A stretch of DNA of 64,000 nucleotides from Halobacillus litoralis. GTDB taxonomy: Bacteria; Bacillota; Bacilli; Bacillales; Halobacillaceae. The notes under the pieces were generated by a model. The model searched no databases. It saw only the letters and a list, made by a program, of their open reading frames with translations, and had not been told where the DNA came from. Every line of letters begins with the position of its first letter. The stretch's first letter is position 1. Both the position numbers and the translations under genes were made by a program. Below, one piece after another: positions 1-64,000 of the stretch. The stretch is from assembly GCF_004101865.1 (NCBI RefSeq), contig NZ_CP026118.1:496001-560000 (forward strand), read 5' to 3'.

Positions 1-886
<886 letters not shown>

Positions 887-1071
887 TCACCCTTTCCTTC
901 GAATTTTAAAATGGATGCTGTGAGTAGCTTTCCCAATTATGAAAAAAAACTGTACCGATTTTCTCTTTACGTTTTACCCTGTACATAACTTTATTAATCA
1001 TGCATAGAAGCTGAACATAACTGTTACATTCATGAAGCAAGATTCAATGGTACAATGTCAATCCACTATGT

Positions 1072-1101
1072 AGTTTAGCTCAATTCGTCATTGTTCGTCA
1101 A
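1072..1101 (-). promoter_or_regulatory. Candidate sigma-A promoter for pdhA
   Basis: On the minus strand TTGACG (1101-1096) is followed after 18 bp by TAAACT (1077-1072), leaving a leader of about 190 nt before pdhA. The -10 is only a moderate match. The rest of the 600-bp gap between pdhA and ykyA (881-1494) shows no convincing gene. Confidence 0.35.
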
Positions 1102-1459
1102 TCACTTCGCATACATAATCTCCATACATACTTAGAGTATAAACGCCACACTCAGAAAATGGCTCATTCTGTCAATGGAAAGCCTAAGACTGTACCACCC
1201 TAAAAATTGTTCCTGTATTAATACTACGATTTTTCATCCATAGAAGCAAATGATTAAACTTGTTTTGGATACTTGTCTGAAATGAGCAACCTGTTTAATA
1301 AGTAAGAAGAAAAATTTGAAGATTGAAACCATTAAAATACCCATTACACAGCAATAAGGTTCAGAGACAAGCTGTTCTAGTACGAGCTATGGATGCCAGA
1401 AGATAGAAAACTGTTAGTGCTTTAAGCACCACATGAAAGCATCAGCTATTTCAGAGCAC

Positions 1460-1487
1460 AAAAAAACCGCTGAATAAGTCAGCGGTT
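1460..1487 (-). terminator. Intrinsic terminator of ykyA
   Basis: ACCGCTG and CAGCGGT form a 7-bp stem with a 7-nt loop, followed on the minus strand by a run of T. It starts 7 bp after the ykyA stop and separates ykyA from pdhA. Confidence 0.85.
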
Positions 1488-1494
1488 CCTTCAA

Positions 1495-2226
1495 CTATTC
1501 TTCAGAAGAAGCGTCCGTACCGTCTTCTCCCTCTTTTTCTTCGTCATTTGTTTCTTTCTCCCCGGACTCCTCGTACGTGACATCCAGTTCTAATGCCTCA
1601 TAAAGCTCTTTTTTCAATGTATTGTATTTCTCAGTATGTTCATTGAATGTTTTATTCATTTCAATGACCTTGTTATAGCTTTGATTGATTTCTTCTATCT
1701 GACCTTGCAGCTGTTCTTCCGTCAAATCTTCTTTCTGCATCATTTCATAAAGCTCAGCATCAAGCGTAAGTGCTTCATCATAAGAACTATAGAGATCTTG
1801 ATAAGCATCGTAACGCTTGTTCATCGTATCGATCAATTCCTTGGCTTTATCTTTTGCGTCTGCTTTTTCTTCATCCAAATCTTCAACAAGAGGCTCTATT
1901 TTATCGAACTCTTCCTTAGCAGAGTCGATACTTTCTTTTTCAAGCTCAAGCTTTTCCCTGCGTTCTTCTACGATCGCGGCCGCTTGTTGAGATTTCTCTT
2001 TAATCTCTTCGAATTGGTCCATGTTCAAATCGATGATTTGTTCATAAAGCTCCTGCTCTTCTTTCTCCAGCTCAACCATTGGTTGCTGCTGCTCCCTGAA
2101 AGCATCTTCCAAAGTAACGGCTTTTTCTAGGTGATCATACATCTCTTCTTTAGCTGACTGGCCTGTACATCCAGATAAAATTAAGACCGCAGCAGCCAGA
2201 AGTGCCATGAGCATACGTACTTGCAC
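1495..2226 (-). CDS. ykyA: YkyA-type lipoprotein
   Basis: Putative cell-wall-associated lipoprotein of the YkyA family; the molecular function is unknown. The likely start is GTG at 2226, 8 nt after an AGGGGG ribosome site, giving a short signal peptide with the lipobox LSGC. The mature part is highly charged and almost entirely coiled coil, rich in E and K, ending in an acidic tail. Upstream in-frame codons would add an unlikely N-terminal extension. Position between def and pdhA matches Bacillus. Here def points the opposite way, so ykyA has its own promoter. Confidence 0.85.
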   Translation of the reverse strand: MQVRMLMALLAAAVLILSGCTGQSAKEEMYDHLEKAVTLEDAFREQQQPMVELEKEEQELYEQIIDLNMDQFEEIKEKSQQAAAIVEERREKLELEKESIDSAKEEFDKIEPLVEDLDEEKADAKDKAKELIDTMNKRYDAYQDLYSSYDEALTLDAELYEMMQKEDLTEEQLQGQIEEINQSYNKVIEMNKTFNEHTEKYNTLKKELYEALELDVTYEESGEKETNDEEKEGEDGTDASSEE

Positions 2227-2409
2227 AACTTTTCCCCCTCGTATTACATGAAACATCATTGTAATCTTGTCATATCTACAATAGTATAATAAATGAAAAT
2301 AAATTGGAAGTGCCTTTTTCACAAATGTTACCATTAACATACTCATTAAGGTTGACTTCACTTTTATAAGAAATCGTTGGAGAGTTTCTGCTTAGAAAGG
2401 ATGTTGTTG

Positions 2410-2964
2410 ATGATCACAATGGACGATATTGTTCGTGAGGGTCACCCCGCTTTAAGAAAAGTAACGGAAGAGGTTTCTCTGCCTGCTTCTGAGGGGGAAA
2501 AAGAGACTTTAGAAGCTATGCTTCAATATTTGAAAAACAGTCAAGATGATCAGGTATGTGACCGTTACGGCTTGCGTCCTGGAGTGGGCTTAGCTGCACC
2601 GCAAATCAACGTAAACAAACGTATGCTTGCGGTTCATTTTACAGATTTGAAAGATAAACTTTATAGCTACGGTCTGTTCAACCCACGCATTATCAGTCAT
2701 TCGGTTGAACGTACTTACCTTTCAACAGGCGAAGGTTGTTTATCAGTTGATCGTGAAGTACCTGGCTATGTGCCGAGATATAGACGAATTACTGTGAAGG
2801 CGATTGACCTGGAGGGAAATGAAGTGAAGCTGCGTCTGAGGGATTATGCCGCCATCGTTTTCCAACATGAAATCGATCACTTGCACGGTGTCATGTTCTA
2901 TGATCATATCGATCAAGATAATCCGTTCAAAGAACCAGAAAACGCAATCCCAGCAGATCGCTGA
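2410..2964 (+). CDS. def: Peptide deformylase
   Basis: Removes the formyl group from the N-terminal methionine of nascent proteins, using a metal ion. The three family motifs are intact: GVGLAAPQ (motif 1), EGCLS (motif 2) and QHEIDHLHG (motif 3 with the two metal-binding histidines). At 184 residues it is the type-2 enzyme found in Gram-positive bacteria. The start at 2410 follows an AAAGGA site by 8 nt. It corresponds to defB/ykrB of Bacillus by position, next to ykrA and ykyA. Three tandem family-A repeats begin a few bases after its stop. Confidence 0.95.
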
Positions 2965-2971
2965 ATTAGAA

Positions 2972-3333
2972 CAAAAGCGCAAGCGCCTTGTCACCCCCGA
3001 CAAGCATAAGCAAACCTTTGAAGTGGCGGTTTGTGCCACAGCAAAGGGCTTGCTAATGACCTCGAGGGGGTAGGCGCTGGAGCTGGACGAACAAAAGCGC
3101 AAGCGCCTTGATCAGCCTCGACAAGCTTAAGTCCATTACTCCTGTGAAGCGATCTTTCTTTACAGGAGTAATGGACTTAAGACCTCGAGAGGCTAGGCGC
3201 TGGAGCTGGATGAAACAAAAGCGCAAGCGCCTTGATCACCCCCGACAAGCATAAGCAAACCTTTGAAGTGGCGGTTTGTGCCACAGCAAAGGGCCTGCTT
3301 ATGACCTCGAGGGGGTAGGCGCTGGAGCTGGAT
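2972..3333 (+). repeat. Family A palindromic repeat, three tandem copies
   Basis: Three units of about 120 bp (2972-3088, 3091-3212, 3214-3333). Each begins with AAAGCGCAAGCGCC and ends with TAGGCGCTGGAGCTGGA, so the ends pair through AGCGCCT/AGGCGCT. Outer segments are nearly constant; the inner stem-loop varies between copies (the middle copy holds a TCCATTACTCCTGT hairpin). The unit can fold into one long hairpin. It starts 8 bp after the def stop. Confidence 0.9.
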
Positions 3334-3387
3334 GAATCAAAAGCGCAACAATCCTGAATAATTAGAAAAGGCGCCTGATTTCGTTGA

Positions 3388-3739
3388 GGAAACTGAAGAA
3401 CGGCATCTTTTGAGGTATTCATCCAATAAAGAAGCTGAGTTGGACGATTTTATCCTTTAACTCGCCTTCTTTCAATGGACAAGAAAAAAGAGTGAATTTC
3501 TTTGTTTTTATATCAAAGAAATTCACTCTTTCTAAATGGGCCTCTGTTGATTCCACGATGAGCGTTCGGTGTGACGCCTGCGGGAACAGCACGAGCTGAA
3601 GATCCACTTGGTCAAGTGATCTTCTTGGCCAATTCAGCTGAGGCCGTGCCCGCGGCAAGCATCCACCGACAAGCGATTCGTGAGAAACAATAACAAACAT
3701 TAACAGCTTCTCTAGATTGAGAAAGGTTTTTCAGTGGTC
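3388..3739 (+). mobile_element. Family B MITE-like element, copy 1 (352 bp)
   Basis: Starts GGAAACTGAAGAAC and ends GTTTTTCAGTGGTC, imperfect inverted ends shared with the other family-B copies. It contains the shared core of the family (internal hairpin around AGAGTGAATTTCTTTG, then the TGACGCCTGCGGGAACAGC region). No gene is visible inside. It lies between the two arms of a terminator: AAAAGGCGCCTGA at 3366-3378 and its exact complement at 3749-3761. Confidence 0.8.
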
Positions 3740-3748
3740 ATTTTTCAT

Positions 3749-3761
3749 TCAGGCGCCTTTT
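3749..3761 (-). terminator. One arm of the ykrA terminator split by a family B element
   Basis: TCAGGCGCCTTTT here is the exact reverse complement of AAAAGGCGCCTGA at 3366-3378. Together they would form a 13-bp terminator stem 8 bp after the ykrA stop; the 352-bp family-B element now sits in the loop. Confidence 0.7.
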
Positions 3762-3769
3762 AATTTCCA

Positions 3770-4546
3770 TCATTTCAATAAACCGAGTTCGTAAATCGCA
3801 TGGACAAGTCCGCCTTCTCCGACATCTGTCGAAACAAAGTCACTGACTGCTTTTGTTTCAGGGACAGCGTTCCCCATAGCAACACCTGTGCCAGCTTCAC
3901 GGATCATTTCGATATCATTTAAACCATCACCAAAAGCATAAGTATCTTCCAGATTAAGTCCGGATGCTTCTATCATTTTCTTTATGCCTTCCGCTTTCGA
4001 GCCACCTTTTGGCAGAACATCACAGGAGACAGGGTGCCAGCGGATATAATCGAACGCATCATAAGCTGTCCGGTACTCCTCGATTTCATCCCCTTCACAA
4101 AACAACAGCGATTGATAAATGTTTCTTCCTTTAAAGAAAGACGCATCTTCAGTCGGGTGTTCAATGTATAATGTGCCGAGGCTTTTTGTGATATGAGAAT
4201 GATTCAGTGTAGATGCTTTCATTTCTTCATCATTCATAAAAACCATTGGATGGTCGTTTTCTTCTGCATGTTGGTGAAGTTTTTCTAAATCAGGTTCTGA
4301 AAGAGGGTTCGTATAGACTTCCTCTCCTTCAAATACCACATACTGACCATTGAAACTAACGAAGGAATCGATTCCAAGCTCTTCTCTCAGTTCTTTGTAC
4401 ATGAATGGGGCCCGTCCTGTTGCGATGGCACAATAGACACCTTCGTTTTGTAAGTCCTTGATGGCTTTTTTCGTCTTTACCGGAAGTTTCTTATCATGAT
4501 CAAGCAAGGTTCCATCAATGTCGAAAAAAGCGATTTTTTTGTTCAT
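3770..4546 (-). CDS. ykrA: Cof-type HAD-IIB phosphatase, YkrA-like
   Basis: Haloacid dehalogenase superfamily phosphatase, probably acting on a small sugar phosphate or cofactor; substrate unknown. Motif I FFDIDGTLLD is at residues 8-17, motif II ATGR near residue 42, and motif III/IV KGGSKAEGI plus GDGLNDIEM near the C-terminus, all intact. The 258-residue length and cap arrangement fit subtype IIB. Its place beside def and rpoY-rnjA matches Bacillus ykrA. It is transcribed away from rpoY-rnjA. Confidence 0.9.
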   Translation of the reverse strand: MNKKIAFFDIDGTLLDHDKKLPVKTKKAIKDLQNEGVYCAIATGRAPFMYKELREELGIDSFVSFNGQYVVFEGEEVYTNPLSEPDLEKLHQHAEENDHPMVFMNDEEMKASTLNHSHITKSLGTLYIEHPTEDASFFKGRNIYQSLLFCEGDEIEEYRTAYDAFDYIRWHPVSCDVLPKGGSKAEGIKKMIEASGLNLEDTYAFGDGLNDIEMIREAGTGVAMGNAVPETKAVSDFVSTDVGEGGLVHAIYELGLLK

Positions 4547-4780
4547 TCTACATATCCTCCTAAAATTGCTGCCATTAATATTTTGTATTTATATTAGTAT
4601 GGTCCATTCTTTGGCTATACTGTAGCATGAGTGGATAGGTTTGAGAAGAAAAACACACGATAATGACAAAATATAATATGTAAATGTTTCATTCTTCCAC
4701 AAACCGTATTATACTAGAAGTAACAGGGATTGGGCGGTTTAACGTTTTTGGCGCATTTCTTCATCAAAGAAAGGGGATAG

Positions 4781-4858
4781 ATGCAAATGATGAAGCGTCT
4801 ACGAAGAAAGCTTAGAAAACGTTGGAAAGATTTCATGGAACGAAAAACATACGCGTAA
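4781..4858 (+). CDS. Putative 25-residue basic peptide
   Basis: Short reading frame with a good ribosome site (GAAAGGGG, 5 nt before ATG). The product is dominated by Arg and Lys (MKRLRRKLRKRWKDF core) and could be amphipathic. A 9-bp hairpin (CCGAAGGTG/CACCTTCGG, 4868-4892) follows 9 bp after the stop. No family recognised. It may be a real small protein or a leader peptide for the rpoY transcript. Confidence 0.45.
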   Translation: MQMMKRLRRKLRKRWKDFMERKTYA

Positions 4859-4867
4859 ATCATTACT

Positions 4868-4892
4868 CCGAAGGTGCAGCGAACACCTTCGG
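4868..4892 (+). terminator. Hairpin downstream of the 25-codon frame
   Basis: Perfect 9-bp stem CCGAAGGTG/CACCTTCGG with a 7-nt loop. No T-run follows, so intrinsic termination is uncertain. Confidence 0.4.
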
Positions 4893-4905
4893 AACACTAC
4901 TATCA

Positions 4906-4935
4906 TTACCATACATGAAATAAACGTGCTATGAT
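4906..4935 (+). promoter_or_regulatory. Candidate promoter of rpoY-rnjA
   Basis: TTACCA (4906-4911), 18-bp spacer, then TATGAT (4930-4935) preceded by TGC, an extended -10. It lies about 50 bp before rpoY. Confidence 0.5.
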
Positions 4936-4986
4936 GATGACAGGACAAGAATGTGGAAATAATATCTAGTTAGGAGCGATAGAGCA

Positions 4987-5196
4987 ATGATATTCAAAGT
5001 ATTATATCAGGAACTGTCGAAAGAAGTTCCTGTCCGCGAACGTACAGACAGTATGTATGTAGAAGCGGAAACAGAGAGAAAAGTTCGAGAAAAATTAAAA
5101 AATAAAGGATTCAATATCGAATATATACAGGTGCTTGATGAGGATCACCTGGCATATGAAAAGCAATCCGAAGATTTCGCTGTGGAGAATCTTTAA
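4987..5196 (+). CDS. rpoY: RNA polymerase epsilon subunit
   Basis: Small accessory subunit of Firmicute RNA polymerase (formerly YkzG). The 69-residue acidic product and the start MIFKVLYQE fit the family. A TAGGAG ribosome site precedes the ATG. It is 3 bp from rnjA, the pairing conserved across Bacillales, and the two are clearly co-transcribed. Confidence 0.92.
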
Positions 5197-5199
5197 TCG

Positions 5200-6867
5200 A
5201 TGAAATTCGTGAAAAATGACCAAACAGCCGTATTCGCCCTCGGCGGACTCGGAGAAATTGGTAAAAACACTTATGGTGTACAATTCCAAGACGAAATCAT
5301 CCTCATTGATGCAGGTATTAAATTCCCGGAAGATGAACTGCTCGGTATCGATTATGTCATTCCGGATTATACCTATTTAGTACAAAACCAAGATAAAATC
5401 AAAGGGCTATTCATCACCCATGGTCACGAAGACCACATCGGTGGAATCCCTTACTTGTTACGTGAAATCAACATCCCTATTTACGCTGGCAAATTAGCGA
5501 TTGGCCTGCTGCGTAATAAGCTGGATGAACATGGTCTTTTGCGGAATGCAAAGTTGAACACGATCCAAGAGGATGATGTCATCAAGTTCCGTAAAACCTC
5601 TGTGTCTTTCTTCCGTACAACGCACAGTATTCCTGATTCATACGGAGTCGTCGTTAAGACTCCTCCAGGCAACGTTGTGCATACCGGAGACTTCAAATTT
5701 GATTTCACCCCTGTCGGAGAACCCGCTGACTTAGCTAAAATGGCTGAGATCGGTAGAGAAGGTGTTCTCGCCCTGTTATCAGATAGTACCAATAGTGAAG
5801 TGCCTGGTTTTACAAAATCAGAGCGTGTCGTTGGTCAAAGTATTCATGACATTTTCTCGCGTATGGAGGGACGTTTGATTTTCGCTACGTTCGCATCAAA
5901 CATCCACCGTTTGCAACAAGCTGTAGAAGCTGCAGTTAAAAACAATCGAAAAATCGCTGTATTTGGCCGCAGTATGGAATCTTCCATCAGAATCGGTCAA
6001 GAGCTTGGATATATCCGTGCCCCTAAGGATACATTCATTGAACCACAACAAATCAACAAGTTGCCGGCTAATGAAGTCGCTATTCTCTGTACGGGGTCTC
6101 AAGGTGAGCCGATGGCTGCCCTTTCTCGTATAGCAAATGGGACGCACCGCCAAATTCAAGTACAGCCTGGCGACACTGTCGTGTTCTCTTCTTCCCCAAT
6201 CCCTGGAAACACGATTAGTGTCAGCAGAACCATCAATAAACTTTACCGTGCCGGAGCAGATGTCATCCACGGTCCATTGAATGATATCCATACATCAGGT
6301 CACGGCAGCCGCGAAGAGATGAAGCTTATGCTCAGTTTGATGAAGCCGAAGTACTTCATGCCTATTCACGGTGAATACCGTATGCTTAAAGAGCATGAGA
6401 AATTAAGCTATGATTGTGGAGTTGAACCGGATAACTGCTTTGTCATGGATAACGGTGATGTACTTGCTCTCGGTAAAGAAGAAGCGATGGTTGCTGGAAA
6501 AATCCCATCCGGAGCCGTCTATGTCGATGGCAGCGGAATCGGTGATATCGGAAACATCGTTTTACGTGACCGCCGCATTCTTTCTGAGGAAGGTCTCGTG
6601 ATTGTCGTGGTCAGCATCAACATGAAGGAATTCAGAATAGCTTCTGGACCTGACATTATCTCACGTGGATTCGTTTATATGAGAGAATCCGAAGACTTGA
6701 TCAAAGAAGCACAGAAATTGGTCAGTTCCCATGTTGAAAAAGTCATGGAACGCCGCACAACTCAATGGTCAGAGATTAAAAACGAAATTACGGACACAAT
6801 TGCACCGTTCTTATTTGAAAAGACGAAACGTCGTCCGATGATTTTACCAATCATTATGGAAGTATGA
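5200..6867 (+). CDS. rnjA: Ribonuclease J1
   Basis: Metallo-beta-lactamase/beta-CASP ribonuclease with endonuclease and 5'-3' exonuclease activity, a main enzyme of mRNA decay and rRNA processing in Firmicutes. The metal-binding motif HGHEDHIGG lies near residue 75, and further ligands are seen in HTGDFKFD. The beta-CASP part and C-terminal domain follow, for 555 residues, the normal length. The ribosome site (GGAG) lies within the end of rpoY. A strong terminator follows. Confidence 0.97.
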
Positions 6868-6871
6868 TATT

Positions 6872-6910
6872 AAAAAGCCCCGCTGGCAGACGCCAGCGGG
6901 GCTTTAATTT
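6872..6910. terminator. Bidirectional terminator between rnjA and the pyruvate oxidase gene
   Basis: AGCCCCGCTGGC pairs with GCCAGCGGGGCT (12 bp, 4-nt loop). An A-run before and a T-run after the stem let it work on both strands for these convergent genes. Confidence 0.95.
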
Positions 6911-8632
6911 TTATCTCAATCGTTGAATTGATTTTTTCATGTCAGGCAAGTCAAGAGATCCTGATTCAAAGAAGTTTTTCACGATATATTTTGAAAAATT
7001 AACAGCCGATTGATATCCGATTTTACCTGGTAGAGGGGCTTGATCCTCGATAGCCACATCGATGATCACCGGTTTGTTTGAAACAAAAGCCTGTTTCATC
7101 TTTGGCGCAAGTTCTTCATACGATTCTATCCGGTACCCTTCTCCACCGCACGCTTCTGCGAACTTGGAAAAATCCACTTCTCCTAAATTCGTTGCGTAAT
7201 TCAAGTGCCCCATTTGTTCTTGCTCGTATTTGATCATGCCGATTTTACTATTATTCAGTACAATCATTTTAATAGGCAAATCATATTTAACAGCTGTGAC
7301 AAAGTCATGCATCACCATGGAGAAACCTCCATCTCCTGATACGCCGATCACCTGTTTTTCTGGATAGGCTTTCTTGGCAGCAATCGCACCAGGAAGTCCG
7401 CTTCCCATGGTCGCAAGCCAGCCGGACAATACAAACTTCTGATTGACTAGGTGTAAAAAGCGTGCCAACCATACCGTGACATTTCCGACGTCTCCGGAAA
7501 TGACCGCTCCGGGTTCCATGTGCTTCTCAAGCTCATACATAACCTGGGGAGCGTGAAGAGGGTCCTCGGTTGAACGTTTCTCCTCCTGGATAGCAATTCT
7601 CCAATCATTCATTTTTTCCTGGTAATATTCAAGGTAAGACCGCTTCTCTACAGGACTAATGAGTTCAGACAATGCTTGCAATGTTTCTTTGCTGTCCCCT
7701 GCCAGACCTAGTTTGATGGGGTAGTACTTGCCGAGGTTATCCGGCTTATTATCAATTTGAATCGCAGGTACATCCTCTGGTAAAAAGTCACGATAAGGAA
7801 ATTGTGTCCCTATCAGAATCAATAGATCTGTCTCTTTCATCGCATGATAGGCAGGTTTCGTTCCTATCTGACCAAGTTGCCCCAGACAATATGGGTGGTT
7901 ATCCGGAATCATTCCTTTGCCAAGCAAACTTAGAATGATTGGCGCCTTAATCTTCTCAGCAAAATCTATCAATTCATTCTGTGCATCTTTCGTCCCTTGT
8001 CCTGCCAGAATGATCGGTTTTTCAGCTTGTTCAATAAGACTGCGTGCCTCTTTCAAATGAGCTGGTTTAGGGATCATTTCCGGCTTATAATGCTCTCCCG
8101 ACGTGAGCATCACTTCACTGGTCTGTTTTTTGGCGAACAAATCATCAGGCACGATCAAGACGGAAACACCTTTATTCGTATAGGCTTCTTTAATTGCTTG
8201 GTTCAGCAAATCCGGGAGCTGCTCTTCTGTAGCTGCACGTTTATTGAATACGGCGACATCATCGAACATACGCTCCAGATTAATCTCCTGGAAGGCTCCT
8301 GTTCCGACTTCCTCACTTTGGACTTGGCCAACAAGGGCTAGCACAGGCGCTTTATCTGCTTTCGCATCATAAAGACCATTCAGCAGGTGAACTGCGCCAG
8401 GCCCTGCAATCGACAGAGTGACACCGAGTTTACCAGTTAACTTTGCATAAGCTGAAGCAGCCAATGCTCCTGTTTCTTCATGTCGGATCTGCATGAAAGA
8501 AATCTCTTCCTGTCTTTTTCTCAAGTCATCGATCAGTTCATTGATTGAATCTCCGGGCATTCCGTAAATGTGGTCGACGCCCCAATCGATCAATTGTTGT
8601 GTAATGACTTCTCCGGTTCGCTTTTCAAACAT
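6911..8632 (-). CDS. ydaP: Pyruvate oxidase-type thiamine-diphosphate enzyme, YdaP-like
   Basis: 573-residue member of the acetolactate synthase/pyruvate oxidase family, expected to convert pyruvate oxidatively to acetate or acetyl phosphate with FAD and thiamine diphosphate. The N-terminal domain carries the catalytic Glu in RHEETGALAASAYAKLTG (about residue 50), a central nucleotide-binding domain follows, and the C-terminal domain holds GDGGFSMVMHDF and LNNSKIGMIKYEQEQMG. The start at 8632 follows AAAGGA by 9 nt. A sigma-B-like promoter lies upstream. Quinone or oxygen as electron acceptor cannot be settled by reading. Confidence 0.88.
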   Translation of the reverse strand: MFEKRTGEVITQQLIDWGVDHIYGMPGDSINELIDDLRKRQEEISFMQIRHEETGALAASAYAKLTGKLGVTLSIAGPGAVHLLNGLYDAKADKAPVLALVGQVQSEEVGTGAFQEINLERMFDDVAVFNKRAATEEQLPDLLNQAIKEAYTNKGVSVLIVPDDLFAKKQTSEVMLTSGEHYKPEMIPKPAHLKEARSLIEQAEKPIILAGQGTKDAQNELIDFAEKIKAPIILSLLGKGMIPDNHPYCLGQLGQIGTKPAYHAMKETDLLILIGTQFPYRDFLPEDVPAIQIDNKPDNLGKYYPIKLGLAGDSKETLQALSELISPVEKRSYLEYYQEKMNDWRIAIQEEKRSTEDPLHAPQVMYELEKHMEPGAVISGDVGNVTVWLARFLHLVNQKFVLSGWLATMGSGLPGAIAAKKAYPEKQVIGVSGDGGFSMVMHDFVTAVKYDLPIKMIVLNNSKIGMIKYEQEQMGHLNYATNLGEVDFSKFAEACGGEGYRIESYEELAPKMKQAFVSNKPVIIDVAIEDQAPLPGKIGYQSAVNFSKYIVKNFFESGSLDLPDMKKSIQRLR

Positions 8633-8687
8633 GTATACTCATCCTTTCGGTATCTCCTAGTATGATTAAAGGTCTATAACTTTTCTT

Positions 8688-8713
8688 ATTTCCTTTCCCA
8701 CACCTCTTTAAAC
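8688..8713 (-). promoter_or_regulatory. Possible sigma-B promoter of ydaP
   Basis: Minus-strand GTTTAA (8713-8708) is followed after 14 bp by GGAAAT (8693-8688), against the consensus GTTTAA / GGGTAT. The -35 is perfect, the -10 matches 4 of 6. B. subtilis ydaP is a general stress gene, which supports the idea. Confidence 0.35.
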
Positions 8714-8815
8714 AAAACAAGCGGAACTTAAATTGTTTATTCTTAATTAGTATTGATGATTGTAGAAATATTATTTTCCTGAACCCTCTCAAGTTCAATC
8801 CAATATCCGATGAAA

Positions 8816-8945
8816 AAAGAAGGCTAGGCAACGAAAATGGCTTTGGTGCTGGGGCTGGAAGAAAATCCTTTATCCGGTTATTTGAATAATACTTATACAA
8901 ACAAAAAAACCTACCCAGACAGGTAAGTTAATAAGGGGGAAATCG
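8816..8945. other. Gap between ydaP and the coiled-coil gene: repeat remnant and weak terminator
   Basis: AAGGCTAGGCAACG...GCTGGGGCTGGAAG (about 8820-8862) resembles the right end of a decayed family-A repeat. At 8904-8930 a short stem (ACCT/AGGT) followed on the minus strand by a T-run could end the coiled-coil operon. Nothing else is recognisable. Confidence 0.4.
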
Positions 8946-8950
8946 TTATA

Positions 8951-10264
8951 TCATTCTTTGGAATGTCCATTTTTACTTTCTTCCACCTCTAAGGCAAGGA
9001 TCTCTTCTCCGAGCTGTTCCACCTTATTTTCCAATGCTGTCATGAATACGATTTTAGAATCCAACTCTTCCTCATACTCAAAAGTTTGACCGAGAAGTTT
9101 CTTTATTTCCTGATCTAAAAGGCTTAGAATGTCCTCAGATCCGGACTCTTCACCAGAGCCTTCTTCTGGAAATACGCCTAATATTTTCTCATTTTGCTTT
9201 TTGAGTTGTTCATTTGCTTGTTTCAGATCATTAATCAGTCCAGCTTTTTTGTCCAGCTTTACATTCAAGTCTTTTTGCTGCTTTTCATACTTCTGCCTTT
9301 CTTTTGCCCAGGCTTTCGCTTGTTCTTGATGGGTACGTTCTGCATCTTTCCATTCCTGTTGTTGATTTTTCAGTTGGTCATACGCTTGTTTCAACTCATC
9401 AAGCTTTTTGTCCCTTTGGCTCAGTTTTTCAGTCCACTCGTTTTTGTTCTTTTCATATGTTCTTTTTTCCTCATCCCACGTTTTGGCTTTTTGTTGAAAA
9501 GTGAGTTCTTTCTCTTTCCACTCCTCTTGAGCTTCGCATAGGAAGGATTTTTGTTCTTTCAATTCTACTTCCGCTTCTGACAACAGGTTTCCTAAGCGCT
9601 TCACTTGATGATAATAGCTTCGGGCATCAACTGAAAGGGTCTCATTTTTATCTTCGAGTACATTTATTTCTTCAGTCAATTGCTTCAGATGGTAGTCTTG
9701 CTCTTCGTTTTTAGCTTTTACTTCTATGATTATTCCATCTGCTTCTTCCAATCGTTCTTTTAGATTTTGTGATATTGCTTCATATTCTTCAATGCGTGAA
9801 CAATAATCATCTTCTGTTTTTTCAAAGTGCTGTTTTTGCTGGTACAACTCTTCATTTCTTTTTTCAAGTTCGTCTTCTTGCTTTTTCAAGCGGTATTGCA
9901 AACTTGATGCTTCCTTTTGCAAGTCAACTACTCGTTGGGAGGTCTCTCTATAATCCTCCTGGAACCGATTCGCCTTTTCTTTCCAAAGTTCTGTTTCCTG
10001 AACCTGTTTTTCCTGCAGTCGTTTCACATTTGATAATTGCTGTTCGAGGCCTTGCATTCGTTTGTTGGCCTCTTGAATTGATACATTACGATCCCTTTTC
10101 AACTCTTCTTGCTCTTCGATCAGGTCTGCGTTTTCTTTCTTCAACTTTTCGAGCAAAGCATAATGGTAATTTTCCTGATAATCCTTCACCTTTTCTTTAT
10201 ATTTTGCCAATTCAGATTTGAAATGAATGATTTTTTGTTGCAATAAAACCGTATTTTTTTCCAT
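8951..10264 (-). CDS. Long coiled-coil protein of unknown function
   Basis: 437 residues, almost entirely alpha-helical coiled coil rich in E, K and Q from residue 1 to about 355, then an acidic Ser/Gly-rich break (GEESGSEDIL) and a second short helical part. No signal peptide or membrane segment. The start at 10264 is fixed by AAGGAGGT 6 nt upstream. It is the last gene of a likely three-gene operon with the two genes upstream; such proteins often build spore or cell-surface layers, but no family is recognised. Confidence 0.75.
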   Translation of the reverse strand: MEKNTVLLQQKIIHFKSELAKYKEKVKDYQENYHYALLEKLKKENADLIEEQEELKRDRNVSIQEANKRMQGLEQQLSNVKRLQEKQVQETELWKEKANRFQEDYRETSQRVVDLQKEASSLQYRLKKQEDELEKRNEELYQQKQHFEKTEDDYCSRIEEYEAISQNLKERLEEADGIIIEVKAKNEEQDYHLKQLTEEINVLEDKNETLSVDARSYYHQVKRLGNLLSEAEVELKEQKSFLCEAQEEWKEKELTFQQKAKTWDEEKRTYEKNKNEWTEKLSQRDKKLDELKQAYDQLKNQQQEWKDAERTHQEQAKAWAKERQKYEKQQKDLNVKLDKKAGLINDLKQANEQLKKQNEKILGVFPEEGSGEESGSEDILSLLDQEIKKLLGQTFEYEEELDSKIVFMTALENKVEQLGEEILALEVEESKNGHSKE

Positions 10265-10349
10265 TTGCAAACCTCCTTGTGAAATGGTCTTTCACTTATA
10301 AGCCCCAACGGTTATATATATATGAACATAGGCGCAATGAATGAACCCT

Positions 10350-10631
10350 CTACTTTAATAGATCTCTGATTTCTTTAAGAGCTTTTTCGTTTTCTTTCAT
10401 AAGTTCTTCCCATTCTCTGCTTGTTCCATTGCCTGATGAATGAACTTCATAGGACGGAGGGTTTTTATTCATCATCAACATCATCAATAACATTTGGATG
10501 GTTTGATCATCGAGAAAAACAAAACTTTGATTTTTCCTGTCTGCACTACCCGCTTTTGCTTCCTGCAACTGTCCATTCATCCATTCTTTGAGCCATTTTT
10601 TCAACAATAGCTGAAGTTCCCGATCATCCAT
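10350..10631 (-). CDS. Small protein of unknown function in the coiled-coil operon
   Basis: 93 residues starting MDDRELQLLLKKW, preceded by GGAGGGGG. It has a helical N-terminus, a methionine-rich hydrophobic stretch (IQMLLMMLMMN near residue 45-55) and a charged helical C-terminus. The start overlaps the end of the upstream gene by 8 bp, so translation is probably coupled. No family recognised. Confidence 0.65.
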   Translation of the reverse strand: MDDRELQLLLKKWLKEWMNGQLQEAKAGSADRKNQSFVFLDDQTIQMLLMMLMMNKNPPSYEVHSSGNGTSREWEELMKENEKALKEIRDLLK

Positions 10632-11187
10632 CTGACTCCCCCTCCTGAATGATGTTGGTACCACTTATATTAATTTGGTTCAGCGACGGTGTTCCATTTT
10701 TATTCTCTTCTCCATAGGTATAACCAAGCAAACTCCCGGAATATTTCTGATCTGCGGACCATTTGAGTTGAAAATTGGAAAAAGAAAGAGTCTCATTTGG
10801 TTCTATTTGTGCTGTACCTGAAGGCTGCAACCAAAATTCTTCCTTATCGGTATGTTCATTCATTCGCTCCCAGGCGCCTTGCATTTTCATTTTTTGGAGC
10901 GAGTCCTTATACACATATTTACCTGAAAAGTGAAAAGGTGCTTCCGAGGAAATTTTCAAGCATATATAAGGAGAAGGAAAAGGCTGATCTCCGATGTTGT
11001 GAACATGATAACTCCCGAGTACCATGCTATCCATCTTGGGGTCATGAGAAAAATGGATCGCATATGTAAAATAACTAATGAGCTTCCACCCTTCAGTCTG
11101 CTTTAACTTAGAAATCAACTGTTTGATTTCATCGAAATACTGATCATTCTTCTTTTTCCATAACGATATTTCCTGGGATGAATCCAT
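10624..11187 (-). CDS. Conserved-looking protein of unknown function, first gene of the coiled-coil operon
   Basis: 187 residues starting MDSSQEISLWKKK, with a GGAGGTG site 5 nt upstream. The N-terminal 30 residues are a charged helix; the rest looks mostly beta-strand, with several aromatic residues and a motif NETLSFSNFQLKW that resembles a beta-sandwich domain. No signal peptide. Overlaps the next gene by 8 bp. Three family-A repeats lie directly upstream, so its promoter must be in or beyond them. No family recognised. Confidence 0.65.
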   Translation of the reverse strand: MDSSQEISLWKKKNDQYFDEIKQLISKLKQTEGWKLISYFTYAIHFSHDPKMDSMVLGSYHVHNIGDQPFPSPYICLKISSEAPFHFSGKYVYKDSLQKMKMQGAWERMNEHTDKEEFWLQPSGTAQIEPNETLSFSNFQLKWSADQKYSGSLLGYTYGEENKNGTPSLNQINISGTNIIQEGESDG

Positions 11188-11210
11188 AATTTCACCTCCG
11201 AAGTATCTAA

Positions 11211-11590
11211 TGCGCAAGCGCCTTGGTCACCCCCGACAAGCTTAAGACAAGGCTCGCCGTGACGTTCTTTGTCACAGAGAGAATTGACTTAAGACCTCGA
11301 GGGGGTAGGCGCTGAAGCTGGATGGATCTAATGCGCAAGCGCCCTGAAAGACACGAAACGCATAAGCAAAACGGCCTGTGGAAGGTGCTCTCCCCTTCCA
11401 CAGGACGGGTTGCTTATGTCGCGAGTGGCTGGGGGCTGAAGCTGGATGGATCTAAGCGCAAGCGCCTTGGTCACCCCCGACAAGCTTAAGACAAGACTCG
11501 CCGTGACGTTCTTTGTCACAGAGAGGATTGACTTAAGACCTCGAGGGGGTAGGCGCTGGAGCTGGATGAATCTAATGCGCAAGCGCCTCA
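11211..11590. repeat. Family A palindromic repeat, three tandem copies plus a fragment
   Basis: Units at about 11211-11325, 11332-11445 and 11450-11565, then a truncated AATGCGCAAGCGCC end at 11574-11590. The first and third are nearly identical; the middle one has a different inner hairpin (CTGTGGAAGG/CCTTCCACAG). Units are joined by a GGATGGATCTAA-type spacer, pointing to tandem duplication. Confidence 0.9.
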
Positions 11591-11610
11591 AAAAATTCCT
11601 GGCCAACAAA

Positions 11611-11637
11611 AAAAGAGAGGACATAATCCTCTCTTTT
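11611..11637 (-). terminator. Terminator of the cysteine-bearing acidic protein gene
   Basis: Perfect 11-bp stem AAAAGAGAGGA/TCCTCTCTTTT with a 5-nt loop, just downstream of the gene ending at 11654; T-run on both strands. Confidence 0.85.
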
Positions 11638-11653
11638 AATATATGCGATGAAA

Positions 11654-12325
11654 TTACCCGTTAGTACCGTCGTCTCCGTTAGGGAACAACACTGGGCATT
11701 GTGGTGGCATCATAGGGGCAGGGCATGGTGGGATAGGAAGCTGATCTCTTGGCTCACAGAAGTCAGCTACGATTTCAAGTGTTACGTCGAATGTAGATTG
11801 AATGCTCTGGCACAATCTTACAGATACAGTGACATCGTCTAATGTGTCTGTTTCTGTACCATTTTCTTCACAAGTAAAGTTACAGATGAAGCAATCCAAA
11901 TCCGTGTAAGTGACATCCACATCTGTTCCTTCAGGTGCACATAACAGGACTTGCTCACAACGTGTGAAGTCTACCTCACCAACTTCAACGAGTCCTCCCC
12001 CTAGTTCTGGAACCAGTTCGACAAATACTGTTACCGTAAAGTTTTTACGGATATTAACAAGTTGGAGCGTCAACATTGTTCCATCGACAACAAGCTCCTG
12101 GTTCACTCGCCCGGCAATTTCAATCGGGTCTACTTCCGCTGGTTCTACTGTACATGAAACATTTACAATGTCATCACACTCAATAGGATCTCCAGTCGGT
12201 CCAAGTGGAAGATCGAAATCACCTAGAGTCAAATCAAATGACGCTTCATTGATGATCCAATCATAAACTTTTTCTGTGTTGATACATAGGAGCTCTTGGC
12301 CCCCTGTTAAATTTTTTGCTTGCAT
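11654..12325 (-). CDS. Acidic cysteine-bearing protein, possible spore coat or exosporium component
   Basis: 223 residues, strongly acidic, beta-rich, with about nine scattered cysteines and a Pro-rich tail (PPCPAPMMPPQCP). The N-terminal motif ELLCINTEKVYDW resembles the C-x-K-VYDW signature of SPOCS/DUF3794-like spore proteins; this is a family impression, not a proven match. No signal peptide. The ATG at 12325 lies 10-12 nt after GGAGGTG; TTG at 12334 is an alternative. A sigma-K-like promoter upstream supports late mother-cell expression. Confidence 0.6.
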   Translation of the reverse strand: MQAKNLTGGQELLCINTEKVYDWIINEASFDLTLGDFDLPLGPTGDPIECDDIVNVSCTVEPAEVDPIEIAGRVNQELVVDGTMLTLQLVNIRKNFTVTVFVELVPELGGGLVEVGEVDFTRCEQVLLCAPEGTDVDVTYTDLDCFICNFTCEENGTETDTLDDVTVSVRLCQSIQSTFDVTLEIVADFCEPRDQLPIPPCPAPMMPPQCPVLFPNGDDGTNG

Positions 12326-12366
12326 GATTTGCAAACACCTCCGAATAAGATTTTTTCTTTCATTCG

Positions 12367-12394
12367 TAGCATATGAACAAATGTACAGTTGGGT
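12367..12394 (-). promoter_or_regulatory. Candidate sigma-K promoter
   Basis: Minus strand: ACC at 12394-12392, 16-bp spacer, then CATATGCTA (12375-12367), a full match to CATANNNTA. It lies about 42 bp before the ATG at 12325. The rest of the divergent region to 12646 shows nothing further. Confidence 0.5.
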
Positions 12395-12646
12395 CTAGTA
12401 CTATCGCTGATATTTGATATTTTTTTGCATTTTGTGCGAACACCTATATTAGATTCATAAAAACGAAAATTGGTGACTGTCCCCTTGCAGAAACATCTAA
12501 TAAATACGATGTTCAAGCATAGAATGATAAGTAAAAGAAAAGAACGGAAATTACGCTTGTAAGCAAGGCTTCGATATTCTGCACATTTGTCACGTATTGG
12601 TGAATTATCAATAGTATATTAATGTGCTGAAAAAGGGTGATGAGTG

Positions 12647-13699
12647 ATGGACCGATACAGATTGTATAGCACAGATGAAATGCAGACATTAAAGGAGAAA
12701 TTACGCCTTTATAAAGAAATTTTGTATTTCATGAAATCAGGCAGTGTCACAGACGACTACCTTCTTACAAAAATGGAATCGAATGATTTCAAGTTTAATT
12801 TAGAAGGAGTAATGAATAAAATGGAAGATTATAATTACGAAGCAGGGGAAAAAACAAAGCTGCTCTCTGCTCAGCTTCAATCTGTAAATGAAACGGTGAA
12901 TGTATTGAAGAAAGACCTTGAGGCCATTAAAGACAAGATGGATCGCCTGCAAATCCACGACTTAATGGAAAAAATGAACCGTGTCATCGATACTCAACAG
13001 ACTTCAGTAAAACAAGAAACAACCTCTGAGGTCGATCGCCTAAAAGATGAAATTACCTATTTAAAGGGCCAAATACAATCAGCCCCTCAACAAACAATGC
13101 CAGAAACTCCTGTTCCTGTTCAGGAAAGCAGGCAGGCTCCTGCAAGGACATCGGAATACCGTAAATTGCAAAATATGCTCCAATCATCCCGTTCCTACAC
13201 TTCAGCAAGAAATGACCATTATCCACCAATGAGCAACAGGCAGGCTGGTAATCAATCGTCTTATTATCAAAACCAACAAGCTGCTAATCAGACCTCTTTT
13301 CCTAACCAGAGTATGAATGATGGCAAAAGGAAGAAATACAACAATCCGCAAATGGATATGAACAAAAATACGATCATTCGAAAAAAAAACGCTGAAGAAT
13401 CCGCCCAGTCAATAACAGATAGTGACAACACAGGTGAAAATAAACTCCAATTCCATTATTTAATAAAGAAAGCATTGGAAAATGGACCTATGTTGCAGAA
13501 GACCGAGGAGCAGAAAAATCTTTCAAAAGATTCAGCAGAGCCAACCGAGAAGGTCGAAGAGAAAAAAAAGGAAAAGCAGGAACAGCATTCTATAAATGAA
13601 GAAAACCATCCCTCAGTGACAAATGGCAAGGAAAATAAAGAACCAGGAAAAAAGATGGAACTCTCCTCATTATTTTCGATCTTCCAGAAACGGAATTGA
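12647..13699 (+). CDS. Coiled-coil protein with disordered middle, unknown function
   Basis: 350 residues. Residues 1-145 are largely coiled coil; 145-235 are rich in Q, N, S, P and Y and look disordered (repeated NQ/YYQNQQ patches); the C-terminal 90 residues are Lys/Glu-rich. No signal or membrane segment. The ATG at 12647 follows AGGGTGA. The gene is 10 bp upstream of a JAMM metalloprotease gene, so both are probably co-transcribed. Composition suggests a structural or scaffold protein; no family recognised. Confidence 0.7.
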   Translation: MDRYRLYSTDEMQTLKEKLRLYKEILYFMKSGSVTDDYLLTKMESNDFKFNLEGVMNKMEDYNYEAGEKTKLLSAQLQSVNETVNVLKKDLEAIKDKMDRLQIHDLMEKMNRVIDTQQTSVKQETTSEVDRLKDEITYLKGQIQSAPQQTMPETPVPVQESRQAPARTSEYRKLQNMLQSSRSYTSARNDHYPPMSNRQAGNQSSYYQNQQAANQTSFPNQSMNDGKRKKYNNPQMDMNKNTIIRKKNAEESAQSITDSDNTGENKLQFHYLIKKALENGPMLQKTEEQKNLSKDSAEPTEKVEEKKKEKQEQHSINEENHPSVTNGKENKEPGKKMELSSLFSIFQKRN

Positions 13700-13709
13700 T
13701 GGAGATATG

Positions 13710-14111
13710 ATGAAGATATCTAAGACCCTGTACGACCAAATGATTAATCATGGGCTGCAAGAATTGCCTTATGAAGCTTGCGGACTACTAGCCGGAGCGG
13801 AACAAGGTCATATTCGATCTGTATGGCCATTAAAGAATGAATGGAAATCAAGCACTCGTTTCTATGTAAGTAAGAAGGTCGTTGAAGAGACACTGGAACA
13901 AATTGGTTTGAAGGGACAAAAGGTGTTGGCTGTATATCACTCACACCCTGCAACAGCACCTTACCCCTCATATACCGACCTTAAGAATCACACCGAGTAT
14001 GGAGTGAAGATGGTGATCGTTTCTTACAAAACAAGCTACCCCCACACCAAATGCTTTTCAATCAGTGAGAAATCCTATGACGAACACCCATTTCTTATAG
14101 ATTTTTCCTAA
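13710..14111 (+). CDS. JAMM/MPN (M67 family) metallopeptidase
   Basis: 133-residue stand-alone MPN domain. The zinc-binding JAMM motif is complete: Glu in LPYEACGLLAG near residue 18, then HSHPATAPYPSYTD (H-x-H, seven residues, S-x2-D). Related bacterial enzymes cleave after Gly or remove small peptides, isopeptide or cysteine adducts. The start at 13710 follows GGAG by 5 nt; an ATG at 13707 is too close. The pairing with a disordered coiled-coil protein is unusual and suggests that protein or a coat component as substrate (inference). Confidence 0.85.
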   Translation: MKISKTLYDQMINHGLQELPYEACGLLAGAEQGHIRSVWPLKNEWKSSTRFYVSKKVVEETLEQIGLKGQKVLAVYHSHPATAPYPSYTDLKNHTEYGVKMVIVSYKTSYPHTKCFSISEKSYDEHPFLIDFS

Positions 14112-14173
14112 TCGCCCTCCCTTTTTTCATCAAAATACTTATAATACAATATAAAGAATAAGGAGAGGTAGTC

Positions 14174-14308
14174 GTGAAGGCTAAAAGAGTGAAAAGACAA
14201 GTTCAGAGTAGTCGTGTCAGAAAACCCAATGGACCGATTGTCATCAACACATCACCAAGCGACCGTAAAGTGAAACGTGGCGGATGCTGCGGTAAGAAAA
14301 GAGCTTAA
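14174..14308 (+). CDS. 44-residue basic protein with a Cys-Cys pair
   Basis: Starts at GTG 14174, seven or so nt after AGGAGAGG. Strongly basic N-terminus (KAKRVKRQVQ), a central NGPIVINTSPS stretch and a GGCCGKKRA end. The strong ribosome site and biased composition argue for a real gene. It follows the JAMM gene by 62 bp. No family recognised. Confidence 0.55.
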   Translation: MKAKRVKRQVQSSRVRKPNGPIVINTSPSDRKVKRGGCCGKKRA

Positions 14309-14412
14309 GACACATTTTCTCACCTCCGAATGAGATGAATGGACGTTCTTATAAAATTATAAAATAAGTGTTAACTTCTTTATTACTGACAAGAAGTTTT
14401 ATCTATAGATCA

Positions 14413-14533
14413 GAACAAAAGCGCAAGCGCCTTGCTCAGCCTCGACAAGCTTAAGACGATCCTCGCCGTGACGTCCTTTGTCACAGAGAGGATGGACTTA
14501 AGACCTCGAGAGGCTAGGCGCTGGAGCTAAATG
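14413..14533 (+). repeat. Family A palindromic repeat, single copy
   Basis: AAAGCGCAAGCGCC at the left and TAGGCGCTGGAGCT at the right, with inner hairpin built from CTTAAG arms as in the other copies. Confidence 0.9.
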
Positions 14534-14600
14534 ATAAAAAAACCACAGATTAGCGCTCTGTGGAAGGTGAAAAATATACTTTATAATCTTTTAAAATAAG

Positions 14601-14632
14601 CCCCTCTATCAATAAGGATAGAGGGGTTTTTT
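14601..14632. terminator. Terminator 3 bp from the ktrC stop
   Basis: Perfect 10-bp stem CCCCTCTATC/GATAGAGGGG, 6-nt loop, followed by TTTTTT on the plus strand and an A/T-rich tail on the minus strand; serves convergent transcripts. Confidence 0.85.
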
Positions 14633-14635
14633 ACA

Positions 14636-15301
14636 TCAATCTTCTACAACTAATCTCTTTTCAAAACGGCTGATATCCTTATCGGCTCCAATGACGATGA
14701 GAATATCGCTTTCTTTGATTTCTTCTGTTGCCATCGGCGAAACGATGACATCTTTATCCCGTTTGATAGCGACGACGTTACAGCCGTACTCGGCACGAAT
14801 ATCCAGGTCAACAAGCGATTTACCGCCCATTTTACTACCAGCTTTGACTTCTACGACACTATGGTCGTCGGATAGCTCGATATAGTCAAGAATATTGTTG
14901 GAGATGATATTATGCGCAATCCGTTTCCCCATGTCCCGCTCCGGGTGGACAACCTGGTCCGCTCCGATTTTATTGAGAATTTTCTCGTGATAATCATTTT
15001 GGGCTTTCACTGTAATGGTTTTGATGCCGAGTTCTTTTAAAATCAAGGTTGTCAGCATACTTGCCTGGATGTTGTCACCGATGGCTACAATCACATGATC
15101 TATATTCCGAAATCCTAATTCTTTCAAAACATTTTCATCTGTCGAATCGGCGATGACCGCGTGTGAAGCAATATCGCGATACTCGTTCACTTTATCCTCG
15201 TCCAAATCCAATGCAAGGACTTCCATGCCTTCCGTACTCAATTCCCGGCATATACTTCCGCCAAATCTTCCTAGACCTATAACTGCGAATTCTTTCTTCA
15301 T
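14636..15301 (-). CDS. ktrC: Ktr potassium uptake regulatory subunit, KtrC-type (RCK domains)
   Basis: Cytoplasmic gating ring of a Ktr K+ channel. The N-terminal RCK-N domain has the Rossmann motif GLGRFGGSICREL (residues 8-20) for ATP/ADP or NAD(H), and the C-terminal RCK-C domain (about 140-221) is where Firmicute KtrC/KtrA bind cyclic di-AMP. 221 residues, full length. Stands alone, as ktrC does in B. subtilis; a KtrD-type partner is encoded at 61634-62995. Confidence 0.92.
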   Translation of the reverse strand: MKKEFAVIGLGRFGGSICRELSTEGMEVLALDLDEDKVNEYRDIASHAVIADSTDENVLKELGFRNIDHVIVAIGDNIQASMLTTLILKELGIKTITVKAQNDYHEKILNKIGADQVVHPERDMGKRIAHNIISNNILDYIELSDDHSVVEVKAGSKMGGKSLVDLDIRAEYGCNVVAIKRDKDVIVSPMATEEIKESDILIVIGADKDISRFEKRLVVED

Positions 15302-15342
15302 ATCTGCTCCTCCATCCGTTCACCAAAATCTATTCCTATTCT

Positions 15343-15370
15343 ATCATAAAACTTCAGTTAAACTGAACAA
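15343..15370 (-). promoter_or_regulatory. Candidate promoter of ktrC
   Basis: Minus-strand TTGTTC (15370-15365), 16-bp spacer, TATGAT (15348-15343), about 42 bp from the start codon. No cyclic-di-AMP riboswitch is apparent. Confidence 0.35.
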
Positions 15371-15440
15371 CAGTCCAGTCCCCTACCCTTTATCGATGTT
15401 ATATTTTGATAGGCAAAAAAATAGAGCGGCATAAATGCGT

Positions 15441-15848
15441 GGCCACTGAAAAAACCTTTTCAATCTAAAGGAGCTGTTAAAGTTTGTTGTTGATTCACAC
15501 GAATCGCTTGTCGGTGGATGCTTGCCATAGGCCCGACCTCAGCTAACTTGCTCAAGAAGATTCCTTGACCAAGTGGATCTTCGGCTCGCGCTGTTCCCGC
15601 AGGCGTCACCACCAAACGCTCATCGTGGAATCAACGAGGCCTATCTAAAAAGAGTGATTTTCTTTTATTAATCAAAAAAACAGCCTGCGTGTACAAGGGT
15701 CAGGGGGTATATTCACTGTCAATATCAAACGAATACTAAAGCTCATGGATGATTTCCTCGGAATAAAGAAGCCGAGTTGAACGATAAAATCGTCCTACTC
15801 GGCTTTTTTCTTTGATGCATAACTCAGAAAGTTGCAGTTCTTGTAGCC
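15441..15848 (-). mobile_element. Family B MITE-like element, copy 2 (about 408 bp)
   Basis: Starts GGCCACTGAAAAAACC and ends GTTCTTGTAGCC, a slightly decayed end. In reverse orientation to copies 1 and 4. It holds an extra segment (around GTACAAGGGTCAGGGGG) also present in copy 5. Flanked by AAAAAATAGAGCGGCAT (15416-15432) and the near-exact complement ATGCCTGCTCTATTTTTT (15856-15873), the arms of the cydAB terminator. Confidence 0.8.
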
Positions 15849-15855
15849 TCGCGTA

Positions 15856-15873
15856 ATGCCTGCTCTATTTTTT
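15856..15873 (-). terminator. One arm of the cydAB terminator split by a family B element
   Basis: This segment overlaps the cydB stop codon and pairs with 15416-15432 (one extra base). Without the intervening element the two would form a 17-bp terminator stem followed by TTTTTT. Confidence 0.7.
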
Positions 15874-16878
15874 CCCTTTCACATAATCCGCATCAAAGAG
15901 GAACATGCGCATCAACAGAATCAAGGATGGAATCAAAAGCAGTAAACCGGCGATGAAAACGATGATCAGTGCGACGGCCATCGCTTCGTTCGTCACCCCG
16001 CTCGTAAGCGTTACATAGGGTTTTAATAGATACGGCAGGTGTGACGCTCCATAACCGAAGAAGGCGACAAAGAACTGCATCATCACAGCAATGAAAGCCC
16101 ATCCGTAATATTTCCCTGTATAGACGAGAAAGACAGCGATCATGAAGAAGCCGACGGAAATTCCGAATACCCACCATAGCTCGATGGCGCGTTGGAAATG
16201 ATCCATATTTTGCTGGCTTAAAGCGATGAACGTCGTCAAACTGGCAATAATCGTTGGTGAACTCCAGAACAACGCATATTTCCGAACGATTTCAAGAGCT
16301 GGTTCATCTCCTGCCCGATCGGCGTAATAAGTGAGAAACATGGAACTTATATAAAGTACCGAGACTATCGCGAGAAAGACAACACTCCAGGAATAGGGGC
16401 TCGTTAATAATTCTCCGAATAACAACTGTACTCCATTGGCTGTTTCTTCAATATATCCGCCTTCTGAAATCGTCAGCGCAGTCGATAATGAAGCAGGAAT
16501 CAGAAGTCCTGTCGCTCCATAGAGGAACATGTAAAAATGGTTATTCTTCGATCCATAGTTTTCAAACGCATAAAAGGAACCACGGATGGCAAGGAGTACG
16601 ATTGCAATACTACCTGGAATGAGTAAAGCTTGACCAAAATAGTAAGCCATATCCGGAAAGAAACCGATCAATCCGACGAAGAAGAAGACGAAGAAGACAT
16701 TCGTCACTTCCCACACCGGTGATAAATATCTGGAGATCAGCTGGTTGATCAAGTGATCTTTCTTGGTGAGTTTTGCATAATAGGCGAAAAAACCAGCACC
16801 GAAATCTACAGAGGCTACAATCAAATATCCATAAAGGAATAACCAAAGCACTGTAATTCCAATCAATTCATAACTCAT
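15865..16878 (-). CDS. cydB: Cytochrome bd quinol oxidase subunit II
   Basis: Membrane subunit of the cytochrome bd oxidase, which reduces oxygen with menaquinol. 337 residues with eight or nine hydrophobic membrane segments; the N-terminus (LWLFLYGYLIVASVDFGAG) is characteristic of CydB/CyoB-like YthB proteins. Overlaps the cydA stop by 4 bp (ATGA-type coupling). A neighbouring cydCD pair is not present. Confidence 0.92.
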   Translation of the reverse strand: MSYELIGITVLWLFLYGYLIVASVDFGAGFFAYYAKLTKKDHLINQLISRYLSPVWEVTNVFFVFFFVGLIGFFPDMAYYFGQALLIPGSIAIVLLAIRGSFYAFENYGSKNNHFYMFLYGATGLLIPASLSTALTISEGGYIEETANGVQLLFGELLTSPYSWSVVFLAIVSVLYISSMFLTYYADRAGDEPALEIVRKYALFWSSPTIIASLTTFIALSQQNMDHFQRAIELWWVFGISVGFFMIAVFLVYTGKYYGWAFIAVMMQFFVAFFGYGASHLPYLLKPYVTLTSGVTNEAMAVALIIVFIAGLLLLIPSLILLMRMFLFDADYVKGKK

Positions 16879-18239
16879 GTGCGCTCATCCTCCTTAGTTG
16901 CAGTGGCTGTATGAGGATAACGGTGTTCCAGTTCAAGCTCAGCCGGTTTGTTTTTGAATATCTTTCTAAGGGCGATAATACATCCGATTGCCAGGACTAC
17001 ATAGAGCGCAGCAAATAATACGAACATTTCAAACACATAAGGAGATGTAGTCGCTCCTTCTGCTACAGTCATGAAACCCCTTAAGATCCATGGTTGACGT
17101 CCGACTTCAGCGAAAACCCAACCGAACTCGACGGCAAGCATGGATAACGGACCTGCCAAAGCTATAGCCCATAATAAAATCGGGTGGAATGGGTTCCATT
17201 TCTTCACCTTCCAGAACAATAGGAAGAGAAATGAAATGCCCAGTAAATAAAAACCGATGCTGACCATTAAATCAAACATATAGTGAATCCAAAGTGGCGG
17301 TTGTTCATCAACCGGTGTTTCGTCAAGTCCCTCAACTTCTGCGTTAAAGTCTCCGTGTGCAAGGAAGCTCAGTGCATTCGGAATCCGTATGGCGTTTTCC
17401 ACTTGATTATTTTCGTTCAACGTACCGAAAACAACAAGGTCTGCGGCCTCTTCTGTTTCAAAGTGCCACTCTCCAGCGGCCAATTTCTCAGGTTGGTGCT
17501 CAGCTAAGAATTTCGCTGACATATCACCGGCGACAGCAGTCAAAATAGCAAACAGGAACATCATCGAAACCGTAAGCTTCAATGCTTTCTTATGGTATGA
17601 TGTTCCTTTTTTCATCAAAATGATGAAGGCAGCGATTCCAGCCAGGATCGCCGCTGCTGTCAAATAGGATGAAGAGATGACATGAAAGACTTTTGTCGGT
17701 GTAGCCGGATTGAACATCGCTTTCAGAGGATCGACAGACGTAAACCGACCTCCTTCAAGGTCGAACCCTTGTGGTGTGTTCATGAATGAATTCACTGTCG
17801 TAATGAAAAAGGCCGACATCGTGCCTCCGATCACGACAGGAATTGAGAGCAGCCAATGATAGATCGGCTTTTTGAACCGGTCCCAAGTATAAAGGTAAAT
17901 ACCTAAAAAGATCGCTTCAAAAAAGAAGGCGAAAGTTTCCATGAACAATGGCAGTGCAATCACATTCCCTGCGATTCGCATGAAACTCGGCCAAATCAGA
18001 GAAAGCTGCAAACCGATCGCCGTCCCTGTCACAACCCCGACGGCAACCGTTATGGTGTACCCGCGTGTCCAGCGCCTGGCTAGTAATGTATAGTGTGAAT
18101 CCTTTTTCTTAATTCCTATTAATTCAGCGGTAGAAACCAGAACCGGCACGCCTACGCCGATAGTGGCAAATATCGCGTGGAAGATCAGCGTCATGGCCGT
18201 GAGCGCTCGGCTCATCGTGACCGTATCAAATTCAAACAT
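16875..18239 (-). CDS. cydA: Cytochrome bd quinol oxidase subunit I
   Basis: Heme-bearing catalytic subunit. The N-terminal membrane helix carries the heme ligand His (LIFHAIFATIGVG, near residue 21), and GRQPW with the quinol site region is present before the last helices. 454 residues, with a short Q-loop of the YthA/CydA type common in Gram-positives. First gene of cydAB; a Rex-type operator lies 95 bp upstream of the start. Expression is therefore expected to rise at high NADH/NAD+ (low oxygen). Confidence 0.95.
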   Translation of the reverse strand: MFEFDTVTMSRALTAMTLIFHAIFATIGVGVPVLVSTAELIGIKKKDSHYTLLARRWTRGYTITVAVGVVTGTAIGLQLSLIWPSFMRIAGNVIALPLFMETFAFFFEAIFLGIYLYTWDRFKKPIYHWLLSIPVVIGGTMSAFFITTVNSFMNTPQGFDLEGGRFTSVDPLKAMFNPATPTKVFHVISSSYLTAAAILAGIAAFIILMKKGTSYHKKALKLTVSMMFLFAILTAVAGDMSAKFLAEHQPEKLAAGEWHFETEEAADLVVFGTLNENNQVENAIRIPNALSFLAHGDFNAEVEGLDETPVDEQPPLWIHYMFDLMVSIGFYLLGISFLFLLFWKVKKWNPFHPILLWAIALAGPLSMLAVEFGWVFAEVGRQPWILRGFMTVAEGATTSPYVFEMFVLFAALYVVLAIGCIIALRKIFKNKPAELELEHRYPHTATATKEDERT

Positions 18240-18333
18240 CTTTCTCCCCCTAACTAAAAAATGGTCATAACCAGTCGTTCAATAATAGTATAAAACTTAT
18301 AAATGGCTTATGGGCACATCGTTGTTGACGATT

Positions 18334-18351
18334 TTGTGACATCCTTCACAA
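18334..18351. promoter_or_regulatory. Rex-type operator upstream of cydA
   Basis: TTGTGACATCCTTCACAA, an inverted repeat differing from the Rex consensus TTGTGAA-N4-TTCACAA at one arm base only. Rex, an NADH-sensing repressor, controls cyd genes in B. subtilis. Confidence 0.85.
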
Positions 18352-18683
18352 ACTTTTATTTGATATTTATTTTATATAAATAAGCTTACTTTGTCGACCA
18401 TTCTGCCTATCACCAATTCTGTACCCTTTTTCTCTTTTCCTTTAACAATATGTCTTTATGAGTTTTCATGTAAGTATTAGGGCCGGGGTTTCTACTTTGC
18501 TGCTCCTAATCGACTCTGTGGCTTCAGTATTGATGAAATAAACGATAGGAATATACCAACAGAAAGCACTCCCTCCTTCCCTCGTACAAAATATAAGCTG
18601 CTTAACTGGCACGTGACTGGATTTGGACACCCCATCCCCCAGATTGTTTTTATTACCAATCATATTTATCAAAACCTAAAAGT
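18352..18683. other. Non-coding stretch between the cydA operator and the yknV terminator
   Basis: No open frame with a ribosome site, no repeat and no structured RNA was recognised here. Confidence 0.5.
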
Positions 18684-18703
18684 AAAAAACACCGAGGTAC
18701 CGA

Positions 18704-19104
18704 GGCTCACTGAATATCTATGAAAGATAGAATAAAAAAAGTGGTATGGGTGGACCTTGATTTCCTACAGCTTTTCGTACGACTCAAATTCATGGATAGT
18801 TGACAGTCTATCAGCGAATCCCTCATTTTTATGTAGTATTTACTTTGTACAAGTAAAAAGAGTGATTTTCTTTTATAAATAAAAGAAAATCACTCTTTTT
18901 AGATGGGCTCGTTGATTCCACAATGTGCGTTCGGGGGTGACGCCTGCGGGAACAGCACGAGCCGAAGATCCACTTGGTCAAGTGATCTTCTTGACCAAGT
19001 TAGCTGAGGCCGTGCCCGTGGCAACCATCCACCGACAAGCGATTCGTGAGAAGCAACAACGAACTTTAACAGTTCCTCTAGATTGAAAGAGTTTTATAGT
19101 GGAC
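18704..19104 (+). mobile_element. Family B MITE-like element, copy 3 (about 400 bp)
   Basis: Left end GGCTCACTGAA and right end TTTTATAGTGGAC are decayed versions of the family ends; the core from 18850 (AGAGTGATTTTCTTTTAT hairpin) onward matches copies 1, 4 and 5. Flanked by AAAACACCGAGGTACCGAG (18686-18704) and CTCGGGGGACCGGTGCCTTTT read in 20-base parts at 19104-19124, imperfect arms of the yknV terminator. Confidence 0.65.
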
Positions 19105-19132
19105 TCGGGGGACCGGTGCCTTTTCGTCATTT

Positions 19133-20965
19133 CTAAATCGCATCAAGCATTTGAAATTGAGATTTGACTAATTCATAATATTCACCTTGTTGGTCCATTA
19201 ATTCATCATGAGAACCCTGCTCGAGGATGCGGCCATTTTCTAATACGAAAATGTTATCTGCTTCCCGAATGGTCGAAAGGCGGTGGGCAATCATAATCGC
19301 TGTCCGGCCCTTCAACAGTTTCTGTAATGCTTTCTGGATTTTGAGTTCTGTTTCTGTATCAATACTTGCGGTTGCCTCATCCAGGATAAGAATTCGCGGA
19401 TTGGCAAGCAAAGCGCGAGCGAAGGACAGCAGTTGTCGTTCACCTGCTGACAAAATGTTCCCCCGTTCCTCGACTTCTGTTTCATAGCCATTATTCAACC
19501 GCTGAATGAAATCATCCGCTCCTACAACTTTAGCTGCCTCTATGACATCTTCATCGGAAGCATCGGGGCGGCCGAAACGGATATTTTCCATAATCGTACC
19601 TGAGAAAATGAAAGTATCCTGAAGTACGACACTGATTTGCTGACGTACACTATCTATCGTGGCATCTTGCAGGTCGACACCGTCAATTTTCACAGATCCT
19701 TTGGTAGGGTCATAAAAACGGCTGATCAAGTTTGCGATCGTCGATTTTCCTGAGCCCGTATGACCGACAAGAGCAACTGTTTCCCCTTGTTTCATCTCCA
19801 GATTGATGTCGTGAAGGGCGATTCGCTTATCATCGTAAGCGAACTGCACATGATCGAACTCGATATGTCCCTTCATATCTTTCAAATGCTTGGCGTCGTC
19901 CTTCTCTTTCACATTCGGTTGCTCATCAAGAAATTCGAAAATGCGTTCAGACGCCGCCATCGCCATGAGGAGCTGGTTATACATCATTCCAAGTCTTGAA
20001 ATCGGCTCCCAGAACATGCCGAGAAAGAAGGCGAATGATACAAATGTACCAGTTGTAATATCACCTTGTATAATCATATAGGCACCAAAAGCAACAAGTA
20101 TCACGGTACCAACCGCATTACTCATCTCAACGAATGGCCGGAACATCGCACTCTTCCGTGTCGCTCTATTCCAGGATTGGAAGGTATCTGTGTTCACTCC
20201 ATCAAAATACTCTGTGTTCTCTTTCTCTTGAGAAAATGATTGTGTGATGCGGATCCCTTGCAGACTTTCATTCAAATGTGAATTCAAGCGGGACTGTTGG
20301 ATTCTGACATCCTGCCAGGATCTGCGGATATTTCGTCGCAGTTTGGTAGAAATGTAGAACATGATCGGCATGATGATCAAAATCGCCAGCGCCAGTTTCG
20401 GGCTGAGCGCAAACAATATTACGATAATTCCTGTCAGCATGACGACATCCATCAACAAATTGATGATTCCATTCGTAAACAACTCTTGCAGTGAATTGAT
20501 ATCGTTCATGATCCGGACGAGAATCGAACCGGCCGATTTAGAATCAAAAAATCGATGGGATAACCTTTGCACGTGTGAAAACAAATGCTGTCTTAAATCA
20601 TAGATGACATTTTGACCAAGAATGTTTACATACTTGATCCTGAGTGCATTTCCTATATAACTCAGTAAATATAAAACGGCAATACCGATAACCAGTTGAA
20701 TCAAGAGATTCGCATTGGCATCTGCAATAGCGACATCAATGGCCACTTTACCAATCAAAATCGGCACGACGAGGCGGACGATTGTCGAAACGAGCATGGC
20801 AATGATAGAGATCGGCAGCAATTTTTTAGCGTAAGGTTTAATATATGTCAGCAGACGCCACATTTGTGACCAGTTGAATGATTTTTCTACTGCCTGGTCT
20901 TGGGTGTACTTGAAACGGTTCAAGTGTTTATTCGTTTCTGGTTTATGCTTCGGTTTTTTAGCCAC
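19133..20965 (-). CDS. yknV: ABC exporter half-transporter, YknV-like
   Basis: 610-residue fused membrane/ATPase half-transporter. Six membrane helices lie in about residues 50-340, the nucleotide-binding domain in 370-605. Walker A is GHTGSGKST; Walker B ends ILILDEATASID with a catalytic Glu; the signature is LSAGERQ, degenerate against LSGGQ. The GTG at 20965 follows AGGAGGGG; earlier codons would extend into the upstream gene. Located 13 bp after yknU, with which it should form a heterodimer. Substrate unknown; multidrug export is typical. Confidence 0.85.
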   Translation of the reverse strand: MAKKPKHKPETNKHLNRFKYTQDQAVEKSFNWSQMWRLLTYIKPYAKKLLPISIIAMLVSTIVRLVVPILIGKVAIDVAIADANANLLIQLVIGIAVLYLLSYIGNALRIKYVNILGQNVIYDLRQHLFSHVQRLSHRFFDSKSAGSILVRIMNDINSLQELFTNGIINLLMDVVMLTGIIVILFALSPKLALAILIIMPIMFYISTKLRRNIRRSWQDVRIQQSRLNSHLNESLQGIRITQSFSQEKENTEYFDGVNTDTFQSWNRATRKSAMFRPFVEMSNAVGTVILVAFGAYMIIQGDITTGTFVSFAFFLGMFWEPISRLGMMYNQLLMAMAASERIFEFLDEQPNVKEKDDAKHLKDMKGHIEFDHVQFAYDDKRIALHDINLEMKQGETVALVGHTGSGKSTIANLISRFYDPTKGSVKIDGVDLQDATIDSVRQQISVVLQDTFIFSGTIMENIRFGRPDASDEDVIEAAKVVGADDFIQRLNNGYETEVEERGNILSAGERQLLSFARALLANPRILILDEATASIDTETELKIQKALQKLLKGRTAIMIAHRLSTIREADNIFVLENGRILEQGSHDELMDQQGEYYELVKSQFQMLDAI

Positions 20966-20978
20966 GGTCACCCCTCCT

Positions 20979-22736
20979 TCAGGAAACACTCGACGTGTTA
21001 ATGATTTTCTCTTTATCTTGATACTGGATATCGTAGATTCTTTGATATGGCCCGCCATTATTGAGCAACTCGTCATGGACGCCCCGCTCCTTAACAGCTC
21101 CATCCTCAAGGACTAATATTTCATCAGCATGTTTCAAGGAAGAAATACGGTGCGCAATGATAAAGGTCGTGCGCCCTTTCATTACATCTTGGAGTGCTTT
21201 TTGAATTTTGAACTCTGTTTCCATATCAACTGCTGATGTCGCATCATCAAGAACCAAAATGGCAGGGTCGATCAGAATCGCGCGGGCAATCGCAATCCGT
21301 TGTTTCTGACCACCCGAAAGGCCCATGCCGCGTTCTCCCAGCAACGTATCATACCCCTCAGGCATTTCCATAATGAAGTCATGCGCTTGTGCCCGTTTGG
21401 CAGCATCCATCACGTCATCAAGGTCCGCATCAGGGTTTCCGTAGGCAATGTTTTCCTTTATTGATGTGGAAAATAAGAATGATTCTTGTAAAACAAAGCC
21501 GATATTTTTCCTTAGTGTTTTGAGACCATAATTCTGGACTGGCTCCCCGTCCACGAGTACTTCCCCTTGTTCAGGCTCATAGAAACGAGTGATCAACTGG
21601 GTGATACTCGTTTTCCCGGCACCTGTAGCTCCGATCAAGCCTATCGTTTTTCCAGGCGGTGCATCAAAAGTGATGTTTTTAAGTGCAGAATCATCGTCTT
21701 CGACGTACGTCAGTGTCACATCTTCAAAGGATACGTGCCCTTGCAGACGATCTGTGACGATCGCGTCTTCTTTTTCAGTGATTTCTTCATCAGCTTCTAA
21801 AATTTCCAACAGCCGTTCTCCTGATGCCTTAGCCTGTGAAAACAAGTTGATGACGAAACCTAAGTTCATCAATGGACCGAGAATGTACCAAACAAGGCTG
21901 AAGAACGCGACAAGTTCGCCTAGTTGCAGGGCGTTATTCATGACCAAATATCCGCCGTATGCCAGTAAAGCGACAACCGAGACATTTCCGATGAATTCCA
22001 TCAAAGGAAAGTACTTCGACCAAATGTTTGAAGTCGTAATGAATTTGGTCCGGTAATCGTCGCTTCTATTGGAAAAGCGGCCGATCTCAAAATCCTCGCG
22101 GGACAATGATTTGACTGTATTCATCCCACTGATATTTTCCTGGACTCTTGTATTCAGTTTACCGAAAGATTTACGGATTTTTCTGAATGCCGGGTGCACT
22201 TTCCGATCGAAACGATAGACGACAATTGCCAAAAATGGCATAGCTGCCATAGTAACGAGTGCAAGTGGAACCGAAAAGTAGAACATGACACTCAAACTGA
22301 TGACGATCAACAAAACGATACGGACCAGTTCTGAGAATCCCATTGAAAGAAAGAAGCGGAACCCTTCTACATCGGCAGTCAACCGGGACATCAAGTCTCC
22401 CGTCTTAGCATTGTCATAATAGCGGAAAGGAAGACGCTGCAGCTTTTGATAAAGTGCATCCCTTAGTGTATAAACGGAGCGAATACCAAAAAAATCACCT
22501 AAATACTGATGGAAGTATGTAGCGATTCCCTTAATGATCATTAGGATAATAAATGCTGCACAAAGATATGGAATAAGGTTGTATCTTTCCTGGCCCACTA
22601 CATCATCAATGGTGATTTTCAGAATGATTGGATAGGCTACAGTGATTCCAGTCACGAACAAAAGTGAAAAAAGCGACCAGAAGAAAAACTTCCTATATGG
22701 CCAATAAAATTCCTTTAATTTTTTAAATGTATCCAT
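20979..22736 (-). CDS. yknU: ABC exporter half-transporter, YknU-like
   Basis: 585 residues, the length of B. subtilis YknU. Six membrane helices in about 15-310 and an ATPase domain in 340-575. Walker A GATGAGKTS, signature LSGGQKQ canonical, but Walker B ends LVLDDATSAVD, with Asp in place of the catalytic Glu. With YknV this gives one canonical and one degenerate ATP site. The ATG at 22736 follows AGGAGGG by 6 nt. YknU/YknV naming rests on size and on neighbouring yku genes; YfiB/YfiC is the alternative. Confidence 0.85.
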   Translation of the reverse strand: MDTFKKLKEFYWPYRKFFFWSLFSLLFVTGITVAYPIILKITIDDVVGQERYNLIPYLCAAFIILMIIKGIATYFHQYLGDFFGIRSVYTLRDALYQKLQRLPFRYYDNAKTGDLMSRLTADVEGFRFFLSMGFSELVRIVLLIVISLSVMFYFSVPLALVTMAAMPFLAIVVYRFDRKVHPAFRKIRKSFGKLNTRVQENISGMNTVKSLSREDFEIGRFSNRSDDYRTKFITTSNIWSKYFPLMEFIGNVSVVALLAYGGYLVMNNALQLGELVAFFSLVWYILGPLMNLGFVINLFSQAKASGERLLEILEADEEITEKEDAIVTDRLQGHVSFEDVTLTYVEDDDSALKNITFDAPPGKTIGLIGATGAGKTSITQLITRFYEPEQGEVLVDGEPVQNYGLKTLRKNIGFVLQESFLFSTSIKENIAYGNPDADLDDVMDAAKRAQAHDFIMEMPEGYDTLLGERGMGLSGGQKQRIAIARAILIDPAILVLDDATSAVDMETEFKIQKALQDVMKGRTTFIIAHRISSLKHADEILVLEDGAVKERGVHDELLNNGGPYQRIYDIQYQDKEKIINTSSVS

Positions 22737-22894
22737 AGGTGTCCCTCCTTTTAAGAATTTCAACGTAACTATAAATATATCGGGTATCGAAATAAATTTC
22801 CACCCATTTGTAAAAATTTTTTAAATTTTCCGACCTGAAGTGGATATGATTTCGTTCTTCAGACCGAAGTCTTAGCTTCACATCATCCTGCGAA

Positions 22895-22965
22895 TCTAAA
22901 ACGTCGGAAAGGCTGGGGGATGGAGCTGGAGGATTTATAGGGTAAAGCGTCTTGATCACCCGCTG
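22895..22965. repeat. Decayed family A repeat remnant
   Basis: GGCTGGGGGATGGAGCTGGAGG followed in 20-base-scale parts by AAAGCGTCTTGATCACCCG resembles the right end of one family-A unit joined to the left end of another, both degraded. Confidence 0.45.
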
Positions 22966-22971
22966 CAAGAT

Positions 22972-23006
22972 AAAAAAGCAGCCCTTCCATTTCTATGGGG
23001 GCTGCT
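22972..23006 (-). terminator. Terminator of ykuV
   Basis: GCAGCCC/GGGCTGC stem followed on the minus strand by TTTTTTA, 14 bp past the ykuV stop. Confidence 0.85.
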
Positions 23007-23019
23007 GACATCCTATACT

Positions 23020-23472
23020 TTATTTTTGATTGACGCCTAATACACGGTTCACGCGTTTGCGAAGCATTTTCATGCCTCCGCCGCCCGCTTGGAAGTGACG
23101 CAAATTACCTTCTTCATCAAATACATAATAAGCAGGAACGTATTGATTTTCGAAAGCGTCAGTCAACGCATGTTGATTGTCTACATAAATCGGCTGCGTA
23201 ATGCCGTGCTCTTCAGCAACTTCCTTGATTTGTTCCAGGTCCAAGTCCTTCTCTGAACGTGGCATGTGCACGGCAATGACATTTAAATCGTCACTGTATT
23301 CATCGCGAAATTCATTGACATTCGGCATTGCTTCTTTACAGAGGCCACAGCTGACAGACCAGAAATGGATCAATGTCGGTTTGCCTCCAACCAAATCTTC
23401 TTTAGATAATGGTTCACTATTCAACCACTCTGTAGCTTCTGGTAATTCTGGTATCGGTGTGCGTAAACGCAT
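23020..23472 (-). CDS. ykuV: Thiol-disulfide oxidoreductase YkuV
   Basis: Cytosolic thioredoxin-fold protein, 150 residues, with active site CGLC (near residue 39) in the context HFWSVSCGLCKEAMP; the start RLRTPIPELPEATEWLN and the C-terminal HFQAGGGGMKML region agree with B. subtilis YkuV as remembered. The ATG at 23472 is 9 nt from AAGGAGG. It lies downstream of ykuU, separated by a terminator-like hairpin, and may reduce that peroxiredoxin (inference). Confidence 0.9.
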   Translation of the reverse strand: MRLRTPIPELPEATEWLNSEPLSKEDLVGGKPTLIHFWSVSCGLCKEAMPNVNEFRDEYSDDLNVIAVHMPRSEKDLDLEQIKEVAEEHGITQPIYVDNQHALTDAFENQYVPAYYVFDEEGNLRHFQAGGGGMKMLRKRVNRVLGVNQK

Positions 23473-23508
23473 TGTTAACATCCTCCTTACGTGCTGTTAA
23501 ATAAGAAA

Positions 23509-23541
23509 GAAAAGGGTCTAACAAATAAATGTTAGACCCTA
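23509..23541 (-). terminator. Hairpin between ykuU and ykuV
   Basis: Perfect 10-bp stem GGGTCTAACA/TGTTAGACCC with a 6-nt loop, followed on the minus strand by TTTTCTTTCTT. Probably ends or attenuates the ykuU transcript before ykuV. Confidence 0.8.
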
Positions 23542-23562
23542 ATTCTCTAATGTTACGGAAAC

Positions 23563-24105
23563 TTATAGGGTTTCTTGACCTGGTTTCCAGTTTGCCGGGC
23601 AGAGCCCACCAGTTTGAAGAGCTTGTAGGACACGAAGCGTTTCATCAACGTCGCGACCGATATTGTTATGGTTAACAACCTGGTATTGCAGCTCTCCCTC
23701 AGGGCTGATGATAAATAGACCACGAAGGGCTACACCTTCTTCTTCAAGAAGGACACCATAGTCACGGGACACTTGATGATTCGTGTCTGCTGCCAAGGAA
23801 TATTGTAAATCTCCAAGACCATTTTCATCACGAGATGTATTGATCCATGCCAGGTGTGTGTGGATAGTATCTGTAGACACGCCCACAACTTCTGCATCCA
23901 GATCTTCAAACTCGTCGAAACGGTCAGAAAGCGCTGTAATTTCTGTTGGACATACAAAGGTAAAGTCCATTGGATAAAAATAGAGAACCGTCCATTTGTC
24001 ATTTTTCATGTTTTCTTCAAGTGATACTTTACCAAATTCTTTGTTTGGAAGCACCGCATCCATTTCAAATCGTGGTGCCTGCTTAGCTACCATACGTTCT
24101 GCCAT
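23563..24105 (-). CDS. ykuU: 2-Cys peroxiredoxin YkuU (AhpC/TSA family)
   Basis: Reduces hydrogen peroxide and organic peroxides. The peroxidatic Cys lies in FYPMDFTFVCPTEI (near residue 52) and the resolving Cys in TGGLCPANWKPG near the C-terminus. 180 residues, full length. Upstream are a strong sigma-A promoter and a PerR-like box, so peroxide induction is expected. ykuV follows downstream. Confidence 0.93.
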   Translation of the reverse strand: MAERMVAKQAPRFEMDAVLPNKEFGKVSLEENMKNDKWTVLYFYPMDFTFVCPTEITALSDRFDEFEDLDAEVVGVSTDTIHTHLAWINTSRDENGLGDLQYSLAADTNHQVSRDYGVLLEEEGVALRGLFIISPEGELQYQVVNHNNIGRDVDETLRVLQALQTGGLCPANWKPGQETL

Positions 24106-24150
24106 TAGAATCCCTCCGAAATATATTACTCTTTTTTCTACACAATTGTC

Positions 24151-24179
24151 AGTATAACGAAAAGTTTATTTATAGTCAA
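24151..24179 (-). promoter_or_regulatory. Sigma-A promoter of ykuU
   Basis: TTGACT (24179-24174), exactly 17 bp, TATACT (24156-24151) on the minus strand; about 45 bp from the ykuU ATG. Confidence 0.8.
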
Positions 24180-24186
24180 TTTTAAG

Positions 24187-24201
24187 TAATAATTATTTTA
24201 A
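24187..24201. promoter_or_regulatory. PerR-like box
   Basis: TAATAATTATTTTAA matches the PerR consensus TTATAATNATTATAA at 12 of 14 defined positions. It sits 7 bp upstream of the -35 of the ykuU promoter. Fur and Zur boxes are related, so the exact regulator is inferred from the gene it controls. Confidence 0.55.
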
Positions 24202-24419
24202 TCTACTGACAAAAGGAATGGACATCCGCCTATCGCTATTCTTAACCTTCACTTTTTTATTAAACACAAACTCTTCAGGAAAGTAAAATTATTTGCCCTG
24301 CTAGTGTATCTCGACAAAATTCATTGCATTTCAACCTACTAATCGTTGAAACTTCCCTATCATTTCAGCTATCCTATTATAGTAAGAGAATGGACTGTAA
24401 GAAAGGAGTCACACCTATC

Positions 24420-25259
24420 ATGAACTTATTTGAAGAAGGATTTAAATTCAATCCGACAGTAGTCGTCGAATGGTTGATTACTGGCGGCTTAAAGGTTCTC
24501 GTCTTATTAATCGCTTTTGCCATTATTAAGCCGATTGGCAGTAAAGCAATTGAAGCGGCCATCAACCGGATGAGCACACAGCGAAAAATATCAGAAAGGC
24601 GAAACCAAACTCTCCAGAAGCTTACTGTAAACATTTTCTCCTATGTCCTATTTTTTATACTTGTCATGATGCTATTGAGCACAGTAGGTATAGAAATCGG
24701 CCCACTTCTTGCCGGGGCTGGAATTGTCGGCCTTGCCATCGGATTTGGTGCACAGGGACTTGTTTCTGATATCGTTACAGGTTTCTTCCTGTTGCTGGAG
24801 CGGCAAATTGAAGTCGATGATTATGTTACAGCAGGCGGCTATGATGGTGTCGTTGAGGAAGTCGGCATACGTACAACGAAAGTACGCAGCTTTGACGGTA
24901 CGCTCAACTTCATTCCCAACCGGAACATTGCCGGGGTAGCCAACCATTCCCGTGGCAACATGCGTGCACTCGTCGACATCGGCATCGGGTATGATGAAAA
25001 CATCGACCAGGCGATGGATGTCCTGCATAAGGTAGCTGAAGACTTCGCTGAAGATGAACGCTTCAAGGAAGGTCCAAGTGTCCTTGGCGTACAAAGTCTC
25101 GGTTCCTCTGACGTTGTCATCCGTATTTTAGGTAAAACGGAAAACATGCAGCAATGGGCTGTGGAGCGTGACTTAAGAAAAGCTATGAAAGAAGCACTTG
25201 ATGCAGCTGGAATCGAAATTCCTTATCCACACCAGGTTTTTGTACAAAAAGAGTCTTAA
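24420..25259 (+). CDS. ykuT: Small-conductance mechanosensitive channel, MscS family (YkuT)
   Basis: Opens on membrane tension to release solutes during hypo-osmotic shock. 279 residues: two N-terminal membrane helices, the pore helix GPLLAGAGIVGLAIGFGAQ (about residues 95-113), then the cytoplasmic beta domain (LVSDIVTGFFLLLERQIEVDD start) and C-terminal alpha/beta part. The ATG at 24420 follows AAAGGAG by 11 nt. By position it equals B. subtilis ykuT beside ykuU-ykuV, but it is divergently transcribed here. Confidence 0.92.
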   Translation: MNLFEEGFKFNPTVVVEWLITGGLKVLVLLIAFAIIKPIGSKAIEAAINRMSTQRKISERRNQTLQKLTVNIFSYVLFFILVMMLLSTVGIEIGPLLAGAGIVGLAIGFGAQGLVSDIVTGFFLLLERQIEVDDYVTAGGYDGVVEEVGIRTTKVRSFDGTLNFIPNRNIAGVANHSRGNMRALVDIGIGYDENIDQAMDVLHKVAEDFAEDERFKEGPSVLGVQSLGSSDVVIRILGKTENMQQWAVERDLRKAMKEALDAAGIEIPYPHQVFVQKES

Positions 25260-25301
25260 GTCAATGCAGGGTCCGTCTATAGTGCATGGACATTGAAGAT
25301 G

Positions 25302-25340
25302 AAAAGGAGGACTTCCAAATGTGGGAGTCCCCCTTTTTTA
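25302..25340 (+). terminator. Terminator of ykuT
   Basis: GGAGGACT pairs with AGTCCcCC around a 12-nt loop, followed by TTTTTT. Confidence 0.75.
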
Positions 25341-25387
25341 GTTTGAATGAAAGGATACGAGCCCATCTTCTCTAAACGGTGTCTTGA

Positions 25388-26677
25388 CTATTCGACCTCT
25401 TTCCAAACTTCTACTTTTTTGATCTGACCTTTGACCATATCAACTATTTTGAAATGATGATCTTCTTCTGTCACCAATGTCCCTTCTTTTGCTTCATAAT
25501 CTTTTGTGTAAAGCCAGCCTGATATGGTATCAATTTCATGATGATTCAACTGAATATCAAAATAGTCATTGACATCCTGGATAGCTGTCTTTCCTTCTAA
25601 AAGGAAGTGGCCATTTTTCAAACGTTTAATGTCCCGCTCCTCTTCCGAGTCAAATTCGTCCCTGATCTCACCGACGATCTCCTCCAGAATATCCTCAACG
25701 GTCACCATACCCGCTGTACCCCCGTATTCATCAATTAATATGGCTAAGTGTGTATGCTCTTTCTGCATTTTCACAAGCAAATCCTGGATAGGTACATTTT
25801 CAAATACTTTCATGACAGGGCGGAGGAATGGACGCAGGCTTCCCTGATTTTCAGCATCGTCATAGAGCAATTCCTTCATATGAATGACTCCGACCACCTG
25901 GTCTTTATCTCCTTCGACAATCGGGTACCTTGTATACCGGTTGTGTTTGACTTCCCGTATGGCGTTAGTCACTGATTGATGGACATCGATGACTGCCATT
26001 TCTGTTCTCGGAATCATGATTTCTTTCGCAGTCCTATTATCAAACTCGAATATCCTATCCACATACGTATATTCAGATCGGTTAATTTCGCCTTTTTGAT
26101 AACTTTTCGTCAGAATGTGGCGTAACTCGTCTTCGGAATGGACTTCATCCGCTTCTCTAGCGGTCTGAAAACCGAACATCCGCACCAAAATATTAGCAGA
26201 ACCGTTCAACAGCCAAATCAATGGATACATAAGCTTGCTATATAACATCAATGGTTTAGCAAGCAACAAAGTGATGCCCTCAGCCTTCTGAATGGCCATC
26301 GTTTTTGGAGCCAGTTCACCGAGAACCACATGTAAAAAGGTGATGATAAAGAAGGCGATTGCAAAGGATATCGTATGTGTCACTCCTTCGGGAAGCGCAA
26401 CCTGATCCAGCAACGGTCTTAAAAGGACCTCAAGTGTCGGCTCCCCTAACCAGCCTAGACCAAGAGCTGTGATTGTAATACCCAGTTGGCACGCGGACAA
26501 ATAATAATCCAGATCATTCAGCACTGTCATAGCATTATTCGCTTTCGAATCCCCTTCGGAAGCCCTCGATTCCAGTCTCGTCTTCCTGACCTTGACAATG
26601 GCGAACTCGCTGGCGACGAAAAAAGCTGTCAAAATGATCAGGAGAGCCACAGCGAAAAGTTTGATTGTTGTTTCCAT
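25388..26677 (-). CDS. DUF21-CBS-CorC membrane protein (HlyC/CorC/MpfA type)
   Basis: 429 residues. Residues 1-190 form the DUF21 membrane domain with four hydrophobic segments and the start FVASEFAIVKVRKTRLE; two CBS domains follow (IMIPRTEM near 205, LAILIDEYGGTAGMVTVEDI near 310), then a C-terminal CorC/transporter-associated domain. Members of the family act in magnesium or cobalt efflux. The ATG at 26677 follows AAGGGG. It sits between ykuT and the ykuS remnant, a gene not expected there from the B. subtilis order. Confidence 0.85.
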   Translation of the reverse strand: METTIKLFAVALLIILTAFFVASEFAIVKVRKTRLESRASEGDSKANNAMTVLNDLDYYLSACQLGITITALGLGWLGEPTLEVLLRPLLDQVALPEGVTHTISFAIAFFIITFLHVVLGELAPKTMAIQKAEGITLLLAKPLMLYSKLMYPLIWLLNGSANILVRMFGFQTAREADEVHSEDELRHILTKSYQKGEINRSEYTYVDRIFEFDNRTAKEIMIPRTEMAVIDVHQSVTNAIREVKHNRYTRYPIVEGDKDQVVGVIHMKELLYDDAENQGSLRPFLRPVMKVFENVPIQDLLVKMQKEHTHLAILIDEYGGTAGMVTVEDILEEIVGEIRDEFDSEEERDIKRLKNGHFLLEGKTAIQDVNDYFDIQLNHHEIDTISGWLYTKDYEAKEGTLVTEEDHHFKIVDMVKGQIKKVEVWKEVE

Positions 26678-26754
26678 CAAAGACAACCCCTTCAATTATG
26701 TAAATGCCAGGCCAGAACTCCCCGGCGCAGCCAGGAAAATCAGGGAAGTACATG

Positions 26755-26965
26755 TCTACTTCATGGCACACCTGGTCTGCTGTTCTCCCATCTGCCCCAA
26801 AGCCAGCGGACATTGGATCCCACACCATCACGGTCTTATCCTGATATGGCACAACAAATAAGCTTGCGGCACCCATCCTGGTTATTCAATTTGTTGAACA
26901 TAATAGCTTTCGCTTGAAGTGCAGCGTAGGTATTTAAAGTCAGCTTCGATCCCTATTTTCTTCAT
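26755..26965 (-). pseudogene. ykuS: Degraded ykuS (UPF0180 family)
   Basis: Starting at ATG 26965 the three forward frames of this strand give, in turn, MKKIGIEA, then ALQAKAIMFNKLNNQDGC and LICCAISG, then QDKTVMVWDP and RTADQVCHEV. Placed end to end they follow the UPF0180 pattern (start KIGVE, ALQ, DCCVVTGQD, T-x-DEVC). At least two frameshifts and one stop break the gene. Position directly after dapL is exactly where ykuS lies in B. subtilis, which strongly supports the call. The last frame runs on past the natural end to the next gene. Confidence 0.75.
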
Positions 26966-27030
26966 TCCCAACACCCTCAGATTACATCCATGGGATAGTG
27001 TTTGCAGGAATCTCGATCATATACCCCTGT

Positions 27031-28149
27031 TCAGAGTTCGCGCAACGTCTGTTCCACAATATCCACGCCGACGACAAGGGCCTTTTCATCTGGCTTTAAT
27101 GTTGATTGATGCAATCCCGCTTCGGAATCAACCCCAAGCCAAAACATGAAACCAGGGATTTCCCTAAGCATATACCCGAAGTCCTCTCCTGTCATCGCCA
27201 TCTTCGCCTCTTGAAAATTGTATGGTGTCCTTTCCATGATTCTTTTAAAAAGCTGGACATGTGTCTCTTCATTGAACACTTGATGATAATTCGAACCATA
27301 GTCAATGGCGATTTCGCAATCATCGGCGATTTCAAACCCTTTTGCAATCTTTTCTATTTCCATCTTCACTTTATCCATTGCATCAGGAGAAAGGCTACGC
27401 ACTGTCCCTTCTAGCCTGGCATTTTGAGAAATGATGTTCTGCACAGTACCCGCTTCTATTTTCCCTACAGTGATAACAGCACTGTCGAGCGGGTCGACTC
27501 TGCGCGCTACGATTTGCTGCAAGTGCGTAACGAATGAACTTGCCGTCACAACCATATCATGTGTCAAATGAGGAAAAGCTGCATGCCCGCCGACACCTGT
27601 AAAATCGATGAACAATTCGCTCGTATTGGCAAAGAGCAAACCCGGTTTTGATGAAACCGTACCAACGGGTAAGTCTGGCGCAATATGAAGACCGAAAATG
27701 ACATCCGGGCGGAAATGCTCCATCATTTCAGACTCCAGCATAGGTTCTGCTCCACCTGGCCCTTCTTCTGCCGGTTGGAAAATAAACACAACATCATCAT
27801 CTGCCGGATCCGCAGCTAAACGCGTCAGCGCGCCCAGTGCGATCGTCATGTGAAAATCATGCCCGCAAGCGTGCATCCGCCCTTCATGTGTCGAAGAAAA
27901 AGGAAAACCCGTTTCTTCTTTTAATGGCAGTCCGTCGATATCTGCGCGATATCCCACAGTCTTGTCCCCGTTCTCTCCTTTCACACGAACAAAAATCCCT
28001 GTTTTCCATGTCTCTACAGTCAAAGATTCCTGAGGCAATGCTGCGATATAGTCTAATAGATATTGTTGTGTTTTGAATTCCTCAAAACCAAGTTCAGGGA
28101 TTTTGTGCAAATCCCGTCTGATGGATGTCAATCTTTCCTGCTGCATCAT
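27031..28149 (-). CDS. dapL: N-acetyldiaminopimelate deacetylase
   Basis: M20-family metallohydrolase of the acetyl branch of lysine/meso-diaminopimelate synthesis; releases acetate from N-acetyl-LL-diaminopimelate. 372 residues with the metal site motifs HACGHDFHM (near residue 93), [12 protein letters not shown] and the dimerisation domain in the middle. The ATGATG start at 28149 follows AAGGAGG. Follows dapH on the same strand, separated by a hairpin and two repeats; equals B. subtilis ykuR. Confidence 0.92.
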
Positions 28150-28162
28150 GATTCCTCCTTAG

Positions 28163-28195
28163 AAGAAGGGCCTTGCTGTCTGCAGCAAGGCCCTT
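28163..28195. terminator. Hairpin between dapH and dapL
   Basis: AGGGCCTTGCTG pairs with CAGCAAGGCCCT (12 bp; TCTG loop region). The T-run is weak on the minus strand, so partial termination or mRNA stabilisation are both possible. Confidence 0.55.
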
Positions 28196-28245
28196 TCGGC
28201 TATTATTCCCGTTTCGTACGTTTCTTTTAATGGTGCTATTTATTG

Positions 28246-28430
28246 AAACCGCCACTTCAAGCGTTTGCTTATGCTTGTCGGAGCTTTCAAGGCGCATACG
28301 CTTTTCATTTTGATCCAGCTTCTGCGCCTAGCTCCTCGGGGTCATAAGCAAGCCCCTTGCTGTGGCATAAAACCGCCACTTCAAGCGTTTGCTTATGCCT
28401 GTCGGAGCTTTCGAGGCGCATACGCTTTTC
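28246..28430 (-). repeat. Family A repeats in minus orientation, one complete and one partial
   Basis: Two divergent units read on the minus strand as AGCGTATGCGCC...TAGGCGCAGAAGCTGGAT, with inner arms CATAAGCAAACGCTTGAAGTGGCGG, cited here as CATAAGCAAACGC. The complete unit begins immediately after the dapH stop codon. Confidence 0.8.
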
Positions 28431-29150
28431 TTAATTATCCAATTTTCGTAATTCTTGTTTGATTTCTGTTTTTGATTTTGTTTGGTCGTCGATTTTTTTG
28501 ATCACTTTCGCTGGGGTTCCTGCTACCAGGGTGTTCGCTGGTACGTCTGCTGTGACGATGGAGCCTGCAGCGACTACAGATCCTTCGCCGACAGTCACGC
28601 CTTCCAATACGACCGCATTCGCTCCGATTACGACCCCGTCTTCAATCACGACTGGGCTGGCAGAAGGCGGTTCAATCACACCGGCTAATACGGCACCAGC
28701 ACCTATGTGGCAGTTCTTCCCTACAGTTGCGCGGCCACCAAGGACGACGTTCATATCAATCATCGTCCCTTCGCCGACAACAGAACCGATATTGATCATT
28801 GCACCTAGCATAATGACCGCGCCATCTCCGATTTCAACCTGATCACGGATGATTGCACCTGGTTCAATGCGGGCATTCACTTTCTTCAAATCAAGCAAAG
28901 GAATCGCTGAATTACGACGGTCATTCTCAAGCACGTAATCATCGATCTCGTTCTGATATTTTTCTAAAAGAGGCTGAATCACTTTCCACTCTCCGAAGAT
29001 CACACCAGAATTTTCGGATAAGAAATCTTGTACTTGTTCACCGAAATCAAGGTTCTCCAAGTTTTCCCCTTTGAGATAAACTTTGACCGGGGTCGATTTT
29101 TCACTATTTGAAATAAATGAAATGATTTCATTTGCGTCCATTTGCTTCAT
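28431..29150 (-). CDS. dapH: Tetrahydrodipicolinate N-acetyltransferase
   Basis: Transfers acetyl from acetyl-CoA to tetrahydrodipicolinate, first committed step of the acetyl lysine branch. 239 residues; N-terminal alpha domain, then from about residue 95 a left-handed beta-helix of hexapeptide repeats ([20 protein letters not shown] and similar). The ATG at 29150 follows GGAGG by 8 nt. Works with PatA (44917-46071) and DapL. Confidence 0.94.
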
Positions 29151-29212
29151 TGCGTTCTCCTCCTTTATGTATATCTTTCCTCCTTTACTTTATCAAAGCA
29201 AGGATAGGTTTA

Positions 29213-30685
29213 TCAATCTTCTTTTTTAGGAAGTTGCAGAATTAGCAGAAAACTCAGGACAGCTAAAGAGAATAATCCAATATAGACAAGCTGCAAGCCA
29301 CTGGTGAGGCCGTTTTGAAGCACCTGCAATTCTTGCGGACCTAATGCCTGCCTGCTTTCTGCTCTTAACAGGGCATTGGTGGAGTCGACATCAAAAGATG
29401 CTGGAAGGCTTGAGTTTTCGATTGCTCTTGCGATTCGACTATTGAGGAGGCCTCCGAGCAAAGCCGCTCCGATGGCACTACCAATTGTACGCATGAACAT
29501 ATTCGTCGCCGTTGCGATGCCACGTTTTTTCCATGTCACACTATTCTGGATGGAAACGATGAAAGATGTCGTCGAAAGTCCCATGCCGATACCGATGAAC
29601 AACGAACCGAGAGCCGCAAACCAAGGTCCTTTTTCCGGAGTCAATATAGAAAAAAGACCACTTCCGATCATGAGGGAAATCCCACCTGACAATGCAGTCG
29701 GCCGAAAGCCGATTTTCAAAATAAGACGGCCGGCTACCGTTGCTGCAATGGGCCAGCCGATCGACATCGTTGTAAGTGTAAAGCCAGCCACTGTCGCAGA
29801 TTCCTCCATCACCCCTTGTACAAAAGCGGGCAAATAACTGCTCACACCAATCAAGATCATCCCTGTGGTTAAAGATGTCAAATTAGCAAATCGGATGGAA
29901 CGGATATTCCATAAGTCCATCGGCATCATTGGATCAGCTGCCTGACGCTCATGGAAAAAGAAGATGATCGCCCCTGCCAAGCTGACTGTGATCATTGAAG
30001 CCATTGTCCAGGATGCCCAAGGGATACCGACACCACCTTCGACAAGAATGATCATCATGGTACTTACCGTTGTGACTACCCATAAAGAACCAGCAATATC
30101 GACAGAGCGTTTTTCCTTGGATACGTCCTCTTTGAAAAAAAGGAGAATACCCGTTAAGGCTAGCAGTCCTAAGGGAACATTCATCCAGAAGACATAAGGC
30201 CAGCTCAGAACATCTACGAAAAAACCGCCTAATGCCGGACCAGTCACTGCAGAAATTCCCCACACACTTGATAAATAACCTTGTATTTTCGCTCGTTCTT
30301 CCTTTGTATATAAATCACCGACAATCGTCGTTGCAATAGGCATGAGAGCCCCGGCGCCGAGCCCCTGGATGAGCCTTGCGCCAATCAATACTTCCATCGA
30401 TGGAGCTAAAGCGCATAGCATTGCACCTGCCAGGAACAAGCTGATTCCAATCATGAAAATCGGCTTCCGCCCGAACACATCTGACAACCTGCCGAACATT
30501 AATACAGTTGCAGCATTTGTCAATAAGTACGCAGAAAAAACCCAGCTATACAGGCTGAATCCACCTAAGTCAGAGACGATACTCGGCATGGCTGTCGAAA
30601 CGATTGTCGCTTCAATAGCTGCCAAAAACATGGCGAGCATGATTGAGCCTAACACAAGCCAACGTCTGTGTTTGTATGATTGCAT
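29213..30685 (-). CDS. MFS drug:H+ antiporter, EmrB/QacA-type (14 membrane segments)
   Basis: 490-residue major facilitator with about 14 hydrophobic segments. The first helix LAMFLAAIEATIVSTAMPSI contains the DHA2 family motif with an acidic residue, and GRLSDVFGRKP is the family loop 2-3 motif. Expected to export drugs or dyes by proton antiport; substrate unknown. The ATG at 30685 after GAAGGTG avoids an implausible N-terminal extension. Sits between dapH and darB. Confidence 0.85.
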   Translation of the reverse strand: MQSYKHRRWLVLGSIMLAMFLAAIEATIVSTAMPSIVSDLGGFSLYSWVFSAYLLTNAATVLMFGRLSDVFGRKPIFMIGISLFLAGAMLCALAPSMEVLIGARLIQGLGAGALMPIATTIVGDLYTKEERAKIQGYLSSVWGISAVTGPALGGFFVDVLSWPYVFWMNVPLGLLALTGILLFFKEDVSKEKRSVDIAGSLWVVTTVSTMMIILVEGGVGIPWASWTMASMITVSLAGAIIFFFHERQAADPMMPMDLWNIRSIRFANLTSLTTGMILIGVSSYLPAFVQGVMEESATVAGFTLTTMSIGWPIAATVAGRLILKIGFRPTALSGGISLMIGSGLFSILTPEKGPWFAALGSLFIGIGMGLSTTSFIVSIQNSVTWKKRGIATATNMFMRTIGSAIGAALLGGLLNSRIARAIENSSLPASFDVDSTNALLRAESRQALGPQELQVLQNGLTSGLQLVYIGLFSLAVLSFLLILQLPKKED

Positions 30686-30750
30686 ATGTATGTTCACCTT
30701 CAATACAAAAATAGATGACACCTTAGAGATGCCATCTATTCTACATAATA

Positions 30751-31224
30751 TTATAGAGTCGTTTCAGTCATTGTATGTTTTAACGTTTCGTGATAGTGCT
30801 TACTGAACTGTTTAAGAATTGTACGACGTGTCACAATGCCGTCAAACTCACCTTCAGGGTTCGTCACGCAAACAAAGGGATAATCAATCAACTTGTGCAT
30901 CGCATCAATCATGTTGTCATCCAACTGTAGACAAGGAACTTCATTGTCCATCACTTCACTGACTGTAATCTCTGATAAACGATTTAATTCAAACTCCTCG
31001 ATACCTAACGTTTCTTCCAAAATTTTCGTCTTGCTTATGACACCCTGGAATTTAAATCTGGGATCAAGAACTGGCACTGCTGAATAACCTGACTTAACAA
31101 GGACTAACAGAGCATGTTCCAATGGATTACCGACTTGCACATGGGCTACTTTCTCCGAAGGGATCATAAGTTCTGAAACGAGAGGAATCCTTAATGCTTC
31201 TTTTTCTAAACTTACCATTTTCAT
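30751..31224 (-). CDS. darB: Cyclic di-AMP-binding CBS protein DarB (YkuL)
   Basis: 157 residues made of two CBS domains (about 15-75 and 85-145). In B. subtilis the homologue binds cyclic di-AMP and, when free, stimulates the stringent-response enzyme Rel and pyruvate carboxylase. The segment KVAHVQVGNPLEHALLVL closely resembles B. subtilis YkuL. The ATG at 31224 follows AAGGAG. Its presence next to Ktr components in this window fits K+-linked cyclic-di-AMP signalling. Confidence 0.88.
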   Translation of the reverse strand: MKMVSLEKEALRIPLVSELMIPSEKVAHVQVGNPLEHALLVLVKSGYSAVPVLDPRFKFQGVISKTKILEETLGIEEFELNRLSEITVSEVMDNEVPCLQLDDNMIDAMHKLIDYPFVCVTNPEGEFDGIVTRRTILKQFSKHYHETLKHTMTETTL

Positions 31225-31475
31225 GTTCACTCCTTTTTCCAAACACATCTGAAGGAACAGAAAGAGACGCTATTTGGAAACACTACTTATTCTATCATAC
31301 ATTTTCAGGAATCTCGAATCGCATTTCCCGACATTTCTCTCTCTGGCGCTCTCAGACGAAATACTTATACCCCCGTTCCAGTGCAACCCAAACCATTAAT
31401 TTGCACTTAACTTTATAATTATTCTGCAGGGGCGTATAATGAACGTATCAGTAAGTATTGGGGTTGAAAAAATTG

Positions 31476-32114
31476 ATGACACACACCTTCTCGAAGCGCG
31501 AGGAAATAGCCAATGCCATCACTCATGGGATCGGGGCCATCCTCAGTATCGCCATGCTTGTCCTGCTTATCGTTTTCGCCAGTTTCGGTGGAAACGCATG
31601 GCACATTACAAGCGTGACAATCTACGGAATTACGATGCTGGTACTCTATGTTTCTTCGACACTCGTCCATAGTTTTCCTGCCGGGAAGGCGAAAGACCTC
31701 TTCGAAATCTTCGACCATTCGGCGATTTACTTGTTCATTGCAGGAACCTATACACCTATTCTGCTGGTTCCATTACGCGGCACCCTTGGTTGGACGCTTT
31801 TCGGAACAGTTTGGGGCATAGCTGTCCTAGGTATCCTCTTCAAAATGTTTTTCGTTAAGAAATTCGTCGTCATGTCCACCGTTTTTTATGTATTAATGGG
31901 CTGGTTGATCGTGCTTGCATGGGGACCTTTGACAGCACAGGTACCTGCAGCCGGTATCACTTATCTCGTCGTTGGGGGAGTCATGTATTCCATCGGGGCG
32001 ATCTTTTATGTCTGGCGCAGCTTCAAGTACCATCATATGGTTTGGCACTTGTTCGTGCTTGGCGGTTCAATTCTCCATTTTTTCTCCATCTTCTTTTATA
32101 TTGTCGGGTATTGA
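31476..32114 (+). CDS. Hemolysin III family membrane protein (TrhA/YplQ-like)
   Basis: About 212 residues, seven hydrophobic segments, with family motifs REEIANAITHGIGAILS, STLVHSF, FDHSAIYLFIAGTYTP and the C-terminal HHMVWHLFVLGGSILHF, carrying the conserved His of the PAQR/hemolysin III superfamily. Role in membrane-lipid homeostasis is suggested for the family. The start is uncertain: ATG 31476 is used; in-frame TTG codons at 31458, 31464 and 31473 are possible. A TATAAT lies 36 bp upstream. Confidence 0.85.
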   Translation: MTHTFSKREEIANAITHGIGAILSIAMLVLLIVFASFGGNAWHITSVTIYGITMLVLYVSSTLVHSFPAGKAKDLFEIFDHSAIYLFIAGTYTPILLVPLRGTLGWTLFGTVWGIAVLGILFKMFFVKKFVVMSTVFYVLMGWLIVLAWGPLTAQVPAAGITYLVVGGVMYSIGAIFYVWRSFKYHHMVWHLFVLGGSILHFFSIFFYIVGY

Positions 32115-32161
32115 CCCTTATAATTAGTCAGCTCGAGATCTCGAGAGTCTCAATTGAATCG

Positions 32162-32198
32162 AAAAAGCCGTCCTGAAATTATTCAGGACGGCTTTTTT
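32162..32198 (+). terminator. Terminator downstream of the hemolysin III-type gene
   Basis: AAAAAGCCGTCCTGAA pairs with TTCAGGACGGCTTTTTT; strong stem and T-run. Confidence 0.95.
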
Positions 32199-32284
32199 CT
32201 GCTCCTTGCTATTGGTACCCCCGTCATTGGATTCAATGGCAGGTTTGTAGAATGCGATGTGACCATGTGGCTGGCTTTTGTTTA

Positions 32285-32898
32285 GCCTCTGTTAAATTTT
32301 AGTGTTGATTTTTGATATAAGCTCCCTTTTGTGTAAGACTCAGTTTCGAGACTTTAGTGGGAGTTTAGGGGCTGCGGGAAAAGGTTCGCGTTCCATGGGG
32401 CGGGCGCTGAGCCTCCTCGGACTTAAAGTCCTGTGGGGTCTCAGCTGTCCCGCACATCCCATAGGAGTCTCACCGTTTCCCTCCGCCCCTTTACCATATG
32501 GGGTTCTCGAAACGACTTCTGGAATAAGCATCTATGAGCTTAAGGGAAGTAGAGGATTGACAATTCCAAGGAAGGTATTCTGATCAAGAGAGCTTGATAT
32601 AAAGCATTTTACGACTATAACACAAGGATAGAGAAGACAATCCCCCTGAGTAAGGGGGTTCGTTTCTCACATATATCAGAATGGGTTGGTGGGGAAGCTG
32701 CGAGACTCCCGTGGGAGAAGGAGATAGGCGAGATCCCGCAGGGCGATAGTCCCGAGGAAGCTCGCCAGGTCCCCCACAGGAAAGCGAGTAGCTTCCTCAC
32801 CAACCCTGAAGCTCAACATGGCAACGAACCTTGATTATCTCGAAATCGTCTATTCAAGAATCCTGCCACATGAAAAATTAACAACTTTTAACAAAGCC
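32285..32898. mobile_element. Family D element, copy 1 (614 bp) with two GC-rich palindromes
   Basis: Left end GCCTCTGTTAAATTTTAGTG, right end complement GGCTTTGTTAAAAGTTGTT. Flanked by TTTGTTTA (32277-32284) and TTTGTTCA (32899-32906), 7 of 8 identical; the right repeat overlaps the copZ stop. Two large palindromes lie inside (about 32370-32510 and 32680-32815), each with GAGACTCC...GCGGGA and AGGAGGCT-type core. No gene inside. Confidence 0.75.
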
Positions 32899-32903
32899 TT
32901 TGT

Positions 32904-33104
32904 TCAAATGACATCATAGCCCTGTTCTTCTACAACTTCTCTCATCTCCACTTTATTCGCCGTTTCTGAGTGAGTAACTTCTACTTTTCCTGTTTCCAAA
33001 TCGACATCGACTTGTTCGACACCATCCACTTCTTTCAATGCCCCATTGACAGCACTCTTACAATGTTCACAAGTCATTCCTTCTACATTCAAAACCGTCT
33101 TCAT
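32904..33104 (-). CDS. copZ: Copper chaperone CopZ
   Basis: 66-residue heavy-metal-associated domain that carries Cu(I) to CopA. The metal site GMTCEHC is at residues 9-15. Start at ATG 33104 after a GGAAG site; the longer in-frame extension would overlap copA. Lies 23 bp downstream of copA in the csoR-copA-copZ operon. A family-D element ends right at its stop codon. Confidence 0.93.
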   Translation of the reverse strand: MKTVLNVEGMTCEHCKSAVNGALKEVDGVEQVDVDLETGKVEVTHSETANKVEMREVVEEQGYDVI

Positions 33105-33127
33105 GAAAAACTTCCTTTCCTTTTTCT

Positions 33128-35533
33128 TTATATTTTCGCTCTCTTCAAACGTAGCGAGTTCGTGACGACACTTACAGAACTGAAGGCCATCGCGGCGCCT
33201 GCAACCCAAGGTGCGAGTAAACCGATGGCAGCTACCGGGATTCCGGCGGTGTTATAAGCAAGTGCCCAGAACAAGTTTTGACGGATATTCTGCATTGTTT
33301 TACGGCTTAAACCGATCGCCTTGCTTAAATGGGCTAAGTCGCCGCCGACTAAGGTAATATCTGCCGTTTCGATGGCCACATCTGACCCTGTTCCAATCGC
33401 AATACCTATATCAGCTGTAGCCAGGGACGGGGCATCATTGATTCCATCTCCGACCATGGCGACTTTCTGGCCTTGTTTTTGTAACTCCTTTACTTTTTCC
33501 GCTTTTTCTTCAGGTAACACTTCTGCAAATACACCATCAATGCCTACTTGGCTGGCAATTGCTTCTGCGGTCCGTTTATTATCACCAGTGACCATGAAAA
33601 CTTGTAAGCCAAGATCTTTCAAATGACGAATGGCTTGCTTGGATGTTTCTTTCACTGTATCCGCAACAGCTATATACCCTTCAAGCTGACCTTCAACAGC
33701 TATATACATCGCTGTTTTTCCTTCTTCTTCAAGCCCTGAGATGACTTCTTCATAATCTTCCCAGGTGATTTTTTCACGGTCCATCAATTTTCTTGTGCCG
33801 ATATCTATACGTTTTCCATCTATAGCTGCTTTAATGCCATACCCTGGAATTGCTTCAAAATCAGTGGTCCCTTCCACCTGAACACCCTGGCTGTCTCCGT
33901 ACTGCACAATCGCTTCTGCTAAAGGGTGCTCAGAAGGATTCTCGGCAGCTACTACCTTAGCAAGGAGCTCTTTTTCCTGCCCGTTTACCGCAACGAAATC
34001 CGTCACTTCGGGTTTTCCTTTCGTCACAGTTCCCGTTTTGTCTAATAGTATCGTCGTCAATCGATGGGTGCCTTCTAAATATTCGCCGCCTTTGAATAAA
34101 ATCCCCTGCTCTGCTCCTTTGCCTGTACCGACCATAATCGATGTCGGAGTAGCGAGACCGAGGGCACAAGGACAAGCGATGACAAGAACCGCAATTGCTG
34201 CCTCAAGTGCAGGGGGCAGCTCACCTGGTGCCACAAAGATATACCAGATAAGAAATGTCACCACCGCGATCCCTACCACAATAGGAACAAATATTCCTGA
34301 AATAGTATCAGCAGTCCGCTGGATCGGTGCTTTGGAACCTTGCGCCTCTTCAACGATTTTCACAATTCCGGAAAGTGCGGTATCTTTGCCGACGCGTTCT
34401 GCTTCCATCCGAATGGTTCCGTTCTTATTAAGGGTAGCACCAATGACCGGCTCGCCTGCTTGTTTCTCTACCGGAATCGATTCACCTGTGATCATTGATT
34501 CATCCACAGAGGTTTTTCCGCTTAAAATCGAACCGTCAACAGGGATTTTCTCTCCTGGTTTGACGAGAATTTCATCACCGACTTGCACCTGGTCGACAGG
34601 TATTTCCTCTTCTTTGCCCTCTCGTATGACAGTTGCTTCTTTAGCCTGTAAATTCAATAACTTCGTCAACGCCGCGGTCGTCCGGCCTTTCGCCAGCGCT
34701 TCAAAAAGCTTACCGACAAGAATCAAGGTGATCAGTACAGCACTCGTTTCAAAATACAACTCGGGCATAATTTCAGGATTCAGCTTCCACCGAATCGCTT
34801 CCACCACACTGTAAAAATATGCCGCCGATGTACCGAGGGCCACGAGCACATCCATATTGGCACTTTTATTAGATAATGCCCGATAAGCTCCATTATAAAA
34901 AGAAGCACCAATATAAAATTGGACAGGTGTCGCTAAAATGAACTGAAACCATGGGTTCATCAACAGGTCCGGCACAGGAACACCGATATCCCACGGCAAG
35001 TGCGCAAACATTGTATAAAGGAGCGGAAGAGACAGAATGGCAGACAACCATAGTTTCCGCTTCTTCTTAGATAGCTCCTCTTCTTTTTGTTCTTTCTGTT
35101 CCTCACGATCTTGTTTGGTCACCGCTTCGTACCCTAACTTTTTCACTTTACCGATGATATCTTCCACACTTAACTTTTCGGGATCGTATTCCACTACTCC
35201 GGCTTCTGTTGCCAGGTTTACGGTCGCCTGGCCAACACCATCCGTTTTATTCAATACCTTTTGAATGCGGCTTGAGCATGCCGAACAAGTCATGCCTTGG
35301 ATGTCCAACTCCACTCGTTCTTTTTGCACCCCATACCCAAGCTTTTCGATTCTGGTCTTAATATGCTCAGGATCGACAAGATGCTCATCGTAACGGACAT
35401 TAGCCTTCTCCATCGCCAGGTTCACATTGGCTTCGACGCCCTCCATTTTGTTCAACACCTTTTCAATACGAGTGGAACATGCGGAGCACGTCATACCGGT
35501 AATACCGACATTCATGTTCTTTAGTTCTGACAC
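33128..35533 (-). CDS. copA: Copper-exporting P1B-type ATPase CopA
   Basis: Exports Cu(I) using ATP. 801 residues: two N-terminal metal-binding domains (GMTCSACS near 14 and 82), membrane helices, actuator motif TGES, the copper-binding CPC in helix 6 ([13 protein letters not shown]), phosphorylation site DKTGTVT, the SEHPLAEA motif of P1B pumps, and GDGINDAP. The GTG at 35533 is chosen because AAGGAGG lies 8 nt upstream. Between csoR and copZ. Confidence 0.96.
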
Positions 35534-35546
35534 TATCAAAACCTCC

Positions 35547-35864
35547 TTACTTGGAGAATTGCTGTACAACTTTCATCAGCTCATCAATCGCCTCTTCGCC
35601 TTCTCCCTTTTTAATCGCATCTGCAACACAATGATGGGTATGGCGTTCTAATAACGAATAACCTACTTTATTCAAAGCATTGTTAATGGCGGAGATTTGG
35701 ACAAGAATATCTACACAATACCGATCGTTTTCCACCATCTTTTGTATCCCTCTCACTTGACCTTCTATACGTTTCAACCGGTTCAGCACAGCTTGCTTCT
35801 CATCTTCTGTTCTTGGCTGTACAGGCTGCTTACCACTGTTTTCAGGTAATGTTTCATTGCTCAT
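35547..35864 (-). CDS. csoR: Copper-sensing repressor CsoR
   Basis: Cu(I)-responsive repressor, 105 residues, all-helical. Metal ligands are present as Cys in NDRYCVDIL and His/Cys in RHTHHC. The second ATG (35864) is chosen because the first directly abuts the ribosome site. First gene of csoR-copA-copZ; an inverted repeat in its own promoter is a likely operator. Confidence 0.94.
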
Positions 35865-35886
35865 CGTCATCTTCCTTTCTAATTAG

Positions 35887-35915
35887 AATATACCGGGTAT
35901 AGGTATTTAAATCAA
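35887..35915 (-). promoter_or_regulatory. csoR promoter with embedded CsoR operator
   Basis: Minus strand TTGATT (35915-35910), exactly 17 bp, TATATT (35892-35887). The spacer contains ATACC-N7-GGTAT (35890-35906), an inverted repeat of the CsoR type, so repressor binding would block RNA polymerase directly. Confidence 0.8.
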
Positions 35916-35951
35916 CAAAAATGCTTGATGATTAAACAAAAATCATGTAGT

Positions 35952-35979
35952 TTATCATTTTACATATATGGGGTATAGA
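35952..35979 (+). promoter_or_regulatory. Divergent promoter with a GGGGTAT half-operator
   Basis: TTATCA (35952-35957), 16 bp, TATAGA (35974-35979) ahead of the DUF4396 gene. GGGGTAT (35970-35976), the half-site seen in copper operators, overlaps the -10. No clean left half is visible. Confidence 0.45.
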
Positions 35980-36015
35980 TTAATAAATAGTGAAATTATT
36001 AGTTGAGGTGATAGC

Positions 36016-36672
36016 ATGTTAGTTCTTATATCCTGGATTGCCCTGACGATTGGTTTTTTATCTTCTCTTATCATTATTGTGGATATCAGCCGACATCCTC
36101 AAATGATGAAGGTTATGAATTTCGTCTGGCCGATCAATGGATGGTTTTTCGGCCCCATCGCCCTTTGGACCTATTTTAAATGGGGGAGATTAAAAGCGGA
36201 AAACCTATCGAATGAAGATCATCGTGGAAGACCTGCTAAAGTTTTCGTTTCGACAAGTCACTGTTCAGCAGGGTGTACATTCGGAGATGCCGTCGGGGTT
36301 CCAATTGTAGCACTGACGGGCTTAATGATTGCAGGTTCGACTCTCTTCGCCCATTATACCGTCGAATTCATCCTTGCTTATATATTCGGTATCATTTTTC
36401 AGTTTTATGCGATTTACCCGATGAACAAGGATCTTGGCGTTAGAAGATCGATATGGGCAGCGGTAAAAGCAGATTCAATTTCGCTCATAGCCTTTGAAGT
36501 AGGAATGTTCGGTTGGATGGCCATCGTCCATTTTGTATTGTTCCAAGAACCACCAAAACCAAACGAACCCACCTACTGGTTCATGATGCAAATAGCCATG
36601 CTGTTAGGATTCATCACAAGCTACCCCGCCAACTGGATCCTTGTGAGAAAAGGGATAAAAGAAGAAATGTGA
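36016..36672 (+). CDS. DUF4396 family membrane protein, probable copper-regulon member
   Basis: 218 residues with about six hydrophobic segments; family motifs include WPINGWFFGP, a cytoplasmic or external loop with HCSAGCTFGD, whose Cys/His could bind metal, and a C-terminal TSYPANW. Function unknown. It is divergent from csoR and shares its control region, suggesting a role in copper handling (inference). Ribosome site GAGGTGA before ATG 36016. Confidence 0.75.
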   Translation: MLVLISWIALTIGFLSSLIIIVDISRHPQMMKVMNFVWPINGWFFGPIALWTYFKWGRLKAENLSNEDHRGRPAKVFVSTSHCSAGCTFGDAVGVPIVALTGLMIAGSTLFAHYTVEFILAYIFGIIFQFYAIYPMNKDLGVRRSIWAAVKADSISLIAFEVGMFGWMAIVHFVLFQEPPKPNEPTYWFMMQIAMLLGFITSYPANWILVRKGIKEEM

Positions 36673-36676
36673 ATTC

Positions 36677-36862
36677 AAAAGCGCAAGCGCCTCGAACAGC
36701 CTCGACAAGCTTAAGAACATTAGGCCTGTGGAGCGGTTTTCTTCACAGTAAAGGTATAGAGGAAGTTCGGCTAAAATCACAACATCCTGTTGCAACGCCG
36801 AACGACCCCACATCGTGTGGGGCCAAGACCTCGAGAGGCTAGGCGCTGGAGCGGGACGATGC
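36677..36862 (+). repeat. Family A palindromic repeat with enlarged loop
   Basis: Begins AAAGCGCAAGCGCC 4 bp after the DUF4396 stop and ends TAGGCGCTGGAGCGGGA. The inner part is longer than in other copies and holds ACGACCCCACATCGTGTGGGG-type hairpin, cited as CCCCACA/TGTGGGG. Confidence 0.8.
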
Positions 36863-36913
36863 AAAAGCGCAAGCGGATCCGGTTCGAATAAGACAGTATT
36901 TTTAAATACAATG

Positions 36914-36957
36914 AAAAGAAGCAGAGATCCCTCAAAAAGGGTTCCTGCTTCTTTTAT
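36914..36957. terminator. Bidirectional terminator between the DUF4396 gene and fadH
   Basis: AAAGAAGCAG pairs with CTGCTTCTTT around an inner CCC/GGG stem; A-run and T-run on the two sides. Confidence 0.8.
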
Positions 36958-37023
36958 TTATTCCTCCACTCCAACAATCTGGTACTATCAATTTCTACGC
37001 TGGAAACTCCTATGGCTTATCAA

Positions 37024-37791
37024 TCAAAAGGGAAACTGGTTCAACCACTGTCCGCCGTCCAGTGTCACCACTTCACCATTCATATAGGAAGCTTCATCGG
37101 ATAGAATGAACTTAGCAAGACCAGCAATTTCCTCAGGTGTGCCCAAGCGCCCTAGTGGAACGGAAGCCAGTGTACGCTTGGCGGCTTTCTCAGATTCGAA
37201 CAGTTTGTCTGCTCCTCCTGTCCGTTCAATCGGACCAGGTGCAATCGCATTGGCCCGAATACCATATTTAGCACCCCACTCCACTGCCAATGTCCGGGTC
37301 ATAGCCAGCACCCCTGCCTTCGCTGAAGCGGAATGAATGACTCCCGCTCCGGCATTCCAGGCATAAGTAGCTACCATATTCAAAATCGATCCTTTGATCT
37401 TGTTTTCAATCCAATAGTTTCCGACTGCCTGGCTGCAATAAAAGGTTCCGTTTAAAACAATATTGATGACAGAGTTCCAGCCATTCGTTGACAATTTTTC
37501 AGCTGGAGCTATGAAGTTTCCTGCTGCATTGTTCACTAAATGGTCGATGCGCCCGAATGCTTCCACTGTCTCTTTTACCATCCGCTCAGCATCTTCCACT
37601 TTGCGTACATCCATTTGAATAGGCAGTACAAAATCTTCTTTGCCGCCTGCAATCTGCTTTTTCGCCTCTTCTAACCGCTCAATATTCCTTCCAGTAATAG
37701 CCACTTTCGCCCCTTCTGCTACAAAGCGTTTGGCCATATAGAGTCCCATACCACTGGAACCACCTGTAACGATCACCACTTGATTCTCCAT
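37024..37791 (-). CDS. fadH: 2,4-dienoyl-CoA reductase-type short-chain dehydrogenase (FadH/YkuF)
   Basis: 255-residue SDR. Cofactor motif TGGSSGMG (residues 9-16), NNAAGNF, and a C-terminal VTLDGGQWL. In the active-site helix the usual Tyr of YxxxK is replaced, reading HSASAKAGVLAMTRTLA; the same SASAKAGV pattern is known from dienoyl-CoA reductases, so this supports the call. It takes part in oxidation of unsaturated fatty acids. Divergent from ykuE, as ykuE/ykuF are neighbours in B. subtilis. Confidence 0.88.
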   Translation of the reverse strand: MENQVVIVTGGSSGMGLYMAKRFVAEGAKVAITGRNIERLEEAKKQIAGGKEDFVLPIQMDVRKVEDAERMVKETVEAFGRIDHLVNNAAGNFIAPAEKLSTNGWNSVINIVLNGTFYCSQAVGNYWIENKIKGSILNMVATYAWNAGAGVIHSASAKAGVLAMTRTLAVEWGAKYGIRANAIAPGPIERTGGADKLFESEKAAKRTLASVPLGRLGTPEEIAGLAKFILSDEASYMNGEVVTLDGGQWLNQFPF

Positions 37792-37932
37792 ATGTAATTC
37801 CTCCTCTTCTCTTTGTTACATTCCACATCCACAAAATGAATTCCTGTTCATTTTTAAAAGTAGTGTTAAATTCCGACATTTTGCTTAAAAAATTCATGAT
37901 ATAATTACGTGAGAATTCGGAGGAGAGCTGTT

Positions 37933-38793
37933 ATGAAAATAACCCGTCGCAAATTCATCAAGCAAACATTGGCGAGTGTAGCTGGAATCCTCGGATTCAG
38001 CGCATTCGGGTACTCTTATGCGCGCTATTTCGAACCGCATATGCTCACAGTTCAAAACTATACGATCGAAAATGAAAAGATCTCCCAAAACTTTCATAAC
38101 CTCAAAATCCTACAATTTTCTGATACCCATATCGGGTTCCACTACAACCTTTCCCAACTCGAAGAACTTGTCGAGACCATCAATGAGCAAAAACCAGGTT
38201 TGATCCTTTTTACCGGGGACCTCGTTGATGAACCACATACGTATGATTTTCCTCCGCAGCTGCCGAAGATACTGCAGCGGCTGGACGCACCACTCGGAAA
38301 GTTTTGGATTTACGGAAACCACGACCATGGCGGCTATGGCACTGATAAAATTCGTGAAGTGATGGAACAGGCAGGATTTGAATTGTTACAAAATCAACAC
38401 ACAGTGATTCGAAATGGGACAGAATCTTTCACCTTAGTAGGCATCGATGATGTGATGCTTGGCAGACCTGACATTAAGAAAACGCTGAGTCGTGTCGGGG
38501 GGAATCCTTTTACAATCTTAATGGTTCATGAACCCGACGTCGCTTCAGAGTATCAGCACTACCCGATTGATGTGCAGCTATCCGGCCATAGCCATGGCGG
38601 ACAAATACAGCTCCCCTTTTTCGGTTATTTAGTCACCCCTCCATATGCTGAACGATTCGTCGAAGGCTATTATCACTTAAACCAGGGACTTCATCTCTAT
38701 GTGAGTCGTGGGATTGGAACCACACGTCTTCCCTATCGATTTTTATGTAAGCCGGAAATTTCAGTTTTTCAATTAAAAATGAAGGAATCCTGA
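37933..38793 (+). CDS. ykuE: YkuE-like metallophosphoesterase with Tat signal
   Basis: 286 residues. The N-terminus ITRRKFIKQTL followed by a hydrophobic stretch is a twin-arginine signal, so the enzyme is exported folded with its metals. Calcineurin-type motifs are complete: SDTHIG, TGDLVD, GNHDHGG, and GHSHGGQ. The B. subtilis homologue YkuE is a Tat-exported, cell-wall-bound phosphoesterase. Start at ATG 37933 after GGAGGAG; the longer in-frame version lacks a ribosome site. Confidence 0.92.
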   Translation: MKITRRKFIKQTLASVAGILGFSAFGYSYARYFEPHMLTVQNYTIENEKISQNFHNLKILQFSDTHIGFHYNLSQLEELVETINEQKPGLILFTGDLVDEPHTYDFPPQLPKILQRLDAPLGKFWIYGNHDHGGYGTDKIREVMEQAGFELLQNQHTVIRNGTESFTLVGIDDVMLGRPDIKKTLSRVGGNPFTILMVHEPDVASEYQHYPIDVQLSGHSHGGQIQLPFFGYLVTPPYAERFVEGYYHLNQGLHLYVSRGIGTTRLPYRFLCKPEISVFQLKMKES

Positions 38794-38891
38794 GAGAACG
38801 CCAACATTTTTGTGACAGAACCTCACGAACACTGGGATGAGTTTATTCAAAGTGATACACTAAAGAAAGTTCAAAAAAATGGAGGCAGAGC

Positions 38892-39467
38892 ATGAAGTTA
38901 AGAATTTGGTTCGGAATGGTTATACTGCTCCTGATCGTGAGCGCGTGCGGCTCACCGATTGAAGAGAATATGTCTAGAAATGTCGATCAAATGACAACGG
39001 TCAATCAACACGGAAATGAAGTGAAGCTGCCGGAGGATTTCAAAGGGGATTACTGGATAGCGGATTTCATTTTTACTAATTGTGATACGGTTTGCCCACC
39101 GATGACAGGTAATATGTCTCGCTTACAAAATCAATTGAAGGAAGAAAACCTCGAGGTCCCTCTCGTTTCGGTCAGTGTCGATCCAAAAAATGACACTCCA
39201 GAGGAACTGGTGGCATTTTCCAAAGACTATCAGCCGGATTATGAGCAGTGGGATTTCTTGACAGGGTACACGTTCCAAGAAGTGAAAGAATGGTCAATCA
39301 AATCCTTTCAATCTCCCCTGAAAAAATTACCTGATTCTAATCAAGTCGCCCATGGGACAAGCTTTTATCTGGTTACACCTGAAGGAGAAGTCATCAAAAG
39401 CTATAGCGGAACCGATGCTGACAGCGTGACTAAAATCGTCGAAGATTTGAAAACTCTAAAAAAATGA
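38892..39467 (+). CDS. SCO1/SenC-type copper lipoprotein
   Basis: Thioredoxin-fold protein that delivers copper to, or reduces, the CuA site of cytochrome c oxidase. 191 residues with signal peptide and lipobox VSAC (Cys at residue 19), the metal motif CDTVCPP (C-x3-C), and a distal His in VAHGTSFYL. A GGAGGC site precedes ATG 38892. Related to B. subtilis YpmQ/BsSco. Single gene between ykuE and ykyB. Confidence 0.9.
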   Translation: MKLRIWFGMVILLLIVSACGSPIEENMSRNVDQMTTVNQHGNEVKLPEDFKGDYWIADFIFTNCDTVCPPMTGNMSRLQNQLKEENLEVPLVSVSVDPKNDTPEELVAFSKDYQPDYEQWDFLTGYTFQEVKEWSIKSFQSPLKKLPDSNQVAHGTSFYLVTPEGEVIKSYSGTDADSVTKIVEDLKTLKK

Positions 39468-39535
39468 CAAAGCTTATGTAAAATATTGTAATCACACAAG
39501 TGTACCGCTATACTTGGATGGAAAGGAGATTTCAG

Positions 39536-40006
39536 ATGAAAGAGAACCAACTATCAAACCGCGAATTAGCCGAATCTTTATTCATCGTCAATCGCCACGC
39601 AAAAACGGCCCCTGAGCCTAAACACCTGTACGACATTAAAAAGCACACCATCGATAAGCTGCTAACCGAGAAGCGAGCAAAAAAAGTCGGACTTCATTTT
39701 TCTGACCACCCTAAATATAGTCAACAACACTCGACCCTCCTTATTGAAATTGGTGGCTATTATTTTCATATCCCTGCCGACAAACAGGACTTCCAGCAAT
39801 TGAAGCACTTAGGTAAGGTCGATCAGTCCTATCGTAACCCGAAACCTAAACTATCTTTGTCGAGAGCAAAGCGGACGCTATATCAATTTCTGAATTGGAA
39901 ACAGCCGAAAAAACCGGCACACACCCTACAAACCTCCGCGCAGTCGAGCCTACTTGGACAACCTACCGGAACACCGTGGAATCAACGGCCGAGAAGAAGA
40001 CCATAG
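39536..40006 (+). CDS. ykyB: YkyB family protein
   Basis: 156 residues. The region SLFIVNRHAKTAPEPKHLYDIKK, cited as NRHAKTAPEPKHLY, together with KKVGLHFSDHPKYSQQ and HLGKVDQSYRNPKPKLSL, is the YkyB signature. Function unknown, no membrane segment. The C-terminal 30 residues are basic and Pro/Arg-rich and go beyond the conserved part. ATG 39536 follows GGAG by 7 nt. Neighbour of cheV and patA in Bacillus as here. Confidence 0.85.
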   Translation: MKENQLSNRELAESLFIVNRHAKTAPEPKHLYDIKKHTIDKLLTEKRAKKVGLHFSDHPKYSQQHSTLLIEIGGYYFHIPADKQDFQQLKHLGKVDQSYRNPKPKLSLSRAKRTLYQFLNWKQPKKPAHTLQTSAQSSLLGQPTGTPWNQRPRRRP

Positions 40007-40076
40007 CCGAGCACCTATTCACAGGTTTCATTTCTAGCGAAAGAAGGAATGAGGCTTGTAGAGGAGGTTGATAGAG

Positions 40077-40292
40077 ATGCCACCAAATGAAATGGAAGAT
40101 TTCCTATATCATTTGAAGAAGTACATGGAATACACTACTGAAATGAGAGCGGCGTATGAACATCTCTCTGAACACGGTAAGAGTTTGGTCGTCGAAGCCT
40201 CTCCGACGAAACAGGGTCCCGAAACCCTATCTCAACAAGCTTATGCTTGGCACGATGAATTGTACAAGCGCACAAATATCAATGACGCATGA
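40077..40292 (+). CDS. Small acidic protein of unknown function
   Basis: 71 residues beginning MPPNEMEDFLYHLKKYMEY, mostly helical, no membrane segment or cysteines. ATG 40077 is 9 nt from GAGGAGG. 70 bp after ykyB, so possibly co-transcribed. No family recognised. Confidence 0.6.
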   Translation: MPPNEMEDFLYHLKKYMEYTTEMRAAYEHLSEHGKSLVVEASPTKQGPETLSQQAYAWHDELYKRTNINDA

Positions 40293-40314
40293 AAAGAGCC
40301 GCTGATTCACAGGT

Positions 40315-40667
40315 GGCCACTGAAGAACTGCAACTTATTGAGTTATGCATCAAATAAAGAAGCCGATTTGGACGATAAAATCGTCCAAATCGGCTTCTTT
40401 CAATGTACAAGGAAAAAGAGTGATTTTCTTTGTTTTTAAATCAAAGAAAATCACTCTTTTTAGGTAGGCCTCGTTGCTTCCACGATGAGCGTTCGGTGGT
40501 GACGCCTGCGGGAACAGCGCGAGCCGAAGATCCACTTGGTCAAGTGATCTTCTTGACCAAGTTAGCTGAGGCCGTGCCCGCGGCAAGCATCCACCGACAA
40601 GCGATTCGTGAGAAGCAACAACAAACGTTAACAGCTCCTCTAGATTGAGATGGGTTCTTCAGTGGCC
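40315..40667 (+). mobile_element. Family B MITE-like element, copy 4 (353 bp, intact ends)
   Basis: Left end GGCCACTGAAGAAC and right end GTTCTTCAGTGGCC are perfect 14-bp inverted repeats. Inside: an AAGAAGCCGATTTGGACGAT-type hairpin, a second hairpin from AAAGAGTGATTTTCTTTG, then the common GC-rich core. Flanked by CGCTG (40300-40304) and CAGCGTTTTTTT (40676-40687), short terminator arms. Confidence 0.85.
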
Positions 40668-40712
40668 TCGATCCACAGCGTTTTTTTCTGAGCAGGCTCT
40701 TTAAGTGTTCAA

Positions 40713-41618
40713 TTATAAAATATGGTGGTCGATGATTTTGACCAGTTCCACAATCTCCGGCTTGGAAACTTGAGCGTCAGCTCCGACTACCTCCCCTTTG
40801 TGTCTCAGATCGTCAGTAATTAAAGAGGAAAAAATAATGACTGGCAATGCGCTGAACTTAGGTTCTTCTTTAATCAGCCGGGTCAGATGGTGTCCATCCA
40901 TGCGTGGCATTTCAATGTCTGTGATCATCAATTGGTATTCCTCTTCCACAGACTTCCCTTCTTCTACTAAGCTCTCTAAGTGCTCATATGCTTCTTTTCC
41001 ATCTTCAAAGCTGATAGTATTTTCGTAGCCAGCTTCGCCTAATGTTTCTTGAAGCATCGCTCGAAGCATTCCTGAATCTTCAGCTATGAGGATCTTTTTC
41101 TGAGAACGTTCACGCTCTCCAAGCTCGCGAAGCTGTTCTGTATGAATGCTTGATTCCGGATTAATATCTGCAACCACTTTTTCGAAGTCGAGGAGCAACA
41201 GCATTTCTTCTCCCATTTTGATAACACCTGTAATTTGCGTTTCCAAACCCTGGTACATTTTGCTCGGCTTTTCAATCTGCTTCCAGGAAATACGGTGGAT
41301 TTGTGTAACCGTATGTACATGAAAAACAATTTTGGTTTTGTTGAATTCAGCCAAAATGAATTTGTCTTGTTTTGGATTTTCTGATGGAGAAAATCCGAGC
41401 GCGTGCGCGACATCTACGACTGGCACTACTTCGCCGCGAATCTCAATGATTCCCTCTACTGACGGATGGGAATGAGGGATCTTCGTTACTGCTTGCGGAT
41501 TCAAAATTTCTTTAACTTTTATGACATTAATGCCGAACCGATTGTTTCCGACACCGAATTCGACGATTTCCAGTTCGTTCGTCCCTGTTTCTAGTAAAAT
41601 CCCTTGATCTTTCTGCAT
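40713..41618 (-). CDS. cheV: Chemotaxis coupling protein CheV
   Basis: Couples chemoreceptors to the CheA kinase and aids adaptation. 301 residues: CheW-like domain (about 15-155, GNNRFGINVIKVKEIL) and a response-regulator receiver domain (about 175-300) with the phospho-acceptor Asp in MITDIEMPRMDG and the Lys in KPEIVELV. The ATG at 41618 gives good spacing to AGGAAGG; 41624 is an alternative. A sigma-D-like promoter lies upstream, as for B. subtilis cheV. Confidence 0.93.
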   Translation of the reverse strand: MQKDQGILLETGTNELEIVEFGVGNNRFGINVIKVKEILNPQAVTKIPHSHPSVEGIIEIRGEVVPVVDVAHALGFSPSENPKQDKFILAEFNKTKIVFHVHTVTQIHRISWKQIEKPSKMYQGLETQITGVIKMGEEMLLLLDFEKVVADINPESSIHTEQLRELGERERSQKKILIAEDSGMLRAMLQETLGEAGYENTISFEDGKEAYEHLESLVEEGKSVEEEYQLMITDIEMPRMDGHHLTRLIKEEPKFSALPVIIFSSLITDDLRHKGEVVGADAQVSKPEIVELVKIIDHHIL

Positions 41619-41653
41619 GGCCATCGCCCTTCCTGTTATATAATCCACTTTAT

Positions 41654-41680
41654 ATATCGTCATATAGAGGAGAAGGTTAA
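41654..41680 (-). promoter_or_regulatory. Candidate sigma-D (flagellar) promoter of cheV
   Basis: Minus strand TTAA (41680-41677), about 15 bp, GACGATAT (41661-41654) against TAAA / GCCGATAT. The -10 matches 7 of 8. Confidence 0.5.
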
Positions 41681-41932
41681 GCTATGACAAAAGATTCAGG
41701 TATATAGACTCATAATGTCTTGCTTATCCGGAGGCTTGATTTCGATATGTTTGGTGAGAGGAACGGAGCGGCGGGGAATGACTCGACGTCCCTTGCTATA
41801 AAATTTCCTCGAAAACATGAGATATAAGCCGCTATTCATTGTTGAGCATTTTTCCTTCCATGTCGTGTGTAGGGCATTTTCAGCAAAATGTTCCTGACCA
41901 TAAAGGGAGTTTCGAGCACGTCCCTAAGTATG

Positions 41933-42053
41933 GTGGATGGGAAAACGGTGAGACTCCTGTGGGAATGGATGGGCAGGCTAGACCCCACAGAGATTTAGCT
42001 CGAGGAGGCTGGCCGCCATCCCCGCGGAAAGCGATCCGTTTTCCCACCCACCA
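41933..42053. repeat. GC-rich palindrome of the kind found inside family D, solitary copy
   Basis: Left arm GGTGGATGGGAAAACGG and right arm CCGTTTTCCCACCCACC pair almost perfectly around a core with GAGACTCCTGTGGGA, GACCCCACAG and GAGGAGGCT. No family-D ends or direct repeats are seen. A decayed similar fragment lies at about 41765-41815. Confidence 0.8.
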
Positions 42054-42084
42054 TCGCTTCATGCAAAAGCATCGAAACTGAACT

Positions 42085-42115
42085 TTAAAAAAGAGCAGAG
42101 CTTTTTGCTCTACTC
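42085..42115 (-). terminator. Terminator of the PLDc_N-like gene
   Basis: Minus strand AGAGCA/TGCTCT stem followed by TTTTTT, touching the stop codon. Confidence 0.75.
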
Positions 42116-42315
42116 TAATCATTCCTTATGATTATATAAACGATCAGTCCGACGATAGGGAAAAAAAGCGTTCCGATTAAAACGACAAGGCTGTAAGTGC
42201 TGTTTTGGCCTTTTCGCAACGAATCCCGGTACGCCCAGACGCTCGTGACGATATTCAAGATAAGCAAACCCAACCCGAATAAGAAAAACATAAAAAACAT
42301 GATGCCGATTTCCAT
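42115..42315 (-). CDS. Small membrane protein with PLDc_N-like fold
   Basis: 66 residues with two membrane helices separated by a short basic loop (AYRDSLRKGQNSTYS) and ending IVYIIIRND, the pattern of phospholipase D N-terminal-like (PLDc_N/YxlE) anchor proteins without an enzyme domain. GAGGGGG ribosome site. Function unknown. Confidence 0.75.
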   Translation of the reverse strand: MEIGIMFFMFFLFGLGLLILNIVTSVWAYRDSLRKGQNSTYSLVVLIGTLFFPIVGLIVYIIIRND

Positions 42316-42380
42316 GATGAACCCCCTCAGTTTTCTTGTTTCACCTTATTATACGAGGAAGGGGGCTCTCAGTTTCATTC

Positions 42381-42788
42381 TCAAGCCACTTTTCTTTTGT
42401 TCCGTTTCGAAAATTTCATCCATGCTTTACGCGTCGCCTTTGCGCCTACATAGACAAGTCCATAACTGCTGATAGCGAGAAGGCAGATCGACCAGTAATA
42501 TCCAGGTAATGTAGATGTCGTATCACTCATAGCGTAACGATCGATGAGCTGCAGGAACACCAGAGCTAACAGTGCGCTTGCTACATAACTCGATAGTGAT
42601 TTCCAATGATTCAGTATCATCCACTCAATCACTGGCTTCACAACCCACATCAAGGCCATCATAAAAAGGAAAACGAGAGAAAATTGCACATGGACCGGTT
42701 CTAGTCCAAATACGTTTAATAGATCGTCGTCTAATAACCTTATTGTATCCTCAAGAAATGATAGGTCGACCCATTCACCCAAATTCAT
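42381..42788 (-). CDS. Small integral membrane protein, unknown
   Basis: 135 residues with three hydrophobic segments (about 37-57, 68-85, 100-118) and a basic C-terminus (KFSKRNKRKVA), which should face the cytoplasm. No family recognised. Same strand as neighbours with gaps of over 60 bp. Confidence 0.65.
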   Translation of the reverse strand: MNLGEWVDLSFLEDTIRLLDDDLLNVFGLEPVHVQFSLVFLFMMALMWVVKPVIEWMILNHWKSLSSYVASALLALVFLQLIDRYAMSDTTSTLPGYYWSICLLAISSYGLVYVGAKATRKAWMKFSKRNKRKVA

Positions 42789-42850
42789 TCCATCCTCAGC
42801 TCCTTGTTCAATCTATCACCATTATGAACAACAGAAGCTCAGGGTAAACG

Positions 42851-43555
42851 TCAGGACAGAATTCGTTCCGGGTGTTTATTCTTCAGCCATTTCAAACCTT
42901 CCCGCCGGCTTAATGGCCGACATTCTGTTTTCTCCAAGAAACATACTACGGCGTCTGGGTTCGTTTTGCTATATTCACGCAAGGCCCATCCGATAGCTTT
43001 TTCTATGAAAAACTCTTTCTCATGTTTCAGCGAATCGATCGTTTCGAACAACAGCACTTCATCTGTCTGCTCCTTGAACTTTAACTGGTGCAGGAGACTC
43101 GACCTCCTCACCCACATATGAGGAGATCGACTCCATTCTTTTGTAAGAGGGGGGAGCAGCTCAGGATATCGCCTGAAATAACCGCCGCATAAATGGGTTG
43201 CAATCATATCTACTGTATCCCACCAAGGCTTAGTCATGAGTAATTCTTTATAGACAGCAATAGCGGAAAGCGGTGCTTTTTTCACTCCTTTTTCCAAAAA
43301 GGCCAGTCCCGCATATTGGCATTCCCGTTCTGGTTTTTGAAACAGTTGCAAAGCCCCTTCCACCCGTTCTGTATCAGAGACATTCCTATACTCTTTTAAC
43401 ATCGGTTGGAGTATCTGTTTCCGCTCGGGCGACTTGATTCCAAAAAATGGAAAGTGGTGCTTCATATAAGCCTCCATCGGCCCTCTATTTTCGTCATTTC
43501 TATGTGCCCTTAACGCTTCATAAACTTCATTCGCAAAAGTGCTGTTCAGGTTCAT
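42851..43555 (-). CDS. DNA alkylation repair protein, AlkD/HEAT-like
   Basis: 234-residue helical-repeat protein of the AlkC/AlkD glycosylase family, which removes positively charged alkylated bases. Family features: FFGIKSPERKQILQ near the N-terminus, CQYAGLAFLEK, WWDTVDMIATHLCG, EKAIGWALREYSKT. The WVRR and WDTVD residues line the DNA site in AlkD. ATG 43555 is fixed by GGAGG 8 nt upstream. Confidence 0.85.
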   Translation of the reverse strand: MNLNSTFANEVYEALRAHRNDENRGPMEAYMKHHFPFFGIKSPERKQILQPMLKEYRNVSDTERVEGALQLFQKPERECQYAGLAFLEKGVKKAPLSAIAVYKELLMTKPWWDTVDMIATHLCGGYFRRYPELLPPLTKEWSRSPHMWVRRSSLLHQLKFKEQTDEVLLFETIDSLKHEKEFFIEKAIGWALREYSKTNPDAVVCFLEKTECRPLSRREGLKWLKNKHPERILS

Positions 43556-43695
43556 CCTACTGCCTCCTCCTATGTGAGCCTGGTTCAAAAACAATTTCCA
43601 CTCTATGCCATCATTCTGACTATCTTACTGATTGGAAGGAACCCGAGCAGTTTCATGGCTCAAATCCAACTTCCTCAACGCAAACACCATCCCCA

Positions 43696-44547
43696 TTAAC
43701 TTTGTAAAAATTTCTCCAGGCGCTCTCCCTGGTCTTGTGCTTCTTGATACCCTTGTATGTAAAGCTGGTGCAAACGATCCCTATTTCTCTCAATTCTGCT
43801 CACTCTCAGTGGTTGAATAGGTCGAATTACAAAGGCCGACCCATCTTTCTCAGCCTGTTTCACCTTCTCCAATTGCTTGTTATAGCGGAAATGACGATTA
43901 AGCATAGCTTTTGCAAATAAGGGGAATTGTTTGTATTTACGGTTGAAATACCAGCCTGCTTTCATCTTTCTTTTGATATAACCGTCATTCCGGGTCAAAA
44001 CAACGACGTGCTTATCGTTGCCATGATCAAGAGAGGGCTGAAGTGGAATTGGATCTGAAATTCCTCCGTCCATCAATTGTTTCCCCTCATACTGGATACT
44101 TGGTGCCACCATTGGCAGAGAACTGGAAGCACGGATGATTTTCAGCAGGCTGTCCCTGTCAGGAAAATGGTCATAAAAAACCGGATCACCTGTCTGCATA
44201 TCTGTGGTCCCGACGACGAATCTTGTAGTTTGCTGATGGAATGTCTCATAATCGAAGGGGACAAGCTGGTTCGGCAGTTTATCAAAAATAAAATCCATTC
44301 CGAACAGCTGTCGCTGGGTGAACATTCGTTTGTATGATATGTATTCTGGATGATTTCCATATTCGACAATGACTTCATAATTCCTCCCCCGCTGCCTGGC
44401 AACGTAAGAACTGCCATTACAAGCCCCAGCAGAAGCACCGACAACATAAGGGAGATGGATCCCTTCATCGAGGAAAAAGTCTAAAACACCTGCCGTATAT
44501 GCACCTCTCATCCCTCCGCCTTCGAGAACTAATCCGACATTATTCAT
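43696..44547 (-). CDS. Patatin-like phospholipase (RssA/YjjU-type)
   Basis: 283 residues. Oxyanion motif GGGMRGAY (residues 10-17), nucleophile motif GASAGA (Ser near 41), and catalytic Asp in DGGISDPIP; the Ser-Asp dyad is complete. Probably hydrolyses a lipid ester; substrate unknown. ATG 44547 follows AAGGTG by 6 nt. The C-terminal part is basic and helical. Confidence 0.87.
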   Translation of the reverse strand: MNNVGLVLEGGGMRGAYTAGVLDFFLDEGIHLPYVVGASAGACNGSSYVARQRGRNYEVIVEYGNHPEYISYKRMFTQRQLFGMDFIFDKLPNQLVPFDYETFHQQTTRFVVGTTDMQTGDPVFYDHFPDRDSLLKIIRASSSLPMVAPSIQYEGKQLMDGGISDPIPLQPSLDHGNDKHVVVLTRNDGYIKRKMKAGWYFNRKYKQFPLFAKAMLNRHFRYNKQLEKVKQAEKDGSAFVIRPIQPLRVSRIERNRDRLHQLYIQGYQEAQDQGERLEKFLQS

Positions 44548-44617
44548 TGCAAACACCTTCTATCATTCGATAATATGTTACCTATCTACATTTTGCCACT
44601 TCCTTTAACAAAAGTAA

Positions 44618-44648
44618 AAAAAGCAACCCCTGTACGGCGGTTGCTTTG
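44618..44648 (-). terminator. Terminator of the FbpB-like gene
   Basis: Minus strand GCAACC/GGTTGC stem with a 10-nt loop and TTTTTTT tail. Confidence 0.85.
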
Positions 44649-44661
44649 GTGTGTGGTATCA

Positions 44662-44808
44662 TCAGCTCACATATTCATCGGAGTCGATTCTTTTAGAATG
44701 TTTTTCATCTATATCCTGCTCAATTTTTTCGATAGCTTCTTGATCTTGCAAAAGTTGTTGTTTATTACGATCGACTAAGTCTTCAAACGAAATACGATTA
44801 GGTCTCAT
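44662..44808 (-). CDS. FbpB-like small basic-helix protein
   Basis: 48 residues beginning MRPNRISFEDLVDRNKQQLL, with the R-I-S-F-E-x-L-V-x-x-NK pattern and a following charged helix typical of the Fur-regulated basic protein B family, whose members help small RNA FsrA in iron-sparing. AAGGAGC lies 6 nt before ATG 44808 and a strong terminator follows. No clear Fur box was found upstream, so iron control is unproven. Divergent from patA. Confidence 0.7.
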   Translation of the reverse strand: MRPNRISFEDLVDRNKQQLLQDQEAIEKIEQDIDEKHSKRIDSDEYVS

Positions 44809-44916
44809 CATCAAGCTCCTTTCGTTGGCTTATTTTGAATTATAACAAAATTCTACATGTTTCACGATTGAATTGTTTGAACATTTTGTTAACTTTTTGT
44901 AAAGGGAGAGTATATT

Positions 44917-46071
44917 ATGGAGAATTTAATTAATTCCAAAGTAAAAGATATTGAAATTTCAGGGATCCGCCGCTTTTTCAACATGGTCAGCCATTATGAG
45001 GATGTCATTTCATTAACAATCGGCCAGCCGGATTTTCCTACACCGGACCACATCAAACAGGCTGGTATACAGGCCATTCAAGACAACCAGACAAGCTACA
45101 CTCACAATGCCGGGCTGTTATCACTACGAAAAGCGATTGAACACCATGTGTCCACGACCTATCAATTATCCTATCGCGCTGAAGAGGAAATTATCGTAAC
45201 GGTCGGGGCTTCCCAGGCGCTTGATATTACGCTGAGGACCATAATCCAGCCTGGGGATGAAGTATTACTGCCGGGCCCCGTCTACCCAGGGTATGAGCCT
45301 TTGATTCGATTAGCAGGTGCGACTCCTGTATTTGTTGATACAAGTGAAAATCAATTCAAACTGACAAGCGACTTGATTGAAGCCAACTTGACAAACAGAA
45401 CAAAAGCAATCATTTTACCATATCCCTCGAACCCTACCGGTGTAACCATGACAGAAGATGAATTAAAGGCCATCGCTGAAACTCTGAAAAAACATCAGCT
45501 TTTTCTCCTTGCCGATGAAATATACAGTGAACTCGTTTATGAACAAAAACATACATCCATCGCCACGTTTCAGGAAATCCACGACCAGGTAATCGTCATC
45601 AACGGGGTGTCGAAATCCCACAGCATGACAGGGTGGCGGATCGGCTATCTCCTTGCGCCTGCCTGGCTCAGTCGTCATATTCTGAAAGTCCATCAGTATA
45701 ATGTCTCATGTGCGACATCCATCAGCCAATATGCAGCTTTGGAAGCGCTGACCAGAGGATCTGAAGATAGTAAGAAAATGAGGGAAGCCTATAAACAACG
45801 CCGTTCTTATGTAACGAGACGCCTGCAAGAGATGGGGCTGGAGTTTGCCCAGCCTGATGGTGCCTTTTATATTTTCCTCCGCTTCCCCTTAAAAGGAAAA
45901 TCAACCATGGATCGAGCGATTCAACTCGTTGAAGAAGCGGGTATCGCACTCGTACCCGGAGATGCCTTTTCTGAGTACGGGAAAGGCTATATGAGACTAT
46001 CCTATGCCTATAGCATGAAGACCTTGGAAAAAGGCTTGGATCGGCTTGAAAAATTCCATCTGACCTCTTGA
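44917..46071 (+). CDS. patA: N-acetyl-LL-diaminopimelate aminotransferase PatA-type
   Basis: PLP-dependent class I aminotransferase, 384 residues. Substrate and cofactor motifs: GQPDFPTP, YPSNPTG, DEIYSELVY, and the Schiff-base Lys in VSKSHSMTGWRIGY. In B. subtilis PatA supplies the aminotransferase step between DapH and DapL of the acetyl lysine branch, and the gene is next to cheV, as nearly here. A broad aminotransferase role cannot be excluded. Confidence 0.9.
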   Translation: MENLINSKVKDIEISGIRRFFNMVSHYEDVISLTIGQPDFPTPDHIKQAGIQAIQDNQTSYTHNAGLLSLRKAIEHHVSTTYQLSYRAEEEIIVTVGASQALDITLRTIIQPGDEVLLPGPVYPGYEPLIRLAGATPVFVDTSENQFKLTSDLIEANLTNRTKAIILPYPSNPTGVTMTEDELKAIAETLKKHQLFLLADEIYSELVYEQKHTSIATFQEIHDQVIVINGVSKSHSMTGWRIGYLLAPAWLSRHILKVHQYNVSCATSISQYAALEALTRGSEDSKKMREAYKQRRSYVTRRLQEMGLEFAQPDGAFYIFLRFPLKGKSTMDRAIQLVEEAGIALVPGDAFSEYGKGYMRLSYAYSMKTLEKGLDRLEKFHLTS

Positions 46072-46163
46072 AAATGGCAGAGGAGGAATCCTGCTAAAGA
46101 AAAATGTTAATGAAAGAATCGCTTCCAAGGTATTGGAGGGCAAGAATGAGATGTAATAAGGAG

Positions 46164-46204
46164 ACGGCGATGTTTCAGCTTTTTTCCTGCTGAAACATCG
46201 CCGT
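46164..46204. repeat. Perfect 16-bp hairpin after patA
   Basis: ACGGCGATGTTTCAGC and its exact complement surround a 9-nt loop TTTTTTCCT. No T-run follows on either strand, so it is not a standard terminator. Confidence 0.7.
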
Positions 46205-46227
46205 TCCACCATTCGATGAGAATATCG

Positions 46228-46250
46228 CCGGCCGGACAGGCCGGTTTTAT
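46228..46250 (+). terminator. Probable terminator of patA
   Basis: CCGGCC-GGACA-GGCCGG followed by TTTTAT on the plus strand. Confidence 0.7.
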
Positions 46251-46280
46251 CCACAAACCGTTTCATTTAATGAATTCCAA

Positions 46281-46319
46281 AAAACAAAGAACTTATGGAA
46301 ATATCCGTTCCATAAGTTC
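46281..46319 (-). terminator. Terminator of the Spo0E-like gene
   Basis: Minus strand GAACTTATGGAA/TTCCATAAGTTC stem with TTTGTTTTT tail, 2 bp from the stop. Confidence 0.9.
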
Positions 46320-46321
46320 AC

Positions 46322-46486
46322 TCAATTCGTCCTTTGTTTCTGTATCTCATTTAAAAGCGCATCTAATTCTTGACTTATTTTGACAGATTCTGCACTTGCC
46401 AGTCCTTTCTCAAGTGCAACTTTTGTCATCCGTTTTCTTAAAACTTCCACTTCGGTTAAGAGAGGGTCTTTTCCGGTCATCTGCAC
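46322..46486 (-). CDS. Spo0E-like aspartyl-phosphate phosphatase
   Basis: 54 residues, two short helices with the family signature SQELDALLN near the C-terminus. Spo0E-type proteins dephosphorylate Spo0A~P and delay sporulation. Start uncertain: GTG 46486 has GGAGG at 8 nt; ATG 46480 is just downstream. Has its own terminator. Confidence 0.8.
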   Translation of the reverse strand: MQMTGKDPLLTEVEVLRKRMTKVALEKGLASAESVKISQELDALLNEIQKQRTN

Positions 46487-46768
46487 CCCGCCTACCTCCT
46501 GACTGTTCACACTCTATTTTATCTTTATTTTGGTAAAAAGGAAAGAATGTGTGTTCGCATGCATTTCTTGCACGAACAGAATTATCTCAATTTTCCATCT
46601 GTTTGTAAATAAAAATGATAAAACTTCTTATCTTTCGACAAGCTTTCCTTTTTCTCCCAATAAAAACAGTTCCATATTACAGCATTGTAAAATCAAAGTC
46701 TCCTTCTTCCTTTTTGTATGGAATATGGTAAAATGAAGATGATTATGAATGTTCATCGAGAAAGGAAG

Positions 46769-47296
46769 ATGAGATTGTCAGAGCGCTCAAAAAAAGAATG
46801 GTTGGAGTGGTTGAAAGCCATCGCCGTCGCCATAACGCTGGCCTTTATTCTGAGAACGTTTTTCTTTGCAACTTCGATCGTCGAAGGTGCCAGCATGGAT
46901 CCGACACTACAGAACGGTGAACGAGTCATGTTCAATAAAATCATATACTATATAGATGAGCCCGACCAAGGCGATATAGTCATTATCGAACGTCCGGTGA
47001 AAAGTTATGTGAAACGGATCATTGGTCAGCCTGGAGATACAGTTGAAATCCGCAATCATCAGTTATATGTAAATGGAGAAAAAGAAACCCAGAGCTATTT
47101 GACTGAAGGGGCGGCATCCGCCACGAGAGATTTCGGTCCTGTAAAAGTCCCAGAGGGCGAATATTTCGTTATGGGTGATAATCGTTCCATCAGTAAAGAT
47201 AGTCGTAATGGTCTCGGATTCGTTAAAGAAGAGGAAATTATCGGTCGTACTGAACTCATCATTTATCCGTTCAATGAATGGGGTTTGACGAAATAA
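46769..47296 (+). CDS. Type I signal peptidase
   Basis: Membrane-anchored serine protease that cleaves signal peptides of exported proteins. About 175 residues: short basic N-terminus, one membrane helix (about 15-32), catalytic Ser in GASMDPT, catalytic Lys in YVKRIIGQPGD, and box E GDNRSISKDSR. SipS/SipU-size, single membrane anchor. The start is uncertain (ATG 46769 or TTG 46775 near AAAGGAAG). Confidence 0.92.
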   Translation: MRLSERSKKEWLEWLKAIAVAITLAFILRTFFFATSIVEGASMDPTLQNGERVMFNKIIYYIDEPDQGDIVIIERPVKSYVKRIIGQPGDTVEIRNHQLYVNGEKETQSYLTEGAASATRDFGPVKVPEGEYFVMGDNRSISKDSRNGLGFVKEEEIIGRTELIIYPFNEWGLTK

Positions 47297-47323
47297 CAGC
47301 CAAAACACAATTTATGTTAAACA

Positions 47324-47359
47324 ACCGTCTAGTCGAAGGATGACTAGACGGTTTCCTTT
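47324..47359. terminator. Shared terminator between the signal peptidase gene and yvrJ-like gene
   Basis: Perfect 11-bp stem ACCGTCTAGTC/GACTAGACGGT with a 7-nt loop; it lies between two converging genes, touching the yvrJ-like stop. Confidence 0.8.
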
Positions 47360-47498
47360 AGGAGGAAATGATTTTTTCAGGCAATTGGTGAAGCGTATCA
47401 ATGAGCTGATCCAGCTTCCCTTCGACCCGGTGCAATAAATAGAATGTCACGGCCACAGGGAAACCGACATCAGCAATAATAGAGATCCACGGTTCCAT
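47358..47498 (-). CDS. YvrJ family small membrane protein
   Basis: 46 residues: one membrane helix with VGFPVAVTFYLLHRVEGK, the YvrJ hallmark (NVGFP..V..YLL.RVEGK), then a short helix. Ribosome site GGGGAG about 10 nt before ATG 47498. Third gene after DUF1659 and DUF2922 genes, the classical trio. Function unknown. Confidence 0.85.
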   Translation of the reverse strand: MEPWISIIADVGFPVAVTFYLLHRVEGKLDQLIDTLHQLPEKIISS

Positions 47499-47526
47499 TT
47501 CCAAAGCACTCCCCTTCTTAAAATGA

Positions 47527-47554
47527 GAGAGCCGCTAAATCCATAGCGGCTCTC
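47527..47554. terminator. Hairpin between DUF2922 and YvrJ genes
   Basis: Perfect 11-bp stem GAGAGCCGCTA/TAGCGGCTCTC, 6-nt loop, without a good T-run; likely attenuates or processes the operon mRNA. Confidence 0.55.
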
Positions 47555-47563
47555 CCTCTCCCA

Positions 47564-47776
47564 TTAAATTTCTACCGTGAAAATATTACGTTCAACAATC
47601 CGTGCTTCTTTTTTCTTCACTAAATCTCCACCGCTTGAGTAAAAGCAGTTCTGTGCAATGATCGCATCCATGGCGGCATTAACCAATGCAGGATCAGCAG
47701 GTTCAGTCGGTTCATCAAGAGAAATGGTAACAACCTTGTCATCCTCATTCAGAAATTTCAATTCCAGCTTTTTCAT
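47564..47776 (-). CDS. DUF2922 family protein
   Basis: 70 residues: KKLELKFLNEDDKVVTISLDEP start and AMDAIIAQNCF middle are the DUF2922 pattern. Function unknown. 16 bp after the DUF1659 gene, same operon. Confidence 0.85.
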   Translation of the reverse strand: MKKLELKFLNEDDKVVTISLDEPTEPADPALVNAAMDAIIAQNCFYSSGGDLVKKKEARIVERNIFTVEI

Positions 47777-47792
47777 TCATTCTCCTCCTCGA

Positions 47793-48020
47793 TTATGATT
47801 CCTCTAGTAATAGGGACTGGTCGTTTCGTTCGACTTTGAATAGGATGCGCTCTTGAAGAGTAGCCAGGGCGTTTGATACTTCATACAATTGTTCATTTGT
47901 CGCAGCAATCTTCACATTGTTGAAGGACTTACGAGTTAAAACCATGTTCCCGTCTGCGTCTACACCTTTGTCAAAAACGAGTTGCAACCGTGCATCTGTT
48001 TTTTGGGAAATAACAGCCAT
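47793..48020 (-). CDS. DUF1659 family protein
   Basis: 75 residues with the DUF1659 pattern (L-x-L-x-F-D-x-G-x-D, KSFNNVKIAATNEQLYEVSNALATLQ, cited in part as TNEQLYEVSNAL). ATG 48020 follows GGAGGTG. First gene of the DUF1659-DUF2922-YvrJ operon; function unknown. Confidence 0.85.
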   Translation of the reverse strand: MAVISQKTDARLQLVFDKGVDADGNMVLTRKSFNNVKIAATNEQLYEVSNALATLQERILFKVERNDQSLLLEES

Positions 48021-48234
48021 GTCTTTCACCTCCCCTCACTTCTATAATCGAAAGAAAGGGGTGGAAAAGTGTCATTCATTATTGAAATTGCCTGATTTTT
48101 TGTACATCATATGATTACTCCCACGTTTATCGAGAGTTAGTTAACGGTATTTCTTCCGGGGTAAGGTGCGTTGTATGGGAGAACAAATAAGCAACCGTAC
48201 TAGGTCACCTGCGGGATGTGTAGATATGAAATAA

Positions 48235-48281
48235 GGTTCGAGTCACGGGCTCTCTGCTTGAGCCGGTTTCTCGAACCTTCT
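48235..48281. repeat. Hairpin AAGGTTCGAG/CTCGAACCTT
   Basis: Perfect 10-bp outer stem with an inner GGCTC/GAGCC stem, downstream of the 25-codon frame on the minus strand. Could be its terminator, though the T-run is poor. The rest of 48021-48311 shows nothing recognisable. Confidence 0.5.
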
Positions 48282-48311
48282 GCTTATGTGCCTATTATTT
48301 TTCATTAAGTA

Positions 48312-48389
48312 TCAGCCATTATCAAAAATAGTCAAACCGATCAAACCTAACATGACAATTATACTGACAACGAACATAATCATTTCCAT
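48312..48389 (-). CDS. Putative 25-residue single-span membrane peptide
   Basis: Starts MEMIMFVVSIIVML and continues hydrophobic to a short polar end; a clear transmembrane helix. GGGTGG site before ATG 48389. No family recognised, but size and composition resemble accepted bacterial small membrane proteins. Confidence 0.45.
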   Translation of the reverse strand: MEMIMFVVSIIVMLGLIGLTIFDNG

Positions 48390-48670
48390 ACTTCATCCAC
48401 CCCTCTTTCCACTTTCTATTTTAGCAAAAAACGAGAAACTCTGCTTTGTATATTTTCAGAATGATGACCCTTCTTTATTCATTATAAAAATTCCCTGAAC
48501 AAATGAAAAGCAAACAAAAGATTCATAACAATGACATAACTTTTCGAACATATAATGATGAGCATAATAGAATTTTTTTGTTTTTTTCCTGTATATTTAA
48601 ATTGTAAGGAAGGATTTCTTATCTCCCTTCATGTGAAATTGTGAACAAACTTTAATGAGGAGTGAGGTTC

Positions 48671-49174
48671 ATGATCAACCAAATGTTAAGAAACAACAAA
48701 GTAGTCGCTGCTATTTTGACCGTTTTCCGTGTGTACTTAGGATATGCTTGGCTGACTTCTGGAATTGGCAAGCTCACAGGCGGATTTGAAATCAACGGTT
48801 TCTTGAATGGGGCGATAAGCAAGGCCGATGGAGCTCATCCCGCTGTTCAAGGGTGGTGGGCAGTATTCTTAGAACAATTCGCTCTACCTAATCACGAACT
48901 GTTTGCTTTCCTGGTAATGTGGGGGGAAGTTATTGCAGGAACCGCCCTCATCCTTGGGTTATTCACGAACTTGGCCGCTTTCAGTGGAATTCTCATGAAC
49001 TTCGCTTTCTTATTCAGCGGGACTACGAGCACGAATCCGCAAATGGTTATATTGACCATCTTCCTGCTTGTGGCAGGCACCAATGCCGGACGCTACGGAT
49101 TGGATCGCTGGGTACTCCCCCTTTTACAAAACCGTACTCTCAGCTTCCATAAAAAAAGACTTATGCTGCAATGA
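48671..49174 (+). CDS. DoxX family membrane protein
   Basis: 167 residues, four hydrophobic segments; RVYLGYAWLTSGIGKLTGGF and MWGEVIAGTALILGLFTNLAA are DoxX motifs. Family members are linked to thiosulfate:quinone oxidoreductase or redox homeostasis; the exact role here is unknown. GAGGAGTGAGG precedes ATG 48671. Confidence 0.85.
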   Translation: MINQMLRNNKVVAAILTVFRVYLGYAWLTSGIGKLTGGFEINGFLNGAISKADGAHPAVQGWWAVFLEQFALPNHELFAFLVMWGEVIAGTALILGLFTNLAAFSGILMNFAFLFSGTTSTNPQMVILTIFLLVAGTNAGRYGLDRWVLPLLQNRTLSFHKKRLMLQ

Positions 49175-49248
49175 ATGGAATGTGCTTGTTCGATTAATCG
49201 GTGAGATAGAGATTTTAAAACATGAACCTGGATACCCAAACCATAAAT

Positions 49249-49280
49249 CAACGCTCTATGTACCTGCATAGGGCGTTTTT
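49249..49280 (+). terminator. Terminator of the doxX-type gene
   Basis: AACGCtCTATG pairs with CATAGgGCGTT, followed by TTT. Confidence 0.7.
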
Positions 49281-49336
49281 CGTTTATTTTAGTCTTCAAT
49301 GAGGTATGATGAAATGGAATGAATGTTTTTTTACAT

Positions 49337-49883
49337 GGCTCTGATAAATTTCAGTGTTGATTTTTTTGATATAAGCTCCCTAACTCAGTTACGAGGCTTT
49401 GTATAAGGTTATTGTTGGCTGGGAAACGGCTCACTTTCCTGCGGGGAGGACGGCAAGCCTCCTCGAAAGCGCTTTGGGGTCTTGCCAGCCAATCCATTCT
49501 CGCGGGAATCTCGTTCCCAGCCAACCATACGATTAGGAAGACTCTCGAAATTTCATCTCAAGGGGAGCATTCATCGAGGACATTCTGTAATTAAGCGTAA
49601 AATGTATGATTCTCACTCAAATATGACAGTATTTTTCTGAACGAATTCCGAGAAAAACATATAGCAAGGGGCGGCGGGGAATGCGAAGACTCCTGCGGGA
49701 AGAGAGGGCATGTTGAGACCCCACAGGACAGCGTCCGAGGAGGCTCAACGCGCTCCCGCGGAAAGCGAAGCATTCCCCGCCGTCCCGATCCTCTCCAAAA
49801 ATGTCTCGGAATCGAGTCTTCCATAATACTGTTATAACTGAATAACTCTCATATAAAAAACGACAACAACCTTTAACAAAGAC
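49337..49883. mobile_element. Family D element, copy 2 (547 bp) with exact 8-bp target duplication
   Basis: Left end GGCTCTGATAAATTTCAGTG, right-end complement GTCTTTGTTAAAGGTTGTTG. TTTTACAT stands directly on both sides (49329-49336 and 49884-49891). Inside are two large palindromes (about 49414-49532 and 49673-49782); the second has arms GGCGGGGAATGC/GCATTCCCCGCC. No gene inside. Ends 42 bp before the carotenoid operon. Confidence 0.85.
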
Positions 49884-49925
49884 TTTTACATAAGCCGAGC
49901 CACCAGTGAAAGAAAGAGGTGCTCT

Positions 49926-50696
49926 ATGACAACCTACATTTTTCGTTTCTTCATCTTTTGGTATATCTGCGGTCTTATCCTTATATCATTCGACCTCCTC
50001 CCCCCATGGCTGGAGTGGGCGAACAGCGTGTTTTTAATCACCGCTGGAATCATTGCCGGCATCTATTTTTCTAAAATGTACGGACTCTGGAAGGGCACCA
50101 GCTACAGTCTATTCATCATTTTCTTCAGCATTTATGTGGAGCATCTCGGTGTAAAATACAATTTCTTATTCGGATCTTACGCTTACACAGAGAATTTCGG
50201 GCTTAAAATCGGGGAAACCCCCTTTACGATCGGGTTCGCATGGCTGTTGATCATCGGCTGTTCACATGAGCTTGCCCGCATGATTTCTTCGGGACTTCAC
50301 GGAATAAATAAAGCCATTGTTTTTTTATTTACAGGAGCATTGAGCGCTGTAACCATGGACCTTATTCTTGATCCCGTGTCTTATAAAGTGAAAGAATATT
50401 GGATTTGGCTAGACCCTGGTGTGTATTATGATATTCCTTTTTCCAACTTTTTTGGATGGTTCATTTTAGCGGCTTTTTTCCATATCATTTTTCTACTATG
50501 GGGTCCAGAAAAGCCTGCGGAGGCTGGACAATGGCCAAGACGGATGAGTCTGGTATTCGGTTTGATCATCGGTATGTTCATCATCATTGCGTTTACAGGC
50601 AAGTTGTACTTTGCCATCACCCTTGTCAGTCTAATGACTGCAGGTTGGTATGTTTTGTATTTTTGGAGGAAAAAACATGTTTCAACAAGCTCGTAA
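49926..50696 (+). CDS. cruF: Carotenoid biosynthesis protein, CruF-like (DUF422)
   Basis: 256 residues with seven or so hydrophobic segments and the family motifs VEHLGVKYNFLFGSYAY, MDLILDPV and FSNFFGWF. CruF enzymes hydrate a carotenoid end group (1,2-hydratase). In C30 pathways of Halobacillus-type bacteria a cruF gene accompanies crtM/crtN genes. First gene of a four-gene plus-strand operon; its upstream region is taken up by a family-D element. Confidence 0.8.
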   Translation: MTTYIFRFFIFWYICGLILISFDLLPPWLEWANSVFLITAGIIAGIYFSKMYGLWKGTSYSLFIIFFSIYVEHLGVKYNFLFGSYAYTENFGLKIGETPFTIGFAWLLIIGCSHELARMISSGLHGINKAIVFLFTGALSAVTMDLILDPVSYKVKEYWIWLDPGVYYDIPFSNFFGWFILAAFFHIIFLLWGPEKPAEAGQWPRRMSLVFGLIIGMFIIIAFTGKLYFAITLVSLMTAGWYVLYFWRKKHVSTSS

Positions 50697-51339
50697 AAGA
50701 CCAATGGTAGAGTGGGGTTTCACCCGCTTTAACCGTCTGTTCCTTAAAGCCCATTTTGCAAATATCCAAGTGGAAGGTCCACCCTCCATTCCAAGGAAAA
50801 GGACCTTGTTCTTGATCAATCATTCTACATGGTGGGATCCGCTTATCATTTTTCATTTGAATGACAAGTTTGTACGCTCCGATGGCTATGGGATGATGCA
50901 TGAAGAAGGCATTCGCCGCTTCCCTTTCTTCCGCAGCATTGGTGCTTATTCTGTCAATGCCAGCGACAGACGGCATTTGCTGAAATCACTAAGGTATAGC
51001 CTCGAACTTCTTCAAAGAGGAAGTACCGTATGGATTTTTCCTCAAGGGGAAGAACAACATCTGGAAAAAAGGCCGCTGCAATTTTTCTCAGGGGTCTCCT
51101 ACCTTGCTGAGAAATGTCCTGGTATTGATGTCGTGCCTGTTTCGCTTTATTACTCATTGGAGCATACAAGGAAACCGAATGCATACATCAAAATCGGCGC
51201 CCCTCTGGATAAAGATAGCTATGCTCACCTGGATCGTAAGTCAATTACGGAACACTTCGAAATGAAAATGACCGACCAACTGGATGAGCTGAAAAAGAAA
51301 GTCATTAACGAACAGCATGGTGCATTTATCAAGATTTAA
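50677..51339 (+). CDS. PlsC-type acyltransferase of the carotenoid cluster
   Basis: 220 residues. Acyltransferase motif I NHSTWWDP (HX4D) near residue 46 and motif III FPQGEE near 117. It probably acylates a glycosylated C30 carotenoid, like the final step of staphyloxanthin-type pathways, or a lipid; inference from context. ATG 50677 follows GGAGG by 7 nt and overlaps the cruF-like gene by 20 bp. Confidence 0.82.
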   Translation: MFQQARKRPMVEWGFTRFNRLFLKAHFANIQVEGPPSIPRKRTLFLINHSTWWDPLIIFHLNDKFVRSDGYGMMHEEGIRRFPFFRSIGAYSVNASDRRHLLKSLRYSLELLQRGSTVWIFPQGEEQHLEKRPLQFFSGVSYLAEKCPGIDVVPVSLYYSLEHTRKPNAYIKIGAPLDKDSYAHLDRKSITEHFEMKMTDQLDELKKKVINEQHGAFIKI

Positions 51340-51360
51340 AAGAAAGGCCGGGGATGAAAC

Positions 51361-52470
51361 ATGTCTTTGTTCACCATTCTTTTGACGGTTACGATCCTCC
51401 TTAACATATGGACGATATTCAATAGTCTTTTTTTATATCCCCTTGCTCCTTTGACCGATTTGCAGAAGTTTCCGATGGTTTCACTCCTTGTCCCATTAAG
51501 GAATGAAGCGGGAAATGTTACAGGATTGATTAATTCACTTCGCTCACTTACTTATGAAAACCTGGAAATCATCCTTCTCGATGATCACTCTGACGATGGG
51601 ACTTATGAACGATTGATTGAATATACAAAACAAGATTCAAGAATGTCGGTAATGAAAGGGAAAGATCTCCCGGAAGGTTGGAACGGAAAAGTTCATGCCT
51701 GTCATCAACTCTCCGAAAAAGCAGCTGGCGACTATTACTTTTTTCTTGATGCCGATGCCAGAGTTTCCCCTTCAATCATTGAACTGTCACTCGGAACGAT
51801 GAAAAAGAGACAAGCCGCCATGCTGAGTGGATTTCCAAACTATCCGAATAATAACTTTCTGAGTCATATGCTCGTCCCGCTGCAGCATATGGTTGTCCTT
51901 CTCCACCTGCCTCTTTTCATGGCGAACAAGACGACAAAGCCGATGTTCACAGCGGCTTGCGGGATTTTCATCGTGATTGAGAAAGGAGTTTATGAGGCAA
52001 TCGGTGGCCACCGATCAGTTATGGATTCGTTAGTTGAAGATGTTCACATTGCCCGTGAAGTGAAAAGGCATGGCTATAAAATGGTGCTTGCCAATATTAC
52101 TGGATCCGCCCTTTCTTACATGTATGACTCATCAAGCGAAACGTGGGGAGGGTTCAAGAAAAATATTTACACAGGAATCGGACGATCGGCGATGATGGTC
52201 ACTTTCCTCACCCTTTTTTACACAATTGTATTCGTGTTACCAGCATTGCTGGCTGGCTTTGCACTCGGAACAGGGAATATAGCGCTTCTCCTCCCTTATT
52301 TGCTGACAGTGACATTCAAAATGTATGTAGATGCAAGAACCGGCCATCCATTATGGCTTGCTTTTTTCATTCCGGTGGCTGCACTTTTGCTGATCAGTAT
52401 GATGGTCGCTTCCATGTCCGTTCATAAAAAAGGGAAATCCTACCACTGGAAAGGAAGGCGATATCAATGA
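51361..52470 (+). CDS. Family 2 glycosyltransferase, CrtQ-like
   Basis: 369 residues: N-terminal membrane helix, GT-A catalytic domain (LLDDHSDDGT near 75, FLDADAR DxD motif near 125, acidic EDVHIAREV near 230), and three C-terminal membrane helices. Expected to transfer a sugar to the carboxyl end of the apo-carotenoid, as CrtQ does. Overlaps the next gene by 4 bp. Confidence 0.85.
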   Translation: MSLFTILLTVTILLNIWTIFNSLFLYPLAPLTDLQKFPMVSLLVPLRNEAGNVTGLINSLRSLTYENLEIILLDDHSDDGTYERLIEYTKQDSRMSVMKGKDLPEGWNGKVHACHQLSEKAAGDYYFFLDADARVSPSIIELSLGTMKKRQAAMLSGFPNYPNNNFLSHMLVPLQHMVVLLHLPLFMANKTTKPMFTAACGIFIVIEKGVYEAIGGHRSVMDSLVEDVHIAREVKRHGYKMVLANITGSALSYMYDSSSETWGGFKKNIYTGIGRSAMMVTFLTLFYTIVFVLPALLAGFALGTGNIALLLPYLLTVTFKMYVDARTGHPLWLAFFIPVAALLLISMMVASMSVHKKGKSYHWKGRRYQ

Positions 52471-53939
52471 AAGTAGCTATTGTCGGTGGTGGTCTTGGTG
52501 GACTTTCTTCCGCGATCACCCTTGCTAAAAACGGCTCTGACGTTTCAGTTTTTGAACAGAACACTCACTTTGGCGGCAAAATGATGGCCGTTAATGAAAG
52601 TGGCTATCACTTCGATTTCGGTCCGAATACGATCACGATGCCAGAAGTATTCCGTCATGTGGTCCAACAAGGAGGTCTGGATCCTGCAGAGGAGCTCCCT
52701 TTTGAAAAAATCACTAATCATACGAGAAATGAATTCAAAGACGGATCTGTGTTCGATTTTTCAACAGACCGCTCTTATATGAAAGAACAGCTTCACCACT
52801 TCGATCGTAAAGGCTACCGTGAATATGAGCGTTTTTTATTGGAAATAGAGCGGCTGTATGACTTATCCCGAAAACATTTCCTGCACAGGACTTTTTCGGG
52901 ATGGGGTGATTACTTTTCCCCTGCCCTCGCAAAAAGCATGGCGCAAGTCCGGCCTCTTCAGTCGATGAATCACTTTTTCAAGCAATATTTCACCAACCCG
53001 AACCTTATCCAGGCACTCAACCGCTATTCCACTTACATAGGGTCTGACCCTTATAAAGCACCGGCCACATTCAGTTTGATTGCTCATCTGGAATGGAATG
53101 ATGGCGTCTATTATGTACCCGGAGGTAATACAAAGATCGCTGATAGTTTCGTCAAGGCAGCAGAAAATGTCGGGGTGAAGCTTTACAGTGGTACAAAAGT
53201 GAAAGAAATCCGCACAGAGGATAAAAGTGTGACCGGCGTTGAAACGATCGAAGGAGAATTTTTTGCAGCGGATCACGTCATTCTAAACGGAGATCTTCTT
53301 CATGCTTTACCTGAGCTGGTTGATGATAAAGACCGGCGCTTTCTATCAGACCGCAAGCTGCGTTCTTATGACCCTTCAATTTCGGCCTTTGTTATTCTCG
53401 CAGGGTTGGATACACGCATCGGCCGCTTGAAGCATCATCACCTGTTTTTCTCTTCAGACTATGAAAGAGAGTTCAAAATTTTGAAAGAAGGACTATATGC
53501 TGATGATCCGACAATTTATATTTGTACATCGTCGAAATCAGACCCATCTGTCTCGCCTGGAGGAGATAACTGTTTCATCCTCGTGAACGCTCCTCCATTG
53601 GCGGACAATGCTGCGATAGATAAAGATGCTTACAAAGACCGCATCTATGAAAGACTGGAAGAAGCGGGAGTTCCGATCAGGAATCATATTCGCTACGAAA
53701 AAGTGCTGGATCCTGCCGATATTCAAAAAAGGTTCGGAGCATACCGCGGAGCATTGTACGGACCCTCCTCCAATAATCGCATGCAAGCCTTCATGAGACC
53801 GTTCAATAAGTCACAGGACATTGAACATCTGTGGTTTTGCGGTGGCAGCACACATCCCGGCGGTGGCTCACCAATGGTCGTCTTGAGCGGTCAGAATGTG
53901 GCCAACCAGATATTAGGAAAAATCGTCCACATAGAATAA
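52467..53939 (+). CDS. CrtN-type carotenoid desaturase/oxidase (third paralogue)
   Basis: 490 residues. FAD-binding GGGLGGLSSAITLAKNG at residues 7-23, GGKMMAVNESGYHFDFGPNT substrate/FAD region, and the C-terminal GGSTHPGGGSPMV motif of phytoene desaturase-like enzymes. Could be the C30 oxidase (CrtP/CrtNb-type) or a desaturase; the three paralogues cannot be ordered by reading alone. Last gene of the plus-strand operon. Confidence 0.88.
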   Translation: MKVAIVGGGLGGLSSAITLAKNGSDVSVFEQNTHFGGKMMAVNESGYHFDFGPNTITMPEVFRHVVQQGGLDPAEELPFEKITNHTRNEFKDGSVFDFSTDRSYMKEQLHHFDRKGYREYERFLLEIERLYDLSRKHFLHRTFSGWGDYFSPALAKSMAQVRPLQSMNHFFKQYFTNPNLIQALNRYSTYIGSDPYKAPATFSLIAHLEWNDGVYYVPGGNTKIADSFVKAAENVGVKLYSGTKVKEIRTEDKSVTGVETIEGEFFAADHVILNGDLLHALPELVDDKDRRFLSDRKLRSYDPSISAFVILAGLDTRIGRLKHHHLFFSSDYEREFKILKEGLYADDPTIYICTSSKSDPSVSPGGDNCFILVNAPPLADNAAIDKDAYKDRIYERLEEAGVPIRNHIRYEKVLDPADIQKRFGAYRGALYGPSSNNRMQAFMRPFNKSQDIEHLWFCGGSTHPGGGSPMVVLSGQNVANQILGKIVHIE

Positions 53940-54035
53940 CGAGAATTCAGGATTACTCGATTAGATTTCTTCATCTATTCTTGGGATAGCGTACAAGACC
54001 ACCACAGACTGTGACTTTATGACATCCTGGACAAC

Positions 54036-54070
54036 AAAAAAACTGAAGCGATCAACTGCCTCAGTTTTAC
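54036..54070 (-). terminator. Terminator of the 48-residue protein gene
   Basis: Minus strand AACTGAgGC/GCTTCAGTT stem followed by TTTTTTTG, starting within the stop codon; also in place to end the converging crtN operon. Confidence 0.8.
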
Positions 54071-54213
54071 AAAAGTCGGATATGGGTGATTTTAGCTTTC
54101 GGGTCTGATAGCAAATGTGTGGCACGTGCCTGTTCCTTATGAGAGGCAATCACAGGCACTTGTTTAACAAGTCCGGATTTTGCCTGGTAGTAAATCAAAT
54201 ATTTTTCAGCCAT
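54067..54213 (-). CDS. 48-residue protein of unknown function between the carotenoid operons
   Basis: Starts MAEKYLIYYQAKSGLVKQVP with GGAAGG 5 nt before ATG 54213, and ends at a proper terminator. Basic, soluble, with a beta-hairpin-like N-terminus; C-terminus AKITHIRLL. No family recognised. Its own ribosome site and terminator make it a credible gene. Confidence 0.65.
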   Translation of the reverse strand: MAEKYLIYYQAKSGLVKQVPVIASHKEQARATHLLSDPKAKITHIRLL

Positions 54214-54345
54214 CTTTACCTTCCTTTCTTCCTCGCAAAATAGTTGCTTAAAGTATGCGCATAAATCACAGCAATTATACTGATGAGAGCATTGGCGTGT
54301 GTCTCATCAGCTGAAGGTGGCATCAAATGATATTAATCTCACTCT

Positions 54346-54394
54346 AAAAAAGAAGCAGAATTACTGCATCTCTGCAATAATCTGCTTCTTTTTC
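54346..54394 (-). terminator. Terminator overlapping the 3' end of crtM
   Basis: AGAAGCAGAATTActgca pairs with tgcaaTAATctGCTTCT around a TCTC loop and a T-run follows on the minus strand. The left part of the stem lies inside the crtM coding region; the TAA stop is in the stem. Confidence 0.8.
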
Positions 54395-55197
54395 TGATCA
54401 GAGACGAAATTACGTTTCTCAAAGACCTGATAGTCATTTTTCCGTACTTCTGAAAGAATCGCACGGTACATCCTCGCTGCACCACCGACGGGAGCTCTTG
54501 AATAAACAGGATAGGCTTCAAGCGTCGCCAAACCCTGCTCATAGTAAATTTCAGCATCGCTTGCTAAATCTTCCCACAATCGGATGAACGCCTGGTTCAC
54601 TTTCTGCTCTTGCAATTCCACAAATGTGTAACCATACTGTTTCATCAAATCTCCCGGTAAATAGATACGATCGATTTCCAAGTCTTCTCCGATGTCTCGC
54701 AGAATATTTGTCAGCTGCATGGCATACCCAAGTTCAATTGCTCCATTTCTTAACATGTCCACCCGTCCTGGAGCGATGACAGGTAATAACATTAAACCAA
54801 CCGTGCTGGCGACGTGGTAGCAGTAATCAAGCAAGTCGTCTTTTGAATGGATCGTCCTTGGATAAAGATCCATTCGCTGGCCTTTTATCATATCGTAATA
54901 AGGTTGCGGATCGATGGGGAAATTGTTGAATACATCATCAAGTGCAATCCAGCAAGGATGGTCAAGTTCCAGTGTTCCATCCATGAATGCTTCGAAATCC
55001 ACTGCAAACGCTTCAAGCTCCGACTTCGGATTTTCTCCTTCATCTACAATATCATCAACACGTCGGCAAAAAGCATAAATCGCCCAAACTGCTCTTTTTT
55101 GCTTTTTTGGCAGCATAGCAAAAGCTTTAGAGAACGTCTTGGAATGCTTTTCGATTAATTCACGACAATGATGGTATGCTTCATTCAAGTCCGTCAT
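54361..55197 (-). CDS. crtM: Dehydrosqualene/diapophytoene synthase
   Basis: Joins two farnesyl diphosphates to the C30 carotenoid precursor. 278 residues with the two aspartate-rich motifs (RRVDDIVDE near 48; NILRDIGED near 165) and the [13 protein letters not shown] end region of squalene/phytoene synthases. Start ATG 55197 after GAGG; GTG 55200 is possible, which overlaps the TAG of the upstream crtN. Last gene of crtN-crtN-crtM. Confidence 0.92.
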
Positions 55198-55199
55198 CA

Positions 55200-56675
55200 C
55201 TAAACACCTCGCCTGTAATTATGCCTTTCTTCCTCCTCTTTTTGCAAACGATCCGCCAGTAATTTCGCCCCTTGCATGACGATCGGAACGCCTCCTCCCG
55301 GGTGGACGGAGGCTCCTACAGCATAAACATTTGTTAAGGGGTACGGCTGAAGTTGCGGGCGGAAAACTCCTGATTGAAAAAGAGTCGGAGCGATTCCAAA
55401 GCTTCCACCGGCATAGAGACCTTCTCTCTCTGCTTCTTCTGGTGTACGCACATGCATCCATTCCATATGGTCCCTAAGGTTAGGAAATCCTTGTTTTTCC
55501 AATTGATCGAGCACCTTATCAATCAGGGCATCTTTATTTTCCCAATTCACCTCACCGCCGACCGGGACAGGTATGAGCGTATAAAGCACCCCTTTACCTT
55601 CTGGTGCCAATGAGTCATCAATCAAGGAAGGATGGAAGGTATAATAGGATGGATCATCAGGTAATCGTTTTTCTGTGAATATCTGTTTCATATGTTTGTC
55701 AAAATCGGCACTCATGAAAAATTGATGGATGGAATGATGATCGTAATTCTTATCAAGTCCTAAATAGAGGAGCAAGCAGCCTGAAGAAGGGGTGTATTTT
55801 CGGTTCAGCCTCTGTTCGGCCGGCAGCAAACGGTCCATGATCGGGAAATCACCATTTAAAACCACTTCATCGCATGAATATTCCTCCCCCTCAACAAGGA
55901 GGGATGTTGCTTTATCACCTGCGGTCACCACCTTCTCTACAGCAGAACCCACTCGTATGGTTACTCCTCTTCTTTTCAATTCCGTTTCCAGCATTTCTAC
56001 AAGATGGGCATACCCTCCCTTCATATACCAAATGCCATGCTCATGTTCACTATAGGAGACAAGGGAATACATCGCCGGCGACTGCTCGGGGTGCCCTCCG
56101 ATGTATAAAGTTTGTAGTGTGTACGCCTCAACCAGTCTTTCATCATCGAAATAACTGCGCATCATTTTCTTTACATTTTGGTAAGCTTTCAACTTGATCA
56201 ATGTTCTTAAGTTCTTTCTGGAGAAAAAAGTCCGTTTATCGACAAATGACCGCTCAAGAAATTGAGCTTTTCCTCGTAAAAACCGTACTTTCATATCCCG
56301 TAAGAAGCGATCGAAGTGTATTTCATTTCCGGGGAACCTATTTTTCAGTTCAGCTTTTTGTTTTTCAACGTCAGCATACTTGGTAAAAGAAGTTCCGTCA
56401 TGAAAATGTACATCGTAGAGAGGGTCGCACGGAATGAGGGGGATGCTTTCCTTAGCCATCCCCCCTTCTTCCAGGATGTCCAGCAGCATATCCGGTAAAA
56501 GAACAATGGTCGGACCTTGGTCGATTTTAAAATCCCCATGCCGCTCATAGGTCAAACGCCCTCCAAGATGATCATTTTTCTCGAAAATTGTGATTTCCCG
56601 GCCTTCCTCTTTAGAAAGAAGCAGGGCTGTCACCAATCCACCGATACCACCGCCAACTAATGCCGTATGGGTCAT
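55200..56675 (-). CDS. CrtN-type carotenoid desaturase/oxidase (second paralogue)
   Basis: 491 residues. FAD motif [15 protein letters not shown] at residues 6-20, [20 protein letters not shown] region, and the C-terminal [19 protein letters not shown]. The ATG at 56675 overlaps the upstream gene stop (ATGA). With crtM and the first paralogue it forms the minus-strand operon. Substrate order among the paralogues is unknown. Confidence 0.9.
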
Positions 56676-58156
56676 GAAGGCTGCACCTCCTTCTCTCTTA
56701 TCCAGCTCGTCGTAATACGGGCAGATTCTAAAATCGTCGGTAAACCACTCCCCGGATGGGTGCCTCCGCCGACGAGCCAGCAATGCTCCAACTCCTGGAA
56801 GCGGTTATGCGGGCGAAAATACATCATTTGAGAGAGCTGGTGTCCCATGCTGAACGTCGCCCCCTTGTGTACAAAATGGTCCGACTGCCACTGTTTAGGT
56901 GTCAGTATCTTCTCTTCGACTACATGATTACGAATATCCGTAAATCCTGTTTTTTCTTCTATCTCATCGTAAATCAGTTTCTTAAACGTTTCCTGTTTTT
57001 CATCCCAGTCGATTTCCGAATAATTATTCGGTACAGGAGCAAGGATATAGACAGCTGAGTGCCCTTCCGGGGCGAGTGTCGGATCTGTCACACTCGCATT
57101 ATGGATATAAATGGACGGTTCATCAGACAAAACAAGGTCCTTAGTCATTTCATTGACATTTTTCTGATAATCATCAGCAAATAAAATCGTATGATGGGGC
57201 ATGTCATACTTTTTATCCAGACCAACATAAATCATGAAAGTGGAACAGGAGTATTTCTTCTTTTCCAATTTTGCTTTTGAATGACTCTTCAACACGCCAT
57301 CATCTACTAAATGATTCATCGCTTCGGCAAAATCGGCATTGATGATGTATTCATCTGCTCTCACATGCTCTCCTGATTCGAGCTCCAGACCAGTGATTTT
57401 TTTGCCCTCAACAGCTATTCGTTTCACACCATTTTCAAGGTGAATATTTCCGCCACTCTCTCTTGTCACCGCCGCCATCGCTTTAGAAAGTCGGTTTACA
57501 CCACCAATGGGATGAAACACACCCCATTCATGTTCCATATAAGAAAGAATCGAAAAAGCTCCTGGGCACTCCCATGGGGACATACCAAGATATTTAGCTT
57601 GGAAGGTGAAGGCGATTTTCAGTTTTTCATCAGTGAAATAGTCAGAAAGGACATCATACACGGATTTACCAATTGATAGTTTAGGCAAGGCCTTTAGAGC
57701 TCGTTTGCTTAAATAGTCGGTGAGCCTATGATGGCGGGTTTGCAAGAGGGGCATTAAAGCCTCCATCTTCTCCCCCGTATCCTCCATGAACCGCTCATAA
57801 CCAAGTTCATTTCCAGGGAAATGTTCAGTGATGGTGGTCAACATTTTTTTCCGGTCCCGATACATCGGAATCCGTACACCATCAAATTGCAGCTCATACA
57901 TTGGTGACAATTCCTTTAAATCCATATAATCATGAGCATTTCTTCCGGACATTTCGAAAATCTCCTCCATGATTTGAGGCATGCTCAAAAACGTTGGACC
58001 GATATCGAAAGTATAATCACCGATGGTGAAATGCCCATTTCTCCCCCCCACGTACGGTTGTTTTTCATATACATGGACATCATATCCATTAGAAGCGAGA
58101 ATCATGGCTGAAGCTAATCCACCTGGGCCTGCGCCGATTATGGCAATCTTTTTCAA
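56672..58156 (-). CDS. crtN: CrtN-type carotenoid desaturase (first paralogue)
   Basis: 494 residues. FAD motif GAGPGGLASAMILASNGYDV near residue 7, GGRNGHFTIGDYTFDIGPTF region, and GGGTHPGSGLPTILESA near the C-terminus. Most like the 4,4'-diapophytoene desaturases. Start is TTG 58156, 5 nt after AAGGTGA; upstream in-frame ATG lacks a ribosome site. Promoter region holds two TATAAT boxes (58187-58182 area and 58198 area) and a GTTTAA. Confidence 0.88.
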   Translation of the reverse strand: MKKIAIIGAGPGGLASAMILASNGYDVHVYEKQPYVGGRNGHFTIGDYTFDIGPTFLSMPQIMEEIFEMSGRNAHDYMDLKELSPMYELQFDGVRIPMYRDRKKMLTTITEHFPGNELGYERFMEDTGEKMEALMPLLQTRHHRLTDYLSKRALKALPKLSIGKSVYDVLSDYFTDEKLKIAFTFQAKYLGMSPWECPGAFSILSYMEHEWGVFHPIGGVNRLSKAMAAVTRESGGNIHLENGVKRIAVEGKKITGLELESGEHVRADEYIINADFAEAMNHLVDDGVLKSHSKAKLEKKKYSCSTFMIYVGLDKKYDMPHHTILFADDYQKNVNEMTKDLVLSDEPSIYIHNASVTDPTLAPEGHSAVYILAPVPNNYSEIDWDEKQETFKKLIYDEIEEKTGFTDIRNHVVEEKILTPKQWQSDHFVHKGATFSMGHQLSQMMYFRPHNRFQELEHCWLVGGGTHPGSGLPTILESARITTSWIREKEVQPS

Positions 58157-58503
58157 TAAGCTCACCTTCTTTACCTGTTTTACATTATACAAACATTATA
58201 CAAAACTTAAACATTTGTAGCTATTCAATACACTTACCCGATATGCTCCATGTTAAACAACTAGGCTAGCGGAGGAAGTTGCGAATAATCATTTCTGATA
58301 AAAATGGTCTGGAGAGCGTTGCTGAAGAAAACAAGCGCTGTAGATACTTATGTCATAGTAACTATCTATTTACGCATTCTAATTAGTGATTAGCTTAATT
58401 ACTTCTACATAAGAAGTTTGATTCCTCTTTTCAAATCGGTCCCTCAACAAGCAAGGATAAACCGGCAAAGAAAGGGGACAATATAGGCTAAGGAGGCTAG
58501 GTT

Positions 58504-58707
58504 ATGTATTCAAACCAAAGAGTTTCAGGGCCCTATTTCCCTTCCCATTCTACACATGCACCACCCCATAACCAGTTCAGCAATGAGCAGCTAAACCATT
58601 GGTGTGAAGAAATCGATCAGTGTGAACACCATGAAGAGCAGCGCCGAAATGAAATGCACCAGAAAAGTAAAATAACTAAACTTGCCCCACCTACTTTCAT
58701 GAATTAA
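58504..58707 (+). CDS. Small His/Gln-rich protein, unknown
   Basis: 67 residues, rich in His, Gln, Glu and Pro with two cysteines (NHWCEEIDQCEHHEEQ). AAGGAGG lies 7 nt before ATG 58504. Similar small hydrophilic proteins are common near spore genes and yjcZ follows, but no family is recognised. The 346-bp gap before it (58157-58503) holds only the crtN promoter region. Confidence 0.6.
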   Translation: MYSNQRVSGPYFPSHSTHAPPHNQFSNEQLNHWCEEIDQCEHHEEQRRNEMHQKSKITKLAPPTFMN

Positions 58708-58782
58708 TTCAACTGGGTGTATGACTATACACCGCCGACCTCCGTTGCATAGGCTACGAATGTAACAACAGGAGGTGAGCTT

Positions 58783-58908
58783 ATGTACGGAGGCAACCCT
58801 TACGGAGGAAGACGTTGCGGCAGACCAAGAGGTTATGGCAATAACTTCGCCTTGATCGTCGTATTGTTCATTCTATTGATCATTGTAGGAGCAGCATTTT
58901 ATTGCTGA
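58783..58908 (+). CDS. YjcZ-type small sporulation membrane protein
   Basis: 41 residues: glycine- and arginine-rich head ([17 protein letters not shown]) and one membrane helix [19 protein letters not shown], the YjcZ family layout. AGGAGGTGA precedes ATG 58783. Such proteins are made in sporulating cells; function unknown. Confidence 0.8.
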
Positions 58909-58918
58909 GATTAAAAGC

Positions 58919-59534
58919 GGCAACCCCTTTGCAGTTTTAAGATAATCATGTGGTAAAGACAGTTTCATTACGGAATTGTCGGAATTAAAACTATAAGGGG
59001 TTAAATGAGGAGAGAGGCTGGAAGTTTATCTACCCATAAGCAGCAACGCCGTAAAGCATGCTTCTTTAGGTTATGTCACGCTAGTCTCTCTATAAAGGAA
59101 CAGCAAACATGAAAAGAGTGATGTTCTTTGATTAATAAAAGAACATCACTCTGTGTGTGTACAAGGGCTGGTGGCGATATTCACCATCAATATCAAACAA
59201 ATACTAAGCTCATGGACCAAAATGTCTCGAAAATACGCATTTCAGGTAACAAGAAAAGGTGAATATAGTGGAACAAGAAAGCGCCATGGGATTTTTGAAA
59301 AAATCCCATGGCGCTTTTCTTTTAGATGGACCTCGTTGATTCCACGATGAGCGTTCGGTGGTGACGCCTGCGGGAACAGCGCGATCCGAAGAACCACTTG
59401 GTCAAGGGGTCTTCTTGACCAAGTTAGCTGAGGCTGAGGCCGTGCCGGCAAGCATCCACCGACAAGCGATTCGTGAGAAGCAACAACAAACTTTAACATC
59501 TTCTCTAGAATGAAGAGGGCTTTTCAGCGGCCAC
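58919..59534 (+). mobile_element. Family B MITE-like element, copy 5 (about 616 bp, left end uncertain)
   Basis: Right end CTTTTCAGCGGCC matches the family end. The core 59330-59500 is nearly identical to copies 1-4. It contains the extra segment seen in copy 2 (TGTACAAGGGCTGGTGGC) and a private hairpin GCGCCATGGGATTTTT/AAAAATCCCATGGCGC. The left end is placed at GGCAACCCCTTTGCAG, a weak match. A short palindrome fragment with GTTCCCGCGGAAAGCGAG follows at about 59545-59590. Confidence 0.6.
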
Positions 59535-59635
59535 GCGTTTTGCTAGAGGGGTTCATCGCGTTCCCGCGGAAAGCGAGCCCTTCCCCAACGCCCTCCACTC
59601 ACACACCCTTCTCGAAATAAACCTTGTGTTCTTCA

Positions 59636-61609
59636 TTAATGGACGATTGATGAATTGAAAACATCACTCAATTGTTCCGGGGGCAAGGGCTTACTGTAGA
59701 AATAACCCTGGATTTCATCGCATTTTTCATTTTTGAGAAAATTCCATTGCTCCGCAGTCTCCACTCCTTCAGCAATCACTTTCATATTGAGAGAGTGAGA
59801 CATATGGATGATGGATTTGACGATTGCCTGGTTTTGTTTCTGGTTCTCACTGATAAACACTTTATCAATTTTCAACTTACTGACAGGGAAACGGCTTAAA
59901 TACTTCAAGGAAGAATACCCTGTACCGAAATCGTCTATGGAGACATGGACACCCAGCTCCCGAAGCTCTTTCAATGTATGTATGATGTACTCTTCATTCG
60001 TCATGGCCATTGACTCGGTAATTTCAAGCTCCAGGTATTCCGGTGCGAGTCCGGTTTCTTCCAAAATCTGCTTCACCCTGAAAACCAGATCCTTTTGGAG
60101 AAATTGCAATGCTGAGAGGTTCACACCTACGATAACGGGGGCAAAACCTTCATCCTGCCACTGTTTATTCTGTTTACATGCTTCCTTCATCACCCATTCT
60201 CCGATTTCTATGATCTGTCCATTTTTTTCGGCGATGGGGATGAACGTTGCAGGAGAAATCATCCCTTTATCCGGGTGATTCCACCGAATCAATGCTTCTA
60301 ATCCGACGATCTTGCCGGTGCCGATACTTTTTTGAGGCTGATAATGAAGCTCCAATTGTTCTTGTTTCAGTGCTTTTCTTAACTCCGAATCCATCGAGAG
60401 CATTTTCTCAAACTTCTCACTTATCGATGCGTTGTAGCACAAATAATTGTTCCGATGCCTCCCTTTGACGGTGAACATGGCACTGTCCGATTTTTTAATC
60501 AAATCATCAGCGGAACGCCCATGATCAGGAAATAAACTGATACCTATACTGACTGAAGTGTACAACTCATAATCATCAATAGTCACAGGTCTTTGGAATA
60601 TACCGATCATCTTTTCAGCATAATCTTCCGCCTTCTCTTTTGATGTAACATATCTTTGCAGGACTAAAAATTCGTCGCCTCCCATACGTGCTATAAAGGT
60701 GTCCTGCTCTTGTATACTTTTCAATCGCTCCGCACATGCCTTAAGCAGTTTATCTCCGAACGCATATCCAAGGGTATCATTGATTTGTTTGAAATAATCC
60801 AAGTCAATGAAATGTACGGCTACCCCTTCTCCCTGTCCCGCAGCTTCCATTAAAGCTTCATTCAGCATGTCATGGAAGTAATGCCGGTTCGGCAAATCCG
60901 TCAGTTCATCATAATAGGACATGAATTCAATTTTCTTTTCATTATGTACTCGTTCCGTAACATCACGGATGATGGCAACTCTTAAGACACGGTCTTCCTG
61001 TGGATAAGGGTGGGCAAGTATTTCCAGGAAAAAAGTGGTCCCGTCTTTTTTCTTTCCTTTTAATTGGTAAGGCTCTTCAGGATATGTATGGAGCAACTGC
61101 TTCAGGTTTTCTCTACTGTCCTCATCAACAAGAGAAAACACATCTGTATTTCGTATTTCCTCCCTTTTGTACCCGAACATACGAGCAAAGGTTGAATCAC
61201 AATCAACGATTCTTCCATGGTCGTGCATGACCACCCCTTCTGAACTGGCATCCATTAACCGGTCCATTTCCCTTTTCACTTCCAAGGTTTGATCGGAAAT
61301 AGAAAGAGGGCGGAATAAAAGGGCATAAAGCCCCTCCTCTTTCCTTACTCTCATGCACTGGACGAAATATAAACGATCCCCTTCAGTTTGGAAATCAACT
61401 ATCTTCTTGATTCCCTCATGGTCCTTTAACTTTTTAAAGTCCAACAGGTCCCTTACCGTCTGTCGTTCAGGTCCGATCACCTCTAGAGCTGCTTGATTAC
61501 AACGGATGATGTCGCCCGCTTCATTTGTGAACAAAAGCGGATCTTGAATTTGCTGGAAAATCCATTCATGAATAGGTATGTTGGTAATCCCGTTTCGGTC
61601 CGGCATCAT
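59636..61609 (-). CDS. PAS-PAS-GGDEF-EAL cyclic di-GMP enzyme
   Basis: 657 residues, no membrane segment. Two PAS domains (about 10-115 and 116-225), GGDEF (about 235-400) with intact RMGGDEFL, and EAL (about 410-650) with intact EALIRW, DDFGTGYSSL and EGVET. Both activities, synthesis and breakdown of cyclic di-GMP, look possible. The RxxD inhibition site before GGDEF is absent (QEQD instead). Starts 24 bp after the ktrD stop with AGGGGG, so probably in one operon. Confidence 0.9.
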   Translation of the reverse strand: MMPDRNGITNIPIHEWIFQQIQDPLLFTNEAGDIIRCNQAALEVIGPERQTVRDLLDFKKLKDHEGIKKIVDFQTEGDRLYFVQCMRVRKEEGLYALLFRPLSISDQTLEVKREMDRLMDASSEGVVMHDHGRIVDCDSTFARMFGYKREEIRNTDVFSLVDEDSRENLKQLLHTYPEEPYQLKGKKKDGTTFFLEILAHPYPQEDRVLRVAIIRDVTERVHNEKKIEFMSYYDELTDLPNRHYFHDMLNEALMEAAGQGEGVAVHFIDLDYFKQINDTLGYAFGDKLLKACAERLKSIQEQDTFIARMGGDEFLVLQRYVTSKEKAEDYAEKMIGIFQRPVTIDDYELYTSVSIGISLFPDHGRSADDLIKKSDSAMFTVKGRHRNNYLCYNASISEKFEKMLSMDSELRKALKQEQLELHYQPQKSIGTGKIVGLEALIRWNHPDKGMISPATFIPIAEKNGQIIEIGEWVMKEACKQNKQWQDEGFAPVIVGVNLSALQFLQKDLVFRVKQILEETGLAPEYLELEITESMAMTNEEYIIHTLKELRELGVHVSIDDFGTGYSSLKYLSRFPVSKLKIDKVFISENQKQNQAIVKSIIHMSHSLNMKVIAEGVETAEQWNFLKNEKCDEIQGYFYSKPLPPEQLSDVFNSSIVH

Positions 61610-61633
61610 ACTGCCCCCTAAGCAACGATTGTA

Positions 61634-62995
61634 CTAACCAATAATGATTCTCTCTTTTGGAAAATGGTACTTACCTTGTGCTTTATCCTGCTTTTTAAAG
61701 GAAAACAAGAACGTCAGCAGGCCGATCCTTCCTAAGAACATCAACAGCATGAGTACACATTTTCCGAAACTGCTGAGACCAGGAGTGATTCCCAGCGATA
61801 GCCCGACAGTTCCGAAGGCTGAGCAGACCTCAAATAAGATTTCATTCAATGTGAAGGGCTCTGTAATCGACAAAGCCATGACAGCACTGAAGCATACAAA
61901 TAAGGCCACCATTGTGACAACTACCGCTTTGTTCAAATCTTCCGGATGTATTTCTCTGCGAAAGATCCGGATGTGATTTCCGCCTCGTGCAAATGTTAAT
62001 ACAAAGATGACTACTAAAGCGAAGGTTGTCGTCCGTATCCCTCCCCCGACACTGCTGGGTGAAGCTCCGATAAACATCAGGGAAGACATAAAGATTTGGG
62101 TCTGTTCAGTGAATTGGTTGATATCCACCGTCGCTAACCCGCCGCTCCGTGTCGTAACGGATTGAAACAAGGCATAGAAGAAGACTTCATGCCAGGATTT
62201 ATCTGAAAAGAAATGATTGAACTCTAAGATGGAAATCATAACCGCACCAAAAATGACGAGCGCGAAAAATGTAAAGCTGGTCAACTTGGCGAATAATGAA
62301 AACCTGATGGTCTTTTCTTCACTGTTATGCATTATATATTGTTTAACCTCAATCAACACTGGAAAACCAATCGCTCCAGAAATAATTAAGATCATATTGA
62401 TGAATTGGACAAAATAATCATCTTTGAAGAGTCTCAAGGATTCTCCTGTAATATCGAAGCCGCCATTCGTCATAGCACTGATGGCTCCAAAAAACCCTTG
62501 CAGGTAAGCTTCCCCAGGATCAAAATATTGTAAATAATAAGTGCCTAAAATAAGAAAACCGATCAACTCGATAATCAATACGACGATGACGATTTCCTTA
62601 ACGAGACGTACCATCCCCTGGAAGGATGTCTGGTTCTGATCGGTCATGATCAGCCGTCTCTCTTTCAAACCGATCTTTTTCCCTAAGACTAACCAAATCA
62701 AGGTACCCAGTGTCATGACACCGATACCGCCGAACTGGAGTACAAGTGCTAATATGAACACACCAGTCGTATTAAAAGTTTCCGCAGTCGGGACGGTTGT
62801 TAAACCTGTTACACTGACCGCGCTGACAGCTGTAAATAAAATATCAATGAAATTAAGTTGTACTCCATCGCGATGACCGACAGGCAGTGCGATTAAAATC
62901 GATGAAATAGTGACAGCGACTAAATAATAAATCGCAATTAGCTGGAATGGCGATAAGTCATTAAGCCAACGCAGGCCTTTTCTTCTCACCCACAT
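61634..62995 (-). CDS. ktrD: Ktr potassium transporter membrane subunit, KtrD-type
   Basis: K+ (and Na+-coupled) uptake channel of the Trk/Ktr/HKT family. 453 residues with four membrane-pore-membrane repeats; selectivity-filter regions are visible as SAVSVTGLTT, ISAMTNGGFDITG, TTRSGGLATVD and CSAFGTVGLS. Full length. Should work with KtrC (14636-15301), as KtrCD in B. subtilis. Followed by a cyclic di-GMP enzyme gene. Confidence 0.92.
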   Translation of the reverse strand: MWVRRKGLRWLNDLSPFQLIAIYYLVAVTISSILIALPVGHRDGVQLNFIDILFTAVSAVSVTGLTTVPTAETFNTTGVFILALVLQFGGIGVMTLGTLIWLVLGKKIGLKERRLIMTDQNQTSFQGMVRLVKEIVIVVLIIELIGFLILGTYYLQYFDPGEAYLQGFFGAISAMTNGGFDITGESLRLFKDDYFVQFINMILIISGAIGFPVLIEVKQYIMHNSEEKTIRFSLFAKLTSFTFFALVIFGAVMISILEFNHFFSDKSWHEVFFYALFQSVTTRSGGLATVDINQFTEQTQIFMSSLMFIGASPSSVGGGIRTTTFALVVIFVLTFARGGNHIRIFRREIHPEDLNKAVVVTMVALFVCFSAVMALSITEPFTLNEILFEVCSAFGTVGLSLGITPGLSSFGKCVLMLLMFLGRIGLLTFLFSFKKQDKAQGKYHFPKERIIIG

Positions 62996-63121
62996 AGTAA
63001 ATCTCCTTTGATGTTGCTATTTCTGATCGATGATGGAGCACCATTCATATTATAGCAGTATAATCGACAAATTTCTTCTTTTAATCATAATTTCCCAGGA
63101 CTTTTTCACCAACATATGTAG

Positions 63122-63150
63122 GGAGGCGCCTGAATATGGACGCCTCCAGT
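63122..63150 (-). terminator. Hairpin after the ywpF-type gene
   Basis: GGAGGCG/CGCCTCC stem with a 12-nt loop 9 bp past the stop; T-run weak. Confidence 0.5.
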
Positions 63151-63158
63151 GTTTAAAC

Positions 63159-63584
63159 TTATGCTTTAGACTCGTTGCCCCTTTTCTTAAACTCTTCTAA
63201 CAGGTCTTCCCCTTGAAAACCTTCATCGAGCAGCTGTTTGAGCACTCTTTCCACTTGCTCCTGCTGACGATCGACAATCGTTCCCATGAAGATGACATTC
63301 ATCGCTTCCCCGATCATATTGATATCAATCGGTTTAACCATGAAGGTAGCGGGCCGGTTGCTCGGCTTCGTAATTTTGACTTGGACAATAATTTCTTCTT
63401 CGTTCTCATGCATAGTACGGAAGAAGTCTGTATAACTCTCATCAACGAAGGCTTCAATGACCCAGCGGCCATGGTCATCTTCACGGTTGATGATTAAGCC
63501 ATCCTGCAACTTGATCCGTCTTTGAGTGATATCTTCATTTTTTTCTTCCACGATATCCATTGAAATCAGCTTAAAGGTTTTCAT
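63159..63584 (-). CDS. YwpF-like protein
   Basis: 141 residues, soluble, mostly beta then helical. Start MKTFKLISMDIVEE and the middle WVIEAFVDESY, VQVKITKPSNRPATF follow the YwpF-like family. Function unknown. GGAGG lies 8 nt before ATG 63584 and a promoter lies in the gap to moaA. Confidence 0.75.
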   Translation of the reverse strand: MKTFKLISMDIVEEKNEDITQRRIKLQDGLIINREDDHGRWVIEAFVDESYTDFFRTMHENEEEIIVQVKITKPSNRPATFMVKPIDINMIGEAMNVIFMGTIVDRQQEQVERVLKQLLDEGFQGEDLLEEFKKRGNESKA

Positions 63585-63616
63585 CCAAATGACCTCCGAG
63601 AATGAATGTTATCTAT

Positions 63617-63645
63617 ATTATAGAGGACACGGACTCTCTGAGCAA
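63617..63645 (-). promoter_or_regulatory. Promoter of the ywpF-type gene
   Basis: TTGCTC (63645-63640), exactly 17 bp, TATAAT (63622-63617) on the minus strand, about 32 bp before the ATG. Confidence 0.6.
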
Positions 63646-63670
63646 AGATAGATCGCCCGATTTTGATAAT

Positions 63671-64000
63671 TCATCCTCCAATATAGGACATTTCGATTTT
63701 ATTCTCTTTCATAGGTTTCCCTTTTGCTCGATCAATTGAGTATTGATCGCTTCTTCCTGTCCATATTGCAATTAAATATTCTGTTATCTGTTCTTCCGAG
63801 TAGTCGCTGCGCAGGCATTCACGAAGATCATAACCTGAAGAAGCGAATAAACATGTGAACAACTGTCCATCTGCAGAGAGCCGGGCGCGGGTACAACTCG
63901 AACAAAATGCTTCCGTCACAGAAGATATGACACCGATTTCCCCTTCCCCGTCTTTATAACGATAACGGGAAGCAACTTCTCCATAGTAATTTGCATCTAA
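63671..64000 (-). CDS. moaA: GTP 3',8-cyclase MoaA, C-terminal part (cut by window end)
   Basis: Radical-SAM enzyme starting molybdenum cofactor synthesis. About 109 C-terminal residues are visible: [20 protein letters not shown], the second 4Fe-4S site in [11 protein letters not shown] plus Cys in LFTCLF, and the C-terminal Gly-Gly needed for activity. The N-terminal radical-SAM domain lies beyond the window. Confidence 0.95.

What the first reader, a model, noticed from the sequence alone, without database searches (positions are those of the whole stretch)
15416..15873. Family B MITE inserts into the loops of intrinsic terminators (best case: cydAB)
The element at 15441-15848 is flanked by AAAAAATAGAGCGGCAT and ATGCCTGCTCTATTTTTT, complementary except for one extra base. 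Removing the element restores a terminator at the cydB stop. Four other copies in the window show the same placement with quite different arm sequences, so the arms belong to each target, not to the element. A mobile element that recognises terminator hairpins and keeps both arms would be placed where it does least harm and could change termination efficiency. I know of group IIC introns and some IS elements that use terminators, but not of this element.
Basis: seen in the sequence. Interest (0 to 1): 0.78.

Follow-up and report, generated by a model that had tools for sequence, protein, structure and literature searches.

The report
Mobile element inserting into terminator hairpins
A small, roughly 100-copy DNA parasite in a salt-loving Halobacillus is a shrunken IS1182-type jumping gene that inserts into the tip of hairpin-forming DNA, mostly the hairpins that end genes, and some relatives hit the same kind of hairpin in a different, lineage-specific way.

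Summary
The element (15439-15850) lies between two arms that rebuild a strong terminator at the cydB stop. Of 97 distinct core copies, 47 have both ends delimited. Their true flank pairs are more complementary than cross-paired flanks (0 of 20,000 permutations). Where the target palindrome is strong, its dyad axis coincides with the middle of that duplication.

The element is a MITE of the IS1182 family: its left 240 bp match the 5' end of a full-length Thalassobacillus IS, and its middle encodes a remnant of the transposase C-terminus. IS relatives with the same ends behave alike: exact 8-bp duplication in 19 of 24, centred palindrome in 16 of 21.

Hairpin targeting by IS1182-family IS1272/TnSha1 is published, but those delete hairpin sequence and make no duplication. 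Here the arms stay and the loop is duplicated. Another IS1182 group duplicates the entire hairpin (24 of 25 copies). New variant of a known kind; recognition of a folded hairpin is inferred.

The parts
15439..15850 (+). MITE copy (IS1182-family deletion derivative)
   Evidence: sequence; 72 aligned pieces in the own genome with only 40 of 139 candidates scored; 98 core matches, 0 in reversed control
15439..15455 (+). left terminal inverted repeat (GTGGCCACTGAAAAAAC)
   Evidence: Resembles GAGGCCACTGAAAAA ends of full-length IS1182-family elements
15834..15850 (+). right terminal inverted repeat, two bases lost (..CAGTTCTTGTAGCCTC; other copies ..GTTCTTCAGTGGCCTC)
15439..15680 (+). 5' non-coding region of the parent IS
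   Evidence: 87% identical over 242 nt to full-length IS L195, 88% over 246 nt to deleted IS L147/L219
15691..15750 (+). remnant of the transposase C-terminus (VQGSGGIFTVNIKRILKLMD)
   Evidence: compare IQGAMAIFTVNLKRIMKLMEE (L198) and LQAAMAIFTVNIKRILKLMEK (L194)
15765..15809 (+). internal hairpin with flanking A/T runs, terminator-like on both strands
   Evidence: Fold -23.8 (+) and -23.7 (-) kcal/mol; 55 of 97 copies match it at 30 or more of 45 bases, with 6 to 19 of 19 pairs; the strict terminator scan reported none
15415..15432 (.). left arm of the interrupted terminator
15856..15873 (.). right arm of the interrupted terminator; overlaps the cydB stop codon (15865-15867)
15431..15438 (.). 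left copy of the 8-bp target duplication (ATAAATGC), eroded partner at 15852-15859 (CGTAATGC), 5 of 8 identical
15865..16878 (-). cydB, whose terminator is the target (start codon not examined)
   Evidence: PF02322; orthologues in congeners
3386..3741 (-). second copy, arms AAAAGGCGCCTGA / TCAGGCGCCTTTT
   Evidence: L036
18702..19106 (-). third copy, arms AAAAAACACCG / CGGTGCCTTTT; ends read by eye
   Evidence: L030; failed the automatic end filter
40313..40669 (-). fourth copy, duplication CTGTGGATC / CTGTGAATC inside ACGCTG..CAGCGG
   Evidence: L016
59110..59540 (-). fifth copy, rearranged inside; second end and target not resolved
   Evidence: L039

Best explanation
The element is a non-autonomous derivative (MITE) of an IS1182-family insertion sequence with ends GAGGCCACTGAAAAA...TTTTTCAGTGGCCTC. 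A DDE transposase supplied in trans joined the element ends to the two strands of a dyad-symmetric target, about 4 nt on either side of the dyad axis. That gives an 8-bp duplication spanning the loop and leaves both arms in place. The arms differ from site to site, so what is recognised is most simply the self-pairing of the target (extruded cruciform, or hairpin in single-stranded DNA) rather than a sequence. In Bacillaceae intergenic DNA such palindromes are mostly intrinsic terminators, so the element collects just behind genes. Shown here: family, parentage, duplication, centring on the palindrome, empty orthologous sites with terminators. Inferred: the folded substrate, transposition in trans, and termination by the element's own internal hairpin after insertion.
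For: Parentage: NF033551 (IS1182) 355 bits against a cut-off of 270 for the intact relative L136; matching ends; left 240 bp 87-88% identical to full-length L195 and deleted L147/L219; transposase C-terminal remnant. Target: duplication >=7/8 in 25 of 47 against 2.0% of cross-pairs; palindrome profile peaks at offset 0 from the duplication centre; centred palindrome >=7 in 16 of 29 MITE and 16 of 21 IS sites against 19 of 1508 and 22 of 1092 controls. IS relatives in several genera: exact 8-bp duplication in 19 of 24. In other genomes 8 of 9 resolved copies have a 7-8/8 duplication. Empty sites: same arms at the same place in G013 for L026 and in G009/G016 for L019; hairpin at the cydB stop in G004, G005, G014. 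A gene 3' end lies within 80 nt in 27 of 47, only a 5' end in 3, neither in 17.
Against: 13 of 29 distinct MITE sites lack a strong ungapped centred palindrome; several of these lie in other repeats (L013, L018, L023) that I judge, by eye only, to be imperfect hairpins. 50 of 97 copies could not be delimited and were not counted. A looser control (best palindrome anywhere within 12 nt of a shifted point) reaches score 7 in 9% of MITE and 18% of IS controls. No IS1182-family transposase was found in the own genome, so mobility today is unproven. The cydAB copy itself has an eroded 5/8 duplication. No same-species empty site was available, and my terminator filter is lenient (it also passed an outgroup with a weak hairpin, L183).
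Confidence: 0.87

Rival explanations
1. Selection, not targeting: the element inserts widely, but insertions survive only in terminators and other harmless intergenic places.
For: No ORF of 120 codons or more spans any of the 47 delimited copies. Terminators sit in harmless places.
Against: Selection does not explain why the centre of the 8-bp duplication falls on the dyad axis: of sites with score >=7, 14 of 16 (MITE) and 13 of 16 (IS) are centred within 0.5 nt, all within 1.5 nt. Harmless insertion a few bases beside the hairpin should be as common.
Confidence: 0.05
2. The transposase recognises a duplex feature of terminators, such as an A-tract and T-tract flanking a GC-rich segment, or a protein bound there, not the folded hairpin.
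For: A T-rich run 8-33 nt from the centre on at least one side in 22 of 29 MITE and 17 of 21 IS sites, against 20% and 26% of shifted controls.
Against: Centring on the dyad within 0.5 nt in most strong sites is easier to explain by symmetry itself; Bacteroidota sites L203 and L206 have a palindrome without a T-run; another IS1182 group duplicates exactly the self-complementary segment.
Confidence: 0.2
3. IS1272-like stem-loop replacement: the hairpin was cut out and the complementary flanks are only the remaining lower stem.
For: IS1272/TnSha1 belong to the same family and hit terminators (passages of PMC4923244, PMC5678879).
Against: Those make no duplication and delete hairpin sequence; here an 8-bp duplication is present and reconstructed sites have the arm sequence of orthologous terminators.
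Confidence: 0.03
4. The arms belong to the element (long, variable terminal repeats).
For: The arms abut the element at each site.
Against: Arms differ between sites while ends are conserved; cross-pairs are less complementary; the same arms occur in congeners without the element at that place.
Confidence: 0.01

Closest known systems
IS1272 and TnSha1/TnSha2 (IS1182 family, staphylococci); Furi 2016 PMC4923244, Wan 2017 PMC5678879 (passages read)
   Same: Same family by the papers' own naming; targets are stem-loops, several confirmed terminators, with no primary sequence preference.
   Different: They delete part or all of the stem-loop and give no target duplication. Here the arms stay and 8 bp of the loop region are duplicated, which is 'pathway c' of Wan's model, drawn there as one possible outcome.
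IS1182 family at large (said to include members that target palindromes: Siguier 2015 as cited in PMC4923244; the review itself is not held)
   Same: NF033551 transposase; inverted-repeat ends; palindromic targets in some members.
   Different: Duplication length differs: 8 bp here, 17-34 bp (whole hairpin) in another group, none in a third; 4 bp is tabulated for ISPse1 (PMC3281130) and ISCaa15 (PMC3196728), passages read.
IS elements inserting into REP palindromes (e.g. PMC1525189; search listing and start of abstract only)
   Same: Extragenic palindromes as targets.
   Different: REPs are one repeated sequence; here the arms are unrelated from site to site.
Group IIC introns at terminators (recalled)
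   Same: Use intrinsic terminators as insertion sites.
   Different: Retroelements without terminal inverted repeats or target duplication; this was not searched for here.
Bacterial MITEs in general (review PMC10969869, passages read)
   Same: Short, non-coding, inverted-repeat ends, target duplication, high copy number.
   Different: The passages shown name no MITE with hairpin-loop targeting; the text search found no mention of IS1182 in that review.

Membership tests
IS1182 family (as a non-autonomous derivative) | Parent transposase matches NF033551 above cut-off | tested here: met
   L136 355.4 bits, cut-off 270
IS1182 family (as a non-autonomous derivative) | Element ends shared with the parent IS | tested here: met
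   GAGGCCACTGAAAAA-type ends in L136/L194, L195, L198 and others
IS1182 family (as a non-autonomous derivative) | Internal sequence derived from the parent | tested here: met
   5' 240 bp 87-88% identical; transposase C-terminal codons
IS1182 family (as a non-autonomous derivative) | Transposase source in the same genome (not defining, bears on present mobility) | tested here: not met
   0 matches in G000 for PF05598, PF13751, NF033551
MITE | Short, no intact gene, inverted-repeat ends, target duplication, many copies | tested here: met
   241-456 bp in 46 of the 47 delimited rows (one nested pair in L097 was called at 620 bp); 97 distinct copies; duplication
IS1272-type stem-loop replacement | No target duplication, hairpin removed | tested here: not met
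   Duplication >=7/8 in 25 of 47; orthologous arms intact
Group IIC intron | Intron RNA and reverse transcriptase, no inverted-repeat ends | not tested
   No RNA-family or reverse-transcriptase search was run; inverted-repeat ends and duplication argue against it

The most novel reading that the evidence does not exclude
IS1182-family transposases of several clades choose targets by folded DNA (hairpin or cruciform), and each clade has its own strand-transfer geometry on the same substrate: at the loop edges (8-bp duplication, arms kept; this element), at the 5' feet of the stem (the complete hairpin duplicated, 17-34 bp), or at the 3' feet (hairpin lost, no duplication; IS1272 type). A MITE that carries its own terminator-like hairpin then swaps a gene's terminator for its own, which would make terminators a low-cost landing site.
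Probability: 0.5. Interest if true: 0.78.

Novelty: new variant of a known kind. Interest (0 to 1): 0.64.

Why it matters
It separates two questions that were tangled for IS1272: that this family uses hairpins, and what it does to them. The 8-bp clade marks the position of strand transfer relative to the dyad axis, and the comparison of clades suggests one substrate with several outcomes, which can be tested in vitro. It also gives a simple reason why such elements reach about 100 copies without hitting genes, and it offers a natural assay for where palindromes extrude in living cells.

Tried and rejected
Rejected: selection alone (does not explain centring); arms as part of the element (orthologous arms in congeners); IS1272-style replacement for this element (duplication present). 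DUF772 search for an autonomous partner in the own genome found none, as did PF13751 and NF033551. The consensus terminator scan of 15390-15900 found nothing, perhaps because its stem rule is strict; folding was used instead. NCBIfam did not name the cydB protein; Pfam did.

First-pass errors: loci with minus-strand matches were read on the wrong side of cydB and were redone; the ends of L196, L197, L200 and L224 were mis-picked and were redone; the longest ORF was not the transposase in some loci and was replaced. It also called all 24 relatives autonomous; 5 are internally deleted.

Rows dropped: 50 of 97 MITE copies whose ends failed thresholds; 12 of 47 with duplication below 6/8, which include the cydAB copy, and 6 near-identical sites from the palindrome count; 6 of the 41 loci not examined, 11 of the 35 examined dropped and 3 more of 24 with duplication below 6/8; 4 transposases with stops in the translated range (L205, L206, L212, L231). 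Of the 11 element groups, G080 and G069b were not scored; L382 was fetched but not used. In one search only matches reaching near the query end were read (13 of 20 matching congeners for L019, 8 of 16 for L026, 15 of 19 for L096). One search scored 40 of 139 first-look candidates.

Paper searches: searches gave nothing on this element; led to IS1272, ISPse1 and ISCaa15 only. PMC4438569 and PMC9208149 were looked at in passages; the second reports IS1182 among families over-represented between convergent genes, which fits.

Full report
Setting. The window is G000:C1:496001-560000 of a 4.28-Mb genome. The transposase of a congener (G002, L136) is 100% identical to one in Halobacillus aidingensis, so the genus is Halobacillus by inference. 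The gene whose terminator is interrupted is cydB (PF02322).

Observation. The element at 15439-15850 is bounded by AAAAAAATAGAGCGGCAT and ATGCCTGCTCTATTTTTT. Without the element and one eroded copy of an 8-bp repeat the site is a terminator that starts in the last codons of cydB and overlaps its stop codon (55-nt site -26.1 kcal/mol). Three of the four other window copies show the same placement; the one near 59.5 kb is rearranged and unresolved.

Genome-wide test. A 25-nt core pattern has 98 places in the own genome and none for the reversed control; 97 distinct copies were read and 47 had both ends delimited by similarity to the element alone, without regard to the flanks. True left/right flank pairs are more complementary than cross-pairs (8.98 against 5.92; 0 of 20,000 permutations). 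Single sites are noisier: 20 of 47 reach the 95th and 10 of 47 the 99th percentile of cross-pairs. An 8-bp direct repeat matches at 8/8 in 16, 7/8 in 9, 6/8 in 10 and fewer in 12 of 47, against 0.4%, 1.7% and 5.3% of cross-pairs for 8, 7 and 6. With the element and one repeat removed, the mean palindrome score along the site peaks at the centre of the repeat and falls to background within about 2-3 nt. In 29 distinct sites with a repeat of at least 6/8, 16 have a palindrome of score >=7 within 1.5 nt of that centre and 19 have >=6; shifted controls give 19 of 1508 for >=7 and 3.8% for >=6. With a looser control, best palindrome anywhere within 12 nt of a shifted point, 9% reach 7. A T-rich run lies beside the arms in 22 of 29 (control 20%). 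A gene's 3' end (ORF of 120 codons or more) lies within 80 nt in 27 of 47 copies, only a 5' end in 3, neither in 17, and no such ORF spans a copy.

What the element is. Congeners carry IS1182-family elements (8 of 22 genomes searched have PF13751). L136 (G002) has a 485-aa transposase (NF033551, 355 bits, cut-off 270) between GAGGCCACTGAAAAA and TTTTTCAGTGGCCTC with the repeat GACGCAGT on both sides. L147 (G014) is an internally deleted version with a 153-aa remnant. The left 240 bp of the window copy are 87% identical to the 5' end of a full-length element in Thalassobacillus devorans (L195) and 88% identical to L147/L219; a 70-nt stretch of the middle matches, at 76%, the 3' end of the transposase gene of L198/L204. 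That stretch reads QGSGGIFTVNIKRILKLMD, against QGAMAIFTVNLKRIMKLMEE in L198. The element is therefore 5' end plus last transposase codons plus 3' end of an IS1182-family IS. The own genome gave no transposase of this family.

The relatives behave alike. A scan of public genomes gave 41 loci. I examined 35; 24 had both ends: 18 of IS size, 5 internally deleted, one longer, some with broken transposase genes, and several being copies of one element in one genome (e.g. L196, L197, L200, L224). 19 of 24 have an exact 8-bp repeat, against 0.2% of cross-pairs, and in 16 of 21 distinct sites the palindrome is centred on the repeat, against 22 of 1092 controls (looser control, 18%). Examples: AAAAAGAGCCA-AGGCAGAC-TGGCTCTTTTTT (Aneurinibacillus, L216), AAAAGACCAA-CCCGAGGG-ATTGGTCTTTT (T. 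devorans, L207), AAAAAGCCT-GTTTAAAT-AGGCTTTTTT (Neobacillus, L201). Two Bacteroidota sites (L203, L206) show the palindrome without a T-run. Two Halobacillus sites (L193, L194) have the exact repeat but a weak palindrome (score 4). Among relatives' copies fetched with the MITE query, 9 rows had both ends resolved; 8 have a repeat of 7 or 8 of 8 and one has 4 (one of the nine is the deleted IS of L147).

Empty sites. Behind cydB, all 15 congeners in that search (of 21 known here) have a hairpin with T-rich tail starting within about 50 nt by my filter; in G004, G005 and G014 a hairpin starts at the stop codon as in the reconstructed site (in G014 that one lacks a T-run). The filter is lenient and also passed a weak hairpin in an outgroup, L183. 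For three further copies the filter found a terminator in 13 of 13 (L019), 8 of 8 (L026) and 12 of 15 (L096, two of them weak) congeners read. Terminators are common behind genes, so the telling cases are those with the same arms: G013 has AAATGGCTCC..GGAGCCATTT where the L026 copy sits between those arms, and G009 and G016 have AACCGACCTTG..CAAGGTCGGTT and a longer form where the L019 copy sits between ACCGGCCTTG and CAAGACCGGT. For L096 no congener read had the same arms. The loop is where the element lies.

Other IS1182 clades. In 120 genomes of the order, 40 have IS1182 transposases over the cut-off. I fetched 60 copies and scored nine elements from 55 of them. Four elements (G093, G034, G066, G069a) have direct repeats of 17-34 bp in 24 of 25 copies; each repeat is itself a palindrome (score 6-15; control >=6 in 12 of 192) and in 23 of 24 its dyad axis is exactly the centre of the repeat: the entire hairpin has been duplicated. 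Several G093 copies sit in near-identical hairpins and are not independent. Two elements of the GAGGSCACTGAAAAA type (G065, G089) have 8-9 bp repeats in 6 of 7 copies. Three elements with GGGACAAAA ends (G036, G121, G140) have no repeat in 22 of 23 copies, the exception being a local tandem repeat; their flanks are often A-rich then T-rich, but arm complementarity is little or not above cross-pairs (G036 mean 5.6 against 4.2, G121 3.5 against 3.3, G140 2.0 against 2.5), so hairpin targeting there is inconclusive in my data. On a tree of 18 transposases the three types form three groups (support 100/100, 88/89, 100/100). Rows were labelled by element type; L202, in the 8-bp group, shows no clear repeat itself (4/8).

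Mechanism. Wan et al. (PMC5678879, passages) drew three possible outcomes for a DDE transposase acting on a cruciform: attack at the 3' feet (loss of the stem-loop, their IS1272), at the 5' feet (duplication of the stem-loop) and at the 5' edge of the loop (duplication of the loop). The elements here match the third and second drawings. Sequence-independent dyad symmetry as the common feature is the argument for a folded substrate; it is an inference. After insertion at cydAB the original terminator is split by about 410 bp, and a strong hairpin that cydAB transcripts would then meet is the element's own at 15765-15809 (-23.7 kcal/mol on that strand). 55 of 97 copies match that hairpin at 30 or more of 45 bases; pairing ranges from 6 to 19 of 19 pairs, and some copies have changes on both sides of a pair (L016, L104, L099, L085, L105).

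What is known. Furi et al. (PMC4923244, passages) report TnSha1/IS1272 inserting into hairpins, several confirmed as terminators by RNA-seq, with partial deletion and no duplication, and cite Siguier 2015 for palindromic targets in the IS1182 family. Two IS1182 members are tabulated with 4-bp repeats (ISPse1, PMC3281130; ISCaa15, PMC3196728; passages), so the family is not uniform. A large survey finds IS1182 over-represented between convergent genes (PMC9208149, passages), which fits. In my searches (titles and starts of abstracts, plus passages of the papers named) I saw no description of an IS1182-family MITE, of 8-bp loop duplication, or of complete-hairpin duplication; most subscription papers and ISfinder itself are outside that library, so parts may be recorded there. 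From memory, ISfinder gives the family a wide range of repeat lengths.

Verdict. New variant of a known kind.

Noticed in passing
window 2973-3357, 11207-11591, 14416-14556, 36676-36881; inverted at 28246-28441: A second intergenic repeat family (..AAGACCTCGAGGGGGTAGGCGCTGGAGCTGGATG..AAAAGCGCAAGCGCCTTG..), several copies spaced 122-124 or 244 bp apart.
   Followed up: no
L018, L020, L021, L028, L032, L068, L076, L081, L086, L091, L094, L107: About twelve copies share one left flank (CGGGTTTTCTTTATGAAGC..CATACTTGAGGCC), so the MITE seems nested in another repeat that was itself amplified.
   Followed up: no
L060 (G000:C1:3157415-3158003) and L097: Core copies in direct tandem, 282 bp apart.
   Followed up: no
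G093, G034, G066, G069 (L338-L357, L386-L390): IS1182-family elements flanked on both sides by a full copy of the target hairpin (17-34 bp repeats).
   Followed up: yes
window 15765-15809 and 55 of 97 copies: Internal hairpin kept with some changes on both sides of a pair between copies, as if pairing were conserved; no formal covariation test was run.
   Followed up: partly
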